64,000 nucleotides of DNA from Pontibacter sp. Tf4. Its GTDB lineage: Bacteria > Bacteroidota > Bacteroidia > Cytophagales > Hymenobacteraceae. This document shows, in pieces, positions 1-64,000 of this stretch (positions are counted from its first letter, which is position 1; each line of letters starts with the position of its first letter). The notes below the pieces were generated by a model. The model was not told the origin of the DNA, did no database searches, and saw only the letters and a list, made by a program, of their open reading frames with translations. The stretch covers positions 62,001-126,000 of the forward strand of contig NZ_JACKZC010000003.1 of assembly GCF_014212495.1 (NCBI RefSeq), given 5' to 3'. The translations under genes were made by a program, and so were the position numbers.

Positions 1-36
1 TTATTACTAAAAAGATACTATAGCGCATAAAAACAC

Positions 37-399
37 ATGAGATACTACCTGCTGTTATTTGTAAGCCTTACGCTACTGCTCTTCATGATGCCGAAGAACG
101 ATAGTTTGCGCAGCTTTGCACAGCAATCGACGCTGAAAAAAGGTTGTACATACAGCAGGCATTTTGGCAAAAAGCCTTGTGCCAAAAAATGCCTGAAACA
201 CCAGGCGCACTCCGGTCAGCAAAGCAACGCAGCAGGTATAGTTATTGATTGCAGCCAGCAGGTATACGCCATCGTTAACGAGCTGCCTTCAGAGCTTTTT
301 ATCTCTTTTGTGTCACCCTACAAATTTACAATTCCGCACATCCGGAAGCATCTTGCTCCTGTGCTGGAGTACGACCCTGAGCCGCCCCGAATTTCTTAA
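37..399 (+). CDS. small exported protein, PPR(I/L)S tail family
   Basis: A 120-residue protein of unknown function. Residues 4-20 are hydrophobic and look like a signal peptide or membrane anchor. The rest is basic, with cysteines at 37, 48, 52 and 72. It ends in D-P-E-P-P-R-I-S. A second protein at 6995-7381 has the same start (M-K/R-H/Y-Y-L), the same length and nearly the same tail, so the two look like paralogues bracketing the sulfur-compound genes. It lies 144 bp upstream of the DoxX-DsrE gene on the same strand. I do not recognise a domain. Export is inferred from the N-terminus; the role is unknown. Confidence 0.65.
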   Translation: MRYYLLLFVSLTLLLFMMPKNDSLRSFAQQSTLKKGCTYSRHFGKKPCAKKCLKHQAHSGQQSNAAGIVIDCSQQVYAIVNELPSELFISFVSPYKFTIPHIRKHLAPVLEYDPEPPRIS

Positions 400-543
400 A
401 ATACACCAGATATGTTAAATGCATCAGCTTGTCAATTCATAGTTATAGTTGGTGCTGCCATACCGCTACTTCCCCAATAGGTGAATTGCTATAGGTATGC
501 TCATACTTTATCTAATAAGTTATTTTAAGAAAAATCTAAACGT

Positions 544-1428
544 ATGGAAACTACTCCAAAACAAAAAATATCATTCCTGGTGCTGCGTAGCCTGGGCAGT
601 CTTATCTTTATTATGGCTGGTACAAGCCACTTTGTAAAAACTGCCGGTGCAGCTGCCCGGTTAGAAAAGGCGCCGTTCGCTCACTTGGCCACCTGGATGG
701 CATCAGCTGAAACCCTTATCTTACTTTCAGGAGCAGGTTTGCTTATTGGTGGCTTTATGCTGCTGGCAGGCTTTAAAACTAAGCTGGCTTCTGCCGGATT
801 ACTGGCTATCCTTATACCGATTACGCTGACCGTACAGGTAGGCAGCGGAGACTATGGGCCTTTGTTCAAGAATGTGGCGCTGATAGGTTTGCTCATCTTT
901 TTTATCATAAACGGCGCTGTGTACCATAGTATAGATTCGTTTCTGGAACAGAAAAAGAGAATTATTCCTTTGCCTGCACGAAATAAGGGCTATGTACCTA
1001 TAGTAGTTATTGGGCTGATGGTATTGCTTGGTTCCTGCGCCACGACAAATGCTCAAAATACTATGAATCAGCGTATGACCCATACTACCGCCAGTACAAA
1101 GTATGCAGTACTCATCAGCCAGCCAAATCACTTAAAAGCTGCTGTAAATACCGCTGAGACAATTACCAAAGACAGCAAGTATAACCGTGATTCGTTTGTA
1201 GTGATGGCCTGCGGAAAGTCGGTAGAAGCCTTTAAAAAAGACGGTGCGATGGCTGCAGAGATAGCCAAAGGCAGAGCCGCCGGGGTTACCTACATACTGT
1301 GCGGCATGTCGCTGAAGCAGTTCAATATTGCCCTATCCGATCTTATAGATGGTGTAGAGATCACACCCAATGGCCTAACTTATATGTTTGACCTTAAGCA
1401 AAAAGGCTATACGACTGTGGAACTTTAG
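544..1428 (+). CDS. DoxX-like membrane protein fused to a DsrE-like domain
   Basis: Residues 10-130 form four hydrophobic segments typical of DoxX-family membrane proteins, which in thiosulfate:quinone oxidoreductases are membrane subunits. A fifth hydrophobic stretch (151-164) ends in L-L-G-S-C and looks like a lipoprotein signal embedded inside the protein. It is followed by a DsrE/DsrF-like domain (about 184-294) with the cysteine expected to carry sulfane sulfur in ...ILCGMS (Cys253). No stop or frame change separates the two parts. The DsrE part should be periplasmic if the segment is an anchor. The next genes, a TlpA thioredoxin and a second DsrE protein, support a sulfur-transfer role. 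The specific reaction is inferred. Confidence 0.8.
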   Translation: METTPKQKISFLVLRSLGSLIFIMAGTSHFVKTAGAAARLEKAPFAHLATWMASAETLILLSGAGLLIGGFMLLAGFKTKLASAGLLAILIPITLTVQVGSGDYGPLFKNVALIGLLIFFIINGAVYHSIDSFLEQKKRIIPLPARNKGYVPIVVIGLMVLLGSCATTNAQNTMNQRMTHTTASTKYAVLISQPNHLKAAVNTAETITKDSKYNRDSFVVMACGKSVEAFKKDGAMAAEIAKGRAAGVTYILCGMSLKQFNIALSDLIDGVEITPNGLTYMFDLKQKGYTTVEL

Positions 1429-1483
1429 TCACATAACACCTTAAAAGATTGGGTTAATTTAGCTTCATTAACAAACTAACAGC

Positions 1484-2119
1484 ATGAATAAGAAGAAATT
1501 TTCAATAAAAGATATACCGGGCTGGGCGGTAATGCTCGCCGTTTTCGGAATTTTATATTTCACTGGGTTGCATACCGAAGCTATTGGCCAAGTGCAGCGT
1601 ATATTGCTGGCCACAGGTATTAAAAATGCCGATGTACCGGAAACCTTACAGAACCCGGACGCTACCGCAGTAGTAGATGCGGCTGCCGTGGCGAATACTG
1701 AAATGGCCGGAGCCGGTTTCAAAATTGTGGATCTGCAGGGCAAACAAGTAGCTTTTGAGATTCTGAAAGGAAAAGTCATATTCCTAAACATCTGGGCTAC
1801 CTGGTGCCCGCCCTGCATTGCCGAAATGCCAAACATTCAGAAGCTTTACGACAAGGTAGGCTCAGACAAAATTGCCTTTGTGATGCTGTCTGTAGATGAA
1901 GGCGGCATGGAGAAGGTGAAGAAGTTTATCGATAAGAAAAAGTACACATTCCCGGTATACATGCCGGCCAGCCAGTTCCCGCAGGAGTTCTACTCTAACG
2001 CCATACCTACTACCTTCATCATTTCACCGGAAGGTAAGATCGTGGCCAAGCAGGAAGGCATGGCTGATTATGACACCCCTGAAGTAGTAGCGTTCCTGCA
2101 GGGGATGGTGAAAAAGTAA
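1484..2119 (+). CDS. TlpA-family membrane-anchored thioredoxin
   Basis: A 211-residue protein with one N-terminal membrane segment (about 14-28), a variable Ala-rich linker and a thioredoxin fold from about residue 78. The redox motif W-C-P-P-C lies at 107-111 and the cis-proline region is A-I-P-T-T near 175. Proteins of this TlpA/ResA type reduce disulfides or maintain cysteines outside the cytoplasmic membrane. Here the likely clients are the cysteines of the neighbouring DsrE domains or the haem-binding sites of the dihaem cytochrome; that is inference from position. It follows the DoxX-DsrE gene by 55 bp on the same strand and is probably in its operon. Confidence 0.88.
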   Translation: MNKKKFSIKDIPGWAVMLAVFGILYFTGLHTEAIGQVQRILLATGIKNADVPETLQNPDATAVVDAAAVANTEMAGAGFKIVDLQGKQVAFEILKGKVIFLNIWATWCPPCIAEMPNIQKLYDKVGSDKIAFVMLSVDEGGMEKVKKFIDKKKYTFPVYMPASQFPQEFYSNAIPTTFIISPEGKIVAKQEGMADYDTPEVVAFLQGMVKK

Positions 2120-2126
2120 TATCTTT

Positions 2127-2165
2127 CCATATACATAGTTTACGAGAAGTGAACTATGTATATGG
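2127..2165. other. perfect 14-bp hairpin between tlpA-like and dsrE-like genes
   Basis: CCATATACATAGTT (2127-2140) is repeated exactly in inverted form at 2152-2165, with an 11-base loop. No T-run follows, so it is not a standard terminator. It lies 8 bp after the thioredoxin stop, within an apparent operon, and could protect the upstream mRNA 3' end or bind a regulator. Confidence 0.6.
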
Positions 2166-2243
2166 CTTACAATTAGTTGAACAAAAAGGGCTTCGCATCC
2201 AACTTAGTTAAATTGTCTAATCATATACTTAAACAAGCAAATT

Positions 2244-2690
2244 ATGAAATTGAAACTGATCATGATGGTGCTGGTGGCTACGCTGGTAGCGCCCCTACCT
2301 ATGGCCCAGGCACAAACAAAGTCAAAAGCTAAAAAAACGGAACAAACATCGCAGCGCAAGATTGTATACGATCTATCGGTAGCTGACACCACCATGCATG
2401 CCGGCTTGATGAGACAACTCAACAATATTAAACGCGGCTGGCCTGATGCACAAATAGAAGTGGTGGTTCACGGCAAAGCGCTTAACCTGTTGGTTACTGG
2501 TAAATCAACTCAGGCCAACGCCATAAAAGAGCTACAGGCCAAAGGGGTAGTTTTTGCTGCTTGCGAGAATACGATGAAAAGAGCTAAAGTAGAAAAGAGC
2601 CAGCTGTTGCCGAATGTACCTACCGTGCCAATGGGCATAGGTGAAATCGTAACTAAACAGGAAGAAGGCTGGAGTTACATTAAGTTTTAG
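2244..2690 (+). CDS. exported DsrE-family protein
   Basis: A 148-residue protein with a clear signal peptide (cleavage near A-Q-A-Q, residue 24) and a DsrE/DsrF-like fold. The hallmark cysteine is Cys107 in ...FAACENT, aligning with Cys253 of the DoxX-DsrE fusion. DsrE-like proteins carry persulfide sulfur between enzymes; an exported version would act in the periplasm. It sits between the thioredoxin and a membrane hydroxylase on the same strand. Function as a sulfur carrier is inferred from family and context. Confidence 0.75.
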   Translation: MKLKLIMMVLVATLVAPLPMAQAQTKSKAKKTEQTSQRKIVYDLSVADTTMHAGLMRQLNNIKRGWPDAQIEVVVHGKALNLLVTGKSTQANAIKELQAKGVVFAACENTMKRAKVEKSQLLPNVPTVPMGIGEIVTKQEEGWSYIKF

Positions 2691-2710
2691 AAACTATAGA
2701 AGTATAGCTA

Positions 2711-3634
2711 TTGGCAAAATACTGGCAGATTTTCGTCTCGTCTTTTACGGATTACGGGAACTACCTTTTCCGTGAAGTTCTTAATCCGGGTTGGGGTAAC
2801 TATTTCTACTGGCTGATCGGCTTATCGCTTTTCTTCTGGCTTTTAGAAATAGTTAAGCCCTGGCGTGCCCAACAGGCTATACTCCGAAAGGATTTCTGGC
2901 TCGATGGCTTCTACATGTTCTTCAATTTCTTCTTGTTTTCGCTTATCGGGTTCAATGCCATTTCTAACATTGGTGTAGAAGCTTTCAATGATTTCCTGTC
3001 CTTGTTTGGCATTACCAACCTGGTAGCTTTTGAAGTGCAGTCGTGGCCCGTGTGGGCGCAGCTGCTCACTTTATTTATAGTCCGTGATTTTATACAATGG
3101 AACGTACACCGGCTACTGCACCGCTCCGAATTTCTGTGGCGCTTTCACAAGGTACACCATTCGGTGCAACAAATGGGCTTTGCGGCGCACCTGCGCTTCC
3201 ATTGGGGCGAAACTATAGTGTACAGAACAATAGAGTACATCCCACTGGCCATGATAGGTTTTGGTATTCAGGACTTCTTTCTGGTGCACATTCTTGCGAC
3301 TTCTATTGGCCATTTCAACCATTCCAACATAAACGTTCCGTTAGGTCCGTTGCGCTACCTGTTTAATAATCCGCAAATGCACATCTGGCACCACGCCAGG
3401 TATATGCCCCGTCGTTATGGCGCAAACTATGGCATCAGCTTAAGTGTTTGGGATTACCTGTTTGGTACAGCTTATATGCCCGAAGATGGACGTGATATTG
3501 CACTTGGGTTCGATGATGTAGAGCAATATCCGGAGTCGTTTGTAAATCAACAGTTACATCCATTCCTGAACAATCGCTCAAACGGTGAGTTAGGTATAAC
3601 ACAAGAAGAAGTAAAACACCTGGAAAAAGTATAA
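2711..3634 (+). CDS. sterol desaturase / fatty acid hydroxylase family protein
   Basis: A 307-residue integral membrane protein with a TTG start 20 bp after the DsrE gene. It has about four hydrophobic spans and the histidine clusters of the di-iron fatty-acid-hydroxylase superfamily: H-R-L-L-H, H-K-V-H-H and H-I-W-H-H. These enzymes insert oxygen into or desaturate lipid chains at the membrane face. The substrate cannot be read from the sequence. Its position at the end of a run of sulfur-type genes is unexplained and may be incidental. It ends just before a strong bidirectional terminator. Confidence 0.85.
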   Translation: MAKYWQIFVSSFTDYGNYLFREVLNPGWGNYFYWLIGLSLFFWLLEIVKPWRAQQAILRKDFWLDGFYMFFNFFLFSLIGFNAISNIGVEAFNDFLSLFGITNLVAFEVQSWPVWAQLLTLFIVRDFIQWNVHRLLHRSEFLWRFHKVHHSVQQMGFAAHLRFHWGETIVYRTIEYIPLAMIGFGIQDFFLVHILATSIGHFNHSNINVPLGPLRYLFNNPQMHIWHHARYMPRRYGANYGISLSVWDYLFGTAYMPEDGRDIALGFDDVEQYPESFVNQQLHPFLNNRSNGELGITQEEVKHLEKV

Positions 3635-3651
3635 GAGGTTGTGCTTTCAGG

Positions 3652-3699
3652 CAAACTAAAAGTCCCGTAGTAGAGATTTACCACAGGACTTTTAGTTTG
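3652..3699. terminator. bidirectional terminator between convergent genes
   Basis: A perfect 14-bp inverted repeat: CAAACTAAAAGTCC (3652-3665) and its complement (3686-3699). It lies between the ends of the hydroxylase and nucleotidase genes, with A/T-rich stem ends that supply U-runs in both directions. Confidence 0.8.
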
Positions 3700-3714
3700 A
3701 TATGTAGTTTATAC

Positions 3715-5337
3715 TTAGCGTTTGATGGTCACTTCGCCCATATTAGCTGGCATGTCTACTGTCTTCATTTCCTTTAACTTCTGAATGAGGAATTCGGTTA
3801 ATGGTTGCGCTGTTCTGTTGATGTTTCGCCCTTTGCCTATCTCATCGAAGTTATGCAGTCCGGTTAGTAAGCCGTTGTGGGTGACAACCTGGTAATTCTG
3901 TGTATCTTCTACTGGCTGACTTTTTATTTGTACGTTGCTAACTCGTTCTCCGACTGGCTTGGTAAGATCCATTTCATAGCGGATTCCAGCTGTCTGGATA
4001 AGACCACCTACCGCTTCTAGTTTGTTATCCGGCTTTAAATTTTTTGCCGCCTGCTCCAGAGTTGATTTCAACTGCTTTCCTGTCATGGTCAAGGTTACGA
4101 TTTTAGATGGGTGTGGCAACAGCTTGTATATTTCTTCACTTGTGACAGGACCAGGCTTTAAAGAGATACCATATCCTACTCCCGGCATAACAGCTATGTC
4201 TCCATGAAAGCTTTCTATTAGCAGATTACCTACCAGCTTATCAAACGGACTTTCAGATTTATACTGTCTGCCGATGACTGCCTTGCTTTCCACCACATAT
4301 TCCTGTAGCTTTTCCAGGTGTGGTCTGCGCTGTTCGTCAATCAGCTCCTGCATGGCTGCATCAGGCTGCACCTGCTCGTTCCAGAGCCAATGATGATGCG
4401 TTTTCACATCAATCAGTTTTTGGTTCCTTAGTACCAGTTCTGTTTCACCTAACACCGCTGCATCTGACATAGCCTGTACCACATAGGTCTGCCCTATCTT
4501 CTTTCTTGGTTCCAGTATGTCGTGGCTATGGGCTCCTATGATCAGGTCTATACCTGCTACTTCACGCGCCATTTTGTAATCCACAGCCGTTCCTTCATGT
4601 GAAAGCACCACCACTACATCGGCTTTTTTTCGGAGCTCAGGTACATAGGTTTGCGCGACTTCCTGCCCTACTTTAAAGGTAAGTCCCTTCACATTATCCG
4701 GATTACCGGTCTTAGGTGTATTGCGGTAACCAAGAGCCAGAATAGCCACCTTCACACCATTCTTCTCCTTGATGATGTAAGGCTCTCCGAAAACAGGCTG
4801 CAGCGTGTTGTCATCCGTTATATTGGCTGCCCGCATCGGAAAGGTTGCCAGTTGCTCCAGCTCGCGCGTGCGCTGCAAACCATAATCGAAATCATGGTTT
4901 CCGAGGGCCATCAAATCATATTTCACCGCATTCATGAAACGGATCATGGCTTCACCTTTGGTTAGGTTGCCTAGTTGGTCGTCACTAAATGTATCGCCGC
5001 CATCTACCAGCAACACCTTATCTGCCCCCTTCTCATTTCGCACCTTATTAATAGCGGTAGCCAGGTAAGCAAAGCCCCCTATCGTGGCTGTTTTATCGAA
5101 TGTTATAAGTGTATCGCGACCAGCGTCGCCAGTTTGGGCTGTCGCATTATCCGTTGTCGTCAGGAAAGGCATATAAGAACCGTGCATGTCATTGGTATGC
5201 AAAATGCTGATTGATTTATGCTCTTTTACTGCCATTTCACTTGCAGCCGTTGCTGCTGGGTTTGAGTTTGTACAGGCGCCCGCAAGTATAAGCGGCGCCA
5301 TCATAAAGGTTACTCCCAAATGCATACTAATCTTCAT
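3715..5337 (-). CDS. 5'-nucleotidase family lipoprotein (canonical metallophosphatase)
   Basis: About 540 residues. I chose the start at 5337 because it directly precedes a lipoprotein signal with lipobox L-A-G-A-C; the frame is open further upstream, to 5397. The calcineurin-like domain has every expected metal and catalytic motif: HTNDMHG, DGGD, GNHDFD, SHEG and GAHSHD. A C-terminal nucleotidase domain follows from about residue 350. Family members hydrolyse 5'-nucleotides or UDP-sugars outside the cytoplasm. It is the last gene of a leftward set with the YeiH exporter and rhodanese. SoxB belongs to the same superfamily, but the GNHD motif here favours ordinary phosphoesterase activity. Confidence 0.9.
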   Translation of the reverse strand: MKISMHLGVTFMMAPLILAGACTNSNPAATAASEMAVKEHKSISILHTNDMHGSYMPFLTTTDNATAQTGDAGRDTLITFDKTATIGGFAYLATAINKVRNEKGADKVLLVDGGDTFSDDQLGNLTKGEAMIRFMNAVKYDLMALGNHDFDYGLQRTRELEQLATFPMRAANITDDNTLQPVFGEPYIIKEKNGVKVAILALGYRNTPKTGNPDNVKGLTFKVGQEVAQTYVPELRKKADVVVVLSHEGTAVDYKMAREVAGIDLIIGAHSHDILEPRKKIGQTYVVQAMSDAAVLGETELVLRNQKLIDVKTHHHWLWNEQVQPDAAMQELIDEQRRPHLEKLQEYVVESKAVIGRQYKSESPFDKLVGNLLIESFHGDIAVMPGVGYGISLKPGPVTSEEIYKLLPHPSKIVTLTMTGKQLKSTLEQAAKNLKPDNKLEAVGGLIQTAGIRYEMDLTKPVGERVSNVQIKSQPVEDTQNYQVVTHNGLLTGLHNFDEIGKGRNINRTAQPLTEFLIQKLKEMKTVDMPANMGEVTIKR

Positions 5338-5499
5338 CGTACTAAAGTTTAATTGGTGAGATTTATACAGCCGTGAACGTGCCCAGCAGGTCTGCACGGA
5401 CTGGTGAATACTTCCCCAGATATTGCTTTATAGCTTCGATAGCCTTTATACCTGCGTCGGCGCGGTGGTCGGCATTCTTTTCAAAAACATACTGCTCTT

Positions 5500-6438
5500 T
5501 TAAGCCACATAGTAAACTGCCAGCAGAGAGCCTGTAGCCACAACCAGCCAAAGCACCACTCCTTGTAGGAATGGCCTGATACTAATGGTTCTGAGCAGCG
5601 ACATGCTGATGCCTGCACCAGTTAAAAATAAACTGATAACCAAACCTTTTCTGGCCAGCATGGTCAGCCAGCCATACACTTCGCTCAGGCCACTTAGAAA
5701 CGTGCTGAATAGAGATGCTACCAAGAAGAAAAGTATGAACTTCGGGAAGCTTGCCTTGCCTTCCGACTTAAAAAGAAAGCCCGTAATCAATACCATCGGG
5801 AGTATCCACAGCGCCCGCGTGAGTTTAAGCGTAGTGGCAATCTCGAGTGCCTTTTCTCCAAACTCCGTGGCAGCCCCTACTACAGAACTGGTATCATGTA
5901 TGGCAATAGCGGCCCAAACACCAAATTGCTCTTGCGATAGTTGTAGCTGATTGCCGATGAACGGGAAAACAAACAAGGCTAGCGCATTCAAGATGAACAC
6001 CACACCCAGCGCTACGGAAATCTCCTTTTCTGATGCTTTGATAGCCGGGGCAACGGCGGCAATGGCACTTCCCCCACAAATAGCCGTACCGGCAGAAATA
6101 AGGTGATTCAGCTTTTTCTCAACGCCTAACAGTTTCGCCAATAGTAAACCGACCACCATAGTGGCAATAAGCGAAATGGCCGTATAGAAGAAGCCTGTAA
6201 AGCCGGTTTCAGCTACTTGGTACAGGTTAATGCCGAAGCCCAACCCTACTACAGAAGCCTGCAATGCGTACTTAGTAACCTTGCTCAGTTTTGCCGGATA
6301 AGGGTTACCAAAAATCAGTCCTAATACTATACCAGAGAATAAAGCAAGCGGCGCACCAATAAGGTCTGTTAATACAATAAGTATCAATATGAGCCAGAAA
6401 AAGCCCAGTTGAACATATCTTTTGCTTAAAATCTCCAC
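5500..6438 (-). CDS. YeiH/UPF0324-family putative sulfate or sulfite exporter
   Basis: A 312-residue protein of about nine to ten membrane spans with the conserved G-T-A-I-C-G-G-S-A-I-A-A motif of the YeiH (Cons_hypoth698) family. Members have been linked to export of oxidised sulfur anions, though most are uncharacterised. The start lies 3 bp after the stop of the rhodanese gene, so the two are surely co-transcribed. With a sulfane-sulfur-handling partner and a nearby thiosulfate-dehydrogenase-like cytochrome, export of sulfite or sulfate is a reasonable inference. Confidence 0.85.
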   Translation of the reverse strand: MEILSKRYVQLGFFWLILILIVLTDLIGAPLALFSGIVLGLIFGNPYPAKLSKVTKYALQASVVGLGFGINLYQVAETGFTGFFYTAISLIATMVVGLLLAKLLGVEKKLNHLISAGTAICGGSAIAAVAPAIKASEKEISVALGVVFILNALALFVFPFIGNQLQLSQEQFGVWAAIAIHDTSSVVGAATEFGEKALEIATTLKLTRALWILPMVLITGFLFKSEGKASFPKFILFFLVASLFSTFLSGLSEVYGWLTMLARKGLVISLFLTGAGISMSLLRTISIRPFLQGVVLWLVVATGSLLAVYYVA

Positions 6439-6441
6439 AGT

Positions 6442-6840
6442 TTATTTTGTTTCTATCCCTGCCGATTTGAGCGCATCAAATCCTACAGTTGCGTTGTAGA
6501 TGTTATTGAAGTTGTTGTTTTTCATTACTGTTGTTGCTTTACTACTTCTATTCCCGGATTTACAGTACAACAGGTAGGTGGCGGCTGTATCCAGTTTAGC
6601 TATTTCCTTTTCAAAATCCGGTGAAGTATAGTCTATATTAACAGCGCCTTCCAGGTGGCCTTCCTGAAATTCATACGGTGTGCGTACATCCAGCACCACC
6701 ACTTCTTGACTAGATTCAATTAATTGCTTTACTTCAGTTGCATTTAAATTTACTTTTGTACTGCCTGCTTCTTGCTGGCAACTGCTAAATCCAAAAAGAA
6801 GCATAAAGGCAATTAGTTTTACTACATAGTTCATATCCAT
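6442..6840 (-). CDS. rhodanese-domain lipoprotein
   Basis: A 132-residue protein with a lipoprotein signal (lipobox F-S-S-C, Cys21) and one rhodanese domain. The active-site loop is C-K-S-G-N-R-S with catalytic Cys93, and the CDC25-like D-V-R-T-P-Y-E-F motif lies at 51-58. Rhodaneses move sulfane sulfur from thiosulfate or persulfides to acceptors. The lipobox predicts a periplasmic or outer-membrane location. It leads the leftward operon with the YeiH exporter. A CRP-type palindrome lies 64 bp upstream of the start, in the divergent promoter region. Confidence 0.9.
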   Translation of the reverse strand: MDMNYVVKLIAFMLLFGFSSCQQEAGSTKVNLNATEVKQLIESSQEVVVLDVRTPYEFQEGHLEGAVNIDYTSPDFEKEIAKLDTAATYLLYCKSGNRSSKATTVMKNNNFNNIYNATVGFDALKSAGIETK

Positions 6841-6903
6841 AGTTCAATTTTAAACTTTTAATAATTCTATAGTTTGCAAGTTCAAACATTGCGGCCTGAA
6901 CCT

Positions 6904-6921
6904 ATGTGACAAAAGTCACTG
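6904..6921. promoter_or_regulatory. CRP/FNR-type palindrome, copy 1
   Basis: TGTGACAAAAGTCACT lies between the divergent rhodanese (start 6840) and small-protein (start 6995) genes. It fits TGTGA-N6-TCAC(A) and matches the 9329-9346 site over 16 consecutive bases. A CRP/FNR-family regulator is the likely ligand; none is encoded in the window. Confidence 0.65.
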
Positions 6922-6994
6922 TTAGCCAAAAGTCGTTTCACTTGTTTTGTAAAATATCACAGCAGAACGTCGTTATAAACTATAAAACCACTAC

Positions 6995-7381
6995 TTGAAA
7001 CACTACCTGCACATATGGGCCATTTTGATGTTAATCCTACATCTTGGGGTGCTGACCATCATCAGCTTCGTGCCAGGAGAACGTGCGGGTGTCTCTATCA
7101 AAAAGGTTTGTCTGAGGAAAGAAGTCCAAAAGCAGTTAGTGGCATCAGTTCATAAAGCCACATTTCAAAATCAGCTGCTAAACAAAGTGCCAGATACAGA
7201 AAACGGCCAGCAAGATGGAGCTGTTGAGATACATTGTTCTGTAAAACTGATAAGCACGGCACCCACTGATGAATTCGTGTTTGTGCCACTGAATCTGGAA
7301 GACCAAAAATCCGGTCACAATCAAATGAGTTACTACTCTCTTAGCAAATTCTTAGAGCCTGACCCGCCCCGGCTTAGCTAG
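6995..7381 (+). CDS. small exported protein, PPR(I/L)S tail family
   Basis: A 128-residue protein with a TTG start and a hydrophobic N-terminus (residues 6-27). It ends in P-D-P-P-R-L-S and resembles the product of 37-399 in start, length and tail. There are cysteines at 39 and 76. No domain is recognised. It lies 74 bp downstream of the CRP-type palindrome and upstream of the SoxB-like gene. Having one copy at each end of the DoxX-to-rhodanese block suggests a shared, perhaps sensory or metal-related role, but nothing in the sequence proves it. Confidence 0.6.
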   Translation: MKHYLHIWAILMLILHLGVLTIISFVPGERAGVSIKKVCLRKEVQKQLVASVHKATFQNQLLNKVPDTENGQQDGAVEIHCSVKLISTAPTDEFVFVPLNLEDQKSGHNQMSYYSLSKFLEPDPPRLS

Positions 7382-7586
7382 TCACTTTCCCTATTTAGTG
7401 GCAAACACAGGTAAAGTATATTCTTGGGTTTGCTACGTCTAACTGCACCCTTCCTGCTCCTTTTAGAACATCCTTTCAAATTATGAGCTTGAAGCCACGG
7501 TGTGCCTATTAAAAATCCATTTACCAGAGTATAGATAAACCTATTCTGTTTAGGCTTATCCCTTACACCTATTTTACTAAAGTAAT

Positions 7587-9239
7587 ATGAAGCTTAACTT
7601 CAAAAGATTTATACTTTCTACCCTGCCTGTCATTGGACTTGCTGCATTTAGCTCCTGCCAGACCACAGGAAAGGTTGAAACCACAGCCAGCAACGATGGT
7701 GTTGAAACCATTACCATCTTACAGACAGCCGACATCCATGGGCAGCTGATGCCCCACCAGGAGATGTTTGTAGAGAATGGCAAGTTTGTATTTAAAGAGC
7801 GTGGCGGTATGGCCCACATACAGACACTCTTTAAGCAGGTAAAGGCAGAAAATCCGGGAGGTACCGTTATCGTTGACGGCGGCGACCTGATACAGGGAAG
7901 CGCCGTTGCCGCCATGTCGGAAGGAGATGCCATTGCCCCAGTTATCAAAGCAATGGACTATGATTTCCTTATTCCGGGTAATTGGGAAGTAATTTTCGGC
8001 AGCCAGAAAATGCGAAGTATACTGGAATCCTATGGCAAGCCGGTAGTATGCGCCAACATCTATGATGAGTCTACTTCAGCCATGCTTTACCCACCGTACA
8101 TCATCAAAGAAATGAAAGGTGTAAAGCTGGGTTTTATCTCCTACAACGACCCGGAAGTACCGGTACGCCAAAACCCGGTATTCAGCAAAGGACTTATCTT
8201 TAAAGGTCTGGAAGATAACCTGCAACCCCTGATTAAAGAGCTGAAAGAAGAAAAAGGTGTGGACATCCTGTTCCTGGTAACGCACCTGGGAATTTCCAAA
8301 CAGATATACCTGGCTGATCAGCCTGAGATTGAAGGCGTGGACTTTGTACTGGGCAACGATACACACGAGCGAATCCGAAAGCCGCTGAAGCGCAAGTATG
8401 CACAGGTAGTAGAACCTGGCGGATTTGGTTCTTTTGTTGGTCGCCTGGACCTGCAGGTGAAAGACGGTAAAATAGTAAACCAGAACTATGAACTGATTGA
8501 TGTAGACCCAAAGAAATATCCGGCAGACCCAGTAGTGCAGAAAATAGTAGATGAACAGCTGGCGCCCTATAAAGCGCAGATGAGTCGCGTGCTGGGCTAT
8601 ACCACAGAGCCCTTGTACCGCTACCTGGTGGTGGAAAATGCTTTGGATAACATGATTACCGACGCGGTTCGCTGGAAGACAGGTGCAGACATTGCTATTT
8701 CAAATGGATTCCGTTTCGGAACTCCGATTGTACCGGACGCTTCGGGTAAAGCGCCCATCACCTACAGCGACATCTGGAACATGCTGCCCGTGAACGAGAA
8801 CGTGAAAACAGGCAAGGCTACCGGCCAGCAGATAAAGGACTGGATGGAACAGGAACTGCATAACGTATTTGCAGAGAAGCCATTAGAGCGTTTTGGGGGT
8901 TGGGTAATCCGTTTTTCCGGAATGGAGTTAACCTTCAAAGCCAATGCCCCTAAAGGGGAACGTGTGCAGTCGATCACGGTTGGTAGTAAGCCTCTTGACC
9001 TAAAGAAGGAATACACCATGGCTGCCTGCCGCAGAACCGGTGAACCAGACCATGTGCTGTGCCGCATGCCGAACGCCAAAGACCCGAAAGTACTGGACTA
9101 TACAGTGCACGATGTGATGGAAGAGTACCTGAAAAAGAAGGGCACAGTATCTCCAAAAATAGACGGAAGAGCCAAAGTGCTGGACCTGGAATCGCCGGTA
9201 CTTTCTCAGCTACCAAACGTGGATTATACTTTCAGATAA
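7587..9239 (+). CDS. SoxB-like metallophosphoesterase lipoprotein with altered active site
   Basis: A 550-residue lipoprotein (lipobox F-S-S-C, Cys24) of the 5'-nucleotidase/SoxB superfamily. Metal-ligand motifs are present as D49-I-H51, GGD100, N132 and H233. The catalytic G-N-H-D/E is G-N-W-E (Trp133), and the G-H-S-H motif is N-D258-T-H260. SoxB thiosulfohydrolases also carry Trp at the catalytic-His position (G-H-W-E). That resemblance and the TsdA-like neighbour suggest a sulfur substrate rather than nucleotides. The C-terminal 5'-nucleotidase domain begins near residue 335. A strong terminator follows. Whether it hydrolyses sulfonate or phosphate esters is open. Confidence 0.8.
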   Translation: MKLNFKRFILSTLPVIGLAAFSSCQTTGKVETTASNDGVETITILQTADIHGQLMPHQEMFVENGKFVFKERGGMAHIQTLFKQVKAENPGGTVIVDGGDLIQGSAVAAMSEGDAIAPVIKAMDYDFLIPGNWEVIFGSQKMRSILESYGKPVVCANIYDESTSAMLYPPYIIKEMKGVKLGFISYNDPEVPVRQNPVFSKGLIFKGLEDNLQPLIKELKEEKGVDILFLVTHLGISKQIYLADQPEIEGVDFVLGNDTHERIRKPLKRKYAQVVEPGGFGSFVGRLDLQVKDGKIVNQNYELIDVDPKKYPADPVVQKIVDEQLAPYKAQMSRVLGYTTEPLYRYLVVENALDNMITDAVRWKTGADIAISNGFRFGTPIVPDASGKAPITYSDIWNMLPVNENVKTGKATGQQIKDWMEQELHNVFAEKPLERFGGWVIRFSGMELTFKANAPKGERVQSITVGSKPLDLKKEYTMAACRRTGEPDHVLCRMPNAKDPKVLDYTVHDVMEEYLKKKGTVSPKIDGRAKVLDLESPVLSQLPNVDYTFR

Positions 9240-9261
9240 TAGTTTAGTGTTTGTGTTTCTA

Positions 9262-9296
9262 AAAGCAGGAAGTATAAACTTCCTGCTTTTTTTATG
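9262..9296 (+). terminator. rho-independent terminator after the SoxB-like gene
   Basis: AAAGCAGGAAGT and its complement ACTTCCTGCTTT form a 12-bp stem, followed by a seven-T run, 23 bp after the stop codon. Confidence 0.85.
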
Positions 9297-9328
9297 ATCA
9301 ACAGACAATTTTTTTTATGAAACACATC

Positions 9329-9346
9329 ATGTGACAAAAGTCACAT
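9329..9346. promoter_or_regulatory. CRP/FNR-type palindrome, copy 2
   Basis: ATGTGACAAAAGTCACAT is a perfect dyad (7-bp arms, 4-base spacer) fitting TGTGA-N6-TCACA. It lies 54 bp before the ATG of the dihaem cytochrome gene, a plausible activator position, and matches the 6904-6921 site. Confidence 0.7.
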
Positions 9347-9400
9347 ACACTTTAATAGGTATAAGCTAGCTTGTACTTCTATTCACTTTATACTACCATT

Positions 9401-10459
9401 ATGAAAAATAATCAGGAACAAGACTTTGGCAGTCTGCTAATTAAGTTTTCAAACTTAATAGGCTTAAGTGCCCTTACTACAATTCTACTTCTGTTTATCG
9501 TAGTGATTTTCCGAGTTTCACCGACTCATACGTTTTTACCGGATTTGAGCCATATGTTTCAAGACAGTGCATCAGATGAAGTTCCTGAAACTATAGTAGA
9601 AGATGAGATGTGGAAAGCCCCTGATCTGGCATCACTACCTGCCACACCCGAAGGTGATCAGATAAAATATGGGCACGAGCTGGTAAAAAATACGGCGCAA
9701 TATCTTGGTCCTGAAGGTAGTGTACTACATATATCGAACGGAATGAACTGCCAGAACTGCCACCTGGATGCAGGAACAAAGCCCTTTGGTAATAACTATG
9801 CGTTAGTAGCGTCTACCTATCCTAAAGTTAGGGCAAGATCCGGAATGGAAGAAGATGTAACGAAGCGTGTAACTGACTGCTTTGAACGTAGTTTGAACGG
9901 AACCGCACCTGATAAAGACTCTAAAGAAATGCAGGCAATGGTTGCTTACATCCAATGGGTTGGAAAAGATGTGAAAAAGGGAGATAAAGTGAAAGGCTCT
10001 GGTTTGATTAATATTGAAATGTTAGACCGTGCAGCCAGTCCGGAATTAGGCAAGGCAATATACATACAGAAATGCCAGGTATGCCACGGTACAGAAGGCG
10101 AAGGCATGAAACCAGAAGGAAGTGCCGTGTATGTTTACCCACCACTATGGGGCGGAAATAGCTACAACGATGGTGCTGGTTTATACCGCATTTCTAATTT
10201 TGCAAAATATGTGAAGGCTAATATGCCTTTAGGGGCAACGTATGATAAGCCACAGTTATCTGATGAAGAAGCCTGGGATATAGCTGCCTTTGTAAACTCA
10301 AAGCCAAGACCGACTAAAGACATCAGCAATGATTGGCCTGATATATCAAAGAAGCCTTTTGACCATCCTTTTGGGCCTTTTACTGATAACTTTTCGGAGC
10401 ATCAACATAAATACGGACCATTTAAGGCAATCATAGAAGTTAAAAGCAGATCAAAGTAA
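9401..10459 (+). CDS. tsdA: TsdA-like dihaem cytochrome c (thiosulfate dehydrogenase type)
   Basis: A 352-residue protein with one N-terminal membrane anchor (about 15-37). It has two haem c motifs, C-Q-N-C-H (117-121) and C-Q-V-C-H (225-229). Between them lies D-C160-F-E-R-S-L-N-G. In TsdA enzymes a cysteine at this place, about 40 residues after the first haem motif, is the unusual axial ligand of the catalytic haem. Met275 in N-M-P-L-G could ligate haem 2. TsdA couples two thiosulfates to tetrathionate, or the reverse. The ATG at 9401 is preferred over an upstream in-frame TTG at 9371 because it gives a normal anchor. A CRP-type site lies just upstream. Confidence 0.82.
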   Translation: MKNNQEQDFGSLLIKFSNLIGLSALTTILLLFIVVIFRVSPTHTFLPDLSHMFQDSASDEVPETIVEDEMWKAPDLASLPATPEGDQIKYGHELVKNTAQYLGPEGSVLHISNGMNCQNCHLDAGTKPFGNNYALVASTYPKVRARSGMEEDVTKRVTDCFERSLNGTAPDKDSKEMQAMVAYIQWVGKDVKKGDKVKGSGLINIEMLDRAASPELGKAIYIQKCQVCHGTEGEGMKPEGSAVYVYPPLWGGNSYNDGAGLYRISNFAKYVKANMPLGATYDKPQLSDEEAWDIAAFVNSKPRPTKDISNDWPDISKKPFDHPFGPFTDNFSEHQHKYGPFKAIIEVKSRSK

Positions 10460-10889
10460 TGCTAACTTAGGCTTCTATGCATATTGCTGAAAATGAAGAG
10501 TTTGTAAAGTCTTCTGTTTTAGCAGATATTAAATCATCTCTAACACAGAAGACATTTTTTATTTAATACCTAAAGTTTTGTAACACCTATGTATTTATAG
10601 TTAAAGATTATACAAATAGAAATGCATTCCCATCATTAAAGCACTTTACCTTTCAGAAGTACTGTTCTCAACTAATTCACTGGTAGAATCAGCAATTTAC
10701 TCCATAGCAAACACACAAAATTACCTATTCTAAAAAGCATAGCAGCATATGAAAAGATTAACGTTGTGAAGGCTAAAAATTATCTGCATATAAAAATTAA
10801 TGTGCACAAGAGAGCATCCCGTATCAGGTAGTGCTTAAACTTTTATAAATGCTAATAGATACTTAATGTCAGCTTACATAACATCTTTT
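10460..10889. other. 430-bp intergenic gap
   Basis: It holds the terminator-like hairpin at 10509-10562. The rest is A+T-rich, with no credible gene on either strand. Confidence 0.6.
10509..10562 (+). terminator. probable terminator after the dihaem cytochrome gene
   Basis: A 9-bp stem (GTCTTCTGT / ACAGAAGAC) with a 26-base loop, followed by six Ts, 49 bp after the stop. Confidence 0.6.
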
Positions 10890-11525
10890 CTATACAGCAA
10901 CAGAAATTGAAACTTTCAATTTGTCCCAGCTGATAACCATAGTACCATTATTATTACTTCCAGATACAATCTCGTAACGCAGGCGCTCCTGGTGCTGCTC
11001 TGTTGTTTCCGGTTTTACTTTGATGCGCAGTATATCCTCTGCCTCGGCATAGTCATCGGCCAAATGCTGCTCCCAGTTCTTGTTGATGATGATCGTCCAC
11101 TCCTCTTTACCTGGGATGGTGAACAAAGCATACTTGCCGGCAGCTAAATTTTGCCCTCCAATGGTAATGTCTTTATCTGTTGTGAGGCTGGTGGCAGAGT
11201 GTGCCCCTGTTACCCATACCTGGTCATAAGCCACCAGGCCACCCCAGATGTTACGGCCACGTACGGCTGGAGAGTGATAGTTAATCGTCAGGTGCGCGTT
11301 GCCTATCATGCCGTGTGCCTCTGATTTCAGGCTTCCTTTCAGCGTGTCCGGTTCTGCTTGTACGCCAATATTGGTAGCTCCTTCGCTGGTTTGCATGTTG
11401 TTGCCGGCATGGTTAATCTCCTCCACAGGTGTTTCCTGCTCCTGCTCTGGCTGACTACAAAAAGTAAGGCCGGCACCAAGTATAACGACGGCAGCAATCT
11501 TACTAAAACGTACATTCATGTTCAA
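10890..11525 (-). CDS. DUF2911 lipoprotein
   Basis: A 211-residue protein with an N-terminal lipoprotein signal (lipobox L-T-F-C, near residue 23) and an acidic linker. The DUF2911 domain has the conserved Y-H-S-P-A-V-R-G-R-x-I-W-G and W-V-T-G-A-H-S-A-T blocks. DUF2911 is widespread in Bacteroidota and has no established function. It lies at the edge of the copper genes, on the same strand as the DUF326 protein but separated from it by a terminator, so co-transcription is unlikely. Confidence 0.88.
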   Translation of the reverse strand: MNMNVRFSKIAAVVILGAGLTFCSQPEQEQETPVEEINHAGNNMQTSEGATNIGVQAEPDTLKGSLKSEAHGMIGNAHLTINYHSPAVRGRNIWGGLVAYDQVWVTGAHSATSLTTDKDITIGGQNLAAGKYALFTIPGKEEWTIIINKNWEQHLADDYAEAEDILRIKVKPETTEQHQERLRYEIVSGSNNNGTMVISWDKLKVSISVAV

Positions 11526-11613
11526 AAGCGTGTGATATAGTGATAGATAATAGGATTTTTATTTCTAAAACTACAAAATATACCTTTCACTCCGTGCTTT
11601 GCCAATGAAAAAC

Positions 11614-11652
11614 AAAGAACCTGGCCAAAAGCAAATTTGGTCAGGTTCTTTA
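11614..11652 (-). terminator. terminator after the DUF326 gene
   Basis: AAAGAACCTG(G)CCAA pairs with TTGG(T)CAGGTTCTTT around a short loop. It lies downstream of the leftward DUF326 gene (stop at 11709). Confidence 0.7.
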
Positions 11653-11708
11653 CATCAGCGCGTACAGAAATTTGTTAGCCTGTACTCTATACTTTCAGAT
11701 GATGTGTT

Positions 11709-12032
11709 TTATGCCTGCTGGCAGGCCTGCTCGCAACGGCGGCAAGCTTCGGCGCACATCTGGCAATGGTCATGCTTGTGCTTGGCGCACTCCTCGCCGC
11801 ACGCACGGCAAACTCTGGCACACATATCCAGCACTTCCCTTGTAAAAGTGGAGTCGCGGGCTACGTAATCCTGTGCCATTTCGCAGATCGCGGCACAGTC
11901 CAGGTCCAGACGGATGCAGCGCTCCATCATCTTCACGTCATCCTCTTTCAGGCAAGACACAGCACAGTAGTTACAGGCGGCGGCACATTCGGCCAGCACA
12001 GAAAGCAGTTCTTTATTCATCGTTGCGTTCAT
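11709..12032 (-). CDS. four-helix-bundle copper-binding protein (DUF326/Csp type)
   Basis: About 107 residues from the ATG at 12032; a second Met lies four codons on. The protein is packed with cysteines in Csp-like spacing: C-A-A-A-C-N-Y-C-A-V-S-C, C-A-A-I-C, C-A-R-V-C-R-A-C-G-E-E-C, C-Q-M-C-A-E-A-C and C-E-Q-A-C. In Csp proteins such cysteines line a helical bundle that stores many Cu(I) ions. There is no signal peptide, so it is cytoplasmic. It is divergent from the HMA-AraC regulator, which probably controls it. The long upstream extension to 12137 has no coding character. Confidence 0.9.
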   Translation of the reverse strand: MNATMNKELLSVLAECAAACNYCAVSCLKEDDVKMMERCIRLDLDCAAICEMAQDYVARDSTFTREVLDMCARVCRACGEECAKHKHDHCQMCAEACRRCEQACQQA

Positions 12033-12186
12033 AGTTTTTATATTTTTTGATAATAGATTCCCAAGTATACCTGCTCCCGACAGACCCGGTTTTACAGATT
12101 TCTGGATAATTTTTATAGATAATCTCAAGGCGATCAAACGGCTGACTACCCACTGTTTTATACTTTACCCAGGCTGTGCCGTATAG

Positions 12187-12197
12187 AGGGTAACCCT
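12187..12197. promoter_or_regulatory. candidate operator before the HMA-AraC regulator
   Basis: AGGGT-A-ACCCT is a perfect palindrome 26 bp before the regulator's ATG, in the region divergent from the copper-storage gene. It could be an autoregulatory or copper-responsive site; no second copy was seen. Confidence 0.35.
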
Positions 12198-12223
12198 TTG
12201 CAGAACAATCATACGCATGAACA

Positions 12224-12826
12224 ATGGATAAAAAGGACTGTGAACAGGTGCAGGAGTTGCATATAAAAAACATGGTGTGCCCCAGGTGCATAAAGGTTGT
12301 GCAGGACGAACTGGTAAGGATCGGAGTGAAGGTTATTGAGGTGGAACTGGGATGTGCAATAGTCTGTGTGCCAGACGTGGAGACTTTTAAAAGTATAACA
12401 GCCGCCCTGGAAGCCTTTGGTTTCGAACTGCTGCAAGACAAAAGAGCAACGTTAGTAGAGCAGATAAAACTGCTGATTCTCGATCTCATCCATCAGAACA
12501 AGCTTCCCCAACTGCAAACCACTATCTCTACTTACCTGGCCGACGAGTTACACAAAGACTATGGCACCCTTAGCACCACCTTCAAAGAGCTGGAAGAATT
12601 ACCCCTGAGCAGATACGTGATACTCCAGAAGATAGAGCGTGCAAAGGAGTTGCTGGAGTACAAGGAGCAGAACGTAAGCGAGGTGGCCAGCCTGTTAGGG
12701 TACAAAAGTATACAGCATTTCTCCGCCCAGTTTAAAGAGGTAACCGGCTATACACCATTGCAGTACCGCAACCAGGAAATTCACCTCAGGGTACCGCTTA
12801 CTGACGTGATAGAGCTTGGAGCTTAA
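12224..12826 (+). CDS. HMA-like domain fused to an AraC-type regulator (probable copper sensor)
   Basis: A 200-residue protein. Residues 10-75 resemble a heavy-metal-associated domain with the metal motif M-V-C19-P-R-C22. Residues 85-195 form an AraC-type DNA-binding region with two helix-turn-helix units (E-V-A-S-L-L-G-Y-K-S-I-Q-H-F-S). This architecture suggests direct Cu(I) sensing through the HMA part, an inference from domain order. It is divergent from the Csp gene and near the SPW/VKOR and CopB genes. Its stop codon overlaps that of the convergent glycosidase gene by 4 bp. Confidence 0.85.
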   Translation: MDKKDCEQVQELHIKNMVCPRCIKVVQDELVRIGVKVIEVELGCAIVCVPDVETFKSITAALEAFGFELLQDKRATLVEQIKLLILDLIHQNKLPQLQTTISTYLADELHKDYGTLSTTFKELEELPLSRYVILQKIERAKELLEYKEQNVSEVASLLGYKSIQHFSAQFKEVTGYTPLQYRNQEIHLRVPLTDVIELGA

Positions 12827-14157
12827 GAAGCCATACTTAAAAGTATAAACAAAAGATAAGCTTCAGGCTCCCGCTGCCGCTTGATCATATCCACCACCAG
12901 GCCGGACCAGGTAAAGTCCTCGGCCCCATGCCCCGCACCGGTAAAAGGGTTATAGTACTCCCGAAATCCGCTCTTGGTTATGAGCTGCTTTATACTTTGC
13001 AGTAGGTTATCCGCCTCCGCCGTAAATCCCCTGTCCAGCAGGAGCTCCTGCAGAAACCAGTTAAATACCACCCAGGTAGGCCCACGCCAGAGGTAAAGCG
13101 ATTCGTCGGGGTTAAAGGCAGCCTCATCCACGGCAAGCGAGGGCACCGGAAAGGGCACATGAAATCCGTCTTTATGCAGCAGATGCCGCTCCAGCACCCG
13201 CTGGCATACTTCCCTGGGCACGCTCCTGAGCACCACCGGAAAAAAGATGGTACCTGTCCGGATCTTCAGCTTCTTGTAATGATGGCCGTGCAGGTCGTAA
13301 AAGGCTGCGTCCTCTTCATCATACATGTGTCGCAAAATGGCTTGCCCCGTTATACTTGCCTGCTCCTGAAAATGCGTTTCGTCTTCATCACCAAGTATGG
13401 CGCACAATTTTGCAAGAGCATTTAGATTCTGCGCGTAGATGGTGTTGAAGGCAACATCCTTCACGATAAATTTATTGCTCCTGTAGATCTCGGGCAGGTT
13501 ATAATTCTTAAAGAAATTGAAGGCGTCCACTTGTATCACTTTCCAGAACAGCAGCGGGCCGGCCTTGCCTTTATCGTAGCCAACCACCGGGTCGTAGCTG
13601 GCCTTCCAGTCCATACCCGACTCAAAAGGCGAGATGATGGACAGCAGCCCCTCCCCTTCAAAGTCGCGGTTTTCAGCCAACCAGCGGTAGTACTTCTTCA
13701 GCCGGGGCATCATCTCTTTCACAATCGCAGTATCCTTATCGGCCTGGTAAACGCGCAGCACCGCCTGCGCAGCGAGCGGGGGCTGCACCAGCGCCGACAT
13801 GTGCGGTTTGTAGAGCTTCACCACATCCTCGGGCCGCAGCTGCAGCAGGTCAGTTACGCGGCCCGGCCACAGGCGTTTCCAGTAACTCATGTGCCCCACA
13901 AAGCCGTCGGGCCGCTGCATCTCGAACAGGCTGCGCATGTGCTTCTTGGCCATGTCCACCTCGCCCAGCGCCACCAGCGTGAACACATGGAAACAGGTGT
14001 CCCAGAAAAACTGGAAGGGGTAAGTGCCCGGCGACGGTTTGGTGAAGTGATAGTTGAACCCTGCCCGCTCCCCGCTGACCATGTTGCGGTGCAGCAGGTC
14101 ACGCACGCGCTTTACCAGCTCCTCATCCGGCAGCACCTGCTGCCCCTGCTGTTGCAT
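12823..14157 (-). CDS. MGH1/GH63-like glycoside hydrolase
   Basis: About 444 residues with an (alpha/alpha)6-barrel signature of MGH1/GH63-type glucosidases. Aromatic and acidic blocks are F-F-W-D-T-C-F-H near 60, S-G-M-D, Y-L-W-R-G-P-T-W-V-V near 365, and a terminal ...Y-Y-N-P-F-T-G region. There is no signal peptide, so it should act on cytoplasmic glucosides such as glucosylglycerate- or mannosylglycerate-like solutes; the exact substrate is unknown. The start at 14157 follows the stop of the upstream membrane-protein gene by 4 bp. An overlapping start at 14178 is also possible. It sits oddly in a copper cluster but looks translationally coupled to it. Confidence 0.82.
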   Translation of the reverse strand: MQQQGQQVLPDEELVKRVRDLLHRNMVSGERAGFNYHFTKPSPGTYPFQFFWDTCFHVFTLVALGEVDMAKKHMRSLFEMQRPDGFVGHMSYWKRLWPGRVTDLLQLRPEDVVKLYKPHMSALVQPPLAAQAVLRVYQADKDTAIVKEMMPRLKKYYRWLAENRDFEGEGLLSIISPFESGMDWKASYDPVVGYDKGKAGPLLFWKVIQVDAFNFFKNYNLPEIYRSNKFIVKDVAFNTIYAQNLNALAKLCAILGDEDETHFQEQASITGQAILRHMYDEEDAAFYDLHGHHYKKLKIRTGTIFFPVVLRSVPREVCQRVLERHLLHKDGFHVPFPVPSLAVDEAAFNPDESLYLWRGPTWVVFNWFLQELLLDRGFTAEADNLLQSIKQLITKSGFREYYNPFTGAGHGAEDFTWSGLVVDMIKRQREPEAYLLFILLSMAS

Positions 14158-14161
14158 CGTT

Positions 14162-15733
14162 TTATTTGATGTAGTCATCCCAGCCGGCATAGCGTTGTTT
14201 AACAGGACCCAGCGGTATAGCCAGGGCCGCCAACGCCAAACCAAGTATAAGTGCCGTGATATTCAGCATGGTTGGCCCTCCCATAAACCAGGGTGCTGCC
14301 GCCACCAGCAGTCCCAGCGGTATGTTCAGGTAACGCCCGATACGCAATGGCTCTCCCATGCAGATAACCGATACCACAACTACCAAAGAGCCCGACAAAT
14401 GCAGCACATCTGCTACCGGATCATGAATAGAAACCCCGAACAGCGTGGGCACAAACACCATAGCAGCGCCCAGCAAAGTTGCCAGCGACAGCGACCATGG
14501 GAAGCTCATGCCCCAGATAGATGCCGCATATACTTTGCCCGGCTCCTGCGGGAATTTCATCAGCTCCGGTGCGTGCTCCTCTTTCTCGCTGCCTTCTATA
14601 GTGCCGCCTTTCCAAAACGTCTTCCAGAAACTTTCGCCTTGCTGTACTTTCTTTTTCATGAACTGGCCCATGGCAATCACCTCATCCGCCTCCAGCGGGA
14701 TCATGGGGAGCATGATGGCAGCGGCCAGCAAACAGAAGGTACACCAGGCACCTACCATCACCGGCTGCGAGATTACCAGGAAAATGTGCACCAGCCCCAG
14801 CGGGATAACCAGTATGCCGAACACGGCCACCATCCAGGGCATGGTGCGCCAGCGGGCGGGACTGCCCATCCAGCCCATCAGGAACTCAAAGGTATAAGCA
14901 ATGGCTCCAAGACCCGCATCGGAGATAGGCAAAGAGTGCGACATGCTGGAGTTGAGCACCTGCTGGCTCTGGCCCCCGAAGAAGGGATCCCACACCGAAT
15001 CAATGTAGCCCAGCTGGAAAGCGGCCAGGTAGCGCGACACGATCCATCCGAAGAACCCCAACACCATCATAATCCAGCGCTGCGGCCAGGAGCTGGGGTT
15101 GTAGCTCCAGCCCGGCGGCACCTTTGGCCCCATTTTCATATACATGATCATGTTCGGCATGCCCGGTATAAGTATGGTCAGGGCAATGATGAGGGCGCCT
15201 ACCAAGGTATCGTTAAGGTAGGCCACCGCCGAAGGCGACCAGAAAAGTATAGGGGCCATGGTGAGCCAGATACCCACAAAGCAGCAAACCCAGAGACTGA
15301 CGGGGCGATTAGGCGTAAGGCCGCGCCAGCCGAAGAAGATCAGCAGAGCACCGCTGATGATGTCGCTCCACTTCATAAAAGCGATGCGCTGGTCCATGTC
15401 CAGCCACACTGCCCTGCCCCCGGAAGGATTTACCGTGCCGATGCTGTAGTCGAAGGTGAAAGGAGAAACCAATACCCAGGCACCAAGTATGATGATCATC
15501 CAGTACACCCACAGCGTTTGCATGTGGTGCATGTGCAGCATCTTTTGGCGCATCTCGGGGTCCATCTTCATTTCGTGCCCCTTGTCTTTATCATCATCCC
15601 CACCTTCGTGCATTTTCTTGTTATGCTCACGCATTTGCTTCTCAGCCATTGGCCGGGTTACACCGCGCATGCCCATGTCGCCGCCCTGCTGGTGGACGTT
15701 GTCTTCTGTTTGTTTATGGTGGTCGTTATCCAT
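14162..15733 (-). CDS. SPW-repeat / VKOR-like polytopic membrane protein
   Basis: A 523-residue protein. The N-terminal 65 residues are cytosol-like and rich in His, Met, Asp and Lys, a composition suited to metal binding. Two to three SPW-type repeats follow (M-K-W-S-D-I-I-S-G-A-L-L and a late D-P-V-A-D-V-L-H-L-S-G). A central VKOR-like segment carries the C-T-F-C redox pair near residue 340. About twelve membrane spans are visible. VKOR domains exchange disulfides with quinones. The combination with SPW repeats next to copper genes suggests quinone-linked thiol or copper redox chemistry, which is inference. It is divergent from the CopB ATPase. Confidence 0.82.
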   Translation of the reverse strand: MDNDHHKQTEDNVHQQGGDMGMRGVTRPMAEKQMREHNKKMHEGGDDDKDKGHEMKMDPEMRQKMLHMHHMQTLWVYWMIIILGAWVLVSPFTFDYSIGTVNPSGGRAVWLDMDQRIAFMKWSDIISGALLIFFGWRGLTPNRPVSLWVCCFVGIWLTMAPILFWSPSAVAYLNDTLVGALIIALTILIPGMPNMIMYMKMGPKVPPGWSYNPSSWPQRWIMMVLGFFGWIVSRYLAAFQLGYIDSVWDPFFGGQSQQVLNSSMSHSLPISDAGLGAIAYTFEFLMGWMGSPARWRTMPWMVAVFGILVIPLGLVHIFLVISQPVMVGAWCTFCLLAAAIMLPMIPLEADEVIAMGQFMKKKVQQGESFWKTFWKGGTIEGSEKEEHAPELMKFPQEPGKVYAASIWGMSFPWSLSLATLLGAAMVFVPTLFGVSIHDPVADVLHLSGSLVVVVSVICMGEPLRIGRYLNIPLGLLVAAAPWFMGGPTMLNITALILGLALAALAIPLGPVKQRYAGWDDYIK

Positions 15734-15886
15734 GGCTCAGATTTGTACTTTATACTTTCAACTGCCTCCCCTTTCCTGCTTTAGCTCATTAGTCATCAAG
15801 CTTTACAATTGATTCCCATTGAACTAAAAGTTGCTTCATCCTTAATTTTACCCGCACCTGGCGGCATTGGTTTTATAAAATGAAGG

Positions 15887-15907
15887 AAAGTATTTATATA
15901 ATACTTT
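15887..15907. promoter_or_regulatory. candidate operator, dyad 1, between SPW/VKOR and CopB genes
   Basis: AAAGTATT and its exact complement AATACTTT are separated by 5 bases. It lies in the divergent promoter region, 73 bp before the ATPase start. Confidence 0.4.
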
Positions 15908-15910
15908 ATT

Positions 15911-15923
15911 CGTGCAACGCACG
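15911..15923. promoter_or_regulatory. candidate operator, dyad 2, before the CopB gene
   Basis: CGTGC-AAC-GCACG lies 3 bp after dyad 1. A G+C-rich dyad in an A+T-rich promoter region is a plausible site for a copper-responsive regulator. Confidence 0.4.
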
Positions 15924-15979
15924 CTCCTGCACCAAGTATAAATACTTTGGACTCAGCCATAACGGCTGTAATTAAGATC

Positions 15980-18079
15980 ATGAAACACGACCATTACGGG
16001 CATAACCCTAAAGAGCAGGCAAGGGAGCAGAAGGACCAAATAACCGAACGGCTGGAGGAGAAAACGTTGCACGGCCACGAGCACGCCGTGCATGATGACA
16101 CCACCGGCCACCCACCGCACGGCGAGCACGGCCACGACCACCACCGCATGATGATCGAAGACTTCAAAAAGCGTTTTTGGGTGTCGCTGGTGCTGGCTGT
16201 ACCTGTTATACTTCTGAGCCCGATGGTGCAGCACATCCTGGGCTTTTCGCTGGACGTGCCCTACGCCATGTACATCGCGTTCATACTTTCCTCCATCATC
16301 TACTTCTACGGAGGCTGGCCTTTCCTGACGGGACTGGCCGAGGAGGTGAAGAAAGGCGCACCGGGCATGATGACGCTGATCGGAGTCGCCATTACGGTAG
16401 CTTACCTTTACAGCACCGCCGTTGTGTTCGGACTTGAGGGCATGGACTTTTTCTGGGAGCTGGCTACGCTGATCGTGATCATGCTGCTGGGGCACTGGAT
16501 AGAGATGCGCTCGGTGCTCGGTGCCTCCAAGGCGCTGGAGCTGCTGGTAAGTATGATGCCCGCCGAAGCTATGCTTATACGGGACGGGGAAACAGTGAAA
16601 GTGCGGATTGAAGACCTACAGAAAGGCGACCTTATACTGGTGAAGCCCGGCGAGAAAGTACCGGCAGACGGCGTGGTGGAGGACGGCGAAAGCCACCTGA
16701 ACGAGAGTATGCTGACCGGTGAGAGCAAGCCGGTAAAGAAGACCAGCGGCGAGAAAGTAATCGGCGGCTCCATAAACGGCAATGGGGCGCTACGGGTGCG
16801 GGTAGAGTTTACCGGCAAGGAAAGCTACCTGAACAAAGTGATCACGCTGGTGCAGGAGGCGCAGAAAACCAAATCAGAAACGCAACGGCTAGCCGACCGT
16901 GCCGCCAAATGGCTTACCTATATTGCGCTTATTGCCGGATTTGGTACGCTGGCTGTTTGGCTTATACTTGGGCAGGAATTCGCTTTTGCCCTGGAGCGGA
17001 TGGTGACGGTGATGGTCATCTCCTGCCCACATGCGCTGGGTTTGGCCGTGCCGCTGGTGGTGGCCATCTCCACGGCCGTGTCTGCCAACAATGGCCTGCT
17101 TATTCGTAACCGCACCGCCTTCGAGAACTCCCGAAAGATCACCACCATCATCTTCGACAAGACCGGCACCCTTACCCAAGGCTCCCACGAAATTGCCTCT
17201 GTCGTGACATTTAATACGGCAATGGACGGGCGCGAAATGCTGCGACTGGCGGCGGGTCTGGAGCAGAACTCGGAGCATTTTATCTCCCAAAGTATACTTC
17301 GCCGTGCAAAGGAAGAAGGTATAACGGTGCCTCCCTCCCAATCTTTCAACTACCTGCCGGGCAAAGGGCTGGAAGGCAAAGTAGAAGGCCGAGATGTGAA
17401 GGTAGTGGGGCCGAACTACATCAAGGAGTTCAACATACAGGTACCAGCAAGCGAGGCCGAAGAGGGCGTGGAAACAGTGGTTTATACTTTGGTGGATGGA
17501 GAACCGATTGGCTATATCACCATGCGCGACCAGATACGCGAAGAGTCGGCTGAGGCCATAAAGGTGCTGAAGGAGAACGGCATTAAGAACCTGCTGCTGA
17601 CCGGCGACAACGAGCGCGTGGCCAAAAGCGTGAGTGACAAGCTACAGATGGACGGTTACCTGGCCAATGTGCTGCCGCACCAGAAGCAGGAGAAGGTAAA
17701 AGAGCTGCAGCACAAAGGAGAGTTCGTAGCCATGACTGGCGACGGCGTGAACGACGCTCCTGCCCTAGCGCAGGCCGATGTTGGCATAGCCGTTGGCTCC
17801 GGCACCGACGTAGCCGCCGAGACAGCCGACATTATACTTGTGAACAGCAACCCGCAGGACATTGCCTCGCTCATACTTTTTGGAAAAGCTACCTATCGCA
17901 AAATGATCCAGAACCTGATTTGGGCCACCGGTTACAACGTGGTGGCGCTGCCACTGGCGGCGGGGGTGCTCTACAACCAGGGCATTATGGTATCACCTGC
18001 AGTGGGAGCAGCACTGATGAGCCTGAGCACGGTAATCGTGGCCATTAACGCACAGCTTTTGCGAAGAGAGATCAGGTAA
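15980..18079 (+). CDS. copB: CopB-type heavy-metal P-type ATPase
   Basis: A 699-residue P1B-type ATPase that exports copper across the cytoplasmic membrane. The first 55 residues are very His-rich (H-D-H-Y-G-H, H-G-H-E-H, H-G-E-H-G-H-D-H-H), and there is no CxxC HMA domain, as in CopB. The ion-path motif is C-P-H (349-351) rather than C-P-C. Other motifs are T-G-E-S in the actuator, D393-K-T-G-T for phosphorylation, and G-D-G-V-N-D-A-P in the hinge. The ATG at 15980 is preferred over an in-frame TTG at 15947. CPH ATPases are associated with Cu(I)/Cu(II) and Ag(I) export. The DUF305 gene follows by 96 bp. Confidence 0.95.
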   Translation: MKHDHYGHNPKEQAREQKDQITERLEEKTLHGHEHAVHDDTTGHPPHGEHGHDHHRMMIEDFKKRFWVSLVLAVPVILLSPMVQHILGFSLDVPYAMYIAFILSSIIYFYGGWPFLTGLAEEVKKGAPGMMTLIGVAITVAYLYSTAVVFGLEGMDFFWELATLIVIMLLGHWIEMRSVLGASKALELLVSMMPAEAMLIRDGETVKVRIEDLQKGDLILVKPGEKVPADGVVEDGESHLNESMLTGESKPVKKTSGEKVIGGSINGNGALRVRVEFTGKESYLNKVITLVQEAQKTKSETQRLADRAAKWLTYIALIAGFGTLAVWLILGQEFAFALERMVTVMVISCPHALGLAVPLVVAISTAVSANNGLLIRNRTAFENSRKITTIIFDKTGTLTQGSHEIASVVTFNTAMDGREMLRLAAGLEQNSEHFISQSILRRAKEEGITVPPSQSFNYLPGKGLEGKVEGRDVKVVGPNYIKEFNIQVPASEAEEGVETVVYTLVDGEPIGYITMRDQIREESAEAIKVLKENGIKNLLLTGDNERVAKSVSDKLQMDGYLANVLPHQKQEKVKELQHKGEFVAMTGDGVNDAPALAQADVGIAVGSGTDVAAETADIILVNSNPQDIASLILFGKATYRKMIQNLIWATGYNVVALPLAAGVLYNQGIMVSPAVGAALMSLSTVIVAINAQLLRREIR

Positions 18080-18175
18080 TTTACTAAGTAGTTACAACAG
18101 TTAATCTGTTAATTTCATCAGGTTAAAACTATAAGCGTATACTACATTTAGGCACTAACCAACTCACAACAAACT

Positions 18176-18862
18176 ATGAAAAATGTGAAAACAAACTTAC
18201 AGCACTTTGCTTTCTTTGCAGCAACAACACTGACATTAACAGCCTGTGGCAACGAAAGCACTACCGCCACCACCGAAGGCACAACCGATATGGCTACTGA
18301 AGGCCAGGAACAGGATACAGCCATGATGACTGGTGGGCAGATAGGTGGCATGATGGGCCATATGCATCAGAACATGCAGGAAATGCGAAGCATGCGCGCA
18401 CAGATGACCGGCGACCCAGACTATGATTTCGCCCTGTTGATGGCCCGCCACCACCAAGGCGGCATACGTATGGCCGACGAAGAAATTGCGAACGGCACTG
18501 ACAGTAAACTCAAAGAAATAGCACAACGGGTAAAACAGTCTAATCAGGAAGAGATACAACAGCTACAGACTTTTACCAGCAAGCACACACCAACCAAAGC
18601 GGATACAGCTACAACTATGCGTATGATGCACCCGATGAACCGCATGATGCAGCAGATGCACCAGCAGGACATGAGCGGCATGAATACTGACCAGAACTTC
18701 GCCGCCATGATGGTCCACCACCACCAGATGGGTAACGAAATAGCTAAAGAATTCCTGAAAACAGGAAAGACCCAGGAAATGAAACAACTGGCCCAGAAAA
18801 CCATTGACCAGCAGACAAAGGAAATAAATGAGCTGGAAACCTGGCAACAGCAGAATAAATAA
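18176..18862 (+). CDS. DUF305 lipoprotein
   Basis: A 228-residue lipoprotein (lipobox L-T-A-C) with a Thr/Glu linker. Two ferritin-like DUF305 helical units follow, each with an F-A-x-x-M-x-x-H-H-Q motif (near 85 and 180). A Met/His-rich stretch (M-M-H-P-M-N-R-M-M-Q-Q-M-H) joins them. DUF305 proteins often accompany copper and silver resistance genes, and Met/His clusters suit Cu(I) binding in the periplasm. It follows CopB on the same strand, so a copper-chaperone or sequestration role is a fair inference. Confidence 0.88.
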   Translation: MKNVKTNLQHFAFFAATTLTLTACGNESTTATTEGTTDMATEGQEQDTAMMTGGQIGGMMGHMHQNMQEMRSMRAQMTGDPDYDFALLMARHHQGGIRMADEEIANGTDSKLKEIAQRVKQSNQEEIQQLQTFTSKHTPTKADTATTMRMMHPMNRMMQQMHQQDMSGMNTDQNFAAMMVHHHQMGNEIAKEFLKTGKTQEMKQLAQKTIDQQTKEINELETWQQQNK

Positions 18863-19503
18863 CAGCTATTAAAACTACTAGCAATTTGTTTGTCACACAA
18901 CAAAAGTCTGTTGCATAAAAAGCATTAGAGTAATGAATTCTTAAGGTGAACATAGCTCAAAGAACTCCTTTAAAACTTCAAAATCCCTGCGGAAATGGTT
19001 CGATAATTCCATCCTTTGGTCTACACGACAATCCATCAAAACCCGCTTATTTCAGCAAATAAGCGGGTTTTTTGTTTCCAGAGTAACAGAAAAGTAACAA
19101 AAAAGATTTTCACCCTTGTTACTTCCTGACTTTTCTATAACATTCATATTTTTAAAAGTAGCACTGTACTTCTAATTCAAGATTTGATAGGCTCCTTCAC
19201 CAGCTATCTTCCTTGAGCTAGGTATGAGCTATTTCTGTGTCATAACTAGAAAGCAACTCGTGAACACAAATACTACAATAGCTACAGCTTTACATTTAAT
19301 TTGCACAGCAGCGAAGCACATAAATAGATGATCTTTGCTCAGGTATCACTCCCCTAATTGCTCCTATCTTTAATTTGTGCTAAGGCAAGTGTATTCAAAA
19401 CTTACCTTAAAAGAATATATAAGGAATATATCCTCTAAATTAATATCTTATATATATATTTATAACCTACAATATAGTACACGCTTCCAATTTACCATAC
19501 TAC
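18863..19503. other. 641-bp intergenic region
   Basis: It contains repeat copy 1 (18985-19111). The remainder is A+T-rich, especially 19370-19500, with no credible gene. Short frames near 19377 lack coding character. Confidence 0.6.
18985..19111 (+). repeat. core-plus-terminator repeat, copy 1 (candidate small RNA)
   Basis: The conserved core (18999-19028) begins TTCGATAATTCC and ends TTTGGTCTACACGA. A terminator hairpin follows (ACCCGCTTATT / AAATAAGCGGGT, then six Ts; 19039-19074). The sequence through 19111, including AGTAACA and AAGTAACAAAAAAG, is almost identical to copy 2. Short pairing (ATGG/CCAT) encloses the core's 5' half. The core recurs at 22209, 31579 and 33769, always on this strand and always before a hairpin. 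Confidence 0.8.
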
Positions 19504-21297
19504 ATGAAACATTTTTACTTCTTCCTTTTCACTATCTGCAGCTTACTTTTGATTTCTTGCGATTATTCCCCATCGGGAAGTCATTATGAAGAGGTCAGTC
19601 CTACACCTAACACTGCAATAACTCTTAACCTTGATGAATCAGGTGACACCCTTTATGCTCGTGGAAGTGTTTCTTATAATTTTACTATTAATACGGTGGG
19701 TAAGCATCTTTATGAATACCGGATGCAATTCGATGGCCAGACTGTATTACAAAACTTTGAAAAAAGCGGATCAATTTCTTTTGACACTAAGCATCTTACA
19801 GATGGGATTCATGAACTAAAGTTGCTTGTACAAACTGGATCTGGCACAGGTAGTTTAGCCGATAAAACCGGCGCAGAAAGGCTGGAAGCCTACAGAACTT
19901 GGGTCATGGTAATTGATAATGCTCCTCCTGCTGCTATTAATATTGCAAAAGTGTATGCAGAGGATGGCACACTTAAAATAACATGGGATAAATATCAGCG
20001 TCGTTATTTAAAAAAGATACATTTATACCGCTACGCAGATTATGGGGACGAAGTAAGACGAGTTAGCTATGGCCCGAATGACACCCTTGGCTATGACACG
20101 GAATATATAGGTGGATCTGTAAGTTATATGCTTGGTGCTGAAGACGTATCGGGGAATATTACATATGGCAATCGCGTACCATTTACAGCACCCACCCCTA
20201 AGCTTAAAAGTTATAAATATGAAAATACGAATGATTTAGTCTTGACCATAAGTACGAATAAATTTTATAATAATTTTGGCAAGCGTCGAATTGAGTTGTC
20301 AGCACACGACATTCACAGGAAATTCGAAACTACTAATGTAAACGACAGCATTATAACTTTTAAAGATCTACCTTTTGGAACAAGCTTTAACTTTTATTTA
20401 AACACAACACCTGAAAATACAGAAAACGCAAATATGTTTTCTGTCTGGCATAGTTCTGTCATACCTGGATTTGGCAGTGAAAATTCATTTGGTCCACTTG
20501 AGTTTACTGCATTTACACCTGCAACGAATCTCTTCTATCATCATAAAGGCGCTAGTATTAAGAATATTGACGCTACAACGATGCAAGTAATAAGCTCGGC
20601 AAGTTATAATATTGGCTCATTTACGATCTCAAACAATGGTAAATACCTGTATGTTTCTGTTTGGCCAAATCAAATACTTCAACTAGACCCTCAATCGCTT
20701 TCAGTTATCAATACCTTCAACTTAAATGAGTTAATACCAAAGCAATCCTATGATTATGTGTATTTAACTGCAACTAATACCAATAGGCTTCTTATTAACT
20801 ATATCAGGCGAAGTGGTACGAATGTGTCCCATGTCTTTGATATGAACACTGGCACTCTTGAGCTAACAAATACAAACTCAACCTTACCTGCCTACAACTC
20901 AATTAGTCCAGATGGTCAAATGATTACATCTCCAAATTATTTGTACCAAAAAGATTCTTCTGAAGAATGGGTTAAGACATATACCCCTAACGTAACCTAC
21001 TCAGAGCTCATTTATCACCCTACAGAACCACTTTATACACTCTATGGAAATCAAACTTTGCCATTTTATAGCACTACGACTGGTGCAGTAGTTAAAAGCT
21101 TTACAATGGATGCTGGCGTTTACTTTTCCCGAATAGATCCAGCAACAGGTTATGTTACTGCCTCAGATTCTGAATACTTATATATCTATGATATTAATAG
21201 GAACGTGCTCTTAAAAAAGATAAGGGTTGTGCATCCTGTATTTTTTTTCAAGAACAGACTTTATACCAACAACTATTATTTGCCTCTAACATTTTAA
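19504..21297 (+). CDS. large lipoprotein, possible beta-propeller
   Basis: A 597-residue lipoprotein (lipobox L-I-S-C near residue 20). The first 230 residues look like Ig/fibronectin-type beta-sandwich segments (for example E-D-V-S-G-N-I-T-Y-G-N-R-V). From about 330 on, repeated strands of the form Y-L-Y-V-S-V-x-P-N-Q-I-L-Q-L-D-P resemble YVTN/WD-like beta-propeller blades. No catalytic motif is visible. It is followed after 3 bp by a predicted outer-membrane barrel, so the two probably act together at the cell surface. The coding sequence is A+T-richer than the copper genes, and the pair lies between repeat copies 1 and 2, suggesting an acquired module. Confidence 0.75.
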   Translation: MKHFYFFLFTICSLLLISCDYSPSGSHYEEVSPTPNTAITLNLDESGDTLYARGSVSYNFTINTVGKHLYEYRMQFDGQTVLQNFEKSGSISFDTKHLTDGIHELKLLVQTGSGTGSLADKTGAERLEAYRTWVMVIDNAPPAAINIAKVYAEDGTLKITWDKYQRRYLKKIHLYRYADYGDEVRRVSYGPNDTLGYDTEYIGGSVSYMLGAEDVSGNITYGNRVPFTAPTPKLKSYKYENTNDLVLTISTNKFYNNFGKRRIELSAHDIHRKFETTNVNDSIITFKDLPFGTSFNFYLNTTPENTENANMFSVWHSSVIPGFGSENSFGPLEFTAFTPATNLFYHHKGASIKNIDATTMQVISSASYNIGSFTISNNGKYLYVSVWPNQILQLDPQSLSVINTFNLNELIPKQSYDYVYLTATNTNRLLINYIRRSGTNVSHVFDMNTGTLELTNTNSTLPAYNSISPDGQMITSPNYLYQKDSSEEWVKTYTPNVTYSELIYHPTEPLYTLYGNQTLPFYSTTTGAVVKSFTMDAGVYFSRIDPATGYVTASDSEYLYIYDINRNVLLKKIRVVHPVFFFKNRLYTNNYYLPLTF

Positions 21298-21300
21298 CTA

Positions 21301-22008
21301 GTGAAACACAGACTTACTTTTTTTAACATAGCTATATTTCTGATCATAGCTTTACATGCTAATGGTCAAGGTCGTTTTACAATTGAACCTCGCTTTGGTT
21401 TAGGTACATACAATATGTCCCAAATGAAACAATTGCAAGCTGAAATGGGCCATAGCACGGGTGTACAGTATAAAGTTACTGATGAGTTTCCTGCGTATTT
21501 TAACTATGGCTTAGTGGTTTCGTACCACTTGACTGAGCAAAATCGTTTTAGCCTTTTTTTTGAAACTGGATCTTCAGGTGGTCGTGTGGCCTATGAAGAC
21601 TATTCAGGTAAATTCACTTCCGATCAGCTAGTAAAATACAAATCTGTTGGGGCATTCCTTAGTAGAGACTTTGGAACTGGTGATCTAAAGTTTATTCTTG
21701 GCTTAGAAAGTAGCTTTATTTTCAGCGACCTTACCCTTGAGTCAAATATCCAAATTGAAGACTACCAGGATAGTGCTAAGGATGATTTTAAGGCATATGG
21801 GTATGGATTGAAACCATATATTGGCATAGCCCGGGCTTTTAATCGAATAGAACCTAAAGTAACATTAGGTTATCTCTACAATGATAGTAATTCGTTTTAT
21901 TGGGAAGGCAATAAAGATATGATATTAACTAGCAATAATCAGGAAGTTGCCCCTGACTGGAGTGGCCTTCGCCTGAACATTTCTCTTGGGTTTAACATTG
22001 GGAAATAA
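21301..22008 (+). CDS. predicted outer-membrane beta-barrel protein
   Basis: A 235-residue protein with a GTG start, a signal peptide (cleavage after H-A-N-G-Q) and alternating polar/aromatic strands typical of an 8-10-stranded barrel: F-T-I-E-P-R-F-G-L-G-T-Y, Y-F-N-Y-G-L-V-V-S-Y-H-L, L-R-L-N-I-S-L-G-F-N-I-G-K. It ends in a strand, as outer-membrane proteins do. The start is 3 bp after the lipoprotein stop, so the genes are almost certainly co-translated. No closer family was recognised. Confidence 0.7.
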   Translation: MKHRLTFFNIAIFLIIALHANGQGRFTIEPRFGLGTYNMSQMKQLQAEMGHSTGVQYKVTDEFPAYFNYGLVVSYHLTEQNRFSLFFETGSSGGRVAYEDYSGKFTSDQLVKYKSVGAFLSRDFGTGDLKFILGLESSFIFSDLTLESNIQIEDYQDSAKDDFKAYGYGLKPYIGIARAFNRIEPKVTLGYLYNDSNSFYWEGNKDMILTSNNQEVAPDWSGLRLNISLGFNIGK

Positions 22009-22845
22009 TTATGTTATGCCAAGATAATGAACTGTCATAATAAGATAAGCAGATACAAAAGTGCTCATAAGATTCTAGTAAGCACTTAACTTATACAATT
22101 AATTAAATTAATTACTTTACACATGCTAATCGTTAATTTGACAAACAAAAACAGTTTTAGTCTATAACTAAGTAACGCATTAATAACTCTATATCTCTGT
22201 GGATAAGGTTCGATAATTCTATCCTTTGGTCTACACGATAACCCAGCAAAACCCGCTTATTTAATGAAATAAGCGGGTTTTTATTTCCAGAGTAACAGGA
22301 AAGTAACAAAAAAGATTTTCTAAATTGTTATCCGCTTTTTCTCCCCTCGTTTTAGTTCCTACCCGATTTGTATTATATCATAAATGTAGCTTTTTGCGAC
22401 TGCCTGCTTTCTGTTATGAAGTTAAGTTGAGCAGGTAGAAGTACCCTATTACTAGAGGCTCTACTTCTTTTGGGGTTGCTTTTCTCTTTTACTTACAGAT
22501 TGTGTGCCTTACACTCCACATGTATAGCCCCTGTGACCATTTAATAATTGGCTTCATGCTTTTTAGCGCGCATTGCGTGTGTAGACGGTAATTATGTATA
22601 GCGGTAGTGTATACAATAAAAAGGCATGCCAACCCGCCTTTCGATATTTAACGTGTACTAATTAAATCTTTACAGTTAAAATTAAAGTGATAAAGATCAT
22701 CATTTTTAGATAGCAACTTGCGAACCATGAACAAAGCGCTACTGTTTACCTACACACAATGAAAAATCTTTATTTTGAAACAAGGCAAGTTTAACTATTT
22801 TTAATCCTAATACCTTTTAAGGCTTATTAACCTTTTTATGATACC
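22009..22845. other. 837-bp intergenic region
   Basis: It contains repeat copy 2 (22195-22320). Elsewhere it is A+T-rich, with no credible gene on either strand. Confidence 0.6.
22195..22320 (+). repeat. core-plus-terminator repeat, copy 2 (candidate small RNA)
   Basis: The core at 22209-22238 differs from copy 1 by one base (ATTCT for ATTCC). That change keeps a pairing with the 5' flank (GGATA / TATCC). The hairpin (ACCCGCTTATT / AAATAAGCGGGT, then Ts; 22248-22284) and the tail to 22320 match copy 1 closely. It lies 187 bp after the barrel-protein gene. Copies 1 and 2 are thus 125-bp direct repeats flanking the lipoprotein/barrel pair. Confidence 0.8.
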
Positions 22846-23265
22846 ATGCTTTCTACCTTTTTTGAAAACAGATATTTAAAGATCTATCAGGCTCCTAGTA
22901 AGCATATGGTGGTGCTAGAGTGGCACGGCTTTGTTCCGAGTGAAGATTACCGGGCAGGCCTTGAAATGGTGCTACAACTCGCCCAGGAACAAAATGTAAA
23001 GTACGTCCTGACTGATAATCGGTTTATGGGGCCCCTAGTGATGGCAGACCAAGCCTGGACTAAGAAAGAGTTAATCCCGCGTTTAAGTAAAACAGGCATT
23101 GAAAAACTATTCATTGTAGTATCTATGGATATATTTAACGCTATGGCTGTTCAAAACATACTGAACGAAGCTTGCGATGCCATCACGTTTGAATATCAGT
23201 ATTTCCACAGCTATCCGGATGGCGTAGATTGGCTTACTCAAACTAAATCAGGAGTATTAAGCTAA
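22846..23265 (+). CDS. STAS-like small protein, paralogue 1
   Basis: A 139-residue cytoplasmic protein with alternating strands and helices of STAS/SpoIIAA type. The opening strand block V-V-L-E-W-H-G-F is followed by a helix and a buried V-K-Y-V-L-T-D-N strand. A similar protein follows at 23504, and a damaged third member containing I-E-W-H-G-Y lies at 35160-35681. STAS folds often serve in regulatory partner switching; the nearby histidine kinases and response regulators fit this, but no phosphorylatable Ser is obvious. The function is unknown. Confidence 0.65.
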   Translation: MLSTFFENRYLKIYQAPSKHMVVLEWHGFVPSEDYRAGLEMVLQLAQEQNVKYVLTDNRFMGPLVMADQAWTKKELIPRLSKTGIEKLFIVVSMDIFNAMAVQNILNEACDAITFEYQYFHSYPDGVDWLTQTKSGVLS

Positions 23266-23390
23266 AGATATTTTAGGTAGTGCTCCTAGGATATATCTTC
23301 CTAGAGTATATCTATATGAATTTCCCGAAATACCAGCCGGAAGTTCTTATTTGACATCTCATCGTAGCATAGTTGATGATTCTTTACCCG

Positions 23391-23438
23391 CTAAGGTTCC
23401 TGGCTGGCCAGTCTGGTCAGTACCAGGAGTAACCTTAG
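23391..23438. other. long hairpin between the STAS-like genes
   Basis: CTAAGGTT (23391-23398) pairs with AACCTTAG (23431-23438), with an inner CTGG/CCAG stem. It could end the upstream transcript (a weak T-rich stretch follows) and lies just before the promoter at 23448. Confidence 0.5.
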
Positions 23439-23447
23439 TGGTCTTTG

Positions 23448-23478
23448 TTTGTTCTTATTCCATTCTATCTTAACTTTG
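23448..23478 (+). promoter_or_regulatory. Bacteroidota-type promoter for the second STAS-like gene
   Basis: TTTG (23448-23451) and TAACTTTG (23471-23478, fitting TAnnTTTG) are 19 bases apart, the spacing expected for the -33/-7 elements of this phylum's primary sigma factor. The ATG follows at 23504, giving a leader of about 20 bases. Confidence 0.65.
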
Positions 23479-23503
23479 GGCAAAAAATTCTCACCTCAGT
23501 TAC

Positions 23504-23914
23504 ATGCTTCTTTTCGAGAATAGCCTGATAAAACTAAATTACGATCCGGCCACAGATATATTATGCGTCGATTACCCGGACCTGCACGGGTATATAGTGG
23601 ATGAAGTAAATTACAGCATTGACATTATGGTAGACAACGTTATTGCTTATGATGTGAAGTACTTGTTGCTTGACTCCAGACGTACTGTTATCTCTGTCAG
23701 TGCCGAAGAAAGCAGAAAGATCTCTGTCTACCTGGCCAGCAAATTAGCAATGACGCGCCTGCAGAAATTAGCCCGTATACAGGCTCCAAACCCTGATCTG
23801 GAGAAACGAGCCGAAGGCACTATAAAGGATATCACTACCACCATTCCCCTACCGTACCTGCTTCGCACTTTCCCCACAATGGAAGAAGCAATGTATTGGC
23901 TTGTGTTGAAGTAA
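23504..23914 (+). CDS. STAS-like small protein, paralogue 2
   Basis: A 136-residue protein with the same secondary-structure order as the 22846 product: F-E-N-S-L-I-K-L-N-Y-D at the N-terminus, a V-K-Y-L-L-L-D-S central strand, a long helix (K-I-S-V-Y-L-A-S-K-L), and a C-terminal E-E-A-M-Y-W-L helix like P-D-G-V-D-W-L. Overall identity to its neighbour is low, so the paralogy rests on fold order and length. It has its own promoter at 23448-23478. No function can be assigned. Confidence 0.65.
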   Translation: MLLFENSLIKLNYDPATDILCVDYPDLHGYIVDEVNYSIDIMVDNVIAYDVKYLLLDSRRTVISVSAEESRKISVYLASKLAMTRLQKLARIQAPNPDLEKRAEGTIKDITTTIPLPYLLRTFPTMEEAMYWLVLK

Positions 23915-24008
23915 GTTTAAGTTTTTAATTCCTACTTATCCCAACCTTGCCTATACTTCCAGAGTAAACCAATATATCCTCGGCACATAATTTAATCGAA
24001 GATTAGCT

Positions 24009-24209
24009 ATGACAACTATTCTGGAATTTGTGCTGGATGGACTTGATATTCCTACTCTTGACCGGCAGCATGCTGTTGAAGCAAGCTTTTATATCCGGCA
24101 TCTTATTGAAAAGCAACCATTGTCAGGCAGAATAGAGCATTACAGAAAACTCGAGTCAGCTATCCAGCATAGACTGAACGAACTCCGGCAGGAGAGATTT
24201 TCTCTTTAG
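24009..24209 (+). CDS. small helical protein
   Basis: A 66-residue, mostly helical protein (E-A-S-F-Y-I-R-H-L-I-E-K, then a charged Y-R-K-L-E-S-A-I-Q-H-R-L-N-E-L helix). It resembles small orphan proteins common in Hymenobacteraceae. No domain is recognised. It lies 32 bp before another small gene on the same strand. Confidence 0.5.
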   Translation: MTTILEFVLDGLDIPTLDRQHAVEASFYIRHLIEKQPLSGRIEHYRKLESAIQHRLNELRQERFSL

Positions 24210-24241
24210 AACCTGTTTGTGATAGCTATTATATAGCCAAC

Positions 24242-24445
24242 ATGAGACATTATAAAGCAAAACTGCAACTTGATCATAGTCCCAATTTTATTTGGCTAGC
24301 TATCCGGGCCCGAAGTATTGGCGAAGCAGTGGTGATAACCGATTCTAGAACAATTGATACTTCCTATAGAATTTGCGATGATTCTGTCTCTGAAATTACA
24401 GAGGCGGAATACCTCTTCATTTCCTCCTTACATAATCCTTTATAG
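24242..24445 (+). CDS. small protein of unknown function
   Basis: A 67-residue protein, mixed beta/alpha, with an orderly N-terminal strand (Y-K-A-K-L-Q-L) and an A-R-S-I-G-E-A helix. It follows the preceding small gene by 32 bp and is probably co-transcribed. No recognised family. Confidence 0.5.
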   Translation: MRHYKAKLQLDHSPNFIWLAIRARSIGEAVVITDSRTIDTSYRICDDSVSEITEAEYLFISSLHNPL

Positions 24446-24518
24446 ACGAGTATGTCTAGGGACAAGAGTACTTACACCAGTAGTGAAATTGTTATAACTA
24501 CGCCTTCTACCAAGTTGC

Positions 24519-24716
24519 TTATACCCTGTCCTGCTTCCCTGGCTTCTCCTCCGGCCAGCCCAGGTGATCGAAGATCAGGTACATCTGGTGCAGGGTAAAC
24601 AGTCTGTCTTTGTAAGCACCCAAGTGCCCTATATTTTCTAACCAGGCATTCAGCACGCGCTCACTCACATTATACAGCACACACAGCTCAGACTTACTAT
24701 AGGGCCTGGTCGGCAC
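24519..24716 (-). CDS. small helix-turn-helix-like protein
   Basis: A 65-residue protein beginning P-T-R-P-Y-S-K-S-E-L-C-V-L-Y-N-V-S, which resembles the first two helices of a MerR/excisionase-type DNA-binding unit (Y-S-K-x-E-L...Y-x-V-S...L-x-x-W). The tail is F-D-H-L-G-W-P-E. A DNA-binding or adaptor role is a weak inference. Confidence 0.6.
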   Translation of the reverse strand: MPTRPYSKSELCVLYNVSERVLNAWLENIGHLGAYKDRLFTLHQMYLIFDHLGWPEEKPGKQDRV

Positions 24717-25019
24717 TAAATTACTCTGGATATATTTACCCAGTTAAGCATTATTTACATGTATTATATATAGGTAAGGCTTATAGATGGAACTAAGCAT
24801 CAAACCCACTCAAATTTTAAAATAAAACTTTGCGATTTGTTGCTCTTATTTACTAGTTAAACACACAAAACTGCTGCTCTGTTGTTTATCTTATAAACCA
24901 TGTATCCTAAATGCGATTAAAGTTGTTGATTTTTCCTGGTTATATTCCAGGAACTCAACAAGCTATTCTTCCTTTTTACTGAACATGCTACAGAGCCTTC
25001 CTACTACTTCAATCCTATT
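24717..25019. other. 303-bp intergenic region
   Basis: A+T-rich; I see no gene, repeat or clear hairpin. Confidence 0.5.
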
Positions 25020-25361
25020 TTAGCGTCCGCTCTTTATCCTGCTTTCATATTGATCTATGTGTATTAACAGCTTCATAGTATGATAAACTGAAGCTTTATC
25101 AGCGTCAAATGCCTGCTTAGTAAGCTTCTTATGTTCGTCTGTAGTGATTCTGTTATACAGTACATTCAGATACAGAATGTAGCTATTAATCTGGCTGCAA
25201 ATAAATTTATAAAACGCAGGGTTCTCACTTGCTTGATCTACAAAAGCAAGCTTTTGTTTTTCAGCATCTTCAATTTCTTCAGCAACGGCCAGACAGGCTG
25301 CCTGTCTAGAAAGTGACTGTCCCTGAAGTCTGTCAAAAAACTTATCTATGTTAAACTGCAC
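25020..25361 (-). CDS. small all-helical protein
   Basis: A 113-residue protein with a GTG start, predicted to be almost wholly helical (S-R-Q-A-A-C-L-A-V-A-E-E-I, F-Y-K-F-I-C-S-Q-I-N-S-Y-I-L-Y-L). The start is supported by a strong purine-rich GAGGGGAGG 6-10 bp upstream, part of a 20-bp unit that is duplicated in tandem. No family recognised. Confidence 0.6.
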   Translation of the reverse strand: MQFNIDKFFDRLQGQSLSRQAACLAVAEEIEDAEKQKLAFVDQASENPAFYKFICSQINSYILYLNVLYNRITTDEHKKLTKQAFDADKASVYHTMKLLIHIDQYESRIKSGR

Positions 25362-25926
25362 CTTGCCTCCCCTCAGTAATGTAATCCTCCCCTCAGTAAT
25401 GTAATATTACTAAATATACGGCGTCTTATACCTATAGTTGATGCGTAGTAATCACACTTGCTAATAGCTTTAAGGACGAGATATGCCGGAGCCCACGCCC
25501 CTGCCTATAATGCAGAGCAGCTCTAACAGTAAAGAGTGAGTTGTTTGGATTCATTTGCATTGTCAGCCATTTTTAACCTTGCTTTAAATGGAAATCTATA
25601 AGGTGTACCCGCACCACTCTTTGCTGGTATTTATCTACAGAGCCAACACGAGCGCCTAATTTTTACTTAAAATAGGTTTGTAATGATGGAGTAAACTTCC
25701 CTAAGTCTACTACTTATAAGTTTTAGGATACGTGATCCAATTGATTACTTCGTAAGCTAAACTTTTATCAACTGCGAAAGAAAATTATTTAATTTCTATT
25801 ATAAGCGTATACATAATTAGGATAGTTAGTTTCTGCTCGTTAGCAAGTAACACTTTAAAAAAGCCCTTCATTTTAGTCGTTTGTCCTGAACCAGTTTCGT
25901 CTTACACTAATTTTAATCCAGAAATC
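25362..25926. other. 565-bp intergenic region
   Basis: Beyond the tandem duplication at 25366-25405 it is A+T-rich. It holds only frames under 25 codons and no convincing signal. Confidence 0.5.
25366..25405. repeat. tandem 20-bp duplication carrying a Shine-Dalgarno-like sequence
   Basis: Two exact copies of a 20-base unit (25366-25385, 25386-25405). On the minus strand each contains GAGGGGAGG, and the nearer copy lies next to the GTG of the helical protein gene. Confidence 0.8.
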
Positions 25927-26163
25927 ATGCTTAATCGTTCGATCGTCTTAAATACCCTCATTAAACATGAAACACTTGTAATAGGTGATTTATCAAAGAA
26001 AGAAAATTTAGGGTTAATGCCTAATACAAGCCACTTACAATTATTGATAGATGAATTAATTGAAAGTGGTTATGTGCATCAACTCGATGGAGTAACTCCT
26101 TGTACCTATACTATTACAGATAAAGGCATACAGGAAGGTAAACGTTTAGCTCAGGAAATATGA
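25927..26163 (+). CDS. small winged-helix-like protein
   Basis: A 78-residue protein whose layout (a helix, L-Q-L-L-I-D-E-L-I-E-S-G-Y-V, then Y-T-I-T-D-K-G-I-Q-E-G) matches the recognition helix and wing of small winged-helix DNA-binding proteins. There is no effector domain. It may regulate neighbouring genes or bind a partner; the target is unknown. Confidence 0.65.
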   Translation: MLNRSIVLNTLIKHETLVIGDLSKKENLGLMPNTSHLQLLIDELIESGYVHQLDGVTPCTYTITDKGIQEGKRLAQEI

Positions 26164-26258
26164 TTTAACTTGCCTATTCCTAAAATAACTTATTTATAAC
26201 TATAACAGGTAGATGTAAATGCCTTTATATCTGCATAAAATAACTTAAAATTTAAGCA

Positions 26259-26459
26259 ATGAATAACGAAAAACTAAATACACTCAAGCAAAAAGTAGCC
26301 CTTGCAGCAAATGCCTATTGGGATGAGTATACAATGCTGAATGGAGAAAAAGAAAATGCGATTATTTGGGTAAGAAATGATATTACCGGTGAGATGCTAT
26401 GTCTTACCAAAGGAGGCTATTCAACCAAACTTTCAGGCTTTATTGATGGGCTCTGGTAA
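26259..26459 (+). CDS. small protein of unknown function
   Basis: A 66-residue protein with a helix (L-K-Q-K-V-A-L-A-A-N-A-Y-W-D-E-Y) followed by a beta hairpin (A-I-I-W-V-R-N-D...E-M-L-C-L-T-K). No family recognised. It is 95 bp after the winged-helix-like gene on the same strand. Confidence 0.5.
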   Translation: MNNEKLNTLKQKVALAANAYWDEYTMLNGEKENAIIWVRNDITGEMLCLTKGGYSTKLSGFIDGLW

Positions 26460-26613
26460 ATCCAAGCCAGGCACCACATCCAGGTTAATAAGATAGCGAT
26501 TTATTTTAAAGATTACGCTTTTAGCAGGCTTTTGAAGTAGCTATAATAGTGGTGACTACGGTGATCAAAATAAATAACTGCAAGTAATCACTTTACTTAC
26601 CGGGTTAGTTACT

Positions 26614-26979
26614 TTACAATGTCCCTTTTTCTATAGCTATACTTTGAATATCAATTGTTACATAAATGACAGGCAGGTTCTGGTAGGTCGCTTTTATAGT
26701 TTTACCGTATAGAGAGACTGGTACATAAGCTCTGATACTGGCTTCCTGGACTGCCAACTTTTTTAGAAGTGACAGCGACTCTAAAGTGTTCTTGTCAGCG
26801 CTTTCTTTATTTTCTTTAAATTGCTTTAAAGCATCAAAACTTACCTGCTCCTCCTCTGCCAGAGTAGCTTCTATAACTTGTGCTTTTCTACGGACAGTGT
26901 AAGTATCCTTTATCCTACTACGAAGTTCTAGAATCTGATCAAGGCAAAAATAGAATTGTTCCTGTGTCATCGTTTTCAA
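26614..26979 (-). CDS. small protein of unknown function
   Basis: A 121-residue protein with a charged, possibly coiled-coil helical region (residues 10-80) and a C-terminal beta segment (V-P-V-S-L-Y-G-K-T-I-K-A). It lies 16 bp after the stop of the gene upstream on the minus strand, so the pair forms an operon. No domain recognised. Confidence 0.6.
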   Translation of the reverse strand: MKTMTQEQFYFCLDQILELRSRIKDTYTVRRKAQVIEATLAEEEQVSFDALKQFKENKESADKNTLESLSLLKKLAVQEASIRAYVPVSLYGKTIKATYQNLPVIYVTIDIQSIAIEKGTL

Positions 26980-26995
26980 AAAATTAAGTTACTGG

Positions 26996-27424
26996 TTAAT
27001 TTAAGTTACATAATACAGGACTATAACGCAGGACAAATTCTTCCACAGTCATCAACTGTACGTCTCTTATAAGTGTTATTATAGTATCGTCCAAACTAAT
27101 GGTTTCTACAGCAGCATCTAACATCAGATAGCGGGTATCTTCAAAATCAGGCTCATCCAGAAGCACAGTATAAAACCTGTGCCCATCCTGCTGGCTGTGT
27201 AACTGAATAGTACTACCTCGTACTAATCTAGTAGGTAAGAGTTTAACGCTTGTGCTTTTAGTAAATGTAAGGTGACAGGCATCATTCTCATCGACCATTT
27301 TTGTTATCAGTAACAAGTCCTGATTTTCTTCAAAAGCATGCAGTTCTATCACAGTTGGTGCTCTTTTGAGAAGCCCTTGCAGGTAAATACTATAGTCGTT
27401 GCTTGTAAGGTAGTTAGTTTTCAT
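26996..27424 (-). CDS. small protein of unknown function
   Basis: About 142 residues. The start at 27424 (M-K-T-N-Y-L-T-S) is preferred over an upstream Met that would add 11 hydrophobic residues. The protein is beta-rich with several acidic turns. It is the first gene of a two-gene minus-strand operon with 26614-26979. Nothing indicates its role. Confidence 0.6.
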   Translation of the reverse strand: MKTNYLTSNDYSIYLQGLLKRAPTVIELHAFEENQDLLLITKMVDENDACHLTFTKSTSVKLLPTRLVRGSTIQLHSQQDGHRFYTVLLDEPDFEDTRYLMLDAAVETISLDDTIITLIRDVQLMTVEEFVLRYSPVLCNLN

Positions 27425-28125
27425 AGTAAGAGTGTAGAAAGCGGGTGGATGTAACAATTAAAGAAATTAGCCCATAAGGAAAGGTGTATTAATACAACAG
27501 CTATAGAGTGAGGAATAGTTTATAACACAGTGAGTATATCTAAATTATCTCATCTTCAAATTAAACTTTAACAACAGATGTAGCTGAAAGATGCTCCCGC
27601 AGGCACGAGTGGCCTTATTAAATCATTACGTTATTTAAGTTAAAAATATATCCGGCTTATCTGCAACGGCACACGTATACTAATAAGAAAGATAACACAG
27701 GAGTTAGGGCGTTTGATAATAGCCAGCTAAAACCTGCTTCAACAGTTGAAATGTAACTAAATAGAATAATAATCAAATAATCACGGCTATAGTAGCTCTG
27801 CTGCCAATTAGCAATGTTCACATTACGCCAAACACCTAATACAATATAGTAATGTTAATGCGATGCCAGCACAACATGGAAGGCCATTTCTGTTCCTTTC
27901 CAAACTTATTATTTCCCAATAGTAAAGCTGTGAAAAAAGGAAGCCCGGACATTCGTTCGGGCTTTTATTGTATCTTATCATATAAAGCACATAAACTGTG
28001 ATCAGCGCACGTGGAAAAGATATTACTATGTAGAATTAAATTAATATATTATTATACATTTAGAACTTAATCAAATGTAATACTGTCATACAAGTCAAGA
28101 GTTAAACCATTATTAATCAACACCC
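27425..28125. other. 701-bp intergenic region
   Basis: A+T-rich. It holds the stand-alone terminator at 27941-27970. No credible gene was found, so the terminator may end an unannotated small RNA. Confidence 0.5.
27941..27970 (+). terminator. terminator without an obvious upstream gene
   Basis: AAGCCCG...CGGGCTT, then TTTATTG. The nearest rightward coding gene ends almost 1.5 kb upstream, so it may terminate a small RNA. A-rich sequence on the left side could also let it act leftward. Confidence 0.7.
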
Positions 28126-28392
28126 ATGCGCAACTCTATACTTTACTTGAACACTATGAAGACAACAATTTATAACATTCTTAATATTAAAATGGAAGCT
28201 GTAGCTGCTTTGTCTTTTTATCATCAACTCAGGTCCTTCATCCGGTTGAAAGACAAGAAAAGCTTTGGTTGCTTAATGGGATTAAATTCAACTAACGTAA
28301 AAGATAGTGAGCTGATGGGGGCTGTTATTTCTATTATGCAAACCAAGCACCCACTGGCATTGGAACAGTATGTTATAGATCTCAAACAATAA
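28126..28392 (+). CDS. small protein of unknown function
   Basis: An 88-residue frame, with an alternative start at 28156 (M-K-T-T-I-Y-N-I). It is helical with a basic centre (F-I-R-L-K-D-K-K-S-F). No family recognised; it may not be a real gene. Confidence 0.4.
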   Translation: MRNSILYLNTMKTTIYNILNIKMEAVAALSFYHQLRSFIRLKDKKSFGCLMGLNSTNVKDSELMGAVISIMQTKHPLALEQYVIDLKQ

Positions 28393-28411
28393 GCTGGCCC
28401 AAGCCTGCTAT

Positions 28412-28453
28412 AGTTATACTATCCTTTAGCTCAGTTATACTATCCTTCAGCTC
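28412..28453. repeat. tandem 21-bp duplication at the end of the radical-SAM gene
   Basis: Two 21-base units differing at one position (28412-28432, 28433-28453). The second contains the last codons and stop of the convergent radical-SAM gene. Confidence 0.7.
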
Positions 28454-30002
28454 CTGGCCCAACTATAGGTTGCTGTTGAACTTGCTTATGTAAGTATGCA
28501 TTTGGGTCATGTTCTATTGCCCCTTCTGGCAGCCATTGCCACCAATATCCCAGATCATTTCGGATGATGTTTCTGTAGAATAGAGGCAATTGCTGAGTTT
28601 CTCCTTCAAAATATTTCCTGAACCCTGTATCTTCTACCAAATTTTTGCGCACCTGCCTGAAAAAGCGTAGGCGGCCGTACCCTTCCGAGGAGACAGCGCG
28701 CATAAAATTCATCCACTTTGCTGACCGACTGGACGAGGCCATGAAACGGCGATAAATCGCTTTTTTAGAGAACGTAAAGTCTGTCAGGTTAATTACCTTG
28801 TCATAGAAGTCCACCCACTCATAGTTCTTGGGTTTAATATTCATGGCCAGGTGATTATTTAGAAAATGAAATGGAAAGGGTAGTATCCTTCCTGCACGCT
28901 GGTATTCCAGGTTCAGAGGAGCCGCCTGTCCAAAGGCACTTAATAAGGAATACCCCGGGAAAGCGGCCGGCGAGAGATCCACAAAGCGCTTTGTAAGCTC
29001 AAAGGGTTCTTCTCCCTCATCGCTATCTAGCCCTAACACAAAGTTTGTCTGCACGTAAGGCACGTAACGGAACATCACATTAATGTGTTCTGAAATGCGT
29101 ACTACCTTTTCTTCTCCTACCGAGCGGGATGTTCTTGACTTGTTACCTAACTCATACCACGATTCTATACCGGGCAACAGAGCATCAAAGCCGTTTTGCT
29201 GCAACACCTTCAGGTGTTCTTCTGTCAAGATAGAAAGGCTGCTTTCTGCAAAAAATCGGAAGCTCTTTAATGGAGCAGCAGAAGAGATCGCTTCCATGTT
29301 GGCTTCGAAGCGTACGCCAAAGTTAGGGTCATGCCAGCCTACAGTAGGTCTCTTGAACTTTGTCAGCAGGAACTGCAGGTCTTCTTTTATAACATCAAAA
29401 TTCATGGGTTGGTAAGCCACTGTCGCATCTATGCAAAAGGAACAGGTATATGGACAGCCAACGCTCCCGATCATGGGCACCATTTTCAGAAAAGGGGCCT
29501 TCTTTAGCGTAGGCTCCATAAACTTCCAGCGCTCTTTTACTCCAGGTAAGTGTGCCGGTTGCCGCGCTGCTGACAGCTGTATTCCTTCCGGCCGCTGCGG
29601 CACGCAATTCTCGAGCACCTCTCTGATGGTGGATTGATGGGTAAAGCCCAAAACATAATCAAAGTACTTAACAGCATCATCTGGGTAACAGCGGGCATGC
29701 GGCCCACCTAATACGGTAACTGCACCTGTACTTCGAAAATAATTGCTTAAAGCATAAGCCAGCAAAGCTGACTGGGTAAAGGAGCAGATAAATACCAGGT
29801 CGACACCTTTAGGTAGCTCCTTTTGAAGATTCTCCAGCCCGGTATAGCAGATTAGCTTTATCTCATGACCTTCCTGTTCACACCAAGTTGCAACTACCTG
29901 CGGCATAATGCTTGCCAAGTTAGCGTGCATTACCCTAGCCCATAAAGTACTGGTAGGGCCCTTACTCACCAGATCTATAATACCTATTTTCAGTACTTTC
30001 AT
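28440..30002 (-). CDS. orphan B12-binding-domain radical SAM protein
   Basis: A 520-residue protein. Residues 1-135 resemble a cobalamin-binding Rossmann domain, without the usual D-x-H-x-x-G, as in many B12-radical-SAM methylases. The radical SAM cluster C183-P-Y-T-C187-S-F-C190 follows and ligates the [4Fe-4S] that splits S-adenosylmethionine. The C-terminal 150 residues are aromatic and basic, unlike common subfamilies. No partner biosynthetic gene is adjacent: both neighbours are small, and the next gene upstream is a cold-shock gene. It could modify a lipid, tetrapyrrole-like or peptide substrate; the sequence does not say which. Start and stop are clear. Confidence 0.85.
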   Translation of the reverse strand: MKVLKIGIIDLVSKGPTSTLWARVMHANLASIMPQVVATWCEQEGHEIKLICYTGLENLQKELPKGVDLVFICSFTQSALLAYALSNYFRSTGAVTVLGGPHARCYPDDAVKYFDYVLGFTHQSTIREVLENCVPQRPEGIQLSAARQPAHLPGVKERWKFMEPTLKKAPFLKMVPMIGSVGCPYTCSFCIDATVAYQPMNFDVIKEDLQFLLTKFKRPTVGWHDPNFGVRFEANMEAISSAAPLKSFRFFAESSLSILTEEHLKVLQQNGFDALLPGIESWYELGNKSRTSRSVGEEKVVRISEHINVMFRYVPYVQTNFVLGLDSDEGEEPFELTKRFVDLSPAAFPGYSLLSAFGQAAPLNLEYQRAGRILPFPFHFLNNHLAMNIKPKNYEWVDFYDKVINLTDFTFSKKAIYRRFMASSSRSAKWMNFMRAVSSEGYGRLRFFRQVRKNLVEDTGFRKYFEGETQQLPLFYRNIIRNDLGYWWQWLPEGAIEHDPNAYLHKQVQQQPIVGPGAEG

Positions 30003-30174
30003 GGGGACAAACTAAAATAAGAATTACTCATTTAATCCTTTATATAATTATATAACGAAATAAATAGTAATACGGACAACAAAAACGCATTGTAGAATTT
30101 TTATTGTATATTGTATAAAATAATGAACGTATATACCTGCAGATATGTAGTAGGTATACAATAAAGAACATAAT

Positions 30175-30366
30175 ATGAATAACGGAACAGTAAAATTCTT
30201 CAATGACCTGAAAGGGTTCGGGTTTATTAAAGAAACAAATTCAGATCAGGAGTACTTTGTACATACCTCAGGCCTTATTGATGAGATTAGAGAGAATGAC
30301 GAAGTGAGCTTTGACCTGCAGGAAGGACGTAAAGGACTAAACGCGGTTAACGTAAAACTCGCTTAG
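30175..30366 (+). CDS. cold-shock domain protein
   Basis: A 63-residue OB-fold protein. It has a G-T-V-K-F-F opening strand, RNP1-like K-G-F-G-F-I, and RNP2-like Y-F-V-H-T-S-G where F-V-H-x-S is usual. Such proteins bind single-stranded RNA and DNA and loosen mRNA structure. The 172-bp leader is A+T-rich and could hold a thermo-responsive structure; I see none for certain. A terminator follows at once. Confidence 0.93.
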   Translation: MNNGTVKFFNDLKGFGFIKETNSDQEYFVHTSGLIDEIRENDEVSFDLQEGRKGLNAVNVKLA

Positions 30367-30386
30367 TTTTAAACTATACATTTCTG

Positions 30387-30416
30387 AAAAGCCTTGCCTG
30401 CCGGTAAGGCTTTTTT
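30387..30416 (+). terminator. terminator of the cold-shock gene
   Basis: AAAAGCCTT and AAGGCTTTT flank a 10-base loop, followed by a T-run, 21 bp after the stop codon. Confidence 0.85.
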
Positions 30417-30480
30417 ATTGTTGTTACAACTGTGTTTGCCTTAACAGCACATTACCCATCATAAACCTTAAAAACAGAAG

Positions 30481-30741
30481 ATGAATAGTAAATATTTAGT
30501 TGACACGACCACGCACGAATACCTTTGCATCGCTCTTAAAAAAGGACTGGATTGGGTACCAAATAACCAGGACAGACTTACAGATTTTATGAGCACCCGC
30601 ACACCCGTGATAGATAGTAACTCGGTGTTGGTGGCTGGTGAATTTAACGATAATGTATTTTCGAAAAATGGATCCGGAACGGTACTAATGTCTTGCTCCA
30701 GTACTAAAAACAAATCTATTTTACCCTGCTTCAACTACTGA
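30481..30741 (+). CDS. possible small protein
   Basis: An 86-residue frame with a plausible ATG and little similarity to anything I know. A frame of equal length runs opposite it, so coding on this strand is uncertain. Confidence 0.35.
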   Translation: MNSKYLVDTTTHEYLCIALKKGLDWVPNNQDRLTDFMSTRTPVIDSNSVLVAGEFNDNVFSKNGSGTVLMSCSSTKNKSILPCFNY

Positions 30742-30958
30742 CCTTGTAAGAGAAAGTATTACAGGTAGTAATTAAAAGCCTAGGGCAGCGTAGCGCCAAC
30801 TGATCTTCAGCTGCTAAGGGTTCGATTTTTATGCCTTCAGGAGAGCTGCATGACATCCATTATAAATTAAACTATTTATATTCAGCTATTTACGGTTTAA
30901 TATCTAGCCTATACGTATACTTAAGTAGGATAATAGAATATACCTTTTCCTACAAAAC

Positions 30959-31330
30959 ATGATTTACAGAACCATTTTACTTTCGCTGTTCACAGGATTA
31001 TTTCTGTTAGCAGCATCTACAGCCTCTGCACAGACTGCACCTACCAAAGACGAGGAAAAAAGGGCTAAGGAAATAGTCAAAGCTAAAGCAGTCGCTGACC
31101 AGGTCCGCTTAGCTGAAGCCAAGGCATTAAGAAGCGACACCAAGGCAGATGCCAGAGTTGCGGAGGCAAATGCCAAAGAAGCAAAACGCATAGACAAAGA
31201 AGCTTCTTATGCTGCCAAACAAGCTAAACGTGCCGCCAGGATGGAAGCAAAAGCCCAGCGTAACCGTGTTGAAGCCGATAAGCAGGCAAAAAAAGCAGCC
31301 AAGGCAACAAACAAATCAAATAATAACTAA
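30959..31330 (+). CDS. exported Ala/Lys-rich coiled-coil protein
   Basis: A 123-residue protein with a clear signal peptide (cleavage after S-T-A-S-A-Q). The mature part is a near-continuous charged helix rich in Ala, Lys and Glu, with an A-K-x-A/A-E-A-K periodicity. It could be a periplasmic coiled coil or a histone-like basic protein. It lies 10 bp before the small YYxxEREL protein gene, with which it is probably co-transcribed. Confidence 0.7.
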   Translation: MIYRTILLSLFTGLFLLAASTASAQTAPTKDEEKRAKEIVKAKAVADQVRLAEAKALRSDTKADARVAEANAKEAKRIDKEASYAAKQAKRAARMEAKAQRNRVEADKQAKKAAKATNKSNNN

Positions 31331-31340
31331 TTCTACTAAA

Positions 31341-31526
31341 ATGGAAAATTTATATCCGGAAGGCTCAGCAGTAGTTGCTATAACAAATCTGTCTCGTAGT
31401 TTAACTATAAGGCGCTATGCCAGCCGTATTTATTATTGTACTGATCCGGCTAATCCCCAGGAAAAAGACAAAGTATATTACGAGCGTGAACTTTTGCCAT
31501 ATAAGGGTGGGAGTTTAAAAAGTTAA
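31341..31526 (+). CDS. small conserved Bacteroidota protein (YYxxEREL type)
   Basis: A 61-residue protein whose pattern (Y-P-E-G-S-x-V-x-A...I-R-R-Y-x-x-R-I-Y-Y-C...K-x-Y-Y-E-R-E-L) matches a small protein found widely in this phylum, function unknown. The ATG at 31341 lies 10 bp after the coiled-coil gene; a longer frame open upstream is just overlap with that gene. Repeat copy 3 follows 53 bp downstream. Confidence 0.75.
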   Translation: MENLYPEGSAVVAITNLSRSLTIRRYASRIYYCTDPANPQEKDKVYYERELLPYKGGSLKS

Positions 31527-31901
31527 GTTATTGGACATCTATAGAGTTTATTAAAATTTATCAGTACCTGTGGAAATAGTTCAGCAATTCCATCCTTTGG
31601 TCTAAATCAAAAGTTTCAAAAACCGCTTATTTCGACATGTAAGCGGTTTTTTTATTATTTCAAAAGTAGGTGCTGTAAACAAATGGTCCCTGTTGTCAAA
31701 GGCTATTAAAAGCCACTAATGATTACTCTGCCTATTGCTGCTTTAAGAAATAATCAGTATCCTTATTTACCTTACAATGTACCTAAGCTTTATGGCTAGA
31801 AACTACAAATTATCCGATACTGGTACATACACGTATGTCATAGAATAAATACTTACAGAAAATGGCTACCTATAAGTAGCATCATCCAGACGAAATTCCT
31901 A
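31527..31901. other. 375-bp intergenic region
   Basis: It contains repeat copy 3 (31566-31656); otherwise A+T-rich with no gene. Confidence 0.6.
31566..31656 (+). repeat. core-plus-terminator repeat, copy 3 (candidate small RNA)
   Basis: Core at 31579-31604 (GTTCAGCAATTCC ... TTTGGTCTA), preceded by CCTGTGGAAATA as in the other copies, and followed by a hairpin AAACCGCTTA / TAAGCGGTTT with a T-run (31617-31656). It keeps the GGAA/TTCC pairing around the core's 5' half. The sequence beyond the hairpin is unrelated to copies 1 and 2. Confidence 0.7.
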
Positions 31902-32981
31902 ATGGCAGAAGCACCTAAAAAGAACAGCAAACTTGAAAAGCTGATCGAGTTGAACGACGAACTGGAAAATTACTTCAACAACACCATCATACCGCAGCTG
32001 TTTGTGGATGCCGACATGATCCTACGAAAGTTTACTCCTGCTGCCATGACGCACTTTAAACTTTCAGCCAGCGATGTGGGCAGGCACATAGACGAGGTAT
32101 CCAACAACATCCGCTTCCCGACCATTATTGACAACATCCATGAAGTAATTGAGAGCAGCCAGAGTTTGGAGAAGGAGATCCAGACCACTGATAAAAAGTG
32201 GTATCAGATGAATATCCTGCCCTACATTATAAAAAAAGAGAACAGAACAAACGGCGTTATCATTACCTTCATCGACATTAATGATCGCATCCATATATTG
32301 AAAGGGTACGAGAAACTACACAGGGATTATGAGAACATCATTCACTCTATCTCACACGATATAAAAGGACCACTTTCCAATATGGAAGGCTTGATCAGAA
32401 TATTGAAAGGAACCCTGAAAAGTGAACAGGAATACAAGCAAATCATAGACATGCTCAGCCGGTCTGTGGACAACCTGCGCAAAACCGTAGACGAACTTGC
32501 TGACATTGATAATGATTCAGCGTTTGCAAGGGAGCCTGAACGAGTGAACTTCGAAAACGTGATCGAAGATGCAAAGCTTGCCCTTAGAGATAAGATCGAA
32601 GAAACAAACGCTCAAATCAGCACCCACATTGAAGAAGCAGATGTTAACTTTTCCCGAAAGAATGTGAGAAGCATTGTCTACAACCTGCTCAGTAATGCTA
32701 TCAAGTACAGCAAACCAGACAGTAAACCTGTGATAAACATTCAGACAGAAAGATCAGGGGATGCTATACTACTCACTGTAAGCGACAAGGGTATTGGGAT
32801 AGCCGAAGACAAACTTGAATCGGTGTTTGACCGTTACAGCAGACTGCATGATACGGTAGAGGGCACTGGCGTTGGACTGTTTATCGTTAAAAGCATGGTG
32901 GAGAGTATGGGTGGCAAGATTAAAGTGGAAAGCAAGGTGGGTGAAGGATCGACCTTTAAAGTACTTTTCCAATCTCTGTAG
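31902..32981 (+). CDS. PAS-domain sensor histidine kinase
   Basis: A 359-residue cytoplasmic histidine kinase. A PAS domain (about 25-130; F-T-P-A-A-M-T-H-F...D-V-G-R-H-I-D-E-V) of the type found in CheB/CheR-linked kinases precedes a dimerisation helix with catalytic H152 in S-I-S-H-D-I-K-G-P-L. The ATPase domain has N-L-L-S-N-A-I-K-Y (N box), D-K-G-I-G-I (G1) and G-T-G-V-G-L-F-I-V (G2). There is no membrane segment, so it senses an internal signal. It has no adjacent response regulator; the LuxR-type regulator at 34325 is the nearest. Repeat copies 3 and 4 flank it. Confidence 0.92.
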   Translation: MAEAPKKNSKLEKLIELNDELENYFNNTIIPQLFVDADMILRKFTPAAMTHFKLSASDVGRHIDEVSNNIRFPTIIDNIHEVIESSQSLEKEIQTTDKKWYQMNILPYIIKKENRTNGVIITFIDINDRIHILKGYEKLHRDYENIIHSISHDIKGPLSNMEGLIRILKGTLKSEQEYKQIIDMLSRSVDNLRKTVDELADIDNDSAFAREPERVNFENVIEDAKLALRDKIEETNAQISTHIEEADVNFSRKNVRSIVYNLLSNAIKYSKPDSKPVINIQTERSGDAILLTVSDKGIGIAEDKLESVFDRYSRLHDTVEGTGVGLFIVKSMVESMGGKIKVESKVGEGSTFKVLFQSL

Positions 32982-34324
32982 CAAGTTACATAAAGCAGCT
33001 ATAGCCTTATCGTTGCCTGTTAACAGTCCTCTAGGAGCATTAGTCTCTCACTAGTGCTTTTGTATTGTTTGACTGGAAAGCTGACTTGCTGAAAGATGTT
33101 AAATGATGCTTTTGCAGCTTTTATATTTATCTTGAATGTACATCATATAAAAGTCTTCTGAAGAATAGAAGTTTAAGACGTAAAAGTGAATGGAGCGAGT
33201 TATAAATTCATCGAGAAATGTTATTTACAACATTTGCGAAATTTCATTATAAACAGCCTTCTCGAGAGTAGAAGAAATGAGGTAATTCATAATCATTAAA
33301 ACATATCATATTTTATGTAATTGCTTTTATCTCGAAGGCATTTAACTTCATAACTGGGCAGAGATGAAAATCATTAACAAGTATACGTTCTAAGAATTTA
33401 TTGTGAATAACTTTCATACCTAATTCACTACCAAGGACTATAATTTAGATCAACAAGCTGTTCTAAACATCATCATCTTGCAATTGGTATCCTCATGCAA
33501 TTTACATTTACCATGTATTGCTTAGGCAATACTTATACTTAGTTAGGTAGTAATGTAAATACCAAATATGAGGTGAGCGTGAAGAAGTTGTAAATATAGA
33601 TGTGGTTAAAATCACAAGAAAACCATCATATAAATTATATAGATTGCATTTTAATTACAATAAGAGCATTAAAGTTAGATTCGTGTTTGGGGTATGTCGA
33701 ATAGTATAAGTACTCAACTATGCTAATAGTAGATACTCGTGTAAAACTGCTAAATCCGTGTAGATAAAGTTCGATAATTCCATCCTTTGGTCTACTGAAA
33801 GGGAAAAGTGATGATTTTGATTGCTTTTCCCTTTTTTCTTTTCCACTAAAAACCGTTGCACGAAGCAAGAAGGGCGAAAAATCCATTTATCCTGACCGTT
33901 CGATAAAATAACCCCACAATTTCCAAGAGGATAATCGTTTTCAAACAACTTAACTTTAAATCCTAGGCTATACTTAACAAGGAGATCCTTTCTTCATTTG
34001 CCTAAGGGTATAGTTTCGTTTATGAACCCGGTGCGTTGGTTTCGCATCCTTTTTTCTTCTCTCCTGCTTTTTTCACTTAGTTTGTAGTAAACCTCTGCTA
34101 TGATGCTGAAAAATTTGGGCGAATAGCGGGTCCAACATGCAGTTTCAACAAAAAACTTCCTATAGGTTAGGTAGCTTACCGGCAGTGCTGCTTAACTTGC
34201 GACCAATGGTATCACATTTATAGTAGTAGATCAGCTTTAGTGTATGCGCTATCTAAAATACTTTTATACATAAAATATAAGTTGTAACTATAGCCAACCT
34301 TACAATCAACATAAACCGAAGAGA
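32982..34324. other. 1.34-kb intergenic region
   Basis: It contains repeat copy 4 (33754-33840), a small hairpin GTATTGC-TTAG-GCAATAC (33515-33532) and much A+T-rich sequence. A 21-codon hydrophobic frame (34022-34087, starting M-N-P-V-R-W-F) resembles a signal peptide or type I toxin, but evidence is weak. Longer minus-strand frames at 33635-33948 run through the repeat and look spurious. Confidence 0.5.
33754..33840 (+). repeat. core-plus-terminator repeat, copy 4 (candidate small RNA)
   Basis: The core at 33769-33796 repeats copies 1-2 (TTCGATAATTCC ... TTTGGTCTAC) exactly. The hairpin (GGGAAAAG / CTTTTCCC, then six Ts; 33799-33838) has an unrelated sequence, so only the architecture is kept. 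Flanking TAGA/TCTA can pair. It lies about 770 bp from the nearest upstream gene, which argues against it being just a 3' UTR. Confidence 0.75.
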
Positions 34325-34957
34325 ATGATTAAACTGTTAATTGCTGATGACTATGTGTTGATCAGGGAAGGATTGAAAAAAGTGCTGAAGGACGAAGCTG
34401 ACATAGAAGTTGTAGGCGAAGCAATTAATGGAACAGAGGTTATTCCAAAACTTAAGGACAGCCAGGCAAACTTTGTGGTGCTGGATATAAATATGCCGGT
34501 TAAAAGTGGCCTTGATGTATTAATTGAATTGAAGAACCTGTATCCGCAAATCCCAGTGCTGATCCTGAGCATGTATCCGGAGAAGACGTATGCTTTGCGC
34601 ACTTTAAAGGCAGGAGCATCAGGCTACTTATCGAAGGAAAGTGCTGCTGAAGAACTGGTTACAGCTATACATAAAATACAGAGTGGTGGTAAGTATATTT
34701 CAGAATCGCTGGCCGAACTGCTGGCCGAGTCGCTTGTAGCGAAAGCTTCTCCACAAATAGCACATGAGGTACTTTCCGATCGCGAGTTTCAGATCCTTTG
34801 CAAAATTGGCGAAGGGGTGGCGCCCAAAACTATAGCCGACTCGCTGCACTTAACACAGAGTACCGTAAACACCTACCGGATCCGTATTTTTGAGAAAATG
34901 AAGTTTACATCTAAAACAGACCTTATCCGCTATTGCTTAGCTAATAATCTGGTGTGA
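34325..34957 (+). CDS. NarL/LuxR-type response regulator
   Basis: A 210-residue protein. The receiver domain has D8-D9, phospho-acceptor D54 (V-L-D-I-N-M-P) and a K-E-S switch region. The LuxR-type DNA-binding domain near the C-terminus has L-S-D-R-E-F-Q-I-L and T-V-N-T-Y-R-I-R-I-F-E-K. It activates or represses genes on phosphorylation, most likely by the HisKA_3-type kinase at 36257-38884. It ends before a terminator at 35011. Confidence 0.95.
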   Translation: MIKLLIADDYVLIREGLKKVLKDEADIEVVGEAINGTEVIPKLKDSQANFVVLDINMPVKSGLDVLIELKNLYPQIPVLILSMYPEKTYALRTLKAGASGYLSKESAAEELVTAIHKIQSGGKYISESLAELLAESLVAKASPQIAHEVLSDREFQILCKIGEGVAPKTIADSLHLTQSTVNTYRIRIFEKMKFTSKTDLIRYCLANNLV

Positions 34958-35010
34958 TCAGAGCACTATTTTCAGTCCTAACTACCCTCGGGTACTTACT
35001 GTTTTACAAC

Positions 35011-35043
35011 GAAAGCCTTGTCGTAAAATATGACAAGGCTTTC
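35011..35043. terminator. terminator after the LuxR-type regulator
   Basis: GAAAGCCTTGTC and GACAAGGCTTTC form a perfect 12-bp stem with a 9-base loop, 53 bp after the stop. The following T content is low, so it may also serve leftward. Confidence 0.65.
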
Positions 35044-35159
35044 ATGATTATATGACATCACTTTCGAGATGCTGTTACCTGTTGTTTATTCTTCGGATAA
35101 TAACTTTGTACAAATCCCCCTTAGGAAAAATACACCTAACAACTTTACATGAAAGCTAA

Positions 35160-35681
35160 ATCACCCTTGAAAATTACTTATCCGGATATTGCTCTAACAC
35201 ACGTAATCTTATAGCACACGCAAATCAACCGTCTGTTGCAGAAAAGGAATTCAGAAATGAATTTGGTAGAATATTCTGCAAAGTAAGTTACATAACAGGC
35301 AATGCTGTTATTGTAATTGAGTGGCATGGCTATACTACAAAAGACCAGATAAAAGCAGTTGCCTTATGGGCAGAAGACTTTGTAAAAACGAACCCTTACC
35401 ATACTATTCTGCAGGACTGTACCCGCATTATTTCGGTTTGGGAAGATACTATAGTTTGGTTCTCGCATGTATGGATACTGAAAATGAAAAACAAGGGGCT
35501 TAAGTATCTGTTGCATGTATCCAGGGAAGGTAGTTTTGGTGATAGCATTGGAAAAAAGCTGGAGCAGGAGCTTACAGGCGTTATCAGTTACTATAGTTTC
35601 AGGAACATGGAAGACTGCGAAAAATGGCTTACCAATTCTTCAGAGGGAAATACAACCGGAACTATAAAATATGTGCCTTAA
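35160..35681 (+). pseudogene. STAS-like paralogue 3, start codon missing
   Basis: An open frame with clear similarity in layout to the 22846 gene: E-F-G-R-I-F near 35265, V-I-V-I-E-W-H-G-Y, then a helix, then L-K-Y-L-L-H-V-S and a C-terminal E-D-C-E-K-W-L. From the in-frame stop at 35157 to the first ATG (35484, inside the conserved region) there is no ATG, GTG or TTG. Two ATGs in other frames lie near the expected N-terminus, suggesting a frameshift. It is either a decaying gene or one that uses a rare start such as ATT. Confidence 0.6.
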
Positions 35682-35776
35682 AATACAACAACAGCCAATT
35701 TCAGCTATTACACTTTAAAGCACATTTTACCCGATTACAAATAGTCAGCATTACCAAAATCAAAGATTTTCACCGT

Positions 35777-36220
35777 TTGAGAAATACATCACAAAACCCG
35801 ATCAAACTATTCCGCACTGTTTTGCTTATAGATGACGATGAAACTACCAACTTTTTAAATAAGCGAACCATCATTAAAACAATAAACCCGGACCAAGTGC
35901 TGGTGGCCACTGATGGGAAAACTGCTTTGGCTTTGTTAAAAGAATGTAGTGACCAATTTGAAAAGGCCGACGAGCATTGTGTACCAGACCTGATTCTGCT
36001 GGACATCAATATGCCCGTAATGGATGGATTTACTTTTCTGGAAGCCTATAAAAAACTGGAAGGGCTTCACCATGAGCATACAACAGTCGCTATACTTACC
36101 ACTTCACTTTATCACCGTGATATCAGTAAAGCATTGAATGCCGGTATAACGCAGATCTTAACGAAACCCCTCACACCTGTTGCCTTGCTGGAGCTGATCC
36201 AAAAAAGGTATATTGCTTAA
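35777..36220 (+). CDS. CheY-like single-domain response regulator
   Basis: About 147 residues from a TTG at 35777, giving M-R-N-T-S-Q-N-P then the receiver domain. Conserved residues are D-D-D-E, the phospho-acceptor in L-L-D-I-N-M-P-V-M-D-G, T-T-S-L and K-P-L-T. An insertion (C-S-D-Q-F-E-K-A-D-E-H-C) before the acceptor strand is typical of REC proteins associated with hybrid kinases in this phylum. There is no output domain. The frame extends upstream to 35624 but that part does not look coding. It is convergent with the large histidine kinase; the stops are 37 bp apart under a shared hairpin. Confidence 0.82.
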   Translation: MRNTSQNPIKLFRTVLLIDDDETTNFLNKRTIIKTINPDQVLVATDGKTALALLKECSDQFEKADEHCVPDLILLDINMPVMDGFTFLEAYKKLEGLHHEHTTVAILTTSLYHRDISKALNAGITQILTKPLTPVALLELIQKRYIA

Positions 36221-36264
36221 CTATAGTTCAGGTAGCTTTACATGTCGCTACCTGAACTATAGTT
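36219..36264. terminator. bidirectional terminator overlapping the kinase stop codon
   Basis: AACTATAGTTCAGGTAGC (36219-36236) is repeated exactly in inverted form at 36247-36264 around a 10-base loop. The stem includes the kinase's stop codon and the end of the CheY-like gene, and its outer half is the over-used word AACTATAGTT. Confidence 0.75.
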
Positions 36265-38884
36265 TGCACGGAACTTCCAGCTCAATTGTAGTGCCTCTCC
36301 TTATCTTTGAGCTGATACTCAATTTGGCTCCAATGCGATCGGCTCGCTCCTGCATCCCGATCAGGCCGAAGGTACTGACTTCTGGCTGGCCATTTAAAAG
36401 CATGCCCTTGCCATTATCTGTAATAGTAAAGTGGAATGCATTCTGCTTTTCAGCAATTTTAATGTAAACGTGCGAGGCTTCTGCGTGGCGTGCTATATTG
36501 GTCATGATCTCCTGAATTATTCGAAACACTTCTATAGAAACCTCCTGGGTCAGCTCCAGGTATTCCAGTTCGGTGATAACTTCTACAGTTGCACCAATTC
36601 GTTTTTTAAGGTCCTGTGCCTGAGATTCAACTTCAGAGAGCAATCCAAAATTATCGAGTACCGAAGGACGCAGCGACTTTACGATTTCCCGCACCGAAGT
36701 GATAGATCTGTTTATTGTCCGCAGCATAGAGCTAAGTTCCTGGTGCAGGTGGCTATGTTCTATAGTTCCTGTATCCAGCTTCTTAAGCGATAGTGCCACA
36801 TCTATTTTAAGCGCTGTAAATGCCTGCCCTAACTCATCGTGCAGTTCTCTGGCTAAAAACTTACGCTCTTCTTCGCGCAGTTGCTGCAGGTGTTTGGTTA
36901 AAGCCTGTAGTTGTGCATGAGATTTAAATAGTGATTCTTCAGCTTTGATATTCTCTTTGATCTGCTTCTGCAGGAGTGTGTTCGTATTTTTCAGTGCCGA
37001 TGTCCGTTCTTCTACACGCTTCTCCAGTTCGGAGTTATAAATACCCAGCGTTTCATTGGCAAGCTTCAGATCATCGTTTGCAACAGCCAGCATTTCAGCA
37101 ATCGATTTGGCTTTCAGCTCACTTTGTTCCAATGCTTCGCGGGCAAGCACCTGTTCGGTAACGTCTGTTACCAATGTATAAAACCCTTGCACTTCTCCAT
37201 CCTGCACATCCGGCACATAATTGGTCTGGATGTATTTAACAAAGTTGTCACGGTAGGGCATGCGTGCTTCAAAGCTCACTGCCACACCAGCTAACGCCTG
37301 TTCTATAAACACTTTTACATTCTGGTAAGCATCCTCTCCTATTACATCCCTAACCTTGCGCCCCAATAACGACTCCGCCTTAAAGGGAAACCAGCTCTCA
37401 TAGGCCTTGTTCGTGAAACGATATTTCTCTTCTTTATCTAAATAACCGATAAGCACGGGCAATGAATCTGTTACTAAACGCAGTTGCGCTTCGCTTAGCT
37501 CTACCGCCTTGCGTGCGTTTACCTGCTCAGTTACTTCCAGGGCAAAAACTATAATGCCATCTACCTGCTCCTGCTCATTGTAACGGGCTTGCTGTATAAA
37601 CCTGAAATACCTGTCTTCCATCTCCCCGTCTTCGGCACGCTTAAACGGTATGAGTAATTCGGCTTCTTTATGCGTTTCTCCGGTTTCATAAACCCTTTTA
37701 AATGTCTCGTAAACCCGATGTTCTTTTATCTCGGGCAGGGCTTCTAAAATTGGTTTACCTAATAATTTCCGGTCAGTAAAAAGCTGCTCATAAACGGGGT
37801 TCACCAATTCGTACACCATGTCCGGTCCATTCAGAATGCAAATGGCAGCAGGTGCCTGCATAAACAGGTCATACATTCTTCGGCTGTGTTTGTCGGCTTC
37901 CGCTTTTGCCTGTTGCAGTTCCCGCGACCGGATATTTACACGTTCTTCCAGCTCCAGGTTCAGCTTTCGCAAGGCACTGCTCTTTTCTTCTACATTCTGG
38001 CGGGCTAATATAAAATCTGTAACATCCAGCGCAAAAAGTAAAATGCCGTTTACATTTCCTTCTGTATCGTATAAAGCCTGGTTTATAAAGTTCCAGTATA
38101 TGTCTTCTTCAGATGCGCCGGCATACCGGGCAAAAGGCAGCAGAAACTCTTTGCCTTTATAAGACTCTCCGGTTTTATAAACATTTCTCAGCGCTTCACC
38201 CGAGGGTCTTGTACTTAACTCAGGTAATGCTTCAAACATTGGTAGCCCAAGCAGCTGGCGTCCAGGAAATAACTGCTGATAGGTCTCATTAATTTCTTTG
38301 TAAACCAGATCGGGGCCCTCCACAATTGCTAAGGCAGCCGGGGCATGATCGAAAAGCCGTTTTAAGCGCAAACGCTGCTGTTCAGCTACTGCTATCGCTT
38401 TCTGCTCTCTTTCTATACTTTCGTTTAACTGATGTTTAGCTTTAACCTCTGCCGTGATATTCGTTGTTTCGTGCAGTATACTTATCATCACTCCCTGCTC
38501 ATCCAGTATAGGAACCGTATGCGTACTCCAGTACCTTTCCAGAAAACTCCCAGGCAATTCCGGATCAGGAATATCATAACGCTGCTGTGGTAGTTTATGT
38601 GGTTTACCAGTTTCAAATACTATATCAAAGGCTTTTTTCAAGTTCTTGATAGGCGAGGCTTCAGGTGCGGCAGGGTTCTCGGGGAAAGCGACAAAAACGT
38701 TTTTCCCAACTACATTCTCCCGTCTGGTATAGGTTTCCTGTAGCAATGAGTCGGTCACACCTATAACTTCGAGATCGGGAGCCAGCAGGAGCGACAGGCT
38801 GGTCTGGGCTTCAAAAACCCTGGCAAAAAATGAGGTAGCAGGACTACTTTTAATCGGATTTGAAGCGCAGTTCTCTCTTAACAT
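36257..38884 (-). CDS. multi-PAS sensor histidine kinase (HisKA_3 type)
   Basis: An 875-residue soluble kinase with four PAS domains (about 25-130, 165-290, 335-450, 465-580); domains 2 and 3 are near-duplicates (G-P-D-L/M-V-Y-E/K-x-N). A coiled coil (about 600-660) leads to a HisKA_3 dimerisation domain with E-L-H-D-E-L-G-Q and a C-terminal ATPase (D-N-G-K-G-M, G-L-I-G-M-Q-E-R). HisKA_3 kinases typically signal to NarL/LuxR regulators such as that at 34325. There is no membrane segment, so PAS ligands or redox are likely inputs. Confidence 0.93.
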   Translation of the reverse strand: MLRENCASNPIKSSPATSFFARVFEAQTSLSLLLAPDLEVIGVTDSLLQETYTRRENVVGKNVFVAFPENPAAPEASPIKNLKKAFDIVFETGKPHKLPQQRYDIPDPELPGSFLERYWSTHTVPILDEQGVMISILHETTNITAEVKAKHQLNESIEREQKAIAVAEQQRLRLKRLFDHAPAALAIVEGPDLVYKEINETYQQLFPGRQLLGLPMFEALPELSTRPSGEALRNVYKTGESYKGKEFLLPFARYAGASEEDIYWNFINQALYDTEGNVNGILLFALDVTDFILARQNVEEKSSALRKLNLELEERVNIRSRELQQAKAEADKHSRRMYDLFMQAPAAICILNGPDMVYELVNPVYEQLFTDRKLLGKPILEALPEIKEHRVYETFKRVYETGETHKEAELLIPFKRAEDGEMEDRYFRFIQQARYNEQEQVDGIIVFALEVTEQVNARKAVELSEAQLRLVTDSLPVLIGYLDKEEKYRFTNKAYESWFPFKAESLLGRKVRDVIGEDAYQNVKVFIEQALAGVAVSFEARMPYRDNFVKYIQTNYVPDVQDGEVQGFYTLVTDVTEQVLAREALEQSELKAKSIAEMLAVANDDLKLANETLGIYNSELEKRVEERTSALKNTNTLLQKQIKENIKAEESLFKSHAQLQALTKHLQQLREEERKFLARELHDELGQAFTALKIDVALSLKKLDTGTIEHSHLHQELSSMLRTINRSITSVREIVKSLRPSVLDNFGLLSEVESQAQDLKKRIGATVEVITELEYLELTQEVSIEVFRIIQEIMTNIARHAEASHVYIKIAEKQNAFHFTITDNGKGMLLNGQPEVSTFGLIGMQERADRIGAKLSISSKIRRGTTIELEVPCKL

Positions 38885-39291
38885 ATGGAAAGCCAGGTAG
38901 AAAAATGATATTAAATAAGTCTTTAGGAACTACCATTTTTGAAAGCTTTCAATATGCAAGTCTTACTTCAGATCGGGTACGAAACCAATAAACTAATATC
39001 AAATGTACCAAATTTTGTTGGTTTATTGTTACAATCATTGCCTGAAGCGGATTAAGATGAGCCGGTATGACGGTATCAACACAAAGATTGGTACTTCATT
39101 AATGTCATTGATTTACGAAGTGCTGCCACTTGTCTGGCGATAGTTATACCATGACATTTTCCAGAGAAAACCACAGTGCTGCTACCTACAGCAAAGACCA
39201 CCCCGTAACTACGCCTCAATATCCAACACGGACAGAACTATAGTTTGAAACCCAATAGCATTAAATAGGATGAACTGAAATACGATATGCT
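38885..39291. other. 407-bp intergenic region
   Basis: Promoter region of the large kinase, downstream end of the GGT gene. A 28-codon frame at 39057-39143 (starting M-S-R-Y-D-G) is the only open frame of note and is not supported. One AACTATAGTTT word lies near 39237. Confidence 0.5.
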
Positions 39292-41022
39292 CTAAAAACC
39301 TGCAGCCGCATCATCACCGCGAGGGTCGGCACCTGCTTCCAGTTTTCCGTTTGGTAATACAAGAATAGCATCTACTCTGCCGTATGGTTTGCGCTGCTCC
39401 AGTTTGTAGCCTTTGCTTTCCAGGATAGCTCTTATAGTTGGGCTAATGGCATCTGGCTCGTACTGTATTACATCTGGCAACCACTGATGATGAAAGCGCG
39501 GAGCTGCAACTGCCTGCTGCATGGTCATGTTGTGCTCTACCACATTCAGTATAGCCTGGAAAACCGATGTGATGATCGTAGAACCACCCGGAGTACCCAC
39601 TACCATGAACAGTTTTCCGTCCTTCTCAAGGATAGTTGGTGTCATAGAGCTTAACATACGCTTACCAGGCGCAATGGCATTTGCCTCTCCACCAACTAAA
39701 CCGAACATATTCGGCACACCTAGCTTCACGCTGAAATCATCCATTTCATTGTTCAGTATGAAACCGGCACCTTTTACAACTACTTTAGAGCCATAGTTGC
39801 CATTCAACGTTGTAGTAGTTGAAACTGCGTTTCCCGAAGGATCGATTATACTGAAATGTGTTGTCTGCTCAGATTCTATATAAGTCAGGTTGCCAGCTTT
39901 TACTTCCGAAGAAGGCGTAGCTTTCTCCATACTAAACGTGCTCAGTCTCTCTTCCAGGTAAGCTTTATCGAGCAATTCCTGTACCGGCACAGTCACAAAA
40001 TCGGGGTCTCCAAGGTAGGTAGCACGATCAGCATATACACGGCGCTCAGCCTCTGTTATAAGTTGTACTGCTTCTGCACTCTGCCATTTGTACTTACTTA
40101 AATTGTGGGGTTCTACCATGGTCAGTAGTTGCAAGAGCGCAATACCTCCGCTTGAGGGCGGCGCCATCGAAATGACTTTATAGCCTCTATAGTTGCCTTC
40201 CAAAGGCTTTCGCCAGACAGAGCTATAGTTGGCAAGATCCTCTTTTGTGATGATGCCGTTGCCCCGCTGCATTTCCTGAACAAGCAGATCGGCTGTTTTG
40301 CCAGCGTAAAATCCCTCACGGCCTTCATCCCGGATGCGCTCCAGTGTCAGCGCCAGTTCTACATGGAAAATTGTGTCTCCGGCCTGCCAGTTTTGCTTTT
40401 GGGTGAGGTAAGGGGTATGATTGTTGATTTCCTGGAAAGCTTGCCGTGCATTGTTTAAGCCTTCTGCTTCTTTCTGGGTTAACACAACGCCATTTCGCGC
40501 AAGGTCTATAGCCGGCTGCACCAACTCGGCCCACGGCAGCACCCCTAATTTCTGATGCAGCTTTACCATGCCATCTACAGTGCCTGGTATACCTACAGCT
40601 AAATGCCCGTTGGTACTTAGCCCTGCAATTACGTTGGCAGCACTATCCTGGTACATGGTGGCAAAAGCTGCTGCAGGGGCTGTTTCGCGGTAATCTAACG
40701 TGCCGGTCTCCCCATTTGAGGTGCGATACACCGTAAAACCACCTCCACCAATATTACCTGCCACCGGGTAAACAACAGCCAGGGCAAATTGCGTGGCGAC
40801 AGTTGCATCAAAGGCATTCCCTCCCTTTCTCATGATCTCCAATCCTATCCGAGAGGCTTCCGGATGCGCAGACACAACCATCGCCTTATCGGCCATAGTA
40901 CCCCGGTTCTGAGATAGATCTGTTGTGTTGGCTGGAACGGCACAACTGCTAACTATAGCTACAAAAGCAGAGATGATCAGCCAGGATTTAACACCTGTAG
41001 TTTTAAATGGCATGCTATACAT
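39292..41022 (-). CDS. ggt: gamma-glutamyltransferase lipoprotein
   Basis: A 576-residue precursor with a lipoprotein signal (lipobox V-S-S-C, Cys27). It has the self-cleavage site E-Q386|T387-T-H-F, where Thr387 becomes the N-terminal nucleophile of the small subunit. Substrate-binding motifs are S-S-G-G (near 291) and M-L-S-S-M-T-P. The enzyme removes gamma-glutamyl groups from glutathione and related peptides in the periplasm. It is monocistronic; both flanks are long gaps. A shorter start three codons in is possible. Confidence 0.95.
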
Positions 41023-41452
41023 GAATGACGAAAAGGAGGTTTAAGCAATTAATATACAAAATGAATAAAATATACCGCGCAAGCAAAAGTATACCGGGTT
41101 AATGTTACTAGTTCACCACCTTCCAAAAACAGTATCATTAACATCTTCAAGAAATAACCTGTAGTTGTCTTTTGTTTACTCTAAGTGAGTTGGGCTGAAA
41201 GCTATTACTGGTCGCTCATTTTATAGGTAGCCTGTAAAGTTTTGTTTATACAACTTCCCATTATAAATCCTATTCTGAAAGTAGGTCATTTCAAAATGAT
41301 AACAACTATACGTGATGAAACTCAAAATAAATTATGATGAGACAGACCGGAGAACACTTACTATGATTTTGCTATATTAGGTGCCAATTGGGTAGCTATA
41401 GTTTTCTGGTAGCTGACTCACCTGAAATCAGGCTCCTAGCTAACTATAGTTT
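41023..41452. other. 430-bp intergenic region
   Basis: Divergent promoter region between ggt and the VOC gene, A+T-rich. Two CTATAGTT words lie just before the VOC start (near 41395 and 41443). No gene seen. Confidence 0.55.
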
Positions 41453-41842
41453 ATGCTCAAACTGAAGCGCGTACACCACATTGCCCTGATCTGCTCAGAC
41501 TACGAGAAGTCAAAAGCTTTTTATACCGATGTGCTGGGGCTTGAGGTGTTGCAGGAAGTTTATCGCAAGGAAAGAAAGTCCTACAAACTGGACCTGGCTT
41601 TGAACGGAAGTTATTTGCTGGAACTTTTCTCCTTTCCTGATCCGCCCAAGAGGCCATCCAGACCGGAAGCAACCGGACTGCGCCACCTGGCTTTTGAAGT
41701 TGCTGACCTAGATGAAACGATAGAAATACTGCAGGTTAAAGGTATAAGTCCTGAACCTGTCCGGACAGATGAGCATACCGGCAAGCGCTTCACCTTTATC
41801 AGCGACCCGGACGACCTGCCCATTGAATTTTACGAAAGCTAA
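41453..41842 (+). CDS. VOC-family protein (YaeR/glyoxalase-like)
   Basis: A 129-residue vicinal-oxygen-chelate protein with paired beta-alpha-beta-beta-beta units. Metal-ligand-like positions are V-H-H-I-A (N-terminus), E in Y-L-L-E-L-F, L-R-H-L-A-F and the final P-I-E-F-Y-E. This pattern matches the YaeR/SMU1112c subgroup, whose substrate is unknown. It opens a rightward operon with a GH92 enzyme 43 bp on; a role in handling sugar-derived aldehydes is possible but unproven. Confidence 0.88.
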   Translation: MLKLKRVHHIALICSDYEKSKAFYTDVLGLEVLQEVYRKERKSYKLDLALNGSYLLELFSFPDPPKRPSRPEATGLRHLAFEVADLDETIEILQVKGISPEPVRTDEHTGKRFTFISDPDDLPIEFYES

Positions 41843-41885
41843 CCTCTATACTTTAAACCTGCCTTAAAACAATACCAAGCACCGC

Positions 41886-44228
41886 ATGAAGAAACATATA
41901 CTCTCCTTTTCCTTCCTTATTCTTTCAGCTATAGTTGCCGCGCCCACAACGCTACTGGCACAAAAGCAAAAGCCAAAATTTGAACCCGAAGAACTGGCAA
42001 ACCCGCTGATGGGTACTGATTCCAAGGTAATCATGTCGAATGGGAACACCTACCCTGCTGTGGCTGTGCCTTGGGGCATGAACCTGTGGACAGCCCAAAC
42101 CGGCAAGATGGGAAACGGCTGGGCCTACACCTACGACGATGACAAGATCAGGGGCTTTAAGCAAACCCACCAGCCATCGCCCTGGATGAACGATTACGGC
42201 CAGTTTGTAATTATGCCGGTAACCGGTAAGGCACGGTTCGACCAGGATGCCCGCGCCAGTTGGTTCTCCCATAAATCGGAAGTTGCAAAGCCATACTACT
42301 ATAGTGTTTACCTGGCCGACCACGACGTAACGACTGAGTTTACTCCAACCGAGCGTGCTGTACAGTTTCGCTTCACCTATCCAAAATCGGATAGCTCTTT
42401 TATCGTGATTGATGCACTGGACAAAGGCTCTTACATCAAAGTAATACCTTCTGAAAACAAGATTATAGGCTATACTACCAAAAATGCCCGCAGCAACCCC
42501 AAAGACTTCAAAAATCACTTTGTCATCTACAGCGATAAGCCGTTTACGGTAACTTATGCCTGGCAGGACTCAGTACTTGTAAAAGGCAAACATGAAATGA
42601 AGGCTAACCATGCCGGTGCTATAGTTGGTTTTAAAACTGCCAGAGGCGAAAAAGTGAACCTGCGAGTGGCCTCATCTTTTATCAGCCTGGAGCAGGCCGA
42701 ACTTAACCTGAAACGCGAGCTTGCCAACGACGATTTTGAAACAACCAAACAGAAAGCCAAAGCGCTTTGGAACCAGGCCATGAGCCGCATTACCGTAGAA
42801 GGCGGCACCGACGAGCAACTGCGTACTTTCTATAGTTGCCTGTACCGCACGCTGTTCTTCCCGCACAAAATGTATGAGTTGGATGCTGATAATAAACCTG
42901 TACACTACAGCCCTTACGACGGTAAGACATACCCGGGCTACCGCTTTGCCGGTACAGGCTTCTGGGATACGTTCCGGGCACTTTATCCCTTCCTGAATCT
43001 GGCTTACCCAAGCATAAACAAAGAGATGCAGGCCGGCCTTGTTAATGATTACAAAGAAGGTGGCTGGCTCCCTGAGTGGTCCAGCCCGGGTTATGCGAAT
43101 ATTATGATTGGTAATAACTCTGCCTCTGTGGTAGCGGATGCTTACATGAAAGGGCTACGTGGCTACGACATCAATATATTATACGAGGCCTTGCTGCATG
43201 GCGCTAACAACGAAGGACCTATTACAGCCATTGGTCGTGCGGGTGTGGAATACTATAACAAGCTGGGCTATGTGCCTTACGATGTTAAGATCAACGAGAA
43301 TGCTGCCCGTACGTTGGAATACGCCTACGATGATTTTGCCATCTACCAACTGGCCAAAGCGCTGAACCGGCCGCAGGCAGAAATTGATCTGTACGCCAAA
43401 CGCAGCCAGAACTATAGAAATCTGTTCGACCCTGCCACAGGCTTGATGCGGGGCAAGAACCAGGATGGTACATTCCAATCACCTTTCAACCCGTTTAAGT
43501 GGGGCGATGCTTTTACCGAGGGCAACAGCTGGCATTATAGCTGGTCGGTTTTCCATGATGTGCAGGGGCTGATTGACCTGATGGGTGGCAAAAAGAATTT
43601 CGTAGCGAAGCTGGATTCAGTGTTCACACTACCACCTATCTATGACGAGAGTTACTATGGCAGTGTGATCCATGAGATACGAGAAATGCAGATCGCCAAC
43701 ATGGGCCAGTATGCGCACGGCAACCAGCCCATCCAGCACATGATCTACCTGTACAACTATGCCGGAGAGCCCTGGAAAGCACAGTACTGGGCACGCGAAA
43801 CCATGAACCGTATGTACCTACCTACCCCGGATGGCTACTGCGGCGACGAAGACAACGGCCAGACCTCAGCCTGGTATATTTTCTCGGCCATGGGCTTCTA
43901 TCCGGTTACTCCGGCCGTAAACCAATATGTAATAGGTGCTCCGCTGTTTAAGAGAATAACTATAAAACTGGAGAACGGGAAAGAGTTTGTGATCGAAGCG
44001 CCGGACAACAGCAAGGAAAACCTGTACATACAGAAAGCTACCCTTAACGGGAAGAAGTTTGAGAAGAACTGGATCTCTCATGAAGATATAATGAAGGGCG
44101 GCAAGCTTAAAATCAAGATGGGGGCTGAACCCAACATGAGCCGTGGCACACAGGCAGATGCCGTGCCTTACTCTTTCTCCAATGATCAAAATGCTGTCTC
44201 AACACCTGTAGTAAACGCCCAAAACTAA
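41886..44228 (+). CDS. GH92 alpha-mannosidase, exported (first of two)
   Basis: A 780-residue protein with a signal peptide (cleavage after T-L-L-A-Q). The GH92 fold has an N-terminal beta-sandwich (N-P-L-M-G-T-D), then an (alpha/alpha)6 barrel with F-W-D-T-F-R-A-L-Y, E-G-N-S-W-H-Y-S-W and the late E-D-N-G-Q-T-S-A-W-Y. GH92 enzymes are Ca2+-dependent exo-alpha-mannosidases that strip N-glycans or mannans. The transporter gene starts 4 bp downstream. The N-terminal sandwich differs clearly from that of the second GH92 at 46019, suggesting different linkage specificity. Confidence 0.95.
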   Translation: MKKHILSFSFLILSAIVAAPTTLLAQKQKPKFEPEELANPLMGTDSKVIMSNGNTYPAVAVPWGMNLWTAQTGKMGNGWAYTYDDDKIRGFKQTHQPSPWMNDYGQFVIMPVTGKARFDQDARASWFSHKSEVAKPYYYSVYLADHDVTTEFTPTERAVQFRFTYPKSDSSFIVIDALDKGSYIKVIPSENKIIGYTTKNARSNPKDFKNHFVIYSDKPFTVTYAWQDSVLVKGKHEMKANHAGAIVGFKTARGEKVNLRVASSFISLEQAELNLKRELANDDFETTKQKAKALWNQAMSRITVEGGTDEQLRTFYSCLYRTLFFPHKMYELDADNKPVHYSPYDGKTYPGYRFAGTGFWDTFRALYPFLNLAYPSINKEMQAGLVNDYKEGGWLPEWSSPGYANIMIGNNSASVVADAYMKGLRGYDINILYEALLHGANNEGPITAIGRAGVEYYNKLGYVPYDVKINENAARTLEYAYDDFAIYQLAKALNRPQAEIDLYAKRSQNYRNLFDPATGLMRGKNQDGTFQSPFNPFKWGDAFTEGNSWHYSWSVFHDVQGLIDLMGGKKNFVAKLDSVFTLPPIYDESYYGSVIHEIREMQIANMGQYAHGNQPIQHMIYLYNYAGEPWKAQYWARETMNRMYLPTPDGYCGDEDNGQTSAWYIFSAMGFYPVTPAVNQYVIGAPLFKRITIKLENGKEFVIEAPDNSKENLYIQKATLNGKKFEKNWISHEDIMKGGKLKIKMGAEPNMSRGTQADAVPYSFSNDQNAVSTPVVNAQN

Positions 44229-44232
44229 ACCG

Positions 44233-45651
44233 ATGGCAACTATAACACCAACCGCTCCAGAAGAAACTACCTCACAGTCGGCAGCGCTTTCTCCGGATTT
44301 CAAAAACTATACTTCGCCGCTTATTGTGGTTACCCTGCTGTTTTTTATGTGGGGCTTCATCACCTGCATGAACGACATCCTGATCCCGAAAATGCAGCAG
44401 GTATTTACGCTGCAACTGTGGCAGGCAATGCTAATCCAGACAGCCTTTTTCGGAGCATACTTCATCGTTTCGTTTCTATACTTTCTACTGTCTACTACCA
44501 AAGGAGACCCTATCCTGAAGATTGGGTATAAGAACGGTATCATCATTGGCTTGCTGATTGCAGCACTGGGCTGTACACTGTTCTATCCGGCGGCCATACT
44601 CCACAGTTATAGTTTCTTCCTGATGGCGCTATTTGTGCTGGCATCGGGCATTACGGTGCTGCAGATCACAGCCAACCCGTATGTAGCGATACTTGGTCCA
44701 CCTGAAAACTCGTCGAGCCGCATGAATCTGGCGCAGGCCGTGAACTCGTTCGGCACCACCATTGCGCCCATCATCGGCGGTTACCTGATTTTTGACCAGG
44801 TGGCATCTGCCGACATCGTTAATGCAGACTCTGTAAAAATGCCGTACCTGGGGCTGGCTGCGCTGCTTCTGCTTATTGCTGTCCTGATTAAAGTAGCTCG
44901 TCTACCTCGCCTGGAAGGTACAGGTAAGATAGAGACTGGAGCAGGCGCCGTTAAACACCCACATTTAGTGCTCGGCATCATTTGTATTTTTATGTATGTC
45001 GGCGGCGAAGTAAGTATAGGCAGTGCACTCATCAATTTTATAAAACTGCCACAGATAACGGGGTTGACTGAATCGGAAGCGAAGCATTACCTGGCATTTT
45101 ACTGGGGAGGCGCCATGATCGGTCGTTTCTTTGGAGCAATTGCGCTGAGTACATTTAAGCGTTTGGGTAAGTTTGTTGTTATTGCTTTCATCACCCTTGT
45201 TACCTTCCTGACAGTTTACTTCTTGTATGACCTAGACCAGGCGTTGATCATACTCGGTTTGATTGCGCTGAACTTAACTGTGTTGCTGTTGGCAAGGTTC
45301 ATCCCGAACAGAACGGTTGCCTTTTTTGCCATAGCCGTTATAGGCCTTCTGTTAGTAGGAGTAATTGCGGAAGGCTCCCTGGCGATGTGGGCTATTATTG
45401 CCATTGGCCTGTTCAATTCGGTTATGTTCCCAACCATTTTTGATTTAGCAATTAAAGGCCTCGGAAGAAATACTAGCCAGGGATCATCGCTGTTGGTGAT
45501 GGCTATAGTTGGCGGGGCCATTATACCGCCATTGCAAGGTTTATTTGCTGACCTTAGTGGCAATCTGCAGCTATCGTTTATAGTGCCAATGCTTTGCTAT
45601 GCGTTTATAGTTTACTATGGCTTTGCAGGGTATAAGGTGAGAGGGGCTTAA
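44233..45651 (+). CDS. FucP/GluP-type sugar:H+ symporter (MFS)
   Basis: A 472-residue protein with twelve membrane spans and the FucP-like motif F-F-M-W-G-F-I-T-C-M-N-D in TM1. N-P-Y-V-A and S-S-S-R-M-N-L-A-Q-A are conserved in the fucose/glucose/galactose:H+ symporters of this phylum. It starts 4 bp after the GH92 gene, so it very likely imports mannose released by the two mannosidases. Its operon converges with the second half of the cluster at a shared terminator and MITE-like element. Confidence 0.92.
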   Translation: MATITPTAPEETTSQSAALSPDFKNYTSPLIVVTLLFFMWGFITCMNDILIPKMQQVFTLQLWQAMLIQTAFFGAYFIVSFLYFLLSTTKGDPILKIGYKNGIIIGLLIAALGCTLFYPAAILHSYSFFLMALFVLASGITVLQITANPYVAILGPPENSSSRMNLAQAVNSFGTTIAPIIGGYLIFDQVASADIVNADSVKMPYLGLAALLLLIAVLIKVARLPRLEGTGKIETGAGAVKHPHLVLGIICIFMYVGGEVSIGSALINFIKLPQITGLTESEAKHYLAFYWGGAMIGRFFGAIALSTFKRLGKFVVIAFITLVTFLTVYFLYDLDQALIILGLIALNLTVLLLARFIPNRTVAFFAIAVIGLLLVGVIAEGSLAMWAIIAIGLFNSVMFPTIFDLAIKGLGRNTSQGSSLLVMAIVGGAIIPPLQGLFADLSGNLQLSFIVPMLCYAFIVYYGFAGYKVRGA

Positions 45652-45673
45652 TTACAGTTAGTCCTATAGTTCA

Positions 45674-45913
45674 ACCCACCCCTAACCTCTCCAGGGAGGG
45701 GAATTTATGTTACTGTTATAGTTTAAACCAAAATTCTATAGTTAACTTATTTGCCGGCGCGGATCTGCAATCCGTGACTTACTATACTCATGGATCTGTG
45801 ATTCACTGGGCGGGACGCCCAACTATAGCTCGACACGAGCGAAGACGCTCGCGCCATAGTCACCTAAATTAGCAGAAATAAAATTCCCCTCCTTGGAGGG
45901 GTTAAGGGTGGGT
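45674..45913. mobile_element. MITE/REP-like non-coding inverted-repeat element
   Basis: A 33-bp arm (45674-45706) beginning ACCCACCCCTAACC and containing GGAGGGGAATTT is matched, with few differences, by its complement at 45881-45913. Inside are two small hairpins (GGGCG-GGA-CGCCC at 45808-45820, GAGCG-AAGA-CGCTC near 45838-45851) and a G+C-rich GCGGATCTGCAATCCG segment. Similar CCTCC-armed elements recur in Cytophagales genomes. There is no coding capacity, so it would be a non-autonomous or REP-type element. Confidence 0.65.
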
Positions 45914-45954
45914 AAAAATTCGAAGAGAAAACGCATTTGACGATGACACTCCTA

Positions 45955-45995
45955 AAACAAGAAAGCCTTTCCTAAATGGAAAGGCTTTCTTGTTT
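45955..45995. terminator. bidirectional terminator of the mannose operons
   Basis: AAACAAGAAAGCCTTTCC and its exact complement form an 18-bp stem with a 5-base loop, between the convergent transporter and GH92 genes. Confidence 0.88.
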
Positions 45996-46018
45996 ACTGT
46001 AAACTATAGTTTCAGCTA

Positions 46019-48334
46019 TTACGGCGCTAAGGCAAACAGCTTCTTATTGGGTTTACTGCCCATATGAAAAATGATCTTTCCGCCTTTCATAATCTCGCCG
46101 TGGGTTAAATAAGTGCAGTTGATTGGCTGGCCATTCAGCTCAATTTTCTGCACATACACATTGTTGTCTTTCTGGTTTTTGGTTTCTATGGTAAAGGTCT
46201 TCCCGTTCTCAAGGTTTATAGTTGCCGATTTTATAGCCGGGCTGGTAATAGCGTATTGGTCGGAGCCGGGAGCAACCGGGTAAAAGCCCAACGCGCTGAA
46301 GATGTACCAGGCGCTCATCTGCCCGAAGTCGTCGTTGCCGCCCAAACCGTCTACAGTTGGTTTATACATCGCCTTGAGCACCATGCGCGTGCGCTCCTGT
46401 GTTTTCCAGGGTTGATCGGTCCAGTTGTAAAGGAACGGTACGTGGTGCGATGGTTCGTTGCCATGCACATAGTTGCCGATAATACCTTCACGAGAAATGT
46501 CTTCTGTGTTTTCGAAATATTTGTCCGGTAACTCCATCGTAAAGAGTGAATCCAGGTGCTGGGCAAAGCGCGTCTTACCACCCATCATGGAGATCATCTG
46601 CGCTGGGTCGTGTGGTACGTACAAACTATAGTTCCATGAGTTGCCCTCAATAAAGCCCTGCCCGTGCGTATCCAACGGGTCGAATTCTTTCTTCCAGGTA
46701 CCATCGCTCAACTTCGGACGCATAAAGCCGGATCTGGCATCGTACACGTTTTTATAGTTCAAAGCACGCTTGCTAAACTCTTCATAAATATCCTGACGAT
46801 TCAGTTTTTTCGCCATCTGCGCAATACACCAGTCATCGTAGGCATACTCCAGCGTTTTAGATACCGATGAGCCATTCTTGTCTTCAGGCACATAGCCCAT
46901 ATCCATATAATAACCAAGGCCATCATAGTAGCGGGTTCGGGCTGTCTGTACAGAAGCATCCAGGGCGCGGTTAGCATCAAAGTTGGCCATTCCCTTCATC
47001 ACCATATCAGCAATTACCGGCACGGCATGGTAACCGATCATGCACCAGTTTTCGTTGGCGTGGTGCGACCACACCGGCAACATTTTGTGTACACTCTGGT
47101 CGTAGTGCGCCAGCATGGATTTTACCATGTCGTTGTTGCGGGCTGGTTGAAGGATGGTGAACAACGGGTGCAGGGCGCGGTAAGTATCCCAAAGCGAAAA
47201 GCTGCTATAGTTTGTAAAGCCTTTGGCCTGGTGCACATTCATGTCCAGTCCTCTGTACTTACCATCCACATCCATGTAGGTAGTCGGTCCTAAAAAGGCA
47301 TGGTACATGGCAGTGTAGAAGTTCACCAGGTCATCTTTTCCGGCATCTACAACCACTTTATTCAACTCCTTGTTCCAGGCGGCCTGTCCTTCGCGCTTTA
47401 CTTTGTCAAAATCCCAATGCGGAATTTCGGCGCGCATGTTGGCCAGGGCTCCTTCGGTACTCACCGGCGACAAGGCAAATTTGATCTTGATCTTTTCTCC
47501 TTCTTCAGTCTTAAAATCGAAATAGGCTCTCAGCTTTTTACCGGCAAACTCGGGGAAGTTTTTGGTCTGGTCGAACTTGCGCCAGAAGCCTTTGTATACC
47601 TGTGCCTCCGAGTAATCTTTGTTGCCATACTGGTGAAACGGTTTGCTGAAGGCCATGGCAAAGTATACCGTGCGGGTGCGGGCCCAGCCATTGGTCTGGC
47701 GGTAGCCGGTAATCAGGGTATCGTTCTCCACGCGCACAAAGGTCCAGGTGGTCTTGCCATCATAGTTATAAATGCCCGACATCAGGTCCAGGATAATGTG
47801 CGCCTCGTCGGATTTCGGGAAAGTATACTGGTGCATGCCCACACGGTTGCTGGCCGTGAGTTCTGCTAGGATGTTATGATCGTCGAGTTTTACTTTATAG
47901 TAGGCAGGCTCTGCTACTTCATTGGCATGCGAGAAAGCCGAACGGTATCCACTTTCTGGTTTGTCTTCCGTACCAGGGTTGAGTTGCAGCTTGCCAGTAG
48001 TTGGCGCAATCAAAAAATCACCAAGATCAGAGTGTCCGGTTCCGCTGAAGTGCGTATGGCTGAAACCAACTATAGTTTTATCATCATACTGGTAGCCGGC
48101 GCAGTACTTGTACACGTCCTTGTTATACTTGCCGTTAACTTCATAGGGAATCGTATCGGTGTCGGGGCTGAGTTGCACCATGCCGAAGGGTACGGTAGCT
48201 CCCGGGTACGTGTGCCCCATTTTGGCTGTACCGATCATCGGGTTCACATACTTTACCAGGTTGGTTGACTGTTTGGTTTGGGCAAAAGTTAGCAGCGGCG
48301 AAAGCAGCAGAACAGACAGTACAAGTTTCTTCAT
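46019..48334 (-). CDS. GH92 alpha-mannosidase, exported (second of two)
   Basis: A 771-residue protein with a signal peptide (cleavage after L-L-T-F-A-Q). It has N-P-M-I-G-T...H-T-Y-P-G-A-T-V-P-F-G-M, the classic GH92 N-terminal block, F-S-L-W-D-T-Y-R-A-L-H-P, G-N-S-W-N-Y and D-D-F-G-Q-M-S-A-W-Y. It belongs to the better-known GH92 branch. It follows the ROK kinase gene by 74 bp on the same strand. The pair of enzymes probably acts in sequence on the same glycan; no SusC/SusD importer is present. Confidence 0.95.
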   Translation of the reverse strand: MKKLVLSVLLLSPLLTFAQTKQSTNLVKYVNPMIGTAKMGHTYPGATVPFGMVQLSPDTDTIPYEVNGKYNKDVYKYCAGYQYDDKTIVGFSHTHFSGTGHSDLGDFLIAPTTGKLQLNPGTEDKPESGYRSAFSHANEVAEPAYYKVKLDDHNILAELTASNRVGMHQYTFPKSDEAHIILDLMSGIYNYDGKTTWTFVRVENDTLITGYRQTNGWARTRTVYFAMAFSKPFHQYGNKDYSEAQVYKGFWRKFDQTKNFPEFAGKKLRAYFDFKTEEGEKIKIKFALSPVSTEGALANMRAEIPHWDFDKVKREGQAAWNKELNKVVVDAGKDDLVNFYTAMYHAFLGPTTYMDVDGKYRGLDMNVHQAKGFTNYSSFSLWDTYRALHPLFTILQPARNNDMVKSMLAHYDQSVHKMLPVWSHHANENWCMIGYHAVPVIADMVMKGMANFDANRALDASVQTARTRYYDGLGYYMDMGYVPEDKNGSSVSKTLEYAYDDWCIAQMAKKLNRQDIYEEFSKRALNYKNVYDARSGFMRPKLSDGTWKKEFDPLDTHGQGFIEGNSWNYSLYVPHDPAQMISMMGGKTRFAQHLDSLFTMELPDKYFENTEDISREGIIGNYVHGNEPSHHVPFLYNWTDQPWKTQERTRMVLKAMYKPTVDGLGGNDDFGQMSAWYIFSALGFYPVAPGSDQYAITSPAIKSATINLENGKTFTIETKNQKDNNVYVQKIELNGQPINCTYLTHGEIMKGGKIIFHMGSKPNKKLFALAP

Positions 48335-48408
48335 TCGGTTAACTGTTTGGTCGGGTAATATGGTTTAAGGTGATGTTTAAAGGTAGGCTTATTTCCGGAA
48401 AGTATAAA

Positions 48409-49293
48409 CTATAGATCGGTAGGTTCCTGCCACAAACTGGCGGCACCCAGCAAAGCAGCTTCTTCCCCTAACTGTGCTGTTTTTATAGGGATGGTTATTC
48501 GTTGCGCTTGTAATTCCTCCTGTAAACCACCGCCAAATAAGTTAAAACCCTTTGCGATGTTGCCACCCAGTATGATTACCTCTGGCTGTTCCTGCCTCAC
48601 AAAATCGCCTAAAAAAGTAGCCAGGTTATCGGCATATTCAGTAAACAACTCCTGTACCTTTGGCTCTGTTGGTAGTAGCTCAACTATAGTTTTCACATTA
48701 TCTGCTTTCCGACCACTCAGCTCATAAAAGCGTTTCACAAACCAGCGGGAGCTTAAGTGTTCTTCGGCTATTCCATCACGGAAAGGTGTATCCCACAAGT
48801 TCGCGTCCCAGGCTTTGCCATTAACTATAACTGCTGATCCCAAACCTGTACCCAGTGTTAACCCTACAGCCCTGTTATATCCTTGTGCAGCTCCGGCAAA
48901 GGCTTCCCCTTTAAGAAAGCAGGGCGCATCGTTCTGAAATCTGATGTTGTCATTATCCAACCGCAAAGCTTCTGCCAGCAGTTCCTTCACGTTTATACCA
49001 TAAAGGGCGTCGTACTTGTCCTGGTTCTGCATCAGGGCTATGCCATTTTCATAATCGAATGGTCCCGGCATAGCAATACCAATATTTGTGATCTCAGTCT
49101 TATGCTTCCCTATAGCAGTGAGCATGGCACTGCTCCAACTGGTCATAATATCTCCTATAGTTCCACTCGCATCCACCTTCTGGCGGGTCATCGTTTCGTG
49201 CAGGATTTTACGGGTGGCGAGATCAACTATAGCAGCTGTGATGTGTGTGCCGCCAATGTCAACTCCGAGAACAAATTGATTCATAAGTGTCAT
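48409..49293 (-). CDS. ROK-family sugar kinase lacking the zinc motif
   Basis: A 294-residue ROK protein with the phosphate loop V-D-I-G-G-T-H and the catalytic-region L-T-L-G-T-G-L-G-S-A. No DNA-binding domain is present, so it is a kinase rather than a repressor. The usual zinc-binding H-x-x-x-x-x-x-x-x-x-C-x-C-G-x-x-G-C-x-E is replaced by a cysteine-free stretch (D-G-I-A-E-E-H-L-S). In context it would phosphorylate mannose or glucose freed by the mannosidases and imported by the FucP-like symporter. Confidence 0.85.
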   Translation of the reverse strand: MTLMNQFVLGVDIGGTHITAAIVDLATRKILHETMTRQKVDASGTIGDIMTSWSSAMLTAIGKHKTEITNIGIAMPGPFDYENGIALMQNQDKYDALYGINVKELLAEALRLDNDNIRFQNDAPCFLKGEAFAGAAQGYNRAVGLTLGTGLGSAVIVNGKAWDANLWDTPFRDGIAEEHLSSRWFVKRFYELSGRKADNVKTIVELLPTEPKVQELFTEYADNLATFLGDFVRQEQPEVIILGGNIAKGFNLFGGGLQEELQAQRITIPIKTAQLGEEAALLGAASLWQEPTDL

Positions 49294-49451
49294 TCATAAA
49301 TAGGAGTGTAAGTATAGGCATCCTCTATACCATTGGCAATAAAATTTATACAGGTTAAATTAACCAGCTTGATACAGGAAGGTATTTAAAGCAACCTGCT
49401 TTTTGTGCGAGCGATTTATTACTTCTGTCCTTGGACCTGCTACTATTAAAA

Positions 49452-49478
49452 AGCCGTTCCATAACTGATGGAACGGCT
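49452..49478 (-). terminator. terminator after the ABC/M1 operon
   Basis: AGCCGTTCCAT and its exact complement with a 5-base loop; on the minus strand it is followed by TTTTTAATAG. It lies downstream of the leftward permease/peptidase gene. Confidence 0.8.
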
Positions 49479-49567
49479 CTTATAATCTATCTCCTCCGAT
49501 TGTCTTTTCTGCATTCTAACAGAAAAGCAAAATATTAATACTTAGGTGTTTAAATGGAGGCTGTAAA

Positions 49568-52500
49568 CTATTTATGTATAACTTCCTTCACATTATCTTT
49601 TACATCCCAATCTACTAAGAGGTAGCGTGGATCAATGCCAGCACTGACAGGTTTCTCAGGAACCAGTAATGTTATAGTTTGTTCGGTAGAGCGAATCTTA
49701 TGCTTTTGCAGGTAGAGAGGTTTCCCTAATTCCTCCCCTTCTTTCGCAGCGCTGAATACACCAATTTCTATCCAATCATTTAAAGGTAACTCAGTCTCAA
49801 CCCCAATACTGTCTACTTTAAACTTGCGGGTCCGCACATTTAGGGTAACCTGCCAGTCTCCTGTTTTGGTCTGCTTAGCCATAGTTTGCATTGTCTTAAG
49901 TTCCCAAAACGTGTTAACTGCAAAAAGGTCGTGCAACAGTGGTTTGAGTGAGTCTGGTGTTGCTACGTTCAGCTCCTGGTACAGGTCAAGTGATGTAGGG
50001 AACGGTGGCTTACCTGCTGCATGCTTCTGAAGTAAGTTTCGAAGCGCTCCATTCACACGCTCCTTGCCTATGTAATTGCTCAGAGCATACAATGCAAAAG
50101 GGCCCTTCCGGTAGATATGGTACCAGTCAGTGGCCTGAAGCAGAGGGACCGACGCCCAGGTGCGTGGGGTTTCATACTCTTCCCGTAAAAAATGAAGCAA
50201 TTTCTGAAGGTGTTCTGAACCATAACTTTCTTCCAATACCCCCATCGCCGAATACCAGGCCAGGCTTTCAGATAGTAGTCCTGCTCCTTCCACTAAAGCC
50301 GGATCAACCTGATTGCCCCACCACTGGTGTGCTACTTCATGAGCTACTACTGCCGTTACCAGGTCAAAGCCCCGTTCGTCCTTCATCGGGTTTAACAGGA
50401 AAAATCCTTCCTGAGCAGTAATGTTAACAGGAGCCGCATGGTTTCCAAAATCATAGCCGGGATACGACACAAACCTGATCTGCCGGTGCGGGTACGGACC
50501 AAACTGCTGTGTATAATAGGCAAGGGATGCCTTTACACTGCGCGCCATCCGTTCCAGGTTCTGGGTTTGCCCCGGGTCATAGTAAATTTGTATAGTTACA
50601 TCTTTCCATTGGTCTTCATGCACGGCATAGTTAGCTGAGAATAAATTATACTCATTCCGGATAGGAGCATCTGTCACATAATGGAAGTATTTCCGGTTGC
50701 CTTTGGTCCAGGTGCGGCGCAAAGTTCCGGGCGCTACCACGGTCTGGCCAGCAGCAGTGCCTACCACAGCTTCAAAAGAGATCCGCTCCGCGAAAGGGGC
50801 AGTTAGCCGTGCCTTCTCATCATGGAGCGAAGAAGTTACAGGTCGGGGCGAAAGACCATACTCCGCTCTGGAACCAGCATCATCCAGCTCACGGTAATCC
50901 TGATAGCCAATGGCGGGCAGCCATTCGTAATTCCGGAAGTTGGTACTATTTGCCATCACAGCGGCCTCTGCTCCGGCATTCGTAAAACCTTTCGCTTCAG
51001 AATGTACTTCAAAACTGAGTCGCAGTGAGTCTCCGGGCTGAAGCGGTGTGTGCAGGGTATAAACATGATGTCTTAATTTCTCATCGGTTAAAACCCTTTT
51101 TGCCGGCCTGTCAAACGTAATCCTTCTGGTCTGAACGCCCGGGGCAGTACCCAGATGAATAGAGTCTATAGTTGATTCTGTATTGTTTACCAGATAGTAA
51201 GTGCCGCTAATATCTACCTTCCGTTGCGCCGGATAAATCTCGACATATAGTTTGGTACTGGTCAATAGTGGTTGTGGCCGGTTCTTATACTGTCGGTATA
51301 GCTTTTCATAGTCGGCACGTTGCTCTATAGTTTCAGAGGAAGAGGTATAGGTATTGAGCACATTGGTATTATAGAAAATGAAACTGCCCAAAGTAAGAAC
51401 AAGACCTGCCGACGCCATGGTTACCAGGGCTGTAGAACGGCTAAAACGTCCACGGGCCAGCTGGAATCGCGCTCTTATACTTCCTTCCCGGCTTCGTACC
51501 CAGAGCAGTTTTGCAGCCACAGCTACCAGTAGCGCCCAGGCTACCCAGTATAGTTTAAACCATACCCATGGTGCCAGGGAAACGCCGTAACCTGCCATGT
51601 CAGTATACGTCCATTGTGGGCTGGCCCCATAAATTAGCAGTTTGTGCTCTACGCCTAAATGGGGAGCAAAAACGATGAACCCATATACCAGAAGCGCTAC
51701 TAAGTGAGCCACAAATTTCTGATTGACAAGCACGTGCACAAAAAGAGCCAGCAGCGCAAACAGGACGCAATCAATCAGCTGCAACCCGAAGAATCCTTGG
51801 AGGTAAAGACCTATTTCAGGACTGCCGCCTCTGCCTGTCTGCGCAAATATTGCGGCCAGCATCAGGAAGGCCATCCATCCCAATAACAGCAGGCTAAGTG
51901 CCAAAAACTTACTCAGGAAAAGTACCCATTCCGGCACCGGGGTTGTGTGCGTAATTTCACTCAGGCCGGTTTCCCTTTCCCGCCACACCAGCTCCCCGGC
52001 ATAATAAATCGTCAGCAAGGTGATGATAAGGTAGAAAAAATGAATTTCTGTCAGGGGCGCCGTCAGCAGATTGAGGATAAAGTCGGTTCTTGGAAGTACG
52101 GGAACGCCCTTTGCCTTCAGATTTCCTTCCAGGGTCAGGGAGGCAGCAAAGGCCAGGGCTGCCAAAAGCGGAAGGCCCGTAAAACTTTTGCCAGCTTGTA
52201 AAAAGCTTTTCCAGGTGAGGAAACGCAACTGGCGTAAGTGTGTAGTAAAGCAAAATATCCCTTTGATCTGCGGCAAAGCATTTCCTGCTCCTTCAGCTCC
52301 CCACTTCAGCCCTGCATCTGTTGTTTCTGGTTGAACAGACTGCTTCTGTTTCTGGCCTGCTTGCGGTAACGTGAACCGAAATCGAAAGTAGGTTAGTATC
52401 AGCATACCTGTTGCGACGCTAAGCCACAAAAGGCGGTTTAGAAGCAGCGTGCCTTCCAGTGCGAGCAGGCGCGTGTTCTTTTCCTGCGGGCTCCACTCAT

Positions 52501-53158
52501 TCGACAGCTGGCTCTGGATAGGTGTGAAACCTACGGGATCTATTAAGTTTCCCCATTCTCCTTTGTCCTGCAACAACTGCCCCAGAATAAACGCGGCTAC
52601 AAAGAGCAAAGCTCCACCCAGGTAACTTGCCATTGCCCGCCTGGTGAGCGCAGCCAGCGAGAACTGGATGGCCGTTACAATAAGCGTGTTGGGCAGAATA
52701 AGATAGAAAAAAGTGGTCAGATAGGCAGATAACCTAAACGGACCCATGATATCCGGTTCAACGCCCGTACAGTACAAACTGATCAGAATACCCAGCGGAA
52801 TGCCAAACAGGATGATAGAATTGATCAGAAAAGCTGCCAGGAACCTGCCTCCCAGGTATTCAGCTTTACTGGCTGAGGTTGTATAAGTAAGGGAGAACAT
52901 CCTTGTCTCTGTATCGCGCGCCGCAGCACTGCCTGCCACCGATGCTCCTATCAATAGCCACGCCACGCAGCCTAAAACTGTAACGGCTCCAATCACAATA
53001 GGCGCATTGAACAAAAAATAACCATCCCGCGCATCATGAACGTAATTACCTACCATCCAGAGAAAGGCAAGTGCTGATTGCACTATGAAGTATAGCCAGG
53101 CAGGAACGCTGCGAAACTGGTAATTGAACTCCAATTGAAAAATCTTCCGGAACTTCAT
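49568..53158 (-). CDS. ABC-2 permease fused to M1-family aminopeptidase
   Basis: A 1196-residue protein. Residues 1-570 contain two ABC-2-type membrane blocks of about six spans each. After a further anchor (about 578-600) a long extracytoplasmic M1-like metallopeptidase domain follows, with the zinc site H-E-V-A-H-Q-W-W-G-N-Q and a downstream Glu in L-L-S-E-S. I find no obvious G-A-M-E-N exopeptidase motif. The fusion is characteristic of Bacteroidota; its substrate is unknown. Its start overlaps the stop of the ATPase gene by 4 bp (ATGA), implying coupled translation. Confidence 0.92.
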   Translation of the reverse strand: MKFRKIFQLEFNYQFRSVPAWLYFIVQSALAFLWMVGNYVHDARDGYFLFNAPIVIGAVTVLGCVAWLLIGASVAGSAAARDTETRMFSLTYTTSASKAEYLGGRFLAAFLINSIILFGIPLGILISLYCTGVEPDIMGPFRLSAYLTTFFYLILPNTLIVTAIQFSLAALTRRAMASYLGGALLFVAAFILGQLLQDKGEWGNLIDPVGFTPIQSQLSNEWSPQEKNTRLLALEGTLLLNRLLWLSVATGMLILTYFRFRFTLPQAGQKQKQSVQPETTDAGLKWGAEGAGNALPQIKGIFCFTTHLRQLRFLTWKSFLQAGKSFTGLPLLAALAFAASLTLEGNLKAKGVPVLPRTDFILNLLTAPLTEIHFFYLIITLLTIYYAGELVWRERETGLSEITHTTPVPEWVLFLSKFLALSLLLLGWMAFLMLAAIFAQTGRGGSPEIGLYLQGFFGLQLIDCVLFALLALFVHVLVNQKFVAHLVALLVYGFIVFAPHLGVEHKLLIYGASPQWTYTDMAGYGVSLAPWVWFKLYWVAWALLVAVAAKLLWVRSREGSIRARFQLARGRFSRSTALVTMASAGLVLTLGSFIFYNTNVLNTYTSSSETIEQRADYEKLYRQYKNRPQPLLTSTKLYVEIYPAQRKVDISGTYYLVNNTESTIDSIHLGTAPGVQTRRITFDRPAKRVLTDEKLRHHVYTLHTPLQPGDSLRLSFEVHSEAKGFTNAGAEAAVMANSTNFRNYEWLPAIGYQDYRELDDAGSRAEYGLSPRPVTSSLHDEKARLTAPFAERISFEAVVGTAAGQTVVAPGTLRRTWTKGNRKYFHYVTDAPIRNEYNLFSANYAVHEDQWKDVTIQIYYDPGQTQNLERMARSVKASLAYYTQQFGPYPHRQIRFVSYPGYDFGNHAAPVNITAQEGFFLLNPMKDERGFDLVTAVVAHEVAHQWWGNQVDPALVEGAGLLSESLAWYSAMGVLEESYGSEHLQKLLHFLREEYETPRTWASVPLLQATDWYHIYRKGPFALYALSNYIGKERVNGALRNLLQKHAAGKPPFPTSLDLYQELNVATPDSLKPLLHDLFAVNTFWELKTMQTMAKQTKTGDWQVTLNVRTRKFKVDSIGVETELPLNDWIEIGVFSAAKEGEELGKPLYLQKHKIRSTEQTITLLVPEKPVSAGIDPRYLLVDWDVKDNVKEVIHK

Positions 53159-54078
53159 AGTTGTATCGCCTCCTCTACTTGCTGCGGTTGTACATAATTT
53201 CCGGTCATGGTACTGAAGTACACATCTTCCAGATCAGGTGCCACCAGCTCAAATCCGTTACCCGGATCTTCCGAACTATAAATATGCACAAGGCTGCGCC
53301 CGCTAAGCTGTTTGGCAGAAATAACCCGATGTTCCTGCTCTATTGCTGGAAGCGTATTTTTAGCTGTCAGTTTACGCCAGATTTTACCTTCCAGTCCAGC
53401 TACCGCCTGTTGGGTATTGGCCTGTAGTAGTATTTCCCCTTTGTTGATAATAGCCATGTTAGTGCAAAGCTCTGCTACATCTTCCACGATGTGGGTAGAA
53501 AGGATGACCACACTGTTCTCTCCTACTTCGCTTAACAGGTTCAGGAAACGGACGCGCTCCGCCGGGTCAAGACCAGCCGTTGGTTCATCCACGATCAATA
53601 GTTTCGGGTTACCCAACAAGGCCACTGCTACGCCAAATCGTTGCTTCATGCCCCCGGAATATCCTCCCAATTTCTGTTTCCGTTTATCCCATAGGTTGGT
53701 TTGTTTAAGTAGCCGCTCCGTTACTTCCCTGCGCGCAGCACGTTGCATAATGCCTTTCAGGACTGCGAAGTAATCGAGCAACTCCTCCGCGCTCACTTTC
53801 GGGTAAACCCCGAATTCCTGCGGCAGGTAACCAAGTGTCTGGCGCACTTCCTCCTTCTGGCGCAACACATCTGTTTCGCCCAGGTAAATGCTGCCTTCAT
53901 CAGGTTCCTGCAGCGTGGCCAGCGTACGCATCAGCGTAGACTTTCCGGCGCCGTTAGGGCCCAATAAGCCGTACATGCCAGAAGGAATTTCCAGGTTAAT
54001 TTTGTTCAATGCCTTTACACCATTGGCGTAAGTTTTAGAGACATTGCGGATAGACAGGTGGATCTGTTGATTTTCCAT
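53155..54078 (-). CDS. ABC transporter ATPase partner of the M1-fusion permease
   Basis: About 307 residues from the ATG at 54078; the frame continues upstream to 54453, but that part lacks conserved sequence and enters the divergent kinase promoter. It has Walker A G-P-N-G-A-G-K-S, signature Y-S-G-G-M-K-Q-R, Walker B L-L-I-V-D-E-P-T and the A/D-loop A-G-L-D. It is of the CcmA/DrrA type that pairs with ABC-2 permeases. It powers the downstream permease/peptidase fusion. Confidence 0.94.
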   Translation of the reverse strand: MENQQIHLSIRNVSKTYANGVKALNKINLEIPSGMYGLLGPNGAGKSTLMRTLATLQEPDEGSIYLGETDVLRQKEEVRQTLGYLPQEFGVYPKVSAEELLDYFAVLKGIMQRAARREVTERLLKQTNLWDKRKQKLGGYSGGMKQRFGVAVALLGNPKLLIVDEPTAGLDPAERVRFLNLLSEVGENSVVILSTHIVEDVAELCTNMAIINKGEILLQANTQQAVAGLEGKIWRKLTAKNTLPAIEQEHRVISAKQLSGRSLVHIYSSEDPGNGFELVAPDLEDVYFSTMTGNYVQPQQVEEAIQL

Positions 54079-54328
54079 AGTTCTGATATTTATCTTACCT
54101 GAAGAAAGGACAGTACTTTGACAGCACAATCCACTCATTTTCAGAATAAAGGAAAAGACGCAGAACCGGAATATGAAAAGCGATATGCTATCTCTGTAAA
54201 GTAATCTGCCAACTATAGTTTTGCCTCCGCCAAAGCGCTTGCAGAATAAAGAAGCAAATTCGTAGAGTGGTATAAGGCAATTGCCGAGTAGGTAATAACA
54301 GAGTGTCAGGAAAAAATATCTTTGTCTT

Positions 54329-55366
54329 ATGAACCGAATTAAAAAGGTATTCACGCTGATCCATATAGGTCTCTGGACCTTGCTTAGCCTGCTGCTGGCC
54401 TTGCAACTAAGCCAGGACAATCCGGATTGGCTTGTTGCCACCGCGGGAGTCATCCTGACGAGTTTGTATGTTTTTTACAGCCACTTCTGGCTCCTGACCC
54501 GCTACTTAGGTAAAAACCAGAAGGGTGCTTACTTCCTCAGGCTGACAGGAATCATCTTAAGCGGGCCTTTTCTTTATATGTTGTTAAACTATAGAGAGCA
54601 GGATAACCGGGATCCTTTTCTTGGGTACTATCCAGTGGCGCTGCTCTCTATTGTACCGATTTTTCTCTTCCTCAGCTGGCTGGCCAGGATCACAGAGAAC
54701 CTGGTGCTTAATACCATCAGGAAAGAGCAGCTGGAGAAGCAGGCTGTGCAGGCAGAACTATATTACCTGAAATCTCAGATCAATCCGCACTTCCTGTTCA
54801 ACACGCTCAATAACATTCATACACTGGTATACAAACAGGCTCCGGCCGCACCGGAGGCTGTCATGCGCCTGGCTTCTTTAATGCGCTACATGATCTATGA
54901 ATCCAATGCCCCTACGGTTCCACTTTCAAGGGAAATGAACTACCTGCAGGACTATGTGAGCTTACAGCAGCTCCGGTATAAAAAGAGCCCGGTTGTAGAT
55001 CTTATAGTTGAAGGAGAATTGGAATTCTGTCATATAGCGCCATTGCTGTTCATCCATCTCATTGAAAATGCCTACAAACACAGCCCTGCACGACTGGAAC
55101 CGGGCGATATTAAAGTGAGCGTAACGTTAAAGGAAAATACACTTACCTTCCGTTTACAAAATCCTGTGGAAAAGAATCGGGGGAATAAGCTGGAAGAAAC
55201 AGGCGGAATTGGTCTGCCGAATGTTCGGAAAAGACTGGCGTTGTTGTACCCGGGACAGCACACACTGGACATCTATAGTTCAGATGAAGTATTTATAGTT
55301 ACGTTAACAATTCACGGTTTACACTTACAGGTAAATGAAAGAGAAGCTAACTTGCTATATAATTGA
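54329..55366 (+). CDS. LytS/YehU-type sensor histidine kinase
   Basis: A 345-residue protein with four N-terminal membrane spans (about 10-130) and the His_kinase domain motif Q-I-N-P-H-F-L-F-N-T-L-N-N at about 150, then a degenerate ATPase domain (E-N-A-Y-K-H, G-G-I-G-L-P-N-V-R-K-R). It is divergent from the ABC/M1 operon and overlaps the LytTR regulator gene by 32 bp. It likely senses a membrane or cell-envelope signal and controls the transporter. Confidence 0.93.
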   Translation: MNRIKKVFTLIHIGLWTLLSLLLALQLSQDNPDWLVATAGVILTSLYVFYSHFWLLTRYLGKNQKGAYFLRLTGIILSGPFLYMLLNYREQDNRDPFLGYYPVALLSIVPIFLFLSWLARITENLVLNTIRKEQLEKQAVQAELYYLKSQINPHFLFNTLNNIHTLVYKQAPAAPEAVMRLASLMRYMIYESNAPTVPLSREMNYLQDYVSLQQLRYKKSPVVDLIVEGELEFCHIAPLLFIHLIENAYKHSPARLEPGDIKVSVTLKENTLTFRLQNPVEKNRGNKLEETGGIGLPNVRKRLALLYPGQHTLDIYSSDEVFIVTLTIHGLHLQVNEREANLLYN

Positions 55367-56063
55367 TGACGAACATCTGGCCCAGGAAATACTGGAAGAG
55401 TATGTAGCAAAGGTTCCTTTTCTGGAGCTAAAGGGCACCTTTATGAGCCCTATTGAAGCGGCTGCCCACTTAGACAGAGACAAACCAGACCTGCTTTTCC
55501 TGGACATCAACATGCCGGATCTGGATGGGCTAAGCTTTATCCCGATGCTGAACCCGAAGCCAATGATCATACTCACAACGGCTTACGACCAGTATGCCCT
55601 GAAAGCGTTTGAACTGGAGGTAAAGGATTACCTGGTGAAGCCTTTTTCTTTTGAAAGATTTTATAAAGGCGTACTGCGCCTGTACCAGGAACAGGTCAGC
55701 CGGCAGCTACCGGAAAAGACGGAAGCTAAAGCAGAACCGAAAAGTGAACAGGAATACATCTTTCTGAAGGTAGGGCACCGTATCCAAAAAGTTGCAACCC
55801 ACGAAATTCTTTTCATTGAAGGGATGAAAGACTACCTCAGAATTCATACAGCCAAAGAAAAGATCATGACCCTGCTGAGCTTTGCCAAACTGGAAGAACT
55901 GTTACCTGCTCAGGATTTTGCCCGCGTACACAGGTCTTTTATGGTAGCTATAGATAAGATAGATCACATCGAAAGAAACCGTATCCGGATAGCAGATCAG
56001 ATCATCCCGATAAGCGATACCTATAATGATAGCTTTTACAAAAAACTGAGAGGGCTGGCCTGA
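55335..56063 (+). CDS. LytTR-family response regulator
   Basis: A 242-residue regulator. The receiver domain has I-I-D-D-E-H, acceptor Asp in L-F-L-D-I-N-M-P-D-L-D-G and K-P-F-S; the LytTR DNA-binding domain starts near 140 (F-L-K-V-G-H-R-I-Q-K-V). LytTR proteins bind direct repeats upstream of target promoters. Overlap with the kinase gene shows they are a pair; the divergent ABC/M1 operon is the most likely target. Confidence 0.95.
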   Translation: MKEKLTCYIIDDEHLAQEILEEYVAKVPFLELKGTFMSPIEAAAHLDRDKPDLLFLDINMPDLDGLSFIPMLNPKPMIILTTAYDQYALKAFELEVKDYLVKPFSFERFYKGVLRLYQEQVSRQLPEKTEAKAEPKSEQEYIFLKVGHRIQKVATHEILFIEGMKDYLRIHTAKEKIMTLLSFAKLEELLPAQDFARVHRSFMVAIDKIDHIERNRIRIADQIIPISDTYNDSFYKKLRGLA

Positions 56064-56249
56064 AGCGGCTTTCTATAGTTTTGGTATATACTTTCTAACT
56101 ATAGTTTAATCAGAAACCATTAAATCCTTAACAGTAAGGCTCGATACTCCTATCCCTCCAACTATAGGTTATTGTATCCAAAGCATTACACTCGATAGTT
56201 ATTTGCTCAACGAGCTATTAAAGCAAAGTATTAAAATCTTTCCCGTTAA

Positions 56250-56756
56250 TCACAGTTTCTCTTTACCTCTGGGGTCATCCGCTTTATTAACATAAGTGAT
56301 CTGGAAAGGTCCTGTTCCATGGATCTGAACTATAGTTGGTTCTTTTGTAAAGGCGTAATGCACACTTTTAGCTGGCATCAAAGCAAACCCACCGTTTTTC
56401 AGGTTAGTAGCCGCATTCATATCCAGCTTTTCGCCCATGCCCATGTAAAGGTCTCCTTCAATTACGGTTACGTGCTCGGCTGTCGGGTGCCAGTGCGGGC
56501 TTATTTTATAATTGGCAGGGAACATCAGCCGCATGGTAAAAGGTCCTTCCTTCGAGGGGTCTCCAGCCAGCACTGCCATTTTAGCACCGGCCGGCAACCC
56601 TGCCGGGCCATCCGACCACTTCACCTGCTCTTTTGTTATTATTTTATGGCCTGCATGGTCCTGCGCCTGCATTTTGGAGTGGTCCTGCCCGTAACTCTGC
56701 AGGGTAAAACCTAGCACAAAAAGCAGGCAGGCAAGTAGTTTACTTAAGCTCTTCAT
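56250..56756 (-). CDS. exported cupin-domain protein
   Basis: A 168-residue protein with a signal peptide (cleavage after L-Q-S-Y-G-Q), a His/Met-containing linker and one cupin fold with the metal motif H-W-H-P-T-A-E-H-V-T-V-I-E-G. Cupins of this kind bind metal and may act on small molecules or serve as sensors; the function is unknown. It is monocistronic. Confidence 0.85.
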   Translation of the reverse strand: MKSLSKLLACLLFVLGFTLQSYGQDHSKMQAQDHAGHKIITKEQVKWSDGPAGLPAGAKMAVLAGDPSKEGPFTMRLMFPANYKISPHWHPTAEHVTVIEGDLYMGMGEKLDMNAATNLKNGGFALMPAKSVHYAFTKEPTIVQIHGTGPFQITYVNKADDPRGKEKL

Positions 56757-57001
56757 AGTTGTATTAATTAATTATGCCCATGTAGAGGGAAATAAACGGA
56801 AATGCGCTATACGAATAAACTTATATGAGGTAATATCTGAAACAACAGAGGGGAAAAATATACTTATAGTATACGAGAGCACCGGCTGATGCGATCAGGA
56901 TGGAATTACTAATTTGCCATGTAACCTTTTACGAAGGCAGGTGTCTAACATAAAAGTAGACATTCTTCTGAATGCGGGTACAGGAGTAAAAAAGCTTGAT
57001 A

Positions 57002-57817
57002 ATGGATCTGAAAATAAACGGCCGGACAGCGGTTGTAACTGGTGCTGATTCCGGTATTGGTTTGGCAACCGCTAAAATGCTGGCAGCCGAAGGCGTGAAT
57101 ATCGTCCTGAACGATAAAACAGAAACCGAGTTGGAAAAAGCGGCGGAAGAAGTGCGTGCCCAGGCAAAAGGAAAAGCGAAGGTGCTTGCCGTAACGGCAG
57201 ACCTGACCAGGTATGAGGAAGTGCAGCAACTGGCGGCGCAGGCTAAGGAGAGATTCGGCGGCGTGGATATTGTGGTGAACAGTGCCGGTATTCGGGGCGC
57301 TGCCGGCGATTTCCTGTCCCTCAGCGACCAAGACTGGTTTAAAACTATAGATACAGACCTGATGGGGGCCGTGCGTGTCTGCCGCGCTTTTATCCCGCAG
57401 ATGCTGGCAAAATCATGGGGCCGGATCGTGCTGATCGCTTCTGAAAATGCCCTGCAACCTTACGAGGAGGAAAGCCCCTACAATGCCTGCAAAGCCGGAA
57501 TCATTAACCTGACCAAGTGCCTCTCCAAAGCATACTCGCCTCAGGGAATCATGATCAATTGTGTATCGCCGGCTTATGTGGCCACTCCCATGACAGACGC
57601 TATGATTAAGGAACTGGCTGAAAAGCGACATTCTACGGAAGACGAAGCCATTAGCTGGTTTTTGAAGAACAAGCGTGAGAACATTGTGGTAGACCGGCGC
57701 GGCAAAGCCAGTGAAGTAGCAGCCGTTATTGCCTTTCTGTGCTCCGAACAGGCCAGTTACATTACCGGCAGCAATTACCGCGTGGATGGCGGCTCCGTAT
57801 CCACTGCTTTTGGCTAA
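57002..57817 (+). CDS. short-chain dehydrogenase/reductase
   Basis: A 271-residue SDR from the ATG at 57002; a TTG two codons upstream is possible. NAD(P)-binding T-G-A-D-S-G-I-G (near 13), N-S-A-G in place of N-N-A-G, and the active-site Y-N-A-C-K (Y-x-x-x-K). C-terminal I-T-G-S-N-Y-R-V-D-G-G. It oxidises or reduces an alcohol/ketone with NAD(P); the substrate is unknown. An extended C-terminal loop (E-D-E-A-I-S-W-F-L-K-N-K) resembles SDRs that act on acyl or keto acids. Confidence 0.9.
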   Translation: MDLKINGRTAVVTGADSGIGLATAKMLAAEGVNIVLNDKTETELEKAAEEVRAQAKGKAKVLAVTADLTRYEEVQQLAAQAKERFGGVDIVVNSAGIRGAAGDFLSLSDQDWFKTIDTDLMGAVRVCRAFIPQMLAKSWGRIVLIASENALQPYEEESPYNACKAGIINLTKCLSKAYSPQGIMINCVSPAYVATPMTDAMIKELAEKRHSTEDEAISWFLKNKRENIVVDRRGKASEVAAVIAFLCSEQASYITGSNYRVDGGSVSTAFG

Positions 57818-57894
57818 GCGAAGCTGACTGGTATTATTCTGTAGTAAGATCCATTTATGTAGTTATTCATAACATGGTAACCTATTCCTTCTAC

Positions 57895-59022
57895 TTACCG
57901 CGAGGCAACGCATCGGAAACCAGTGTGCTCCAACCCTGTATCAGGTGAAGATTTCATGCGGGCCGATGTCCGGTATCCCTTGCAGTAAGAGTCGTTGCAT
58001 AAAAAGGACCCGCCCCGCATAACCTTCTTTGGAACCAAGGCCTCTGCCGGGTCATTGCTGCTGGCTGGCCCCTTCGGGTTATGAGTTACTTTTTCTCCCA
58101 GGCTGCTGTAGTAATCTGCATCATACCAGTCAGCACACCACTCCCATACATTGCCTGCCATATCGTACAAGCCATAGGCATTCGGGGCATAAGAACTGAC
58201 GGAGGCTAAACCGGTATGTCTATCCCAATTGCTGTTATGAATTGGAAACTGACCCTGCCAGGTATTGGTTTTCGGTTTTCCTTTCTCCACTGGCTCCGCT
58301 CCCCAGGGGAATGGTTGATTCTCAATTCCTCCACGTGCGGCAAACTCCCATTCAGCTTCCGTCGGCAACCGCTTCCCGGCCCAGGTAGCATAAGCCACTG
58401 CATCGTCCCACGACACATGCACGACGGGGTGGTGCTCTTTGCCCTTCAGGTTACTGCCCGGCCCTTGTGGGTGCCGCCAACTGGCCCCTTTTGTCCAGGT
58501 CCACCATTGTCTCGCATCCTGTAGTGACTGTGTATGTAATGGTGGGGAAAACACAAGCGAAGCTGCCACGAGTAAGCTATCGTCAGGCTTTGGAGTGCCA
58601 GGCGGTAACTGCTTCCTGATTTCTTCCCAATCCGGCGCACGTTCGGCCGTGGTCACATAGCCGGTGGCCTCTACAAAGCTGGCAAACTGAGCATTGGTAA
58701 CCTCAGTAGCATCCATCCAAAAGCCATCTATTTTTACCTGGTGCAAGGGGTACTCGTCCTGCCTTCCTTCTGTATCGGCCGCCCCCATATAAAATGTTCC
58801 TCCTTCTATCCACACCATTCCTTCATGGGACACTTTGCCTCGCTTCACAGGCACAGGCGTGGCGGTTCCTGTAAACCGGGAAGGCAGATTTTCATGACAG
58901 GAAGCAGGTGCCTCATCCGCTAAAAAGGTTTTCTCTTCCGGTGTACTTTCCTGCTGGCAGGACACAGCCAGGCAGAACACACTGCAAAATATCAGAGAAA
59001 GTTTTCTGGCAGAGATCACCAT
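57895..59022 (-). CDS. formylglycine-generating enzyme (SUMF1 family), lipoprotein
   Basis: A 375-residue protein with a lipoprotein signal (lipobox A-V-S-C, Cys22). The FGE-sulfatase domain begins at M-V-W-I-E-G-G-T-F-Y-M-G (69-80) and has R-L-P-T-E-A-E-W-E. The catalytic pair Cys342 and Cys347 lies in F-L-C-N-D-S-Y-C, matching the C-x4-C of oxygen-dependent FGE. It oxidises a sulfatase cysteine to formylglycine; its target is surely the adjacent sulfatase at 59085, 62 bp upstream in the operon. Confidence 0.93.
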   Translation of the reverse strand: MVISARKLSLIFCSVFCLAVSCQQESTPEEKTFLADEAPASCHENLPSRFTGTATPVPVKRGKVSHEGMVWIEGGTFYMGAADTEGRQDEYPLHQVKIDGFWMDATEVTNAQFASFVEATGYVTTAERAPDWEEIRKQLPPGTPKPDDSLLVAASLVFSPPLHTQSLQDARQWWTWTKGASWRHPQGPGSNLKGKEHHPVVHVSWDDAVAYATWAGKRLPTEAEWEFAARGGIENQPFPWGAEPVEKGKPKTNTWQGQFPIHNSNWDRHTGLASVSSYAPNAYGLYDMAGNVWEWCADWYDADYYSSLGEKVTHNPKGPASSNDPAEALVPKKVMRGGSFLCNDSYCKGYRTSARMKSSPDTGLEHTGFRCVASR

Positions 59023-59084
59023 ATAAGCAGTTTAATTTTAAATCCATCTATTAAACTATAGTTGAAAGAGCACGATTCTGCGCC

Positions 59085-60887
59085 CTACTCTCCTCCGCGT
59101 TGCAGTTCCAGAGAAGCCTTTTCGATGAGGGCTTTATTGGTGGAATCCAGTTTCGCTTTAAAAAAGTTTTCGGGTCCCAGCACACTATAGGCTCTGCCAC
59201 CATGATAGGGTATATACCCTACTTTCTGCGAATATTCATTCCAGCCGCCTAACAGTTCCTGGAGCTTTTCCGGATTTTTTCTGGCAAGGTCCTGCTTTTC
59301 GCGGGGGTCCTCCTTCACATTAAATAATTGCCAGTCTCTTCCTTTTCCGAAAGGCGGCATCAGGAACCGGATCTTCCAGTCTCCTTTGTAGTAGGCCTTG
59401 TTTTCCAGGCTTTCAATTCCGTAGCCGGCGTTCTCATCCCGAACAGTACTTTGCTTATTACCCAATAATTTATTGAATGAGGTACCGGTCATAGCGGCTA
59501 ACTTGTTGTTTTTATACGTATCAGGACGTTTGGCTCCTGCAATCTCGAGCAGTGTGGGCATAATATCAGTGCCCAGAATTTTATTGGTTGCATCCACGCC
59601 TTTTATAGTTACGCCCTTCCCGGAGATGATAAGTGGCACCCGAACACCTCCCTCGCCTGTGGTGGTTTTGAAATATGAATAAGGCGTAGCGGTTACTTCG
59701 GCCCACGCCCCTTGCAACGATACAAAGGAATTTGGTTTGCCCATGTTTTCCAGGCTGTTGTCAAACGGCTTCATGTCCGTTTTATAAAACGACGGATCTT
59801 TGGGGTTGGCTCCGTTATCACCGATCAGGATGATCATGGTATTTTCCAGTTTGCCTTCCTTTTGCAGGGCCTCCAGCACGCGTCCTATATCCAGGTCCAT
59901 AATTTCCAGCATGGCAGCGTATAGTTCCATCCTGCGGGCCTCTACCTTCTTCTGTTGCGCCGAGAGCTCATTCCATTTTTTATATTCCCCTGAGCCCGGG
60001 TTTATTGGAAGGTCTTTCGGTATGAGGCCAAGCTTTTTCATGTTGTCCATCCGTACCTGCCGGATGTGGTCGTAACCTTTGTCGTATGCGCCCTTGTATT
60101 TATTCATCCAGTCGTCTGGTACATGCAGCGGATCGTGGGGTGCCGTAAATGCCAGGTAACCGAAGAAAGGGCGATCGTCCTTTTGCTCGGTAATGTACTG
60201 GATCATTTTGTCGGCGTAGTAGTTGGAGGAGTAAAAATCATCCGGCAGCTTTTTCACCTTTACACTATCATCATAGTATACCGTGTGAATCACTTCTTCT
60301 GGCCCTAAAGGAAAGCTGTTGCTGAAATGGCTCGCCCCTCCGCCCAGGAATGAGAAGCTGCGTTCGAAACCTTCCTCGAAAGGACGCCTGCCTTCTTCGT
60401 GCCCCAGGTGCCATTTGCCACTCATGTAGGTATGATAACCGTTTTCCCGCAGCACCTCCGGAAGCGTCATAACACGGTCGTTCAGATAGCCTTCGTAGCC
60501 GGGCTGCATGTACTGGCTGGCTGCCTGAAACGGTGGCATGGCACCAATGCCACTAATGTGGTTATCCATACCCGACATGAACATTGCCCGTGAGGGCGCA
60601 CAGAGCGGCGTAGTATAGCACTGTTGCACAATCAACCCATTATCGGCTAATCGCTGTATGTTGGGAGTCCGGATTTCTCCGCCAAAAGGTGACAGGTCCG
60701 AGTAACCCAGGTCATCCACCACGATCAGCAGCACATTCGGTTTAGACTGGTTGGCAGAAGTACCAGTGTTTGTCCTGGCATCTGTTTCGTCCTGCTTTTT
60801 ACGGTTTTCGCAGGAAGAGATGGTGAACAGAAATCCTACGCTATACAGGCAGAGCAGAAAGGTCGCTTTTTTCATACCCTTCATCAA
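59085..60887 (-). CDS. type I arylsulfatase lipoprotein
   Basis: A 600-residue sulfatase with a lipoprotein signal (lipobox I-S-S-C, Cys26), metal-binding V-V-D58-D59-L-G and the modification motif C96-A-P-S-R, where Cys96 becomes formylglycine. The order of conserved blocks (G-K-W-H-L-G-H, F-F-G-Y-L-A-F-T-A-P-H-D-P, G-D-N-G-A) matches arylsulfatases of the AtsA type. It removes sulfate esters in the periplasm or at the surface. The Cys-type site and the adjacent FGE with both cysteines are consistent with each other. Confidence 0.94.
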   Translation of the reverse strand: MMKGMKKATFLLCLYSVGFLFTISSCENRKKQDETDARTNTGTSANQSKPNVLLIVVDDLGYSDLSPFGGEIRTPNIQRLADNGLIVQQCYTTPLCAPSRAMFMSGMDNHISGIGAMPPFQAASQYMQPGYEGYLNDRVMTLPEVLRENGYHTYMSGKWHLGHEEGRRPFEEGFERSFSFLGGGASHFSNSFPLGPEEVIHTVYYDDSVKVKKLPDDFYSSNYYADKMIQYITEQKDDRPFFGYLAFTAPHDPLHVPDDWMNKYKGAYDKGYDHIRQVRMDNMKKLGLIPKDLPINPGSGEYKKWNELSAQQKKVEARRMELYAAMLEIMDLDIGRVLEALQKEGKLENTMIILIGDNGANPKDPSFYKTDMKPFDNSLENMGKPNSFVSLQGAWAEVTATPYSYFKTTTGEGGVRVPLIISGKGVTIKGVDATNKILGTDIMPTLLEIAGAKRPDTYKNNKLAAMTGTSFNKLLGNKQSTVRDENAGYGIESLENKAYYKGDWKIRFLMPPFGKGRDWQLFNVKEDPREKQDLARKNPEKLQELLGGWNEYSQKVGYIPYHGGRAYSVLGPENFFKAKLDSTNKALIEKASLELQRGGE

Positions 60888-61470
60888 TTAATGCATACAA
60901 AAGAACCGGCATCAAAACACGAAGCAAAATATCCATCAGCTATAGTTGACGAGCACGTTACTTTCCGGGAATGACAAAAAGGGCGAAATAATGCAGCCGC
61001 ATCCTGAAAAGAATACTTCTGAAAACAGGGTGTTTTAAATACACAAAGCAGTTGGTGCAGGATAGCAGATCAGTTTTCTAAAGTAGCACGCAAATATGCG
61101 TAACTGATTTATTTACGATAATAAATCAACTCCGACTATCGGTATAAAAAATAAAATACAGCTATTCATAAGCCGCAACCCAAGCCTCTCGTACTTTTAA
61201 AACATGGTCAGATATCCATTAATTGCTGGTTGGTCTTCGCTTTTAAGTAAAAACCTACGCATGCATCATTTTCAGCAAACAGCCTTTTCTCAACCAGCTA
61301 ATGGGGCAATCTGCCGTATAAAAATCACAAAAGGTTGCAGAGTCAGAAAAGGAACTATAGTTTCAGCCGGGAAAGGAAAGAAAGTGCAGGGTTTGATATT
61401 CTGATCCTGACGTAAGCCTCTTTTTTTGAAAATAACTGCGGTTTTTAAACGGCCTTAAACACCATCAACT
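60888..61470. other. 583-bp intergenic region
   Basis: Divergent promoter region of the sulfatase and MFS genes. A 66-codon rightward frame (61204-61404) has an orderly C-terminus (R-I-K-I-T-K-G-C) but no known relative; I do not count it as a gene. One AACTATAGTTTC word lies near 61354. Confidence 0.5.
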
Positions 61471-62643
61471 ATGGGCGCCACACGTGCAACAGCTACGGAA
61501 AAAATTGTTTTCCCCTGGCTGCTTATGATTCTGATGTCTTCCGTAACTTTTGTCGGGATTCTTTCTGAGTTGATGCCTTCGGGTGTTCTGCCACAAATGA
61601 TGGCCGACCTGAATATTACCGAAGTGCAGGGCGGAAACCTGGTGGGCTACTACGCCATTGCATCGGCTCTTTTCGCGATCCCACTTGTTTCCCTTACCAT
61701 GCCATTCAACCGCAAATTCCTGTTAATGGTCCTGCTCATAGGTTTTGCTGTCTCCAATATAGTTGCAGCACTCCCGGTGAACTATACGGTCATCATATTC
61801 ATGCGAATTATAGGTGGTATTTGTGCCGGGGTAATGTGGCCGATGATTGCAGCTTACGGGATGCGCCTGGTACATGAGGACTATCACGGAAGAGCTATTG
61901 CGGTAATAATGGCAGGCAACACCCTGGGCATTAGCCTGGGAATGCCACTCATGACCTTTATCGGTAACGAATATGGCTGGCAAACAGGGTTCATGGTGCT
62001 GGGGCTGGGCATCCTCGCCATTGCATTGATAAGTATTTTTGCATTGCCTTCCGTACCGGGCGAGAAACTTACTCAAAATACATCTCCAGTTGCCCTGCTC
62101 AGAATCCCGGCTGTCCTGATTGTACTATTGCTTACCCTGCTCGGGGTGAGTGCGCACTATGGAGTATATGTGTATATCACAAGTCTTGTTGATGCGATTG
62201 AGCTTGCAGGGGGAACAGAAAGTGCTTTATTGCTTTTCGGGGCGGGTTCGCTGGTTTCTGTATTACTGGCCATAAAATACACCGATGCCTACCTGCGGCT
62301 GCTTACGATCGCGATGTTTGCCTTGCTGATTTTTGCAATGGGAATTTTCCTGCTCCTTGGAAAGATTACCGGGGTAGCACATGCTGCTTTCTTTTTATGG
62401 GGACTTTCGTTTGGTCCTCTGGTAACGTTGTTTCAGGCAGCGGTAAGCAGGCAGGTAGAAAGTGCCAAAGACGTTGCCACTTCAGTTCAATCTTCAGCCT
62501 TCAATCTATCCATCATGCTTGCAACTTCGGGTGCGGGGTTGTTGCTTGGCGCATACTCTCCCATGGTCCTGCCTTACATGGCGATCGCCCTGGCGATACC
62601 GGGCATGCTGCTCTCCTTTCTTGCGAAAAAGACATTGAGTTGA
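61471..62643 (+). CDS. MFS transporter (AraJ/drug-efflux type)
   Basis: A 390-residue protein with twelve membrane spans. TM1-2 region F-V-G-I-L-S-E-L-M-P-S-G-V-L-P-Q-M matches the DHA1/AraJ-like sugar-or-drug efflux group, and G-x-x-x-G motifs lie in TM4-5. The start at 61471 leaves a short polar N-terminus. It converges with the AraC regulator gene. Confidence 0.9.
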   Translation: MGATRATATEKIVFPWLLMILMSSVTFVGILSELMPSGVLPQMMADLNITEVQGGNLVGYYAIASALFAIPLVSLTMPFNRKFLLMVLLIGFAVSNIVAALPVNYTVIIFMRIIGGICAGVMWPMIAAYGMRLVHEDYHGRAIAVIMAGNTLGISLGMPLMTFIGNEYGWQTGFMVLGLGILAIALISIFALPSVPGEKLTQNTSPVALLRIPAVLIVLLLTLLGVSAHYGVYVYITSLVDAIELAGGTESALLLFGAGSLVSVLLAIKYTDAYLRLLTIAMFALLIFAMGIFLLLGKITGVAHAAFFLWGLSFGPLVTLFQAAVSRQVESAKDVATSVQSSAFNLSIMLATSGAGLLLGAYSPMVLPYMAIALAIPGMLLSFLAKKTLS

Positions 62644-62792
62644 CTGAACTATAACTATAGTTGGTGTTCCCAAGATCAGCCTTTTACTCTCAAATGACTC
62701 TACCCCGGTCTTGTTGAAAGGATTAGTGGAGAGTTTGCAAAACCGTTTGTTTGAGAAGATTTGGCAGAGGCACTTACCCCACCTGCCACAAA

Positions 62793-63638
62793 CTAAACAG
62801 GAAATATTCTCGCCTTTGCCTGTTTCTGGAATTGCTCCGGCGTTAGTCCGGTCATTTTTTTAAAGAACCTGCTGAAGTAAGATCTGTCTTCAAAACCCAG
62901 GCTATAGCCGATCTCTTTTATAGTTTGCGCGCTGAGGATGAGCTCTTGCTTCGCTTCAACTATAGCTCGCTCCTGCAATAGCTGTGTAATGGTTTTCCCG
63001 GTTTTCTGCTTCAGAATCTGGTTGAGCCGTTTAGGCGTTATGTTCAGTTTATCAGCATAAAACGATACCGACTTTTCTTCTCTGAAATGATTCTCCAGCA
63101 ACAAGAGGAAATGGTAGATTCGCTTCTCATTCAGGCCCTGGCTTGTAAAATTCTGCGTTTTGTACTGCATCAGCTTCAACAGAAATGCCTTCAGTAGCGC
63201 TTTAAGCACCAGTAAATTCTTTTGCAGCTGCTCATACTCATTTTGTAATACCCGCAGGAAGCACTCCAGTTCAGATACCATGTCTTCTTCCAGCAAAATC
63301 GTGGAGAAACTACCCACGCCCTTCCCGAGGAATAGCCTGATCACATCCAGACTAAATTCTTTTACCTCATAGTCGAGTACCGATTTATGAAAAGCGATAA
63401 GTACACCATTTTTACCTGATTTTCTGGGACGCGGAGAGCGGTTGGCCGGAATGAGGTACATCCAGTCACCTTTGATATAAAGCGCTTCATCCTTTATAAA
63501 ATGAATGGGCTCTTCATTCTTTAGCCAGGCTATTTCAAAATAATCTTCGCGGGAGGGGCTTTCGAAAAAAGACAGCGGTACGGCCTTCAGCGGGCTTATA
63601 AAAAACAGGTCTTTCTCCGGATTCACAGGCTGTAACAT
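62793..63638 (-). CDS. AraC-family transcriptional regulator
   Basis: A 281-residue regulator with a cupin-like N-terminal domain (about 20-150) and a C-terminal pair of helix-turn-helix motifs (V-S-F-Y-A-D-K-L-N-I-T-P-K-R-L-N and I-K-E-I-G-Y-S-L-G-F-E-D-R-S-Y-F-S-R-F-F-K). It is divergent from the aldehyde dehydrogenase gene, a common pairing for AraC proteins that switch on alcohol or aldehyde oxidation. Confidence 0.93.
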   Translation of the reverse strand: MLQPVNPEKDLFFISPLKAVPLSFFESPSREDYFEIAWLKNEEPIHFIKDEALYIKGDWMYLIPANRSPRPRKSGKNGVLIAFHKSVLDYEVKEFSLDVIRLFLGKGVGSFSTILLEEDMVSELECFLRVLQNEYEQLQKNLLVLKALLKAFLLKLMQYKTQNFTSQGLNEKRIYHFLLLLENHFREEKSVSFYADKLNITPKRLNQILKQKTGKTITQLLQERAIVEAKQELILSAQTIKEIGYSLGFEDRSYFSRFFKKMTGLTPEQFQKQAKARIFPV

Positions 63639-63784
63639 GTTATCAGTTATAAAACTATAGCGCCAAATGCATCGGGCGCTTCTCCCGGTTACCTTCCTTA
63701 ACTATAAACTATAGCTGTCAGGTTATTTCCCTTTTGTCCTACCTTATGGGTGTTCTGTACTACCCCTCGCGCCTGGTATAGTTG

Positions 63785-63792
63785 TAAATTTG
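63785..63792 (+). promoter_or_regulatory. possible -7 element of the aldehyde dehydrogenase gene
   Basis: TAAATTTG fits TAnnTTTG, 56 bp before the ATG. No clear TTTG lies at the ideal -33 distance, so the promoter may depend on the AraC activator. Confidence 0.45.
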
Positions 63793-63848
63793 TAAGAGTT
63801 GCAAATCAGTAGCAAGATTCATTTTAGAACATTTAAAGATATAAAATT

Positions 63849-64000
63849 ATGAGCACATTAGTAGAACCCATTCTTGAGAATGGCAAAGCCGAGAAGAAAC
63901 TATATAAATTTCCGCAGCTTAAAGGAAAAGAATTACCACGCGACAACTTTATCGGTGGGCGATTTGTCCCACCAGTTAAAGGCGAATACTTCGACAACAT
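63849..64000 (+). CDS. aldehyde dehydrogenase, N-terminal part (cut by window end)
   Basis: The first 50 codons of a gene that continues past the window. After a variable start (M-S-T-L-V-E-P), the block D-N-F-I-G-G-R-F-V-P-P-V-K-G-E-Y-F-D-N is typical of the entry strand of NAD-dependent aldehyde dehydrogenases of the Bacteroidota AldA/ExaC type. The catalytic Cys and Glu lie outside the window. It is likely controlled by the divergent AraC regulator. Confidence 0.85.
   Translation, partial: MSTLVEPILENGKAEKKLYKFPQLKGKELPRDNFIGGRFVPPVKGEYFDN

Follow-up and report, generated by a model that had tools for sequence, protein, structure and literature searches.

The gene cluster at the beginning of this stretch of the Pontibacter sp. 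Tf4 genome raises the question of which sulfur pathway it serves and what switches it on. The window (the whole stretch analysed, 64,000 nucleotides) had been described in a first-pass annotation as grouping a DoxX-DsrE fusion, a thioredoxin, a DsrE protein, a rhodanese lipoprotein, a YeiH-type exporter, a SoxB-like hydrolase and a TsdA-like cytochrome. All of these were located at or inside positions 544–10459 by ORFs, Pfam and NCBIfam profiles (Table 1). The fatty-acid-hydroxylase gene, the second SoxB-like gene and the 46-residue remnant of a third had been overlooked.

Gene content of the locus

The cluster extends past the window edge: further core genes lie upstream on the same contig, encoding two metallo-beta-lactamase (MBL)/rhodanese fusions of the persulfide-dioxygenase type, TauE, two half-size YeeE transporters, rhodaneses and a Crp/Fnr regulator. 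A second copy of the core is present on the same contig, and the core is conserved across 38 regulator loci, two from this genome and 36 from 60 genomes of the same family. Together with the TsdA match, these persulfide-dioxygenase, TauE and YeeE genes outside the window support the earlier proposal of thiosulfate or sulfane-sulfur handling.

Table 1. Features of the locus and their positions in the window, unless a contig is given
Feature	Position	Strand	Basis or remark
sm1, small secreted protein, ending ..DPEPPRIS	37..399	+	ORF; accompanies core module
DoxX membrane domain fused to periplasmic-type DsrE domain	544..1428	+	Pfam DoxX 30 bits, DsrE 22.6
Weak predicted operator + promoter element	1418..1462	+	3 mismatches; precedes thioredoxin gene
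ResA/TlpA-type membrane-anchored thioredoxin	1484..2119	+	Pfam Redoxin/AhpC-TSA
DsrE-family protein, N-terminal signal	2244..2690	+	Pfam DsrE 42 bits; signal by sequence reading
Fatty-acid-hydroxylase family membrane protein	2711..3634	+	Pfam FA_hydroxylase 102 bits
SoxB-like protein 1 (SoxB1), 5'-nucleotidase superfamily, nucleotidase-type GNHD motif	3715..5337	-	TIGR04486 292.5 bits
C-terminal remnant (46 aa) of third SoxB-like gene (SoxB3)	5366..5503	-	70% identity to L051 SoxB3 end
YeiH-family putative exporter	5500..6438	-	PF03601 178 bits
Single-domain rhodanese lipoprotein	6442..6840	-	Pfam Rhodanese 66 bits
Predicted operator TGTGACAAAAGTCACT + 21 nt + TTGTTTTG	6905..6949	+	Precedes sm2-SoxB2
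sm2, small secreted protein, ending ..EPDPPRLS	6995..7381	+	ORF
SoxB-like protein 2 (SoxB2), GNWE and GNDTHE motifs	7587..9239	+	TIGR04486 293.3 bits
Perfect predicted operator TGTGACAAAAGTCACA + 21 nt + TAGCTTGT	9330..9374	+	Precedes TsdA; same arrangement in relatives
TsdA-type diheme cytochrome c, N-terminal membrane anchor	9401..10459	+	PDB 4wqc, E 1.5e-40 over 75-305; anchor by sequence reading
Crp/Fnr regulator gene	contig C17:55815-56462		Inside locus

The DsrE part of the DoxX-DsrE fusion falls narrowly under its Pfam cut-off of 22.7 bits; its predicted fold matches DsrE-type structures (Foldseek 2pd2, E 3.5e-6) and is better modelled than the whole protein (mean pLDDT 72.8, pTM 0.41). 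Two of its cysteines, C223 and C253, are invariant in an alignment of 13 sequences. The YeiH-like protein reaches 118 bits against TIGR00698, below the cut-off of 232.6. Neither sm1 nor sm2 matched an NCBIfam profile; sm1 is present in 15 of the 38 regulator loci, both loci of this genome among them. The Sulf_transp proteins stand beside sulfur-oxidation and regulator genes as do the YeeE-family importers SoxT and TsuA (PMC11582611), but here they are two half-size proteins that score far below the TsuA cut-off.

The TsdA-type protein carries two CxxCH heme motifs, CQNCH at 117–121 and CQVCH at 225–229. C160 (DCFERSLNG) aligns with the axial cysteine ligand of heme 1 in the TsdA structure chain, and this cysteine is kept in all three full-length relatives aligned. 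At heme 2 M275 is present and Asn274 takes the place of the lysine of the Met/Lys pair, a lysine that is missing in some TsdA proteins. The assignment as TsdA, including the cysteine heme ligand, is well supported by sequence. Both CxxCH motifs, the heme 1 cysteine and the heme 2 MPLG are shared with A. vinosum TsdA (PDB 4v2k, 4wq7), from which the protein differs by its membrane anchor, a C-terminal extension and the Asn beside the Met.

The absence of SoxAX, SoxYZ and SoxCD, noted earlier for the stretch in view, was followed at the level of family profiles for SoxY, SoxZ, SoxA and SoxC. In the whole genome SoxY and SoxZ gave no match, SoxA matched only TsdA (21 bits against 110) and the best SoxC match reached 23.9 bits against 420. 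This genome-wide absence is not firm, as none of the control genomes exceeded the threshold in any of these searches and, for SoxY, SoxZ and SoxA, they gave no signal.

The combination had been thought to match no named pathway. However, a thiosulfate pathway of TsdA, SoxB and SdoA/SdoB has been described in Erythrobacter flavus 21-3, where the Sox multienzyme complex is reported absent, and its authors already reported tsdA together with soxB in Bacteroidetes (PMC7608252). As there, the present cluster combines TsdA with MBL/rhodanese sulfur dioxygenases (two here), which that pathway requires, and with several nearby SoxB-like 5'-nucleotidase proteins; candidate counterparts of the tetrathionate-acting SoxB are two divergent SoxB-like proteins. 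Relative to the E. flavus genes compared, the locus here adds a Crp/Fnr regulator with predicted operators as well as YeeE, TauE, YeiH, DoxX-DsrE and DsrE proteins, and SoxB3 is deleted.

A predicted composite operator and promoter element

The palindromes are the most informative part of the locus. Their consensus is TGTGAC-N4-GTCACA (predicted operator, TGTGA-N6-TCACA), and those reported earlier are real at 6905 and 9330, but within the window they are no more numerous than expected by chance (3 sites at up to 2 mismatches, equalled in 26 of 100 shuffles). Genome-wide we found 9 places at up to 1 mismatch, against 5 when the pattern was reversed as a control; 8 of these 9 are on the contig of the locus, six in the locus itself and two in the second core copy. 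Across the 60 genomes the bare palindrome is not enriched (11 perfect places versus 10 for the reversed pattern), nor is the shorter GTGAC-N4-GTCAC (148 versus 180, sums over listed counts). Significance is conferred only by position and by the promoter box.

When the operator was considered together with a box at fixed distance, 10 elements at up to 3 mismatches were found in the 28-kb locus, while 40 shuffles averaged 0.025 and reached 1 at most. The 38 regulator loci contain 55 operator sites at up to 1 mismatch in 739,760 bases, one of them within a gene; ten rearranged palindromes gave 0–2 sites each over the same bases. An exact Bacteroidota -7 box (TAnnTTTG) follows 21 nt downstream in 33 of the 55 and a box with up to one mismatch in 47, frequencies that at random positions amount to 0.095% and 1.3%, respectively. 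All other spacings between 0 and 45 nt lacked an exact box. Of the seven sites in the locus itself, two are followed by an exact box and the remaining ones by a box that deviates in one or two letters. The Bacteroidota -7 box spans -12 to -5 (PMC9723704). With this box 21 nt after it, the operator is centred at -41.5, where class II activators sit; the predicted class II geometry is matched by position only.

Predicted operator and -7-like box precede the persulfide-dioxygenase, TauE, rhodanese-YeeE, TrxB-regulator, sm2-SoxB2 and TsdA transcription units. We consider it probable, judging from sequence, that these operons form a sulfane-sulfur/thiosulfate regulon turned on by the locally encoded Crp/Fnr-family activator. 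C80 and C86 of the regulator would react with persulfide or polysulfide, and the activated dimer would bind TGTGA-N6-TCACA as a class II activator; the induced proteins would then oxidise or clear sulfur. Every enzymatic step is assigned from homology only: TsdA would convert thiosulfate to tetrathionate at the membrane, YeeE proteins would import sulfane sulfur, SoxB-like, DsrE and rhodanese proteins would split and relay it, the dioxygenases would produce sulfite in the cytoplasm, and TauE and YeiH would export it.

A rival reading, to which we give somewhat less than even chances, is plain sulfide or persulfide detoxification resembling the bigR or cst systems plus additional genes, yielding no useful energy, with TsdA as tetrathionate reductase or minor side enzyme and the Crp/Fnr protein replacing BigR. 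The core indeed equals the content of the bigR operon of Xylella and Agrobacterium, which likewise pairs a sulfur dioxygenase/sulfurtransferase with a TauE-type exporter and has a local regulator whose two cysteines are critical; that regulator, BigR, is a winged-helix protein that represses from -10 (PMC5823870), in contrast to the predicted activator geometry here. Membership in the bigR type was rejected for the core examined, whose regulator is Crp/Fnr and not ArsR-family; Blh (NF040641) was likewise rejected for the enzymes (45.9 and 61.6 bits against a cut-off of 625). Most regulator loci carry the core without TsdA, which was matched in 7 of 38, a count from stretches of at most 20 kb (28 kb for our locus) that would miss a more distant TsdA gene. 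Against mere detoxification, TsdA follows the same operator, as does SoxB2 or the adjacent sm2 in several genomes, and they therefore belong to the predicted induced set; from 21 TsdA gene matches of at least 45% identity, 18 different upstream sequences bearing the operator at up to 2 mismatches were obtained.

The Crp/Fnr regulator

The regulator shares with E. coli CRP/FNR and CprK the cNMP-binding fold (PF00027, 30.5 bits), the Crp HTH (PF13545, 45.4 bits), both above cut-off, and an RE..R recognition helix. A cAMP-responsive CRP (NF008732) was rejected, with 52.4 bits against a cut-off of 266 and the cAMP loop unconserved in the CRP alignment. Where CRP binds cAMP, the clade has instead a CX5C motif (C80, C86), kept in 38 of 38 loci and absent from all nine alignable Crp/Fnr paralogs; its regulon is local, not global. 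Among 29 loci examined at phylum level, a distant subgroup of 6 has Gly in place of the second cysteine, and Ser occurs there once.

The protein may be a little-studied local activator whose two conserved cysteines sense sulfur; alternatively, C80/C86 could respond to a different redox signal, to a metal or to a cofactor. That the cysteines sense a non-sulfur cue (oxygen, nitric oxide, disulfide stress, a bound metal), the sulfur genes being one output, appears unlikely to us. Other Crp/Fnr proteins do sense oxygen, NO, CO or ligands, and CX5C could bind metal or form a simple disulfide. CprK forms a disulfide in air (PMC2610375). However, all nine composite elements at up to 2 mismatches in this genome fall in its two sulfur loci.

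The apparent novelty lies in the regulator and its architecture, and we found no described sulfur sensor for Bacteroidota in the open-access literature. Chances are about even that the CX5C branch across Bacteroidota represents an undescribed class of persulfide/polysulfide sensor, a class II activator unlike the ArsR- and CsoR-type repressors of other phyla, with operator specificity switched between TGTGAC and TGTAAC via one recognition-helix residue. Should the cysteines prove to be the sensor, the Crp/Fnr family would be added to those that sense persulfide, and its pocket chemistry would be new. The layout of regulator, operator and promoter makes sulfane-sulfur control testable in a large phylum, and predicts which genes are induced by sulfur, among them TsdA and the so far unassigned partners DoxX-DsrE, the small secreted proteins and the fatty-acid hydroxylase.

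SoxB-like proteins

The label SoxB did not hold as a family assignment: SoxB1 and SoxB2 both remain below the equivalog cut-off of 550 bits for the SoxB thiosulfohydrolase (TIGR04486), as does the SoxB3 of relatives (344.5 bits). SoxB3, the most SoxB-like paralog, is intact in relatives and deleted here. The SoxB-type metal site (SHWE, GHTH) is absent from SoxB1 (GNHD/GAHSH) and SoxB2 (GNWE/GNDTH); AHWE/SSHTH is carried only by SoxB3. SoxB1 has the nucleotidase 3ivd as closest PDB match and looks like an ordinary nucleotidase.

Both proteins could be ordinary periplasmic 5'-nucleotidases scavenging phosphate, unrelated to sulfur, which we judge doubtful. Their scores and the retained GNHD motif of SoxB1 favour it, and sulfur formation in E. 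flavus was reportedly unchanged after deletion of two of three SoxB-like genes (PMC7608252). SoxB2, however, has SoxB itself as closest structure (2wdc, E 2.5e-39) and shares with it a Trp replacing the catalytic His (GNWE versus SHWE), while one canonical metal-ligand histidine is lost. Among 80 named Bacteroidota loci, retained from 160 found, 57 have SoxB2 next to DoxX-DsrE, with both genes on the same strand and no more than 1.5 kb apart.

Association of operator and regulator across genomes

The recognition helix varies together with the half-site base: SRE helices go with G in 96 and A in 14 cases, SRV helices with G in 4 and A in 42. The same direction of base change, G:C to A:T with Glu to Val, has been reported for FNR Glu-209 and CprK Val-192 (PMC2610375). 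The tree shows only about three changes of the helix, and G and A half-sites are equally frequent in seven SRE loci (L066, L068, L231-L233, L235, L236), so this covariation amounts to few events counted many times.

The composite element at up to 2 mismatches occurs at 114 places in the 60 family genomes, whereas its reversed counterpart occurs at 4, and 96 of the 114 lie within 26 kb of a regulator gene. The element resembles E. coli CRP sites, for which TGTGA-N6-TCACA is the textbook half-site and spacing, centred at -41.5, and 18 of the 114 places are far from the regulator; yet that the palindromes serve a global CRP-like protein while the local regulator binds elsewhere is very improbable, as the element tracks and clusters near the local regulator gene (31 of 32 genomes with it, 3 of 28 without) and its base varies with that regulator's helix residue. 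Nine of the 18 distant places represent a different element, TTTGAC-N4-GTCAAA.

Gene content of the locus

The genome is 4.45 Mb in size, and the window corresponds to bases 62001–126000 of contig C17. The first-pass annotation had described a sulfur-oxidation-type locus with shared palindromes at 544–10459. ORF calling and domain profiles confirmed all genes it named there and added two more, one for a fatty-acid-hydroxylase protein and one for another SoxB-like protein. On C17 upstream of the window we found two MBL/rhodanese fusions (the second with best structure matches 3tp9 and 3r2u), single rhodaneses, a TrxB-like reductase, a Crp/Fnr regulator, TauE and two half-size Sulf_transp (YeeE) proteins. 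The regulator of a second, shorter copy of the core is 78% identical to that of the first locus. The best named matches of SoxB2, one of the two SoxB-like proteins in the window (SoxB1, SoxB2), were from Pontibacter, Botryobacter and Rufibacter, in a set from which records very close to this genome may be absent. Small secreted proteins with characteristic tails go along with the operons; NCBIfam gave zero matches for the two in the window. In the gene tallies short match pieces (e.g. 6 of 28 PDO1 and 4 of 8 TsdA) were not treated as full proteins.

Coordinates of genes, remnants and promoter elements in the window, on its contig and in related genomes
Feature	Coordinates	Remark
Crp/Fnr regulator	C17:55815-56462	upstream of window, same contig
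Second, shorter core copy	C17:129005-135324	carries own regulator
Small secreted protein sm1	window 37-399	EPDPPRLS/DPEPPRIS-like tail
DoxX-DsrE fusion	window 544-1428	
SoxB3 remnant	window 5366-5503	between SoxB1 and YeiH-like gene
Small secreted protein sm2	window 6995-7381	EPDPPRLS/DPEPPRIS-like tail
Small secreted protein, related locus	L019 12111-12470	EPDPPRLS/DPEPPRIS-like tail
Broken regulator fragment	G037:C36:351325-353334	in-frame stop; two composite elements (2 mismatches) within ~2 kb
TTTGAC-N4-GTCAAA element	G042:C3:456884	
TTTGAC-N4-GTCAAA element	G022:C1:2224981	
TTTGAC-N4-GTCAAA element	G017:C1:863642	
TTTGAC-N4-GTCAAA element	G045:C145:1041826	
TTTGAC-N4-GTCAAA element	G057:C33:34603	

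Enzymes and relation to known pathways

The TsdA-like protein matched solved TsdA chains with an E value of 1.5e-40. Against these chains the heme 1 Cys ligand and the heme 2 Met are present and the Lys adjoining this Met is replaced by Asn; the Cys is retained throughout an alignment of four TsdA sequences, our own included. SoxB1 and SoxB2 both score below the cut-off of TIGR04486 (550 bits) and were rejected as members of that family. SoxB1 retains GNHD, and the SoxB2 motifs GNWE and GNDTHE are invariant in 8 of 8 aligned sequences. The most SoxB-like paralog is a third one, SoxB3 (AHWE, SSHTH), which at 344.5 bits still stays below 550. It is intact in the related loci L051, L054, L056 and L072 and present in the window as a 46-residue C-terminal remnant. 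A classical Sox system was rejected on profile searches for SoxY, SoxZ, SoxA and SoxC.

The set had also been thought to match no named pathway. It does, however, resemble closely the Erythrobacter flavus pathway TsdA-SoxB-SdoA/SdoB (PMC7608252), whose cluster includes three SoxB-like proteins; the authors count Bacteroidetes among the carriers of tsdA and soxB. The enzymatic idea is thus already known, and what looks new is the regulator, the operator/promoter architecture and the cysteine motif. Searches of open-access literature turned up no description of these three, nor, as far as titles, abstract starts and passages show, a report of a Crp/Fnr sulfur sensor.

Among the best 80 of 160 SoxB2 relatives in named genomes, a DoxX-DsrE relative was present in the fetched stretch of 68 loci, and in 57 of the 80 named Bacteroidota loci it shares the strand of SoxB2 at a distance of no more than 1.5 kb. 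This adjacency suggests that the two proteins work together more widely than at the window locus. Between the halves of DoxX-DsrE (residues 160–166) a lipobox-like LGSC is found, and 12 of 13 aligned sequences retain its Cys, which would fit a former existence of the DsrE half as a separate lipoprotein.

Predicted operator and promoter geometry

At up to one mismatch, TGTGACNNNNGTCACA occurs nine times in the genome (six at this locus, two in the second module, one on another contig) compared to five occurrences of the reversed control pattern. Location and fixed promoter spacing of the palindrome TGTGAC-N4-GTCACA (the predicted operator) are significant; its bare counts are not. Its count within the window was not significant, nor was that of the perfect form across 60 same-family genomes (11 versus 10 for the reversed pattern); a shorter form gave 148 versus 180 for the control, summed by hand. 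Compared by hand, 10 of the 11 perfect matches have a regulator gene no further than 17 kb away, and the remaining one is in a regulator-less genome (G014).

In 38 family loci, two from this genome and 36 from the 60 others, the operator was found 55 times at up to one mismatch, versus 0–2 times for each of ten rearranged palindromes. Of the 55, 33 are followed at 21 nt by an exact TAnnTTTG box, which occurs at no other offset between 0 and 45; allowing one mismatch, 47 sites carry the box at 21 nt. The set was then taken as 87 loci (the 38, nine named loci and 40 phylum-level regions of ~20 kb), where NGTNAC-N4-GTNACN with an exact TAnnTTTG gave 85 cases at offset 21, two at 22 and one at 12 within offsets 12–30. 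For CRP, −41.5 is the class II position. PMC9723704 puts the TAnnTTTG box of sigma-A between −12 and −5, so that the 21-nt spacing places our 16-bp site at −49 to −34, centred on −41.5.

Promoters of TsdA show a variant of this layout. After removal of identical upstream stretches, 21 hits of at least 45% identity yielded 18 distinct stretches bearing the operator; the three hits without their own row are two pieces in L071 and L142, the same genome region as L054. The operator lies more than 250 bp upstream in two of the 18 (L060, L065). Nine of the 18 carry, with unchanged spacing, TAnnTTGY, which in PMC9723704 is the box of motif SM5 and is grouped with motifs likeliest read by alternative sigma factors.

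Proposed assignment of the operator to the regulator

The recognition helix of the regulator, SREVISR, hardly varies among the 38 family loci. With an SRV helix the sites shift from TGTGAC to TGTAAC: the half-site base is G in 96 and A in 14 cases for the Glu helix, versus G in 4 and A in 42 (plus one T and one C) for the Val helix. A comparable case is given in PMC2610375, where Val-192 of CprK replacing Glu-209 of FNR goes with T for C at the corresponding base of the site. One genome region, L241 (G146), encodes two regulators, one with the Glu and one with the Val helix, and has both types of site; it was classed 'EV' and kept outside the per-locus tally, in which six loci entered as 'E, A majority' are really ties, a recount giving seven tied SRE loci. 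Of 63 phylum-level regulator matches, 61 lie outside this genome and 29 were taken as small loci. Covariation by many independent events was rejected, and independent support for the pairing is modest, because the tree needs only about three changes of the helix residue.

Composite elements, i.e. operator and box at 21 nt, were found at up to two mismatches in 114 places in the 60 genomes (a few being one palindrome counted on both strands), versus four for the reversed control. For 96 of these a regulator gene is no more than 26 kb away, a limit of our own choice with a regulator list that takes in one broken fragment in G002. The element is present in 31 of 32 genomes with the regulator versus 3 of 28 without, counts that are not independent since the genomes are related. 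In one of the three, G037, a broken fragment of the regulator lies nearby; the other two have only a TTTGAC-type element. Ownership of the sites by the global CRP was rejected as unlikely, given this co-occurrence and the change of operator base with the helix.

A distinct palindrome, TTTGAC-N4-GTCAAA followed by an AGAAAGG-like sequence, occurs at the same distance to TAnnTTTG in nine same-family genomes, off the sulfur locus, and may serve a different Crp/Fnr protein as its operator.

Conserved cysteines of the regulator

C80 and C86 are the sole cysteines of the regulator and lie within ACALSMMC; all 38 family loci retain the two. Of another 38 aligned rows (our own, 29 phylum-level, eight named), 37 retain the first and 30 the pair; L128 has a gap at this stretch, and the second position is Gly in six rows and Ser in one. 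Neither cysteine is present in 9 of 9 alignable Crp/Fnr paralogs (20 regions entered, 11 matched, fragments of 13 and 27 residues excluded). On alignment with a CRP chain the stretch falls on the cAMP-binding loop; cAMP contacts of CRP are listed at 71, 72, 82, 83, 127 and 128 in PMC6603298. BigR is a known sulfide sensor using two cysteines (PMC5823870). The conserved pair on this loop, together with the BigR precedent, makes a persulfide switch through C80 and C86 plausible. A solved Crp/Fnr regulator, PDB 3dv8, has cysteines at positions matching both.
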